A DNA stretch of 23,686 bases from IMG/VR virus record IMGVR_UViG_3300047172_000280, positions 1 through 23,686 of that record, one strand, 5' to 3'. This DNA is from a virus. Below are positions 1-23,686 of this stretch, one piece after another (positions within the stretch are counted from its first letter, which is position 1; each line of letters starts with the position of its first letter). The notes under the pieces were generated by a model. It ran no database searches. It saw nothing but the letters and a program-made list of their open reading frames with translations, and had not been told where the DNA came from. Made by a program: the position numbers and the translations under genes.

Positions 1-7
1 TTAGTCC

Positions 8-37
8 TTGCCCAGGTGCCCCAACTTTCGGTATAAA
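8..37 (+). promoter_or_regulatory. possible sigma70-like promoter for the late operon
   Basis: TTGCCC at 8-13 and TATAAA at 32-37 are separated by 18 bases and lie upstream of the first gene in an otherwise GC-rich sequence. The matches to consensus are 4 of 6 and 5 of 6. This is pattern matching only. Late phage promoters often need a phage activator, and the true promoter could lie left of the window. Confidence 0.25.
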
Positions 38-82
38 TAGCTCAACGATGGCAGTTTGTGCACGTGACGATGCGGGCATCGG

Positions 83-415
83 TTGCGCCGGACTGTCGAC
101 CCCCGTTCATTGATGCATGGCGTTGTTCCACCGCTTCGACAAGGCGGCGGGCGATGGCGGCTGACGTTGGAGGTGCTTTTGGCTGAGCCCCGGGACGATG
201 AACCGCTGGCCGTCATGATCCGCGCCATGCGGCTGTTTTGGGACGCCGGACGTTTCAAGGAGGCGGCAGACATCGCGAAAGCGGCAGCACCATACGTGCA
301 CCCCCGGGTTACGGGCCCCGCGGGCGCCAGGGACCTGGCGACGTTAAGGGATGACGAACTTGACGCAATCGATGCCGCGGACGGCCGGCGAGCGGACACT
401 CAGGCATCGGATTAG
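83..415 (+). CDS. small phage protein preceding terminase (possible small terminase-like)
   Basis: This encodes up to 110 residues from a TTG at 83; an ATG at 113 is an equally plausible start and neither has a clear ribosome binding site. The central part (about residues 35-75) is helical and ends in AAPYVHPRV. I associate a block of this type with small proteins found just before large terminase genes in alphaproteobacterial phages. Its 3' end overlaps the terminase start by 65 bases. A role in DNA recognition for packaging is an inference from position only; no helix-turn-helix is obvious. The opposite strand also carries a long open frame here, but its Ser/Arg-rich, low-complexity product looks like a shadow. 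Confidence 0.55.
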   Translation: MRRTVDPRSLMHGVVPPLRQGGGRWRLTLEVLLAEPRDDEPLAVMIRAMRLFWDAGRFKEAADIAKAAAPYVHPRVTGPAGARDLATLRDDELDAIDAADGRRADTQASD

Positions 416-1754
416 GGAACAACTCGGGGATTGGGCAGGGCTGGCGCTGTCGGACAGCGGGCAGACCGTGGCGCCGCACCATGCGGCGATGATTGCGGCG
501 CTGGAAGATGTGGCCTCCGGTGCCACGGAACGGCTCATGCTGTTGATGCCGCCTGGCTACGCCAAGAGTTTTTACGCAACAAGATTGTTTCCCGCCTGGT
601 GGCTGGCGCGGCATCCGCGGTCCGCGGTGATTACGGCATGCAATACCGCCAGGCTGGCCGAGTATTTCGGCCGCGATGTGCGAAGGCTACTGACGGCGCA
701 TGGTGCGCGCTTGAATGTCTGCCTCGGGCGAGATGCGCGGGCGGCGGGCCAGTTCCAGACCGATAATGGCGGCGAATATTTCGCTATCGGCGTTGGCGGC
801 ACGGTGACTGGCCGGCGCGCGGACCTGGCGGTGATCGACGATCCGGTGCGCGGGCATGAGGACGCAGATAGCCGCGCGGCCCGGGACCGTTTGTGGGATT
901 GGTATCGGTCGGAATTACTGACGCGGCTCAAACCGCACGGACGGGTGGTGCTGGTGATGACACGTTGGCATTGCGATGATCTGGCCGGACGCTTGCTGGT
1001 GCAGGAAGGTTGGCGATGCCTACGGCTGCCGGCGTTAGCGGAGGCCGACGACGTGTTGGGCCGCACGATAGGTGATGCGCTGTGGCCCGACTGGGAAAGC
1101 CGCGCGGCTTTGTTGGCGAAGCAGGCGAGCATGGGCGATGCAACCTTCGCCGCTCTGTATCAGCAGGCGCCTTTGCCAGAGGGGGGAAACCTCTTCGACA
1201 TGGAAAAGATCCGGCTGGTCGATAGCGCGCCGGCTGGCGTTGCGGTGCGGGCGTGGGATTTGGCCAGCGGCCAAATGGTGGCGCGCGATCCTGATTGGAC
1301 CGTGGGGTTGAAACTGACGCGCGACCGGGATGGCGTGTTCTGTGTTGATGACGTGCGCCGGATACGTGTTGCGCCGAATGAGCTTGCCGCCGCGATTGCG
1401 GAAACCGCGCGGCAGGACGGGCATGCGGTGACCATTGGATTGCCGTGCGACCCGGGACAGGCCGGCAATTTTCAAGTCACCATGCTGACGCGGGCGTTGG
1501 CGGGGTATGCGGTGCGAAGTTCCGCCGAGGTTGGATCCAAGGCGAGGCGGGCGCAATTTGTGGCGGCCCAAATGGCCGTGGGCAACGTGGTGGTGCGGCG
1601 GGCGGCCTGGACGGCCGGGTTCCTGGATGAATTGGCTCTGTTCCCGACAGGGCCGAAGGACGATCAGGTTGATGCGCTTTCGCGTGCGTTCAAGCTTCTG
1701 ACCGAGGCCGGCACGCCGGCCCGGTTTGCATCGGTGCCGCATCTGGCACGGTAG
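351..1754 (+). CDS. terL: terminase large subunit (packaging ATPase/nuclease)
   Basis: The 467-residue protein is the motor that pumps DNA into the prohead and cuts the concatemer. The N-terminal ATPase domain shows a Walker A-like loop MPPGYAKS (66-73), a Walker B strand LAVIDDP (159-165) and a coupling motif VMTRWH (202-207). The C-terminal RNase H-like nuclease domain shows candidate metal-binding acidic residues at D303 (RAWDLASG), D368 (CDPGQ) and D438/D441 (KDDQVDALS). Length and motif order fit the family of phage terminases with the uncharacterised C-terminal domain (TIGR01630-like). The ATG at 351 is used; M8 at 372 is an alternative. The portal gene follows after 8 bases. Confidence 0.95.
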   Translation: MTNLTQSMPRTAGERTLRHRIREQLGDWAGLALSDSGQTVAPHHAAMIAALEDVASGATERLMLLMPPGYAKSFYATRLFPAWWLARHPRSAVITACNTARLAEYFGRDVRRLLTAHGARLNVCLGRDARAAGQFQTDNGGEYFAIGVGGTVTGRRADLAVIDDPVRGHEDADSRAARDRLWDWYRSELLTRLKPHGRVVLVMTRWHCDDLAGRLLVQEGWRCLRLPALAEADDVLGRTIGDALWPDWESRAALLAKQASMGDATFAALYQQAPLPEGGNLFDMEKIRLVDSAPAGVAVRAWDLASGQMVARDPDWTVGLKLTRDRDGVFCVDDVRRIRVAPNELAAAIAETARQDGHAVTIGLPCDPGQAGNFQVTMLTRALAGYAVRSSAEVGSKARRAQFVAAQMAVGNVVVRRAAWTAGFLDELALFPTGPKDDQVDALSRAFKLLTEAGTPARFASVPHLAR

Positions 1755-1762
1755 GAGAGACG

Positions 1763-3157
1763 GTGTTCAGAACGATATGCGATCTGATCCCGGATGACCG
1801 GGATCTGCCGGCCCGCGCGAGGGACATCGATATTCTGCAGCGCATCCTTGATAATCGGTTTTATGATGTGCTGCCCTATGAGTTCCATGAGGAGCGCTCG
1901 GGCGGTGGCGAGTATATACCGTTACGGATGCGCAGGCCTTCGGTGCGGTATGCGCTGGCACGGGTGGTGGTTGAGGACAGTGTGGCGCTGCTATTCAGCG
2001 AGGGGCATTTTCCAGCGCTGGAATCAGCGGACCGTGGGGTGCGGGAGGTGGTGGGGGCGTTGGCCCGCAGCACACGGCTTAACTCCGTGATGATCGAGGC
2101 GGCGTTGCGGGGCAGCGTAGGCTCGGTGGCGATTTTACTGCGCGTGCTGCGGCGGCGGCCATTTCTGCAGGTGATGACGACGGCCTATTTGACGCCGCAT
2201 TGGGATCCTGGTGCGCCAGATACGCTGCTTTCCGTCACCGAGCACTACAAGGTAGGCGGGAGCGTGCTGCTGGGGCTCGGCTATGAAGGCGTTGATCCGG
2301 AGGCGATTTATTGGTTCACGCGTTGCTGGGATACCGAGTGGGAGCGGTGGTTTGTGCCGTGCCTGGTCGGTGATGATACGCCAATGCGGACGGACGAGGC
2401 GCGATCCGTGCGGCACGGGCTTGGGCTGGTCCCAATCGTGTGGATACGAAATCTTCCTGGCGGGGACCACGTGGATGGCGCGTGTAGCTTCCGCGCGGCG
2501 ATCGATACGTCGATAGAAATCGACTACCAGCTGAGCCAGGCCGGGCGGGGGCTCAAATACAGCAGTGACCCTACCTTGCTGATACGTGAGCCAGCGGGAA
2601 TTGATGGGCCGTTGGTGCGCGGCGCGGCCGATGCGCTGGTGGTGAGTGAAAAAGGCGACGCGAAACTGCTGGAAATTGGCGGTACCGCGAGCCAGGCGGT
2701 GATCGATTATGTGCGGTTCCTGCGCGAGCTGGCGCTGGAAAATGTGCATGGCAATCGAAGCGATGCGAGCCGGCTGAGCGCGCCGGCGAGCGGGCGGGCC
2801 CTGGAGCTGATGAACCAAGGGCTTCTCTGGCTGGCAGATAATCTGCGCGTCAGTTACGGCGAAGGCGGCATGCTGGCGGTGGCGCAAATGATGCTGCATG
2901 TGCATCGGGTGATGCCACTTTGCGTTGCGGGCATCGAACTGCCTGCGGTTGGCGGCGCCGCGACTTTAAACTTGCGATGGCCGGATTGGTATCCACCGGA
3001 TTCGGTGGATCGGCAGCGCGACGCCCAAACGGTGACGGGCCTGGTAGCGGCGGGGCAGGTCTCTCGTGAGACTGGCCTGCAAATTTTGGCGCCGACCTAT
3101 GACATCGCGGACGTACAGGCGGAATTAGCACGAATTAGGACGGAGGCAGCTGAATGA
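1763..3157 (+). CDS. portal protein (SPP1 gp6-like)
   Basis: This encodes 464 residues from a GTG at 1763, preceded by GGAGAGA. The portal is the dodecameric ring at one capsid vertex through which terminase drives DNA and to which the tail is joined. The N-terminus (about 25-80) has a region around DNRFYDVLPYEFHEE followed by RRPSVRYALARVVVEDSVALLF, which I recognise from SPP1-gp6-like portals. The length and the position directly after terminase agree. The gene overlaps the next start by four bases (ATGA at 3154-3157), which suggests translational coupling to the scaffold. Confidence 0.85.
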   Translation: MFRTICDLIPDDRDLPARARDIDILQRILDNRFYDVLPYEFHEERSGGGEYIPLRMRRPSVRYALARVVVEDSVALLFSEGHFPALESADRGVREVVGALARSTRLNSVMIEAALRGSVGSVAILLRVLRRRPFLQVMTTAYLTPHWDPGAPDTLLSVTEHYKVGGSVLLGLGYEGVDPEAIYWFTRCWDTEWERWFVPCLVGDDTPMRTDEARSVRHGLGLVPIVWIRNLPGGDHVDGACSFRAAIDTSIEIDYQLSQAGRGLKYSSDPTLLIREPAGIDGPLVRGAADALVVSEKGDAKLLEIGGTASQAVIDYVRFLRELALENVHGNRSDASRLSAPASGRALELMNQGLLWLADNLRVSYGEGGMLAVAQMMLHVHRVMPLCVAGIELPAVGGAATLNLRWPDWYPPDSVDRQRDAQTVTGLVAAGQVSRETGLQILAPTYDIADVQAELARIRTEAAE

Positions 3158-3558
3158 ACGGCGACGAACCGGCTGATGGCGGAGAGAGCGAGCTTACATT
3201 GCTGCGGGTAAAGAACGAGCAGCTCGAGGCACGCCTTCGGGAGGCTCAGGAGAGCTCCAATAAACGCCTGGTGGCACTGGAGCTGAAGAGCGAGGCCATC
3301 AAGAGCGGCATGGTGGACTTGGACGGTCTTAAAATGCTGTCCGCGGATGACGTTTCCGTCGATGAGCATGGGCAGGTGCGGGGCGCTTCGGTTGCGATGG
3401 CACGCATGCGGCGGGACAAGCCGTGGCTGTTCGCAACGGCAAGTTCCAGCAGCATGGCCGGCGTGCCGGCGCAGGTAGCGAGCCGTGCGAAACTGGCCAC
3501 GGAGATGACTTTGGACGAATGGCGGACGGCGCGCGCGGAGTTATTGCGGCGGCGCTGA
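3154..3558 (+). CDS. capsid scaffolding protein
   Basis: The 134-residue protein starts with an ATG overlapping the portal stop. The first half (about 10-55) is charged, predicted helical and coiled-coil-like, with many Glu, Leu, Lys and Arg. It is followed by KSGMVDLDGLKML and a DKPWLF element near residue 88-93. This layout (coiled coil, a 'gmvdLD' turn, then a RDKPWLF motif) is typical of small internal scaffolds encoded between portal and capsid genes. It would guide capsid assembly and leave before DNA entry. No protease gene is nearby, so release rather than proteolysis is inferred. Confidence 0.7.
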   Translation: MNGDEPADGGESELTLLRVKNEQLEARLREAQESSNKRLVALELKSEAIKSGMVDLDGLKMLSADDVSVDEHGQVRGASVAMARMRRDKPWLFATASSSSMAGVPAQVASRAKLATEMTLDEWRTARAELLRRR

Positions 3559-3637
3559 TCATAGCATGGGTCACGGTGGTTTGCCGAGACTGAACGACAT
3601 ATGGGGCCGTGTGCCCGTTCCACTTATGGGGGCTTAA

Positions 3638-4966
3638 ATGGGTATTCAGAATTTTCCGGCGGCTTTGCAACCGATTATTCAGCAGGGCTTCCTTGAAAGG
3701 GAATTTCAGCAGGCGCTACGATCGAGACTTGGGTATCGGGCCTGTGCAGATCGGGAAGAATTCTCCGTTGGCATTGGCGAGACGCTGACGAAGACACGGG
3801 CAGGGTTGCGGCCGGCGGTAACGACGCCGCTGGCGCCCAATACCAACACGAATTTGGATAACGGTTTAACCGCGGGGACATGGGGCGTTGAGCAATATAC
3901 CCTGACGCTCAACAATTATGCATCCACCATGGACCTGAACATGGTGACCAGCCGCGTTGGGATTGCCAGCTTGTTCCTGCAAAATGCCTACACTAACGGC
4001 GAGCAGGCCGCGCGCAGTCTGGATGATTTGGCACGCAATGCGCTTTTCGCAGCGTATTTCGCCGGCAGCACCCGGGTCTTGGCCAGCTTGACGAGCGCCG
4101 GGCCGGTGATTGCCGTGGATGACCTGCGCGGCTTCCAGACCGCTTTTGTTAATGGTATTCAGCAGGCTGTGTCTTCGGCAAATCCACTGGGCGTGACGGT
4201 TGGCGCCGATAGCTATATGCTGATTGGTGCTGTGGCCGATGCGACGAACGTGTCGTTGGCGCCGGGCGGCATTTCCGGACAACTGACCTTCGCGACCAGT
4301 GTCAGTATATCTGACGGAGCGGCGGGTAATTCTGTGCTTGCCGCGACCGGATCGCTCATTCTGCGACCGAATGGGCGGAGCAATACGAGCCAATTGGCGG
4401 CTGGCGATACGTTGGCTATGACGAACGTGTTGGACGCAGTGGCTAATTTGCGATTGAACGCGGTGCCGGACATTGACGGCGCCTATAATTGTTATTTGGA
4501 CCCAATCAGCGCGCGGCAACTATTTGCTGATCAGGATTTTCAACGCCTGTTCATTGGTGCGACCTCGGCGACCGAGGTTTTCAAACCCGGTCAGGGCGTG
4601 GTTAACGACTTCCTCGGCCTGCGCTTTGTGCTGACGAATGAGGCCTTCGTGCAGCCTTATCCGGGCGTTCCCGGTGCGGCGGTGCGGCGGCCGATCGTGG
4701 TGGGGCAGGGGGCGCTGATCGAGGGTGATTTTGCTGGCATGGCGGCTGACGACGTGGCGCCGAGCGACGCCATTGTTTCTCTTATTGACGGCGTTTGCAT
4801 GGTGACGCGCGAACCGTTGGATCGGTTGCAGCAGATTATTGCTCAGTCCTGGTATTGGATCGGCGGCTTTTGCGCGCCATCGGACACGACGACCACGAGC
4901 CTGACCGTGGCGACGGCGACCAATGCGAATTTCAAGCGGGCGGTTATGATTGAACATTTGGGATAG
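3638..4966 (+). CDS. major capsid protein (P22 coat/N4 gp56-like)
   Basis: The 442-residue protein starts at the ATG at 3638, after a purine-rich GGGGGC stretch. It is placed after portal and scaffold. The part around residues 281-340 (YNCYLDPISARQLFADQDF, then a VNDFLGLRFVLTNEAF stretch) resembles the segment of P22 coat/N4-gp56-like capsids in which a 'peptide copy' strand precedes a G-x-RF-V-x-T-x turn. The middle (about 190-265) is Gly/Ser/Thr-rich and could be an inserted surface domain. No cleavable delta domain or protease is evident. An 80-base gap lies before it and a 155-base gap with a strong stem-loop after it. Confidence 0.85.
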   Translation: MGIQNFPAALQPIIQQGFLEREFQQALRSRLGYRACADREEFSVGIGETLTKTRAGLRPAVTTPLAPNTNTNLDNGLTAGTWGVEQYTLTLNNYASTMDLNMVTSRVGIASLFLQNAYTNGEQAARSLDDLARNALFAAYFAGSTRVLASLTSAGPVIAVDDLRGFQTAFVNGIQQAVSSANPLGVTVGADSYMLIGAVADATNVSLAPGGISGQLTFATSVSISDGAAGNSVLAATGSLILRPNGRSNTSQLAAGDTLAMTNVLDAVANLRLNAVPDIDGAYNCYLDPISARQLFADQDFQRLFIGATSATEVFKPGQGVVNDFLGLRFVLTNEAFVQPYPGVPGAAVRRPIVVGQGALIEGDFAGMAADDVAPSDAIVSLIDGVCMVTREPLDRLQQIIAQSWYWIGGFCAPSDTTTTSLTVATATNANFKRAVMIEHLG

Positions 4967-5070
4967 CGGGCGGTTCGGCTGGGTGCCTCGACTGTGGCGC
5001 TATTAGGTCGTTTAGCTTTGTCGGGGCCGTGCCAGGTTTTCAATCGTACATTTTCAATTGGCTGAGCGCT

Positions 5071-5095
5071 CGTGGGGGCGTGATGCGCTCCCACG
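5071..5095 (+). terminator. stem-loop after the capsid gene (possible attenuator)
   Basis: CGTGGGGGCG (5071-5080) pairs with CGCTCCCACG (5086-5095), forming a 10-bp stem with one G-U pair and a 5-base loop. No U-run follows, so it is not a standard intrinsic terminator. It lies in the 155-base gap (4967-5121) after the major capsid gene, which otherwise holds only a short direct repeat TTTTCAAT (5037-5044 and 5051-5058). A role in partial termination or in mRNA 3'-end protection is an inference. Confidence 0.4.
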
Positions 5096-5121
5096 CGTGA
5101 AGCCTGAATGTCGGGCATAAC

Positions 5122-5496
5122 ATGTTTACGGATCAGCAGAAGACGGATATCCGCCGCTTTTGTGGGTATCCGGCCTATGGCGCCAGCGCGGCCGGCAATA
5201 TCGGGTGGCGTTTTTTCTCCGCATATGGCGCACTCGAATATCGCATGAATAATCTCTCGACAGCAGAAATGGCGGTTGTGGTGACATACCTGGCGACACT
5301 CGGTCAGTTGGAGCAAGTTGTGCCAACAGCCAGCGATAATCTGGATAGTGACGCAGCCGCAACCTGGTCCCACAACCGTAACGAAGTGACCGACCGGTTG
5401 CGATTGCTGGATGGTTGGAGGCGTCGACTCTGCGCGTTTCTGGGCGTGCCGCCGGGCGAAGGACTCGGCGGCGCAGGCCTGAGCCTTGTGATATGA
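5122..5496 (+). CDS. probable head-tail connector/adaptor protein
   Basis: The 124-residue protein, starting at the ATG at 5122, opens with MFTDQQKTDIRRFCGYPAYG and is helical, with a conserved-looking RLRLLDGWRRRLCAFLGV segment near the C-terminus. Position between the capsid gene and the tail genes, length and helical content fit head-completion or adaptor proteins that bind under the portal. I recognise the N-terminal style from other alphaproteobacterial phages but cannot assign a named family. Its stop overlaps the next ATG (ATGA at 5493-5496). Confidence 0.55.
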   Translation: MFTDQQKTDIRRFCGYPAYGASAAGNIGWRFFSAYGALEYRMNNLSTAEMAVVVTYLATLGQLEQVVPTASDNLDSDAAATWSHNRNEVTDRLRLLDGWRRRLCAFLGVPPGEGLGGAGLSLVI

Positions 5497-6119
5497 CGGA
5501 TGGTCTGGCGCTGGCCGACAAAATCAGCCGAGGTATGGGTGCGGCGGCGCGCCGGATCGGCTCCCCGTACATTGTGTACCGGCCGGTGGCGCCGGCGAAC
5601 CCGATCAATAGCCGGAACCGCACTATTAAGTTGTTTGCGGCGTTCAACGCTGGCGATGGGCGGTTTGGGCGTGGTGAACCTTACGGCGACGCGGTTTGGT
5701 GGGGCGTGTTCGATGCTTCCTATACAAAACCGGGCGATTATCTTGTTGGAGCCGCCGGAACCTTCTTCGTCGCGAGCCAGGCGCCATTGTTACCCGTGCA
5801 ATGTGTGAAAACCAATCGGACGCTGACCATTGTGCGACCGGCTCAAGTGCAAACCGGTGGCTATAGCGGCTTGGTTAAGGAGGCCGCGGTTGTTGTAGAC
5901 GCAGGCTGGCCGGCGAGCATATTGGCGCTGAATGCCCGCATATCCGGTAACCTGCCGGAAACGCGGTACGGAAACTGGACAATACTGTTGCCGCAGTTAC
6001 CGGCCGCACCTTTCGCCGGCGACGTATTGGCCGATGATGTTAATCGCAATTTCGTGGTCGCTTCGGCAGAGCAGAGCGATTTGGGTTGGCGGCTGACGGC
6101 GCGCGAAGTCGCCGGGTGA
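5493..6119 (+). CDS. hypothetical virion structural protein
   Basis: This encodes 208 residues from the ATG at 5493, which overlaps the previous stop as ATGA; the frame is open further upstream to 5415, but that part lies inside the previous gene. The N-terminus (LADKISRGMGAAARRIG) is followed by a beta-rich body with PGDYLVGAAGTFFVASQ and LPVQCVKTNRTLTIVRP, a pattern I associate with minor head or neck proteins of similar phages. The operon position between connector and tail genes agrees. The exact role is unknown. Confidence 0.55.
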   Translation: MTDGLALADKISRGMGAAARRIGSPYIVYRPVAPANPINSRNRTIKLFAAFNAGDGRFGRGEPYGDAVWWGVFDASYTKPGDYLVGAAGTFFVASQAPLLPVQCVKTNRTLTIVRPAQVQTGGYSGLVKEAAVVVDAGWPASILALNARISGNLPETRYGNWTILLPQLPAAPFAGDVLADDVNRNFVVASAEQSDLGWRLTAREVAG

Positions 6120-6177
6120 TTGCGGTGGGCAGCATGGTTCGCGGCCGCCGAAGAGTTCATGTGCTGTGGAGGATCGA

Positions 6178-7113
6178 ATGCGCGCCCAGGACTTGCATGT
6201 GATTACCGCGCGGTTCAATCCGTTGCGGTGGGATACGCCCGATCGGCACTACCAGGATTGGGTCGGGCATATACTGGACTCAGGGGCACAATTGACTGTC
6301 GTTGAGGTGCAATATGGGGAACGCGCATTTTGCTGCGACGTGCCGCATGTAAGGCACGTTGGGCTGCGGGCGGATAGCTGGGTGTGGACGAAAGAGTGCG
6401 CGATTAACGAAGGTGTCAAACGGCTACCGGACGCGGCCTATATCGCGTGGGGCGACGCGGATGTGTGGCACCGCAAGCCTGGCTGGGCACGCGAGGTTGT
6501 GGAGCATTTGCAGCATTATCGGGTTGTGCAGACGTGGAGCCGGGCTCTGGATCTGGGGCCGCATGACGAACTGATTGGCGTGCATACTTCGTTTTGTGCG
6601 CAGTATCAGGCTGGGGCACCCCTTGTGGCCGAGGGCGAGAAGTTCTGGGCATTTGATGGTGGATATGCGGAGTATCCGCATAGCGGATATTTCTGGGCCT
6701 GTAAGCGCGCGTTTCTGGACCATGCTGGCGGGCTTTTTGAATTGGCGGGTATGGGGAGTGCCGATCACCACATGGCGCTTGCGCTGGTCGGCAAAGTCGA
6801 CCGGAGCGTGCCAGCGGGTTCGAACCCTTCCTATTTGGCGCACCTGGCGCGGTGGCAAGAACGCGCGCGGCGTTACGTTGACGGACGCATTGCGGCGGTG
6901 CCGGGCATTATCGAACATCGCTTTCATGGCAGCAAGCGCAAACGCGGCTATTTGGATCGATGGGATATGTTTGTGCGGCATGGCTTCGATCCGGACTCAG
7001 ACCTGAAACGTAATAGCTGGGGCATGCTCGAGTGGGCTGGTGGTAAGCCTGAACTCGAGCGGGAATGGGATTTGTATTTGCGGTCTCGCTGCGAGGACGA
7101 CAATTTCGTGTAG
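6178..7113 (+). CDS. putative GT-A-type glycosyltransferase inside the structural operon
   Basis: The ATG at 6178 is preceded by GGAGGA (6168-6173), which favours it over the GTG at 6166, and gives 311 residues. The protein starts with a beta-strand/turn (LHVITARFNPLRW) and has WTKECAINEGVKRLP followed by WGDADVW. That arrangement places a DxD-like metal/nucleotide-sugar motif at D93-D95. The second half has GGLFELAGMGSADHHMALAL (185-204) and HRFHGSKRKRGY (247-258), reminiscent of the acceptor/catalytic half of GT-A enzymes. It could glycosylate virion proteins or host surface sugars. The donor and acceptor are unknown, and the fold assignment is an inference from motifs. It ends 11 bases before the next gene, so it is co-transcribed with structural genes. 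Confidence 0.7.
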   Translation: MRAQDLHVITARFNPLRWDTPDRHYQDWVGHILDSGAQLTVVEVQYGERAFCCDVPHVRHVGLRADSWVWTKECAINEGVKRLPDAAYIAWGDADVWHRKPGWAREVVEHLQHYRVVQTWSRALDLGPHDELIGVHTSFCAQYQAGAPLVAEGEKFWAFDGGYAEYPHSGYFWACKRAFLDHAGGLFELAGMGSADHHMALALVGKVDRSVPAGSNPSYLAHLARWQERARRYVDGRIAAVPGIIEHRFHGSKRKRGYLDRWDMFVRHGFDPDSDLKRNSWGMLEWAGGKPELEREWDLYLRSRCEDDNFV

Positions 7114-7124
7114 GACGACGCTTT

Positions 7125-7934
7125 ATGGCCGACGAATCGGATGTTGAAAACGCGTTAGTGGGACAGATTGTCGCGTTATTGTATCCTAACGGCGCCGGTT
7201 CCGCCTCTTCCGTTGCAGCGCCCGTGAAGGTTTTCCGCGGTCACCCATCGAACAGCCTGCTGCTCGATGATCGGGCTAATGGCGTATTGGACGTGAGCGT
7301 GTTTCCGGTAGCGGGGACGACCCGGAACACGACACGCTGGGGCGTGCAGATCTATGAAACACTTGTGTCTCCGTCGATTACGGTTACGACGAGCGGGCAT
7401 TCGGCGACGTTCTCTGGCGCCGCAAACGGCGGTGAGTTGGCGGGAATTTTGGCCGATCAGATCGCGTATATCTATACGACGCAGCCTGGCGATACCGCCG
7501 CCCTGGTAGCAGCGACGCTGGCGCAAGCGATCCGGATCAACGCAGCGTGCGTGGTTTCGGGAGCAACCGTGACACTGCCTGGATCAAAGGCGATCATCGG
7601 GCGGATTGCGGCGCCGGCAGCTGCCCTTGAGGAGTGGGGACGGCAGGAGCAGGACTTCAGGGTTTCCGTTTGGGCGCCAAATCCAACGTTGCGAGATTTG
7701 ACCGCCGGAAGCATTTGCGCCTCATTGGCGACCGTTTCGTTTCTAACGCTAGCGGATGGAACGGGCGGGCGCATGCGGTATCAGTCGACGGCAAGCATCG
7801 ATGAGGACCAAGGCTCTTCGATCTACCGGCGAGACATGACGTATACTGTTGAATACGCAACGACAAGTTCAGTACAGAATCCGACGGTCCTTTTTGGTGA
7901 CCTGGATCTTAACGGCACACCTATACTCGTTTGA
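7125..7934 (+). CDS. probable tail completion/terminator protein
   Basis: This encodes 269 residues from the ATG at 7125 (MADESDVENAL), with TAGGACG just upstream; a longer frame to 7065 would overlap the glycosyltransferase. N-terminal helix, then beta-rich sequence with VFRGHPSNSLLLDDRANG, WGVQIYET and QEQDFRVSVWAPNP. Its place immediately before the sheath gene matches the usual position of tail terminator or neck proteins that cap the tube, but at 269 residues it is larger than many of them. No sequence motif settles the role. Confidence 0.55.
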   Translation: MADESDVENALVGQIVALLYPNGAGSASSVAAPVKVFRGHPSNSLLLDDRANGVLDVSVFPVAGTTRNTTRWGVQIYETLVSPSITVTTSGHSATFSGAANGGELAGILADQIAYIYTTQPGDTAALVAATLAQAIRINAACVVSGATVTLPGSKAIIGRIAAPAAALEEWGRQEQDFRVSVWAPNPTLRDLTAGSICASLATVSFLTLADGTGGRMRYQSTASIDEDQGSSIYRRDMTYTVEYATTSSVQNPTVLFGDLDLNGTPILV

Positions 7935-7984
7935 CCTAAATACGCATCCGATACCTACGGGTTGGGGCGATACTGGTAGCTTTG

Positions 7985-8053
7985 CGCGCACACCTTGTGA
8001 GTGTCGCGCGGCTACTCATGAAACGCGATGCGGATGGCGGGTAGCATACCGCC
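7985..8053 (+). promoter_or_regulatory. two stem-loops upstream of the sheath gene
   Basis: The 145-base gap 7935-8079 holds two inverted repeats. The first pairs CGCGCACAC (7985-7993) with GTGT-C-GCGCG (8001-8010), giving 9 bp with one bulged C and a 7-base loop. The second pairs GGCGG-G-TA (8036-8043) with TACCGCC (8047-8053), giving 7 bp with a bulged G and a 3-base loop. Neither is followed by a U-run. They could be attenuators or RNA-processing/stability elements at the head-tail boundary; function is an inference. Confidence 0.35.
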
Positions 8054-8079
8054 TATACCGTATTGACAGGAGATATGAC

Positions 8080-9651
8080 ATGCCGGTATTCCAACAAGGC
8101 AGCCTTAATACCACCGGGTTAGTGGTGCCAGATTTGTACGTGCAAATCGTGCCACCGCAAAATCTTGTTTTGAATGGTGTTCCGACGAACCTCATCGGCA
8201 TTGTTGGCTCTGCCACATGGGGGCCGGTCAATCAGCCCGTGGTGGTTGGGACGATGGCGGATTACGCAACCGCGTTTGGCCCCGTGATCATCCGTAAGTA
8301 TGACATGGGCACTAATGTAGCGACCGCCGTGCAGCAGGGGGCAGCGGGTTTCCGCTGCGTGAGGGTTACCGATGGCACGGATGCGGCCGCACGGCTCATG
8401 CTGGGTGTTGCTGAAAGCGTGTTCGCGGCGCAATTGACCGCACGCTATACGGGATCACTGGGCAATAGCGTTGCGGCATCCCTGATGATGGGTAGTTTGG
8501 CAAGCACATGGCGGCTTACCCTGACGACGCCTGGTTCCCTAACCGAGGTTTATGACAATATACCGGCGCCGGCGCCGGCACAATTCTGGCAGAATCTGGT
8601 CGCCGCGGTAAATACAGGTACCGGACCGTTGCGTGGCCCGTCACAATTGGCGGTGGCTGCGCTGGGCAGCGGGACCGGGATTGCGCCAGCCGCATTTACC
8701 GGGCAAGCCCTGCAGGGCGGAACGGATGGCGCCAGCGGGATCAACGCAGCGACACTGGTGGGGCAAGATGTGTTGCCGCGGACGGGCATGTACGCCCTGC
8801 GTGGGCAGGGCTGCAGCCTTGGCATGTTAGCTGACGCGGATGATCCGACGCAGTGGGTCACGCAATCGGCGTTTGGGCTCTCCGAAGGCGTGTATATGAT
8901 CCTGGTTGGTCCCGCTGGCGACACGATTACCGACGCCGTGACGACGATTCAGGAAGCTGGCTTGAACGCGTACTCCGCGAAGCTGATGTTCGGTGATTGG
9001 ATTTACTGGTCGGACCAGACCAACAATGTCATTAGACTGGTTTCGCCGCAGGGTTTCGTAGCCGGGCGCCTCGGTAATCTTTCGCCCGAGCAGTCAAGCT
9101 TGAACAAGCCGCTTTACAGCGTTGTTGGATCGCAGAAGACCGGAATCCCAGGTAGCGGGCAGGCGGCCACCTATAGCGAGTCGGAGTTGCAGGCCTTATT
9201 TCTGAGTGGCATTGACCTGATTTCAAATCCACAGCCAGGTGGCGCGTATTGGGGTGTGCGGTGTGGCCATAACACCTCGAGCAACCCGGCGACCTATGGC
9301 GACAACTATACGCGTATGACCAATTTTATAGCGGCGACGTTGGCCGCCGGCATGGGCCTGTTTGTTGGCAAGGTTATAAATTCTCAGTTGTTCCAGCAAA
9401 TCCGTTCGACCCAGCTCAGCTTTTTGCAGGCGCTCTTGAGCCAGGGAATTCTTGGCAGCAGCAATGGGCAACTGCCATTTTCGGTGATTTGCGACACCAG
9501 TAATAACCCGATCAGCCGAACAAGCCTGGGCTATGTCCAAAGTGATGCTCAAGTGCAGTTCCAGGGCATAAATGAGAAGTTCATTGTAAACGTTGAGGGC
9601 GGGCAGACGGTAATTGTTCAGAGCCAGATTTTGCCAGGTAGCGCCCCGTAG
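8080..9651 (+). CDS. contractile tail sheath protein
   Basis: This encodes 523 residues from the ATG at 8080, with AGGAGA at 8068-8073; the frame is open to 7849 but that part has no ribosome site and overlaps the previous gene. The N-terminus (PGLYVQIVPP-like: VVPDLYVQIVPPQN, then GIVGSATWGPVNQP) and the C-terminal block (TRMTNFIAATLAAGM through a fL-xx-LLSQGIL and SVICDTSNNP segment) are classic for phage sheath proteins. Sheath subunits form the contractile outer tail tube that drives DNA injection. The tube gene follows after 73 bases. Confidence 0.95.
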   Translation: MPVFQQGSLNTTGLVVPDLYVQIVPPQNLVLNGVPTNLIGIVGSATWGPVNQPVVVGTMADYATAFGPVIIRKYDMGTNVATAVQQGAAGFRCVRVTDGTDAAARLMLGVAESVFAAQLTARYTGSLGNSVAASLMMGSLASTWRLTLTTPGSLTEVYDNIPAPAPAQFWQNLVAAVNTGTGPLRGPSQLAVAALGSGTGIAPAAFTGQALQGGTDGASGINAATLVGQDVLPRTGMYALRGQGCSLGMLADADDPTQWVTQSAFGLSEGVYMILVGPAGDTITDAVTTIQEAGLNAYSAKLMFGDWIYWSDQTNNVIRLVSPQGFVAGRLGNLSPEQSSLNKPLYSVVGSQKTGIPGSGQAATYSESELQALFLSGIDLISNPQPGGAYWGVRCGHNTSSNPATYGDNYTRMTNFIAATLAAGMGLFVGKVINSQLFQQIRSTQLSFLQALLSQGILGSSNGQLPFSVICDTSNNPISRTSLGYVQSDAQVQFQGINEKFIVNVEGGQTVIVQSQILPGSAP

Positions 9652-9660
9652 CTCTTACGC

Positions 9661-9681
9661 ACCGGGCGCGCTTCACCCGGT
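9661..9681 (+). terminator. stem-loop between sheath and tube genes
   Basis: ACCGGG (9661-9666) and CCCGGT (9676-9681) form a perfect 6-bp stem with a 9-base loop, ten bases after the sheath stop codon. No U-run follows. It may set the sheath-to-tube expression ratio or protect the upstream mRNA end; this is inferred from position only. Confidence 0.3.
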
Positions 9682-9724
9682 CAGCAATGCTTTGCATGCC
9701 GGAATGGGCGGAAAGGAATAAATC

Positions 9725-10153
9725 ATGCCAATCAATTCGTTCTCAATTGGGCGGGACTGTCAGTTTGTGGTTATGGGACCATTCGGGCGGGTGGATCTTA
9801 CATACGTAACGGGTTTCGAAAGCAGGCAGTTGACCCAATCCATAAGGTTGGATCGGCTGGATGGTGTGCCAATGGGGGCGGAGTTGCCGAAGGGGTGGGA
9901 AGGCAGCTTTGAGGTTGAGCGCGGCACGAGCGCGGTGGACGATTTTATAGCTGCAGCAGAGCAGGCCTTTTTCAACCAGGGGAACCTGCCCGCGGGTACC
10001 GTGTACCAGTATGTGGCAGAGGTGGATGGGTCGGTTTCAACGTATCAATACAGCGGCGTTGTGTTCAAGCTGGCGAACGCAGGTAGCTGGCGGGGTGACG
10101 CCGCGGTAAAGCAGAAACTGGAATTTTTCGCCACTCAACGGGTGCGCGTATGA
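9725..10153 (+). CDS. tail tube protein
   Basis: The 142-residue protein starts at the ATG at 9725 with AAAGGA upstream. The sequence MPINSFSIGRDCQFVVMGPF, the PKGWEGSFEVERG stretch and the terminal SWRGDAAVKQKLEFFATQR are typical of small myophage tube proteins, and it sits directly after the sheath. Subunits stack as hexameric rings to form the DNA conduit. Its stop overlaps the chaperone start (ATGA at 10150-10153). Confidence 0.9.
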   Translation: MPINSFSIGRDCQFVVMGPFGRVDLTYVTGFESRQLTQSIRLDRLDGVPMGAELPKGWEGSFEVERGTSAVDDFIAAAEQAFFNQGNLPAGTVYQYVAEVDGSVSTYQYSGVVFKLANAGSWRGDAAVKQKLEFFATQRVRV

Positions 10154-10497
10154 TGGCGACCCCAAGTCAACGGATTTTAGCGGCGGCGAATGAGGTTCTG
10201 ACAGCGAGGGATTCGACGGGGCGCGTGCTGACGCTGCGGCGGCTTGGGGCCTTGGACAGGCTACGCTTGTTCAAGGCCGTGGGGGCCGCTCTCGCGGAGA
10301 ATCCTCCCTATCTGGGCATGGTGATGCTTGCCGCCTCGGTCACGGCAATCGACTCGGTTCCGGTTCCATTGCCAGTGACCGAGGGGCAATTGGAGAGTTT
10401 GGTTCAACTTCTCGGCGATGACGGAATGCTTGCGGTGGCGGACGCGCTGGATGCAGCTGAGCAGCCGCCTGTGGAGCTCACCACAGCGGGAAACTGA
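10150..10497 (+). CDS. tail assembly chaperone, short (gpG-type) product
   Basis: The 115-residue zero-frame product starts at ATG 10150, coupled to the tube stop; a second ATG directly follows. It contains VLTLRRLGALDRLRLFKAVG and ends with ELTTAGN. Chaperones of this kind coat the tape measure protein before tube polymerisation and are absent from the finished virion. The last two sense codons (GGA AAC) together with the G before them form a slippery heptamer directly before the UGA stop, so part of the translation is expected to continue in the -1 frame (next entry). Confidence 0.85.
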   Translation: MMATPSQRILAAANEVLTARDSTGRVLTLRRLGALDRLRLFKAVGAALAENPPYLGMVMLAASVTAIDSVPVPLPVTEGQLESLVQLLGDDGMLAVADALDAAEQPPVELTTAGN

Positions 10498-10664
10498 GCC
10501 GGCACCCCGATCTGGTCGATAGTCTTTATTTGATCCGGAACGGGGTGCCGTTTGACGTTGCATTTTCCTTGGCGCCGTTGGAGCGCCTGGCGTGGGTGGT
10601 GGTCATGGGCCGGTTCGATGGGCTGGACTATGATTGGCAGGAGCGGCAATGGACGATCGCTTGA
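10150..10664 (+). CDS. tail assembly chaperone, -1 frameshift (gpG-T-type) fusion
   Basis: If ribosomes slip back one base on G-GGA-AAC (10488-10494), reading resumes at CTG 10494 and adds 56 residues to the 115 zero-frame residues (171 in total), stopping at TGA 10662-10664. The added part contains NGVPFDVAFSL, ERLAWVVVMGRFDG and YDWQERQW, recognisable as the C-terminal half of phage chaperone fusions. That part has no start codon or ribosome site of its own near its beginning and is open in the -1 frame only from 10461. In other phages the fusion links the chaperone to the tape measure protein. The next gene starts at 10649, inside this frame. Confidence 0.85.
10488..10550 (+). promoter_or_regulatory. 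programmed -1 ribosomal frameshift signal
   Basis: The heptamer GGGAAAC (10488-10494) reads G GGA AAC in the chaperone frame, matching X XXY YYZ. The UGA stop and two more bases form a 5-base spacer. After it CGGCACCCCG (10500-10509) pairs perfectly with CGGGGTGCCG (10541-10550), a 10-bp stem with a 31-base loop. Heptamer, spacer length and downstream stem together are the standard elements of a -1 frameshift site. Confidence 0.9.
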
Positions 10665-11833
10665 CTCTGGCAGGCATCTTCGGCGATGGGCGGCGGCAGA
10701 TAATTCCTTTGATGGAAAAAGCTGTTGTAGGAACGGCGGACACAGAAATCGGCCGGGTGCTGGGCCAGGTTCTACACGAAAGGTTGGCCGGCTTCCGCGC
10801 GCATTTGACGAGACTGCGGCGTATCGGCGCGGCTGCGCGTGATGCGTTTGCGCCACGGCCACGCCGGCAAGCCACTGCGCATGCCTTGCTTACTCATGAC
10901 ATCGGGCATCCTGAGCAGGGCTTTTCCAGTCTCACATTTGCGGGTGCGCGGTTGCTTGGAAACAGCACCGCCGTAGCCCGGAAGTTTGGCGATGGCGCAG
11001 TGAGTGGGAAGATCGCGACGCCAAAACCGACCAAAGCTGCTGACGCTGGCCGTGTTGCACTGACAAACAGCATCGAGCGGGCGTATAGCAGCGCACGCAT
11101 TCGACATGCCGAGATCAGCGAAGATAACGAAGAAAGAACCGGCAAAGGCCGCCAGATGTCGGGAATGGCGTCTGGCCCGACCCGGGTTCCAACCGGTGGA
11201 GGGGTGAGCGCCGGGCGGCTGAAAGTTGAAATGATAAGCGCGAACCAGGCGACTTCGGGCCTGGCGGTTAGCGGCGGGATAGCGGCACGCGGACCTGGCT
11301 CGCTAACGCCGGTTGCGCCAGGCGTATCGTCCCCTGTGCTGGAACACAGCAAAGCCACGAGGGTTGAGCATACGGCGCGCGATCGAGCACGTAAAGCATG
11401 GCAATCAGCGCAGGCGTTGACGTTGCGGGCTAATACTCAGCTTCAACGTGCCGCCCCAAGTGCTGGACGCATCCGGTTGGTTGACACATCCCAGGATCTG
11501 CCGCGGTCCGCAGCGGCCCCCGAAGCCGTTGACCTGCGGCCCGCACCCAATGCTGCAGGGACGCGGGGTGCTGGAACCGCAACGACAACTGGCTCGCACG
11601 CAAGCGCGCCGGAGCGAGGCGGGGCTGCTGCAGGGCTAGATGCGGCTCATCGGAGCGATGCGCGAATCGAAACAAACGTGCCTCGGCAGGGCGACGTGTT
11701 TCTGGACGGTGCATTGATGGGACGATGGATGGCGCGCACTCTTGCACGGGAAGCCGGACGCGCCCCTTCCGGGGGTGCCGCCTTTGATCCGCGCCGGTCG
11801 CCATTGCCCACGGGCCGGATGATTGGAGGCTGA
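10649..11833 (+). CDS. putative short tape measure protein (by position)
   Basis: This encodes 394 residues from ATG 10649, with AGGAGCGG just upstream, and overlaps the chaperone fusion by 16 bases. It occupies the place where myophages encode the tape measure protein, which sets tail length. The first ~100 residues are partly helical (LMEKAVVG, IGRVLGQVLHERLAGFRAHL). Residues ~120-340 are low-complexity, rich in Ala, Gly, Ser, Thr and Arg, and lack the long helical heptads and membrane segments usual in tape measures. The C-terminus (GDVFLDGALMGRWMARTLAR, then FDPR) looks conserved. If it is the tape measure, its length predicts a short tail. It could instead be another baseplate or tail-tip protein. 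Confidence 0.5.
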   Translation: MDDRLTLAGIFGDGRRQIIPLMEKAVVGTADTEIGRVLGQVLHERLAGFRAHLTRLRRIGAAARDAFAPRPRRQATAHALLTHDIGHPEQGFSSLTFAGARLLGNSTAVARKFGDGAVSGKIATPKPTKAADAGRVALTNSIERAYSSARIRHAEISEDNEERTGKGRQMSGMASGPTRVPTGGGVSAGRLKVEMISANQATSGLAVSGGIAARGPGSLTPVAPGVSSPVLEHSKATRVEHTARDRARKAWQSAQALTLRANTQLQRAAPSAGRIRLVDTSQDLPRSAAAPEAVDLRPAPNAAGTRGAGTATTTGSHASAPERGGAAAGLDAAHRSDARIETNVPRQGDVFLDGALMGRWMARTLAREAGRAPSGGAAFDPRRSPLPTGRMIGG

Positions 11834-11834
11834 A

Positions 11835-12548
11835 ATGGCCGTTCTACTCGGGGGCGTGTTGCTGGAAGGCTTTGCGGCAGTAGCAGGCATTGGTTTTGGC
11901 GGCGGGCAGATGCTGGCGGTTCATAAATTACCTGGCGGCAGCCGTATCATTGACGCAATGGGCGCGGATGACGCCGATATCACTTGGCATGGGTATTTAG
12001 CCGGCGCGGATGCCGCGGATACTGCGCAATTGCTCGATTCAATGCGATCAGCGGGGGCGGCATTGCCGCTTTCGTGGGATGAGGTTTCATATAGCGTTGT
12101 GATCTCCCACCTGGAGCTTTCCTATCGGAACAGCATGTGGATTTGCTACAGAATTCGCTGCGCCGTGATTACAGTGGCGCAAGCCGTTGGTGTGGCCGCG
12201 GTGCCTGTTTTGCCGCTCATTGTGTCGGACCTTACGCAGGCGAGTGCGTGGTGCAACGTAGCACCCGCGCTCGCAGCGGTGCAGGCACCGGCCGCGCTGG
12301 CACGAGGCACGCCTGGCAATGCGAGCGCCTCTGCATCAGTGGCAATGGCGCAGACGCTGATTACGAATGGCATTACCGCAGCCGAGGCGATGCTTTTGGC
12401 GAGCGCCGTTCCGAATCCAGTTCAGGCAGCGGGATCCTTGGCCGGCCTTGTCGTTACAGTCGCCGCTGCTGGAAACCTGGCAGGACTTGCTGCGGCGCAA
12501 GGGTATATCGGCCGGGCAGCGGCCAATCTTGGCAATGCGGGGCCATAA
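11835..12548 (+). CDS. baseplate protein with Mu gp43/'DNA circularisation'-like N-terminal domain
   Basis: This encodes 237 residues from ATG 11835, with GGAGG at 11825-11829. The first ~115 residues (LPGGSRIIDAMGADDADITW, HGYLAGADAADTAQLLDSMR, then LSWDEVSYSVVISHLELSY) follow the pattern of the N-terminal domain of Mu gp43-like proteins, which connect hub, tube and wedge in simple baseplates. The remaining half is Ala-rich with repeated hydrophobic stretches. The stop overlaps the next ATG (TAATG at 12546-12550), suggesting coupled translation with the LysM protein. Confidence 0.7.
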   Translation: MAVLLGGVLLEGFAAVAGIGFGGGQMLAVHKLPGGSRIIDAMGADDADITWHGYLAGADAADTAQLLDSMRSAGAALPLSWDEVSYSVVISHLELSYRNSMWICYRIRCAVITVAQAVGVAAVPVLPLIVSDLTQASAWCNVAPALAAVQAPAALARGTPGNASASASVAMAQTLITNGITAAEAMLLASAVPNPVQAAGSLAGLVVTVAAAGNLAGLAAAQGYIGRAAANLGNAGP

Positions 12549-12733
12549 TGCAGACCATTACGATAACCGGCGGGACGCTTTTTGGACTTGCGTGCGCATA
12601 TCTTGATGACGCAACCCAGTGGAACCGCATCGCGTCCTTGAATGGGATCGACGACCCATGGCTTTTCGGATTGACGACATTAGTGATACCTGACGAAAAT
12701 GCTCTTGCTGGAGGCGGCGTTGGGCCCCAATGA
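12548..12733 (+). CDS. LysM-like tail protein X
   Basis: The 61-residue protein starts at the ATG overlapping the preceding stop. The sequence TITGGTLFGLACAYLDDATQ, then W-x-RIASLNGIDDP and LVIPDEN, is a single LysM-like fold of the P2 gpX type. In P2-like tails gpX is a small tail protein; LysM domains in baseplates link the hub to the tube or touch peptidoglycan. Gene order (gp43-like, X, D, V, W, J, I) matches the P2/Mu baseplate cluster. Confidence 0.8.
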   Translation: MQTITITGGTLFGLACAYLDDATQWNRIASLNGIDDPWLFGLTTLVIPDENALAGGGVGPQ

Positions 12734-13730
12734 AGTAAGACATCCTCGGCTGACGGTTCTGGCCAATGGTGCGCCTTTAACGGGTGCGCTTGCGGCGGAT
12801 GTGCAGAGCAACTCACACCTTGGTGCCAATCGATTTTCGATACATATCACCTACGATAGGTCCGCTCCGCCATTCTGGACCGTGCTACCGCTGCGTGTGG
12901 ATATTCAGGTGGCGGTTGGCGGGTCACAAGCCAGCCTGGTGACCGGTTATGCAGATAGTTTGGACGTGGATCCGGTGCGTGGAGTAGCGGTGTTGAACGG
13001 GCGAGATCTGACATCGCTCTTCATTGCCGCACAAACGGCTGAAACTTTTCTGAACCAAACTGCGGCGGGGATTGCTGGCACGTTAGCGGCGAGGCGCGGG
13101 CTGACCCCAAACATTACAGCGTCGACTGGACTGGTCGGTAGGCAGTATCAGATCGATCGAACCCGTAGTCTACTGGCGCAGCATTCGCGGGCGACCAGCG
13201 AGTGGGACATTTTGACCTGGCTTGCCGATCAAGAAGGTTGTGATGTCTGGGTTGATGGAACGACGTTAAACTTTCAGCCTTTTGCGGCACCAACCACAAT
13301 CGGCACGATAACGCCGACGACGTGCAACTCACTGCACATTCATCAAGCCCTCGACCTGGCGGGGGGTATGCAAGTGGTTGTCAAGAGTTGGGGCAGCCAG
13401 GGTCAACAGGCTATTTCTGAGACAGCAGCGAGCGCTCCGGGGACAAGTGGCGGTGTGACGCTGACCGCGGTGCGCCCAAATCTTTCTAGCGCGGACGCGC
13501 TTGGGCTGGCGCGCACCGCGCTGACGCAACTTTCGGCGCATGCCATTGAGGTCAGCTTCGATATGCCTGGAGACCTCACGACACTGCCACGTACGGGGAT
13601 TAGCTTGTCTGAAACCGGAGCAAACTTCGATGGTATATATGAGGTGGTTGAGGTTGAGAAGCGGATCTCGTTTGAGCGAGGATTTACGCAAAGTGTAACG
13701 GCGCGGGGGTTGCCTTGGACACCTTCCTGA
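12699..13730 (+). CDS. baseplate hub protein (P2 gpD/Mu gp44-like)
   Basis: The 343-residue protein (from ATG 12699) has the layout of late control gene D proteins: N-terminal RHPRLTVLANG and SNSHLGANRFSIHITYD, a middle WDILTWLADQEGCDVWVDG, and a C-terminal LPRTGISLSETGANFDGIYEVVEVEKRI segment. The trimer forms the tube-like hub that holds the spike. A TTG at 12720 has a better ribosome site (GGAGG at 12710-12714, 5-base spacing) and would give 336 residues starting at GPNEVRHPRL, so it may be the true start. Both starts overlap the gpX gene. Confidence 0.85.
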   Translation: MLLLEAALGPNEVRHPRLTVLANGAPLTGALAADVQSNSHLGANRFSIHITYDRSAPPFWTVLPLRVDIQVAVGGSQASLVTGYADSLDVDPVRGVAVLNGRDLTSLFIAAQTAETFLNQTAAGIAGTLAARRGLTPNITASTGLVGRQYQIDRTRSLLAQHSRATSEWDILTWLADQEGCDVWVDGTTLNFQPFAAPTTIGTITPTTCNSLHIHQALDLAGGMQVVVKSWGSQGQQAISETAASAPGTSGGVTLTAVRPNLSSADALGLARTALTQLSAHAIEVSFDMPGDLTTLPRTGISLSETGANFDGIYEVVEVEKRISFERGFTQSVTARGLPWTPS

Positions 13731-14239
13731 ATTTGATGAAATCTCATGCGTCTCAATTGGATCAGGGGTGGGCACAGCCGCGATTGGCGACAGTCGCGTC
13801 TGTTGACTCGGCAACCTACACGGCGCGGGTAACGGTGCAACCGGAGGGGCTGTTGTCCGGCTGGTTGCCAATGGCCAGTACTTGGGTTGGAAATGGGTGG
13901 GGACTTGCCTGCCCGCCGAAGCCCGGCGATCAGGTGATTGTACTTTGGCAGGAGGGTGATGCCGAGCAGGGTTTGATTATTGGCCGGATTTGGTGCCAGG
14001 CAGTGCCGCCGCCCGCCGCACCCGCGGGTGAATTTTGGTTAGTGCATGCGAGTGGATCGTACCTGAAACTCCACAACGACGGCTCTATTGAGAGTAGTGC
14101 TGGCACTTGGACGCATCACGGCGATCTCGCCGTGACCGGAAATATATCCGATGGGCATGGGACTCTGGCCAAGTTGCGCACTGATTATAATGGGCACACG
14201 CATCCGCCATCCAACGACGCTGCCAGCCCAACAGATTAG
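13715..14239 (+). CDS. baseplate assembly protein V, central spike
   Basis: This encodes 174 residues from TTG 13715, overlapping the hub gene by 16 bases; ATG 13736 is an alternative. An OB-fold-like N-terminal part (TARVTVQPEGLLSGWLPM, CPPKPGDQVIVLWQEGDAEQ) is followed by a beta-helical part with DGSIESSAGTWTHHGDLAVT. It ends with NGHTHPP (H161-x-H163). In P2 gpV and related spikes, an HxH near the C-terminus binds an iron ion at the trimer tip that pierces the outer membrane. The motif and gene order make this assignment strong. Confidence 0.9.
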   Translation: MDTFLNLMKSHASQLDQGWAQPRLATVASVDSATYTARVTVQPEGLLSGWLPMASTWVGNGWGLACPPKPGDQVIVLWQEGDAEQGLIIGRIWCQAVPPPAAPAGEFWLVHASGSYLKLHNDGSIESSAGTWTHHGDLAVTGNISDGHGTLAKLRTDYNGHTHPPSNDAASPTD

Positions 14240-14411
14240 AGCCCCGCCTGGCTGTCGATTGATGGTGTAGGAAAATGCGTTGTGCTTTCTGGCGCTGATA
14301 GAAGCGGTGTGGCGGTGGATTGACGGTCTCCATTTCATTGCCCCAAGGGGTAGAGTCGACACGGTTTCTGCAAGCGCTTTGCTTGGGCTTACTGTCATCG
14401 AGGATCAACTC

Positions 14412-14780
14412 ATGCAGGACTTGGCTCTACCCTGGGGTGGCGATTTAACCATCGGCGCGACGGGTGATCTGTTGCCGGTGGAAGCGGGTGCTCTGAGCCA
14501 GCAGCGCGTTTTGCGCAGACTGCTAACGAACCAAAACGACTATGTGTGGCAGCCAGGTTATGGCGCCGGCCTTGGCCAGTTCGTCGGCCAGACCAATGCG
14601 GAGCAACCGGCCGCCGGCGTGGTGCATGCGCAGATCCGTTTGGAAGCATCGGTGGCATCGCAGCCAATGCCGGATGTGCAGGCGCAGTCCCGGCCGGACA
14701 ATACACTTGTGATGACGGTTGAATACGCGTTGGCGGCTAGCGGTGCGACGCAATCGCTCTCATTTTCGATGAGTGCCTGA
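14412..14780 (+). CDS. baseplate wedge protein (gpW/T4 gp25-like)
   Basis: The ATG at 14412 has GAGGA at 14400-14404, giving 122 residues, the usual size for this family; a longer frame from TTG 14280 has no ribosome site and adds a Trp-rich, unlikely N-terminus. The core GGDLTIGATGDLLPVEAGAL, QQRVLRRLLTNQ, YVWQPGYGAGLGQFVGQ fits gp25-like proteins, which attach the sheath to the baseplate wedge and start sheath assembly. A 172-base gap (14240-14411) lies before it and holds only a small inverted repeat (CAAGC 14371-14375 with GCTTG 14381-14385). Confidence 0.85.
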   Translation: MQDLALPWGGDLTIGATGDLLPVEAGALSQQRVLRRLLTNQNDYVWQPGYGAGLGQFVGQTNAEQPAAGVVHAQIRLEASVASQPMPDVQAQSRPDNTLVMTVEYALAASGATQSLSFSMSA

Positions 14781-14781
14781 T

Positions 14782-15903
14782 ATGCAACTTCCAACACAAA
14801 CATTTTCGACGATGGTCGAACAGATGGCGGCAAGCGTGCAGGGTGCGGCAGCACAATTGCTCGATTTCTCCGTCGGCAGCGTGCTGCGTGCGATGATGGA
14901 AGCGTGCGCGGCGGTAGCGCTTTGGTTGCAATGGCTCATTTTGTTGGTGCTTTCTGCAACACGTGCCGCCACTAGCCAGGGACCGGATCTCGATACATGG
15001 ATGGCGGATTTTGGATTAACGCGGCTGCCGTCGAGTTTGGCCTCGGGGACGGTGGTTTTTGCTCGGTACACAGCTGGCACCAACGCTACCGTTCCGGTTG
15101 GCGCGACCTGCTTGACCTCTGATGGTTCGCAGCAGTTTGTGGTTGTGGCGCAAGTAGCGAACCCTACGTGGAATGGTTTGAACGGCTATACTTTGGCAGC
15201 CCCGCTGACCAGCATATCCGTGCCAGTTGCCGCCAGCGTCGCAGGGACGGCGGGCAACGTCTCGGCGGGGTCGATCGGGCTTATCGCATCGCCGATCGTG
15301 GGCGTGGACACGGTTTCGAACCCGACAGGGTTGAGCGGCGGATGCGATCCCGAGAGCGATCCGGCTCTTCGCGCACGATTTCAGCTCTATATCAATAGCC
15401 GATCTCTGGCGACGGCGAGCGCAGTTGCCTATGCCATTACGAGCGTAAAGCAAGGGCTTCGCTATAGTGTGATCGAGAACCAGAACCCCGCTGGGCAGGC
15501 GCAACCGGGGAATTTCTGTGTTATTGTGGATGATGGCTCTGGCTTTCCCAGTGCAGCGTTGTTGGCACAAGTGCAAGCGTCTGTGGATGCGGTACGGCCG
15601 ATTGGCGCCACCTACAGTGTTGCTGGACCTTGTATTGTTGCTGTAACAGTAGCGGCTACGCTCGAGACATCCAATCCGCTCACCCATGCCGCGGTGGCTG
15701 CGGCAGCGCAGGCGGCGATCCTGACCTGGATAGCGGGCCTGCCGATTGGCGGCACGCTGGCGCTTTCGAAAATTGATGCATTAGCGCACGCGACCGATCC
15801 TGGCGTTCTGAGCGTTATGTTTACGGCGATAAATGGGGCGGCGGGTGATGTCACCGCCCCACCAAACGGCATCTTGCTGCCGCAGAGTGTGACGGTCAGC
15901 TGA
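14782..15903 (+). CDS. baseplate J-like protein
   Basis: This encodes 373 residues from ATG 14782 (MQLPTQTF); a GTG at 14773 would add three residues and overlap the wedge stop. The N-terminus has QGAAAQLLDFSVGSVLRAMM and GPDLDTWMADFGLTR; the middle has PVGATCLTSDG and AGTAGNVSAGSIG; later come GCDPESDPALRARF and AYAITSVKQGL. These are hallmarks of the P2 gpJ/Mu gp47/T4 gp6 family, which forms the inner ring of wedges that opens on contraction. The gpI-like gene follows after 2 bases. Confidence 0.9.
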   Translation: MQLPTQTFSTMVEQMAASVQGAAAQLLDFSVGSVLRAMMEACAAVALWLQWLILLVLSATRAATSQGPDLDTWMADFGLTRLPSSLASGTVVFARYTAGTNATVPVGATCLTSDGSQQFVVVAQVANPTWNGLNGYTLAAPLTSISVPVAASVAGTAGNVSAGSIGLIASPIVGVDTVSNPTGLSGGCDPESDPALRARFQLYINSRSLATASAVAYAITSVKQGLRYSVIENQNPAGQAQPGNFCVIVDDGSGFPSAALLAQVQASVDAVRPIGATYSVAGPCIVAVTVAATLETSNPLTHAAVAAAAQAAILTWIAGLPIGGTLALSKIDALAHATDPGVLSVMFTAINGAAGDVTAPPNGILLPQSVTVS

Positions 15904-15905
15904 TC

Positions 15906-16547
15906 ATGATCGGCAACGTTCAGGATATGGCGCGGCGCATTATGGCTGTGCTGCCGCAAAACTGGTTTGCCGATGATGCGCCAGTTGTTGGCGCTGTTTC
16001 TCAGGGCTTCGGTAGCGCGATGGCAGCGGTCTACGGCCTGATCCAGTTTGTAATAGGACAATCACGCATTTTAACGGCGTCCGGCATTTTTCTGGATGCG
16101 ATTAGCGCTGATTTCTTCGGCAGTGATGTGACACGGCGTCCAGGTGAGGCGGATGTGCCGTTTCAAAAACGGATCTGTCAAAATTTGTTGCGACCGATGG
16201 CGACCCGCTCCGCGCTGGTCACGGCGCTGGCGGAACTGACGGGCGCCGACCCGATCATATTCGAACCGGCGCGGACGAGTGATACGGGGGGCTACCGGGT
16301 AGGCGGTGTAGCATACGGCGTTTCAGGCGGCTGGGGCAACCTGGCGTTGCCGTATCAACTATTTATAACCATCGCTCGGCCGGTTGGTGGCGGCATTGCG
16401 CAGTTGGCGGGTTATGGGACCGGGGGCATTCCGGTTTATGGCAGCGTGAGCTGGGAGACCGCCAATATCTCGGATGCCGAATTATTTGCGGCTGTGCCGC
16501 CGCTGTTGCCGGCGGGAACGATTGCCTGGTGCCGGCTCAGCGGCTGA
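15906..16547 (+). CDS. tail protein I-like baseplate component
   Basis: The 213-residue protein starts at ATG 15906, two bases after the J-like stop. N-terminal helices (ARRIMAVLPQNWFADDAPVV; ASGIFLDAISADFFG) are followed by RRPGEADVPFQKRICQNLL and a C-terminal YGVSGGWGNLALPYQLF segment. Position between the J-like protein and the tail fibre is that of P2 gpI/Mu gp48, which links wedges to fibres. Sequence similarity to the best-known gpI proteins is only general, so the assignment rests on gene order as well as motifs. Confidence 0.75.
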   Translation: MIGNVQDMARRIMAVLPQNWFADDAPVVGAVSQGFGSAMAAVYGLIQFVIGQSRILTASGIFLDAISADFFGSDVTRRPGEADVPFQKRICQNLLRPMATRSALVTALAELTGADPIIFEPARTSDTGGYRVGGVAYGVSGGWGNLALPYQLFITIARPVGGGIAQLAGYGTGGIPVYGSVSWETANISDAELFAAVPPLLPAGTIAWCRLSG

Positions 16548-16612
16548 CCTGCGCCCGTGGCAATACCCCGGGGGATTATACGCAATCAATCCATGTAAGA
16601 GGGATTCCTGCC

Positions 16613-17859
16613 TTGGATCGAGAAATTGTCTATCCTGGTGCTATACCGCTCGACACCGATATACTTTCGATCGAGCGAAACGTCATGATCGCCATCGGAT
16701 ATTTGGCCCAGGCTACGCTGGGTGCGAACTTGGTTGCGGACGGGTTGGCGTGCACACCGACGGTGCCTGCGTCGATGGCGATCTCGATCGGTCCGGGGTG
16801 CCTTTGTCAGCTGGGGGTGGTGGATTCTGAACCATTTGGATCTCTGCCGGCGGAGCCCGTGGTGCCGCTGGTGCAAATGGGCATTAACGCATTGGCGACG
16901 CCGTTTACGCTGACGGCACCCGCGGGAGCCGGCCAGGCAGTGAATTATCTGATCCAGGCGAGTTTCCTGCAGTCAGATGCGACACCTGTCGTATTGCCGT
17001 ACTACAACGCTGCAAATCCCGGACTGCCGTATAGCGGACCTGGCAACTCGGGCGCACCGCAAAATACACAGCGATTGCAGAGCGTGCAGTTGGAGATGAA
17101 GGCGGGGGCACCCGCAGCGGCCGGTAGTCAGACGACGCCGAATGTGGATGCCGGTTGGGCCGGGCTGTACGTGGTGACCGTTCCGGCTGGTGCGGCGGCG
17201 ATTTCGGCCAACAACATCAGCGTCATGCCGGGAGCGCCTTTCATAGCCTGGAAATTGCCGAAACTTTCTCCAGGGACCAGCCGAATGGCGGAATTCACGC
17301 CGGCGAGCCAGGGTGTTTGGAACGTGCCGCAAGCCGTAACAAACGTCAAAGTGCGGGTCTGGGGGGCGGCGGCGCCGGCGGTGGGGGTTTTGGCACCGCC
17401 GGCGGCGGTGGTGCTGGCGGTGGCTACGCTGAAGGTTACTGCACGGTCTCGCCCGGCGAGGCCATTACGATATCGGTCGGTAATGGCGGAGTGGGTGCTG
17501 GCACAAACGGCGCGGGTTCCAGCTTTGGGACAGCGCTTGCGGCTGGCGGCGGCGAAGCTGGCAGCAATGGTGGGTCTGATGCTGGTGGGGCAGGCGGTGG
17601 TGTTGGAGGGGCCGGGAGCGGCGGGGGTCTTTCTGTCACGGGTCAGGCTGGGGCGGGCGCTTTTGCAGCGGGCCCGGTTTGGGTGAGTGGTCGTGGCGGT
17701 GGCGCATATGCCGGCGCCGGCGCGGAAGCCGCTGTTGGAACGGGCGCAAGTAATACCAATGGTGCCTCAGCTAACTTGCCGGGCGCGGGTGGCGCCGGTG
17801 GCGTGGGTGGCGGCCTGGGTGGCCAGGGTGGAACGGGGCTCGTTTTGCTCGAATGGTGA
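16613..17859 (+). CDS. tail fibre with glycine-rich C-terminal domain, frame-disrupted near 17361-17368
   Basis: TTG 16613 (AAGAGGGA at 16597-16604) starts at DREIVYPGAIPLDTD, a fibre N-terminus I recognise from related phages; GTG 16529 is a longer alternative. The first frame runs through VWNVPQAVTNVKVRVWGA to 17368, then becomes Ala/Pro/Val/Arg-rich and ends at TGA 17686. The -1 frame from about 17362 gives a typical fibre Gly-rich domain (GGGGFGTAGGGGAGGGYAEG, SPGEAITISVGNGGVG) ending LVLLEW at 17859. One lost base, or a -1 slip, would restore a 415-residue fibre. Gly-rich domains of this kind are adhesin tips. Whether the break is real, programmed or a base-call error cannot be told here. 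Confidence 0.75.
17361..17366 (+). other. G6 tract at the fibre frame break
   Basis: Six G residues at 17361-17366 are followed by CGGCGGCGCC. The upstream frame reads TGG GGG GCG and the Gly-rich frame reads GGG GGC GGC, so the two frames meet here. Homopolymer slippage in replication, transcription or translation, or a sequencing indel, could all change the frame at this site. It is not an X XXY YYZ heptamer in the upstream frame. Confidence 0.6.
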
Positions 17860-17897
17860 GCCAGCCGAGATGACCGTCTAGGGGCGAGGTTACCGAT

Positions 17898-18380
17898 ATG
17901 CCAACACCAGCCACATATTCGTGGATTCCGTCGACGGCGCGCGTGGTTTTTGTGGATGGTTTTGGCACCATTCCGCGTGGAACACTTCAGTTGCCACCAT
18001 TGCCGCTCACCTGGCCGGCGAAGGATCCAACCGATACGCTGGATTATGTATTCGATATTTCGGAAGCCATAGCGGGAAACGAAGGCGATTCAATCGCAAC
18101 GCTCGACGTTGCCATCATTCCAAGCAATCCGGGCGATTTGACACTCGTTTCATCCACGGCAGATGGCGATCAGGCGATTCTTTGGCTGGGCGGCGGCATG
18201 GCAGGTACCGTGTATGCCGTCACCGTCACCGCGGGCACGAATAGCGGGCGGGTGATCGGCCGGACGGTGACGTTGCCGGTAATTACGCTGGCGACGCAGC
18301 CGCCGCCATCCAATGCGATAACCGATCAATCGGGCATGCCGATCACTGATCAAAACGGGTTACCGATTACCACGTCGTGA
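17898..18380 (+). CDS. probable fibre-tail adaptor/structural protein
   Basis: The 160-residue protein starts at ATG 17898, with CGAGG upstream. Composition is beta-rich: PSTARVVFVDGF, then DTLDYVFDISEAIAGNEGDS and GGGMAGTVYAVTVTAGTNSG form an immunoglobulin-like sandwich pattern that I associate with phage fibre-tail adaptor proteins. It lies between fibre and tailspike, as expected for a protein that joins them to the baseplate. The C-terminus carries two copies of the octapeptide ITDQ[S/N]G[M/L]P and the start of a third, encoded by 24-base repeats. Confidence 0.65.
   Translation: MPTPATYSWIPSTARVVFVDGFGTIPRGTLQLPPLPLTWPAKDPTDTLDYVFDISEAIAGNEGDSIATLDVAIIPSNPGDLTLVSSTADGDQAILWLGGGMAGTVYAVTVTAGTNSGRVIGRTVTLPVITLATQPPPSNAITDQSGMPITDQNGLPITTS
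18318..18371 (+). repeat. 24-base tandem repeat at the 3' end of the adaptor gene
   Basis: Units at 18318-18341 and 18342-18365 encode ITDQSGMP and ITDQNGLP; a partial unit (IT) follows at 18366-18371, nine bases before the stop. The bases differ more than the residues, which suggests selection on the peptide. Confidence 0.7.
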
Positions 18381-18406
18381 GTTTCGGCGCCATGGTTTGT
18401 GCGTGC

Positions 18407-18435
18407 GATACTTTTTGATAAGATAGAATAAGGAT
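18407..18435 (+). promoter_or_regulatory. AT-rich leader of the tailspike gene
   Basis: The 62-base gap 18381-18442 holds an AT-rich run (GATACTTTTTGATAAGATAG from 18407) followed by AAGGA (18430-18434), which serves as the ribosome site for ATG 18443. GATACT or GATAAG could act as a -10 element, but no -35 at proper spacing is convincing. It is given as a possible weak promoter only. Confidence 0.2.
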
Positions 18436-18442
18436 CGTCATC

Positions 18443-20704
18443 ATGCCAACCATTCCGCAATTGCCGCCGGCCACATCCACTGGCGCGCAGGATGAACTGC
18501 CGATTAGCCAGACCGGGATTACCCGGTCGGTCAGTGTTTCGGAGCTACTCGCGGGTACGCAGCCGGCCATTGAACTTCCTAGTGCGACCCTACTTGGGCG
18601 CGTCTCCCTCGGCCCGGGCGGGCCGGAGCCAGTGCAGATTGGAGTTGGGCTGGGACTGGCCGGCGGCGCGGTTGCGGCCAATGGTGGCGACCACGCTGGG
18701 TTTACAGAATTGGCGGCGCTCAATGTATTCGACCAGGCGATTCTCAATTCGTCGGGTTCGCCGACGCGTCTGCCCCTCAGCATGCTGCGAGGATTGTTTT
18801 CGGCAGGACCGAATATCGCCATCGATGGCAGTGGCGATATTTCCGCGACTACAGACCCGAACGTGGCATCTAATATAACGGCTTTGCAGGAAGGCCTGGC
18901 CACAACCGAGTCCAATCTCGCGAGCCTGACGGCGAAAGTGCCGGCGGGTGGTTACGTGGCGCTCAATAGCGAGGGCCAGATTACGGCACCCACTGCAGGT
19001 GCCGTGACCTTGGGAACCGTGATGGTGGCGCCGGGTGCGCCAAGCCGCACGGTCGGCGCACGGGCGCTGGATGTGGTAAACGTGATGGATTTCGGTGCGC
19101 TGACGAATGGCAGCGATTGTACGGCGGCATTCAATGCTGCGTTTGCGGCACTCCCATCGACCGGTGGTGAGATATTCGTTCCTGCGGGCGACTACAATTT
19201 TCTCAGTTCGGTGGTCTGGACCGGGCGGGCGGTCGTGTTGCGTGGCGTCGGCAAGGGGCAGACGCGGCTGCATTTTCAGCATACCGGCATCGGCTTTGAT
19301 TTTGTGCAGACGAATCCATTCGATCGCGTCATCGTTCGTGATTTTTCGGCCTTCGCGGAAAGTACGACGGGCCAGACCGCGGCGGTAGCGCGCATTACAT
19401 TCCCGCAGCAGGTCTCTTTTGGCTATGTGTCCGGTTTCATCACGGATATCGAGTGCTTTGGCTATCCTAGCCCGAACAACGGTACGGCACCGTTTCCGCA
19501 GACGTTCTTGCGTGGATTTGTGTTGAATTTCTGCTGGAGCGTGCAGATCAACAACGTGTCCTGGTTCGGTCCGCCGTCCATCGCTGGTGCTACCAATTCG
19601 GCGGTCATTGAACTCAATGGCACGATCGACACGCGTGTTACCAGCGTGGCGGCATATTATGGCCATACGGTTGTGTTGCAAACCGGGTATTGTGAGGGCA
19701 TTTACTTCACGAACCCGTTGGTTGTCGGCACGGATTACCTGTTTACCCAGACCGACATCACGACATGGACTGGATATGCCCCGACCAAATTGATGCTGTT
19801 GGGGCTGTGGGCCGCGAATGGCGAGGTTAATACCAATCTTGGTATCATTCTCGCCGCCGCCGTAGGTGGAGGCTATTTTGTCGGGCTGGACTTTACCCGC
19901 GATGGCGGCCCATCAACACCGCAGAGTTTCTTCAACCTGACCGATGTATCGAACTTCTACGTACAGGGATGCAATTTCGTCGGTGGCCCAGGCGGGTCGG
20001 ACATTGCCTTCAATTTCAAAAGCACGTTCGACTCTTCCGGCTGCATCATTGGTGGCAGCGAGTTTCAGGACATGGCGACCGTGATCCTGATCAACAATTC
20101 CAACGGCACGGTCGGGCTGACCACCTTTGGCCTCAACATCAACAACGTTCCCATTGCGACGGCGTTTCAGGATAATTCAGCGGCTTTCGTCGGTAACTAT
20201 ATCTCGTTTCAATCACCGGGCACCACCACCACGCCGGCGGGCATCGCCACAACGAAGGACCACGTTTTTGCAGCGGTGGACGGCTCCGTGCTTCTTCGGC
20301 TGAACAATATCAGCAGCGCGGCAAATAATGTGCGGCTGATCGCTGCCACGACGAGCAATCCTCCGACATTGGCGTTTGATGGTACGGATACGGTTATCAA
20401 CGGGGTGATCCAGACAAAGGGTGGCAATCTGTTCATTAACGCGGCTGGCGGCACGTCGGAGAGCGGAAACCTTCTTAGCCTGATGAATATTCCCGGGGCG
20501 GTAAACTGGCCGATCGTTCAAAATGCGACGAGCGGTAATTTGAGCCAAATCACGACGAATGGCGGCGGCTTGGGGCTGCAGCCGGTCGGTGCGTTGTGGT
20601 TATCGCCGGGAACAGGCTTGTTTGCAAATGGGCTACCAACCACAAAGCCCACGACGGGATCCAAACAAATTTGGAACAACGGCGGCGTGCTCTCGATCGC
20701 GTGA
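18443..20704 (+). CDS. tailspike/tail fibre with right-handed beta-helix domain
   Basis: The 753-residue protein starts at ATG 18443. The N-terminal ~90 residues (PTIPQLPPATSTGAQDELPI, RSVSVSELLAGTQPAIELPS, ATLLGRVS) form a virion-binding module seen in related spikes. Residues ~150-190 may be a short coiled-coil or neck. From about 211, VNVMDFGALTNGSDCTAAFN, then GGEIFVPAGDYNF opens a pectate-lyase-like parallel beta-helix with many Asn-rich turns up to about 560. The C-terminus (PTTKPTTGSKQIWNNGGVLS) is the common spike ending. It probably binds, and perhaps degrades, a host polysaccharide; catalytic residues cannot be assigned from sequence alone. Confidence 0.85.
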   Translation: MPTIPQLPPATSTGAQDELPISQTGITRSVSVSELLAGTQPAIELPSATLLGRVSLGPGGPEPVQIGVGLGLAGGAVAANGGDHAGFTELAALNVFDQAILNSSGSPTRLPLSMLRGLFSAGPNIAIDGSGDISATTDPNVASNITALQEGLATTESNLASLTAKVPAGGYVALNSEGQITAPTAGAVTLGTVMVAPGAPSRTVGARALDVVNVMDFGALTNGSDCTAAFNAAFAALPSTGGEIFVPAGDYNFLSSVVWTGRAVVLRGVGKGQTRLHFQHTGIGFDFVQTNPFDRVIVRDFSAFAESTTGQTAAVARITFPQQVSFGYVSGFITDIECFGYPSPNNGTAPFPQTFLRGFVLNFCWSVQINNVSWFGPPSIAGATNSAVIELNGTIDTRVTSVAAYYGHTVVLQTGYCEGIYFTNPLVVGTDYLFTQTDITTWTGYAPTKLMLLGLWAANGEVNTNLGIILAAAVGGGYFVGLDFTRDGGPSTPQSFFNLTDVSNFYVQGCNFVGGPGGSDIAFNFKSTFDSSGCIIGGSEFQDMATVILINNSNGTVGLTTFGLNINNVPIATAFQDNSAAFVGNYISFQSPGTTTTPAGIATTKDHVFAAVDGSVLLRLNNISSAANNVRLIAATTSNPPTLAFDGTDTVINGVIQTKGGNLFINAAGGTSESGNLLSLMNIPGAVNWPIVQNATSGNLSQITTNGGGLGLQPVGALWLSPGTGLFANGLPTTKPTTGSKQIWNNGGVLSIA

Positions 20705-20721
20705 CGCTTGGGAGGGGTGGC

Positions 20722-21147
20722 ATGAGCGCGGCTGATATCAATACGCTCTATCAGCAAATGGGCGAAATGCTGACGAGCCTGCGGGCTCTGGGCGCCATGA
20801 TCGAGATGCGGGACGAGCAATCCTCCAAACTGCAGGACCTGGTACGGGCGGATCTTTCGACCTTGCGCCAGGATCAGCGTGATCTGGAGGAAAAGCTGGA
20901 TTGCGTCACCTGTGTGATGCAACACGACATGCTCGGTCTGCGCACGGATGTTGCTGATGGTGCACGGTCGATCAATGATCTGGTGAGGGCAGTGCAGGAG
21001 TTACGGTCCCCGGTGGCCGAAATCGTCGCCCTGCGATCGCGGGCGGCGGGCGTAATCCTCGGGATTGGCGTTTTTGGCAGCGCCGTCTTGTGGCTCGCGG
21101 AGCCGCTCTATCGGTGGATCGTTGAGCACAATTACCTCAAACCCTAA
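20722..21147 (+). CDS. coiled-coil protein with C-terminal membrane segment
   Basis: ATG 20722 has GGAGG at 20711-20715, giving 141 residues; the frame is open upstream but lies inside the spike gene. Residues 1-100 are helical and charged (QQMGEMLTSLRALGAMIEMR, LSTLRQDQRDLEEKLD). Residues 107-126 (SRAAGVILGIGVFGSAVLWL) are a probable membrane helix, followed by a short charged tail. It resembles DUF1515-like phage membrane proteins. A lysis-related role (holin or spanin-like) is possible because no other lysis gene is visible, but this is not demonstrated; two Cys (61, 64) are also present. Confidence 0.6.
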   Translation: MSAADINTLYQQMGEMLTSLRALGAMIEMRDEQSSKLQDLVRADLSTLRQDQRDLEEKLDCVTCVMQHDMLGLRTDVADGARSINDLVRAVQELRSPVAEIVALRSRAAGVILGIGVFGSAVLWLAEPLYRWIVEHNYLKP

Positions 21148-21190
21148 GCCGAATGGCGCCAATTAACGGTCAACAGCCGAGGAGAATGAA

Positions 21191-21829
21191 ATGGGAGTTC
21201 GAGCATTATGTGCCGCCGGGGTCTTTGGCGGTCTGATGATCGGTGCGGCGCCGGCTTCGGGCGGAAACTCGTTCGTGCTAGGTGACGGCACGAACCGGGC
21301 ACCCGCTATGGTGCTGCATTGCGTGGGTGCGAACGGCATGGCTGCCCCCTGCGGTGTGCCGTCCATGCCGCTCAGCGTGCTGCCGCCTGCCGGTAGCGCC
21401 ACGGCGACTAATCAAAACGCCGAAATCGCGGCGCAGCAATCCCTGGTGCAGGTGCTGGGAACGCAGGCGGATCCGGTTTATGGCAGCGGGGCAGGTTCTG
21501 TTATTTCGTTGCTCAAGGGCATTCTGCAAAGCTGGTCGGGGAGCATCGGCACGGCTGGCGGAACGCTCACCTCCCGGTCCATGAATGTCGCAGCGCAGCA
21601 AAGCGTGCAATTGTTTCCAGCGAATCCGTCGCGCCGCTATCTGGCGTTCCAGGCGCCCGCTGGCAGCTTTATCTGGGTCAATCTGGTGGGCGGCGCCGCC
21701 GCCCCGAACGGGCTCGACTGCGCGTATTTTACCGCGGGGAGCCTTTACGAAAGCGGGCCGTTCGTCAATCGGGGGGCGATCTTTATCTATTCCCCCGTAG
21801 CCACGCCTATTTCCGCCTGGGAGAATTAG
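21191..21829 (+). CDS. exported beta-rich protein of unknown function
   Basis: The 212-residue protein starts at ATG 21191, with GGAGAA upstream. The N-terminus MGVRALCAAGVFGGLMIG, then AAPASG looks like a signal peptide (Arg, hydrophobic core, A-x-A-like site near 20-24). The mature part has FVLGDGTNRAPAMVLHCVGA, a middle TNQNAEIAAQQSLVQVLG helix and a C-terminal half (NPSRRYLAFQAPAGSFIWVN, then GGAIFIYSPVATPISAWEN-like strands) resembling beta-sandwich phage surface proteins. I do not recognise a family. It is placed between the membrane protein and the SGNH protein. Confidence 0.6.
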   Translation: MGVRALCAAGVFGGLMIGAAPASGGNSFVLGDGTNRAPAMVLHCVGANGMAAPCGVPSMPLSVLPPAGSATATNQNAEIAAQQSLVQVLGTQADPVYGSGAGSVISLLKGILQSWSGSIGTAGGTLTSRSMNVAAQQSVQLFPANPSRRYLAFQAPAGSFIWVNLVGGAAAPNGLDCAYFTAGSLYESGPFVNRGAIFIYSPVATPISAWEN

Positions 21830-21832
21830 CTC

Positions 21833-23686
21833 ATGGCGAATCAGGCGGTGATTACGCGCGCGGCTCTCGCGGCGTTGATGATAGGTTTTGCCACAGGCGC
21901 TCATGCCTCCGTCACCACGCCTCAGCGCAACCTGCGGGCGCTCGGCGGCCGCGCTGTTTGGGTGCCGCTTTGTTCGCGTCGCGGCGTTAACGGCACCGGT
22001 CCGTGGTACGATGCGGCCTCCACCACCGTCATGGACCAGCAGGCTTGCATTTCGCCATCCTGGGGAACGGTGACGGCGCTGAAGCTCGTTTTCGCGGCGT
22101 TCGACATGCCGCAGCAGGGTGAGGCGGACAGGCCCGTGACGGCCACCGGAACCGCCGCGGTTTTTGTGCCTGGCGCGAACTCCGAAACCGTCACGGGCGG
22201 TTCAGGTGTGCCCTCTGGATCGACCGTATTGAATGTGTTTCCTGGCACCGGCCTTGGCGCCAATGGCATAAGTCTGGGCCAGATCGTTGCCAGCGCCGGC
22301 GGCGGCATTGCGTCCGGCACCTACGTTACCGGCGTCAGCAACAGCTTTGTGCCTGGGGCGGGCAACGTGCCGCTGAGCACGACGATTACGATCAATGCGC
22401 CGACCACCGCGGCGACAGCTGGTGGGCAGCCGTTTACCTTCAGCGGCCTGTTTGTACCGGTAAAATTCGGTGGCCGCCGGCAATTCACGATCGAACCTGG
22501 CCACGATGTGGTCACGTCCGACCCGATAAGCGCCGAACTTGCGCCGGGCACATGGTTCATGGTGCGCAGCTCGGCCAGTTTTTCATCCACCGGGCTTCAG
22601 TTGATGGATGTGCCGGTGGGCTCTCGCACGAGTATTACCGGGTCGAGCGGAAGCTTTACCGAATTCGACAGCCGGGGAACCTCGCTGAACGACCAGACTA
22701 TGGCGCCGATTGGGCTCAGCAATTCCGGCGGCGGGTATTGGGGGCCGGTGGCGCTGCTGGCGCTGGTAACGCCCACGCTGGGTCAGGTGGCACCGGGCGC
22801 GGTGCTGGTGCTGGGCGACAGTATTGCTGCGGGAACAGGAGATGTTCCGGATAGCCTGGGGCTGGAGGGGTATATTCAGCGCAGCCTCGAAAATACCGTG
22901 CCGTTCATCACCGCGGCGCGTGGATCGACCACGGCATTCGCGGCGGCCGCGCATGGCGACGGCCAGTTTGCGCTCTCGATCGACACGGGGATTACCGATG
23001 TACTGCTCGAGCTTGCAAGGAATGATATCGAGCAGTTCAGTTTGAGTGCCGCCAGTGTCGAAGCTTCCGTCTCCGCAATTGCCACGCGCTACGATAATGC
23101 CGGCAAGCGTGTCTGGTGCTTCACTGTTCCACCGACCACGTACAGCAATGATGCGTGGAGTTCGATCGCCAATCAGGGTTTTCCGAGTGCGGTGGATGCA
23201 ACAGCGGCGGCAATCACCAGCGCGGGCTCAACGACACTCCGGATGGCGTCGGTATCCAACGTTGTGGTGGGGCAATTGGTGGCCTTGAATGGCGCCAGCA
23301 CATCGCCCGCGCAGGCCATTGTCCCTGGCACGCATGTCGTCAGCATCAATATCGCAACGCCGTCCATCACGATTTCGGCCGCGACGGTGGCGGCCATGCC
23401 TGCGTCTACGTCTGTGTATTTCGGCACGGCTACCGCTTCGGCCGCGCCGCTGGAAGTGCAACGTGAGGCGTATAACAGCTTCCTGCGGACCAGTTGGGCC
23501 GGTGGGGCCGGGCCATGCGCCGGCGTTATCGACGTGGACAGCATCGTTGCCGATCAAGGCGGATCGGGAAAGTGGCGTACCGATCTCGGGCAAGCCTCCG
23601 CGGATGGCGTGCATCCATCGAGTGTTCTGCACCAGGCGGTCGTCAATGCGGGCATTTTGAGCGCGAGTCGGTTCGCAATCCCGTAA
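21833..23686 (+). CDS. large SGNH-fold hydrolase with signal-like N-terminus
   Basis: The 617-residue protein starts at ATG 21833, 3 bases after the previous stop. Residues 1-26 (ITRAALAALMIGFATGAHAS) look like a signal peptide with AHA before the cut. SGNH blocks are: G328-D-S330-I (catalytic Ser), G364 in AARGST, A395-R-N397-D (Gly of GxND replaced by Ala), and D591-G-V-H594 near the C-terminus. A beta module at ~120-205 appears again at ~455-540, inside the SGNH domain between blocks III and V. The family includes O-acetyl esterases acting on polysaccharides. It probably deacetylates host surface sugars, either as a virion enzyme or as an exported lysogenic-conversion enzyme. The stop (TAA) ends the window. 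Confidence 0.85.
   Translation: MANQAVITRAALAALMIGFATGAHASVTTPQRNLRALGGRAVWVPLCSRRGVNGTGPWYDAASTTVMDQQACISPSWGTVTALKLVFAAFDMPQQGEADRPVTATGTAAVFVPGANSETVTGGSGVPSGSTVLNVFPGTGLGANGISLGQIVASAGGGIASGTYVTGVSNSFVPGAGNVPLSTTITINAPTTAATAGGQPFTFSGLFVPVKFGGRRQFTIEPGHDVVTSDPISAELAPGTWFMVRSSASFSSTGLQLMDVPVGSRTSITGSSGSFTEFDSRGTSLNDQTMAPIGLSNSGGGYWGPVALLALVTPTLGQVAPGAVLVLGDSIAAGTGDVPDSLGLEGYIQRSLENTVPFITAARGSTTAFAAAAHGDGQFALSIDTGITDVLLELARNDIEQFSLSAASVEASVSAIATRYDNAGKRVWCFTVPPTTYSNDAWSSIANQGFPSAVDATAAAITSAGSTTLRMASVSNVVVGQLVALNGASTSPAQAIVPGTHVVSINIATPSITISAATVAAMPASTSVYFGTATASAAPLEVQREAYNSFLRTSWAGGAGPCAGVIDVDSIVADQGGSGKWRTDLGQASADGVHPSSVLHQAVVNAGILSASRFAIP

Follow-up and report, generated by a model that had tools for sequence, protein, structure and literature searches.

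The tail assembly chaperone (TAC) frameshift of phage lambda, G/GT, was reportedly described by Levin in 1993 and by Xu, Hendrix and Duda in 2004. Frameshifts of this type are widespread in long-tailed phages (PMC5009743), and GGGAAAC and AAAAAAC have been put forward as the heptamers of chaperone genes in other phages and in archaeal viruses. In the large Caulobacter siphophages phiCbK (AAAAAAC) and Colossus (GGGAAAC) they are predicted only (PMC3556154); the cassette described here and its relatives use the same two variants, in the same gene role. In Burkholderia phage KL1, GGGAAAC is predicted immediately upstream of a TGA stop at gp18/gp19 (PMC3483164), as is found here; KL1 differs in being a siphovirus with a larger extension, and covariation is not presented in the part of that paper drawn on here. 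A homologous cassette, with AAAAAAC, TGA and a near-identical stem, is present in Komagataeibacter phage phiKX1 (BCZ76063/BCZ76064; LC644975), where, in contrast, the two halves are annotated as separate hypothetical proteins. No description of a frameshift in the phrog_20383 family, to which the N-terminal half belongs, was found, and none is mentioned in the phiKX1 paper (PMC8566455). In the phiKX1 sequence (L089, 7869-8410), the presence of AAAAAAC at 8207-8213 points to a single joined CDS.

Here, a cassette of this kind was analysed in a 23.7-kb virus record (IMG/VR IMGVR_UViG_3300047172_000280), all 23,686 nucleotides of which constitute the window; the features located within it below are on the + strand. 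The record carries a contractile-tail module comprising a sheath gene (a phrog_23 match), a probable tube gene, the chaperone gene and a gene encoding a protein of 394 aa. The probable tail tube gene (9725..10153), directly upstream of the chaperone, matches phrog_12993 (E=1e-42), a family whose function is not named in PHROGs; in relatives, the same slot after the sheath is occupied likewise. The zero-frame chaperone ORF (10150..10497), encoding a gpG-like short product of 115 aa, matches phrog_20383 (E=8e-25), and comparison with homologous sequences indicates that ATG 10153 may be an alternative start. The order of sheath, tube-position gene and TAC is the same in the window and in relatives. 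Downstream, the 394-aa gene (10649..11833) begins before the −1 frame has ended and probably encodes the tape measure protein, a name given by position since profile searches, PHROGs included, returned no family match for this gene in the window, and the single-sequence model, which displays long helices, is of low confidence. In relatives with the same cassette, phrog_28 tape measure proteins are encoded downstream, sometimes with one gene between; examples lie shortly downstream of the chaperone in L156 (E=2e-26), where a neck or completion protein intervenes, and in L166 (E=8e-21). A chaperone gene positioned between tail tube and tape measure is characteristic of the lambda G/GT type.

A model match to the HK97 TAC, weak matches to phrog_508 and gene order identify the N-terminal protein as a tail assembly chaperone. 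Its own family, phrog_20383, is of unknown function in PHROGs, and searches of Pfam, NCBIfam and PDB sequences gave chance matches only, leaving the family unnamed; Megablast against annotated phages gave no match. The TAC family that contains Mu gp41, phrog_508, with which the gene shares its position, was weakly matched by 8 of 75 family members, with E values down to 8e-4, and Mu gp41 by itself also gave a weak result in a direct comparison of profiles (probability 32%). The AlphaFold model of the N-terminal product (pLDDT 89), computed from sequences of the window and the scan loci, placed the HK97 TAC, 2OB9, at rank 1 in a Foldseek search of the PDB (E=0.04, prob 0.93), with structural similarity likewise highest for 2OB9 (VIA, Z=5.0), followed by YqbN (3KLU, Z=4.7), while matches among viral models included several annotated tail assembly chaperones. 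The likeness to the HK97 TAC, which covers the whole of the modelled domain and has the fold expected of a chaperone, is considered to be of moderate strength.

The slippery heptamer, G_GGA_AAC, occupies 10488..10494 in frame with ORF 10150-10497, the zero-frame codons being GGA (10489-91), AAC (10492-94) and TGA (10495-97). A 5-nt spacer (10495..10499) separates it from a perfect 10-bp stem with a 31-nt loop, formed by the 5′ arm CGGCACCCCG (10500..10509) and the 3′ arm CGGGGTGCCG (10541..10550). The −1 frame proceeds with CTG from 10494 and is open for 56 sense codons to TGA 10662-10664, encoding a gpT-like extension of 56 aa plus stop (10494..10664) that is predicted to be reached by frameshifting. 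Heptamer, UGA, spacer, stem and −1 frame are all located in the sequence exactly as the preliminary description had placed them. The RNA from 10495-10556 folds with −32.9 kcal/mol, which corresponds to z = −5.1 relative to 200 dinucleotide-shuffled sequences. Folding of the window also predicts an inner helix within the loop, but as a whole it was not conserved among relatives, and only the lower stem is therefore claimed. Upstream, GGAG at 10473..10476, 15 nt before the heptamer, may serve as a weak and optional Shine-Dalgarno-like stimulator, comparable with the signal of E. coli dnaX; Shine-Dalgarno-like 4-mers starting at −18 to −12 were found in 44 of 106 relatives as against 5-23 in other 7-nt bins, an enrichment which is not universal and in which kinship is uncontrolled. 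Taken alone, the anatomy of heptamer and stem is suggestive. Bare GGGAAAC is not rare in the window (4 occurrences compared with 2.7 expected), two slippery heptamers on its + strand have a perfect stem of ≥8 bp nearby, and at least one such combination arose in 43 of 200 Markov-simulated sequences, or about a fifth. Proof of the signal consequently rests on conservation.

Relatives of the −1 peptide numbered 492 in viral contigs and 88 in bacterial genomes, from which the best 80 of each were fetched. Of 143 distinct homologous regions, 138 had a slippery heptamer at this same junction, comprising 114 GGGAAAC, 22 AAAAAAC, one AAAAAAG and one AAAAAAA; GGGAAAC was exactly at the junction in all 80 viral homologues (the best 80 of 492), and switches of the GGG triplet to AAA were found among the genome homologues. 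A DNA scan of viral contigs with the pattern RRRAAAC, which took no account of the protein and accepted any three purines before AAAC, recovered 77 distinct cassettes, 58 with GGG, 19 with AAA and none with a mixed triplet. The strict C-terminal motif followed in the −1 frame in 66 of these 77, the 10 listed as lacking it being divergent members of the family. All-or-none switching between GGG and AAA is a requirement of slippage, not of coding. Synonymous agreement for the zero-frame heptamer codons GGA and AAC was 1.00. Within the −1 frame, the arm codons CAC, CCC, GGG and GTG had pairwise synonymous agreements of 0.82-0.98, compared with a mean of 0.42 and a maximum of 0.73 for other codons, such that synonymous sites are frozen only in the heptamer and the stem arms; the GGG and GTG codons of the 3′ arm were identical in 107 of 107 core relatives.

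The stem is maintained as a structure as well as a sequence. Across 77 divergent relatives, aligned gapless with the spacer in the same register, 93.8% of stem cells were paired, against 37-48% in slid controls, and changes on both sides, i.e. double compensatory changes, were evident in 5 of the 10 pairs. The Elstera homologue (L167) retains a perfect 10-bp stem despite five double changes, and in Methylobacterium (L170) a C-G pair is replaced by G-C; since most stems are invariant, the covariation signal derives from few divergent lineages. The locus thereby possesses what is expected of stimulated −1 frameshifting, namely a structured RNA 5-9 nt downstream of the heptamer that has been kept by selection. 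The comparison across relatives that the preliminary description had put forward as a check therefore bore it out, in the junctional heptamer of 138 of 143 regions and in a stem that is paired and covaries. The GGG/AAA switches together with the covarying stem provide a clean comparative case for a bacterial −1 frameshift signal, as predicted from sequence, and the comparative case for programmed frameshifting is very strong.

A separate small gene in the −1 frame, translated by reinitiation after the UGA from a start of its own with the heptamer incidental, would account for the annotation of phiKX1, in which the C-terminal part is a CDS beginning at an internal ATG, and for the Endobacter homologue (L165), where an ATG precedes the conserved part in the C-terminal frame. 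However, in 107 of 138 relatives the stretch from the last −1 stop to the junction contains no ATG, GTG or TTG, an internal start would forfeit the conserved LSRHPDLVD segment, and the synonymous sites of the heptamer are invariant, making this explanation very improbable; a conserved −1 ORF without its own start is instead a property of the lambda G/GT type. Fusion through transcriptional rather than ribosomal slippage, on the GGGAAA run, is less probable again: the AAAAAAC variants do offer a run of six A, but GGGAAAC, with runs only of three, is found in most members, a covarying stem at ribosomal spacing fits slippage by the ribosome, and it is the X_XXY_YYZ register that selection has kept. 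A sequencing error or gene decay, conceivable for a metagenomic record whose own tail fibre gene has a homopolymer-associated frame break, is already refuted by conservation and carries next to no weight, the same −1 relation occurring at the same base in more than 100 independent contigs and genomes, isolates included.

A stem-stimulated programmed −1 frameshift in the TAC gene, giving a short and a fused product, is thus almost certainly the correct reading of the locus, in keeping with the preliminary description, given the invariance of the heptamer, the GGG/AAA switching, the synonymous constraint, the covariation and the identity of the chaperone. Most ribosomes would read GGA AAC UGA and then stop, releasing the 115-residue chaperone. 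In a minority, delayed by the 10-bp stem that lies beyond the 5-nt spacer, the tRNAs in the P and A sites would slip back together by one base, from GGA AAC to GGG AAA, and reading would continue with CUG AGC through the sequence AGN-LSRHPD, adding 56 residues to yield a fusion of 171. On the model of lambda gpG/gpGT, the tape measure protein would be coated by many copies of the short form and few of the long one, whose extension would recruit tail-tube subunits. The efficiency of slippage at this site is uncertain, since in E. coli AAC is weaker than AAG as the A-site slippage codon (PMC5009743).

The arrangement is of a known kind, that of lambda G/GT, and the novelty, which is considered solid, lies in the frameshift and function ascribed to the phrog_20383 family. 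The predicted shift resembles that of lambda in its location near the end of the gene preceding the tape measure, in its short and extended products and in its heptamer of the G_GGA_AA- type. The lambda heptamer is GGGAAAG, and hence the last base is C here and G in lambda; a further difference is the strong stem that is conserved here 5 nt after the heptamer, and no sequence relation of the present chaperone to lambda gpG was found. The proteins of phrog_20383, found mainly in Acetobacteraceae phages and prophages, are proposed to function as tail assembly chaperones to which frameshifting adds the −1 extension.

The zero-frame UGA (10495..10497) lies inside the spacer, and a stop codon is similarly placed in 115 of 138 heptamer-bearing relatives. 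The remaining 23 have a sense codon directly after the heptamer, with the next zero-frame stop shortly beyond. The earlier proposal that this stop fixes the ratio of the two products was accordingly not sustained, as slippage sets the efficiency and the 23 relatives have a sense codon instead; judging from these alignments, prompt termination of unshifted ribosomes would be common and an adjacent stop not required. That the choice of AAC in the A-site, the usual adjacent stop and the stem, kept from Proteobacteria to Planctomycetes, together constitute a variant of frameshifting seems unlikely. Were it so, the chaperone ratio would be tuned by the asparagine tRNA of the host or by termination at the neighbouring stop, unlike at AAG-type sites of E. 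coli. The expectation that a gene finder would miss the second half holds for the fusion but not for the −1 part as such, which in phiKX1 was called as a separate short gene from the internal ATG; gene finders may treat the −1 part in this way.

Conservation of both chaperone halves extends from genomes of Acetobacteraceae to those of Planctomycetes. Named hosts are mostly Acetobacteraceae or Rhodospirillales, with other carriers in Methylobacterium, Elstera, Glomeribacter and the planctomycetes Limnoglobus and Zavarzinella. The chromosome of Limnoglobus roseus, far from the usual Acetobacteraceae hosts, contains two copies of the cassette (L156, L163). A match of Microbacterium phage Pumpernickel to the C-terminal part was set aside as likely due to chance, being near a terminase with no recognisable tail context. 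The five loci without a heptamer at the junction (L145, L159, L160, L164 and L165) also lack a full stem: six contiguous pairs persist in L145 and L165 and seven interrupted pairs in L159, and the stem is also broken in L160 and L164. In L159, GGGAAAC is situated about 20 codons upstream, with a linker (translation GNG, then stop). The other four, L145, L160 (Rhizobium), L164 (Caulobacterales) and L165, have no recognisable heptamer and keep both halves, in a −1 relation in L145, L160 and L164; these four must express the extension otherwise, and the window is unaffected. In L165 (Endobacter medicaginis; around 3900-4001) the two parts are offset, the C-terminal one being in +1 with respect to the N-terminal one, and a UGA lies close to the junction; either a +1 frameshift or a separate start is possible.

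A second combination of heptamer and stem in the window, GGGGGGC at 17361, was rejected as a signal: it falls out of register in a Gly-rich fibre gene that relatives read through in frame. At 17360-17366 the Gly-rich C-terminal domain of the fibre changes frame after a run of six G (ORFs 16529-17686 and 17155-17859). Relatives L171-L173 read TGGGGCGGC in frame, indicating that the window has two extra G in this gene, and the extra pair represents either an assembly error or a phase-variable homopolymer.
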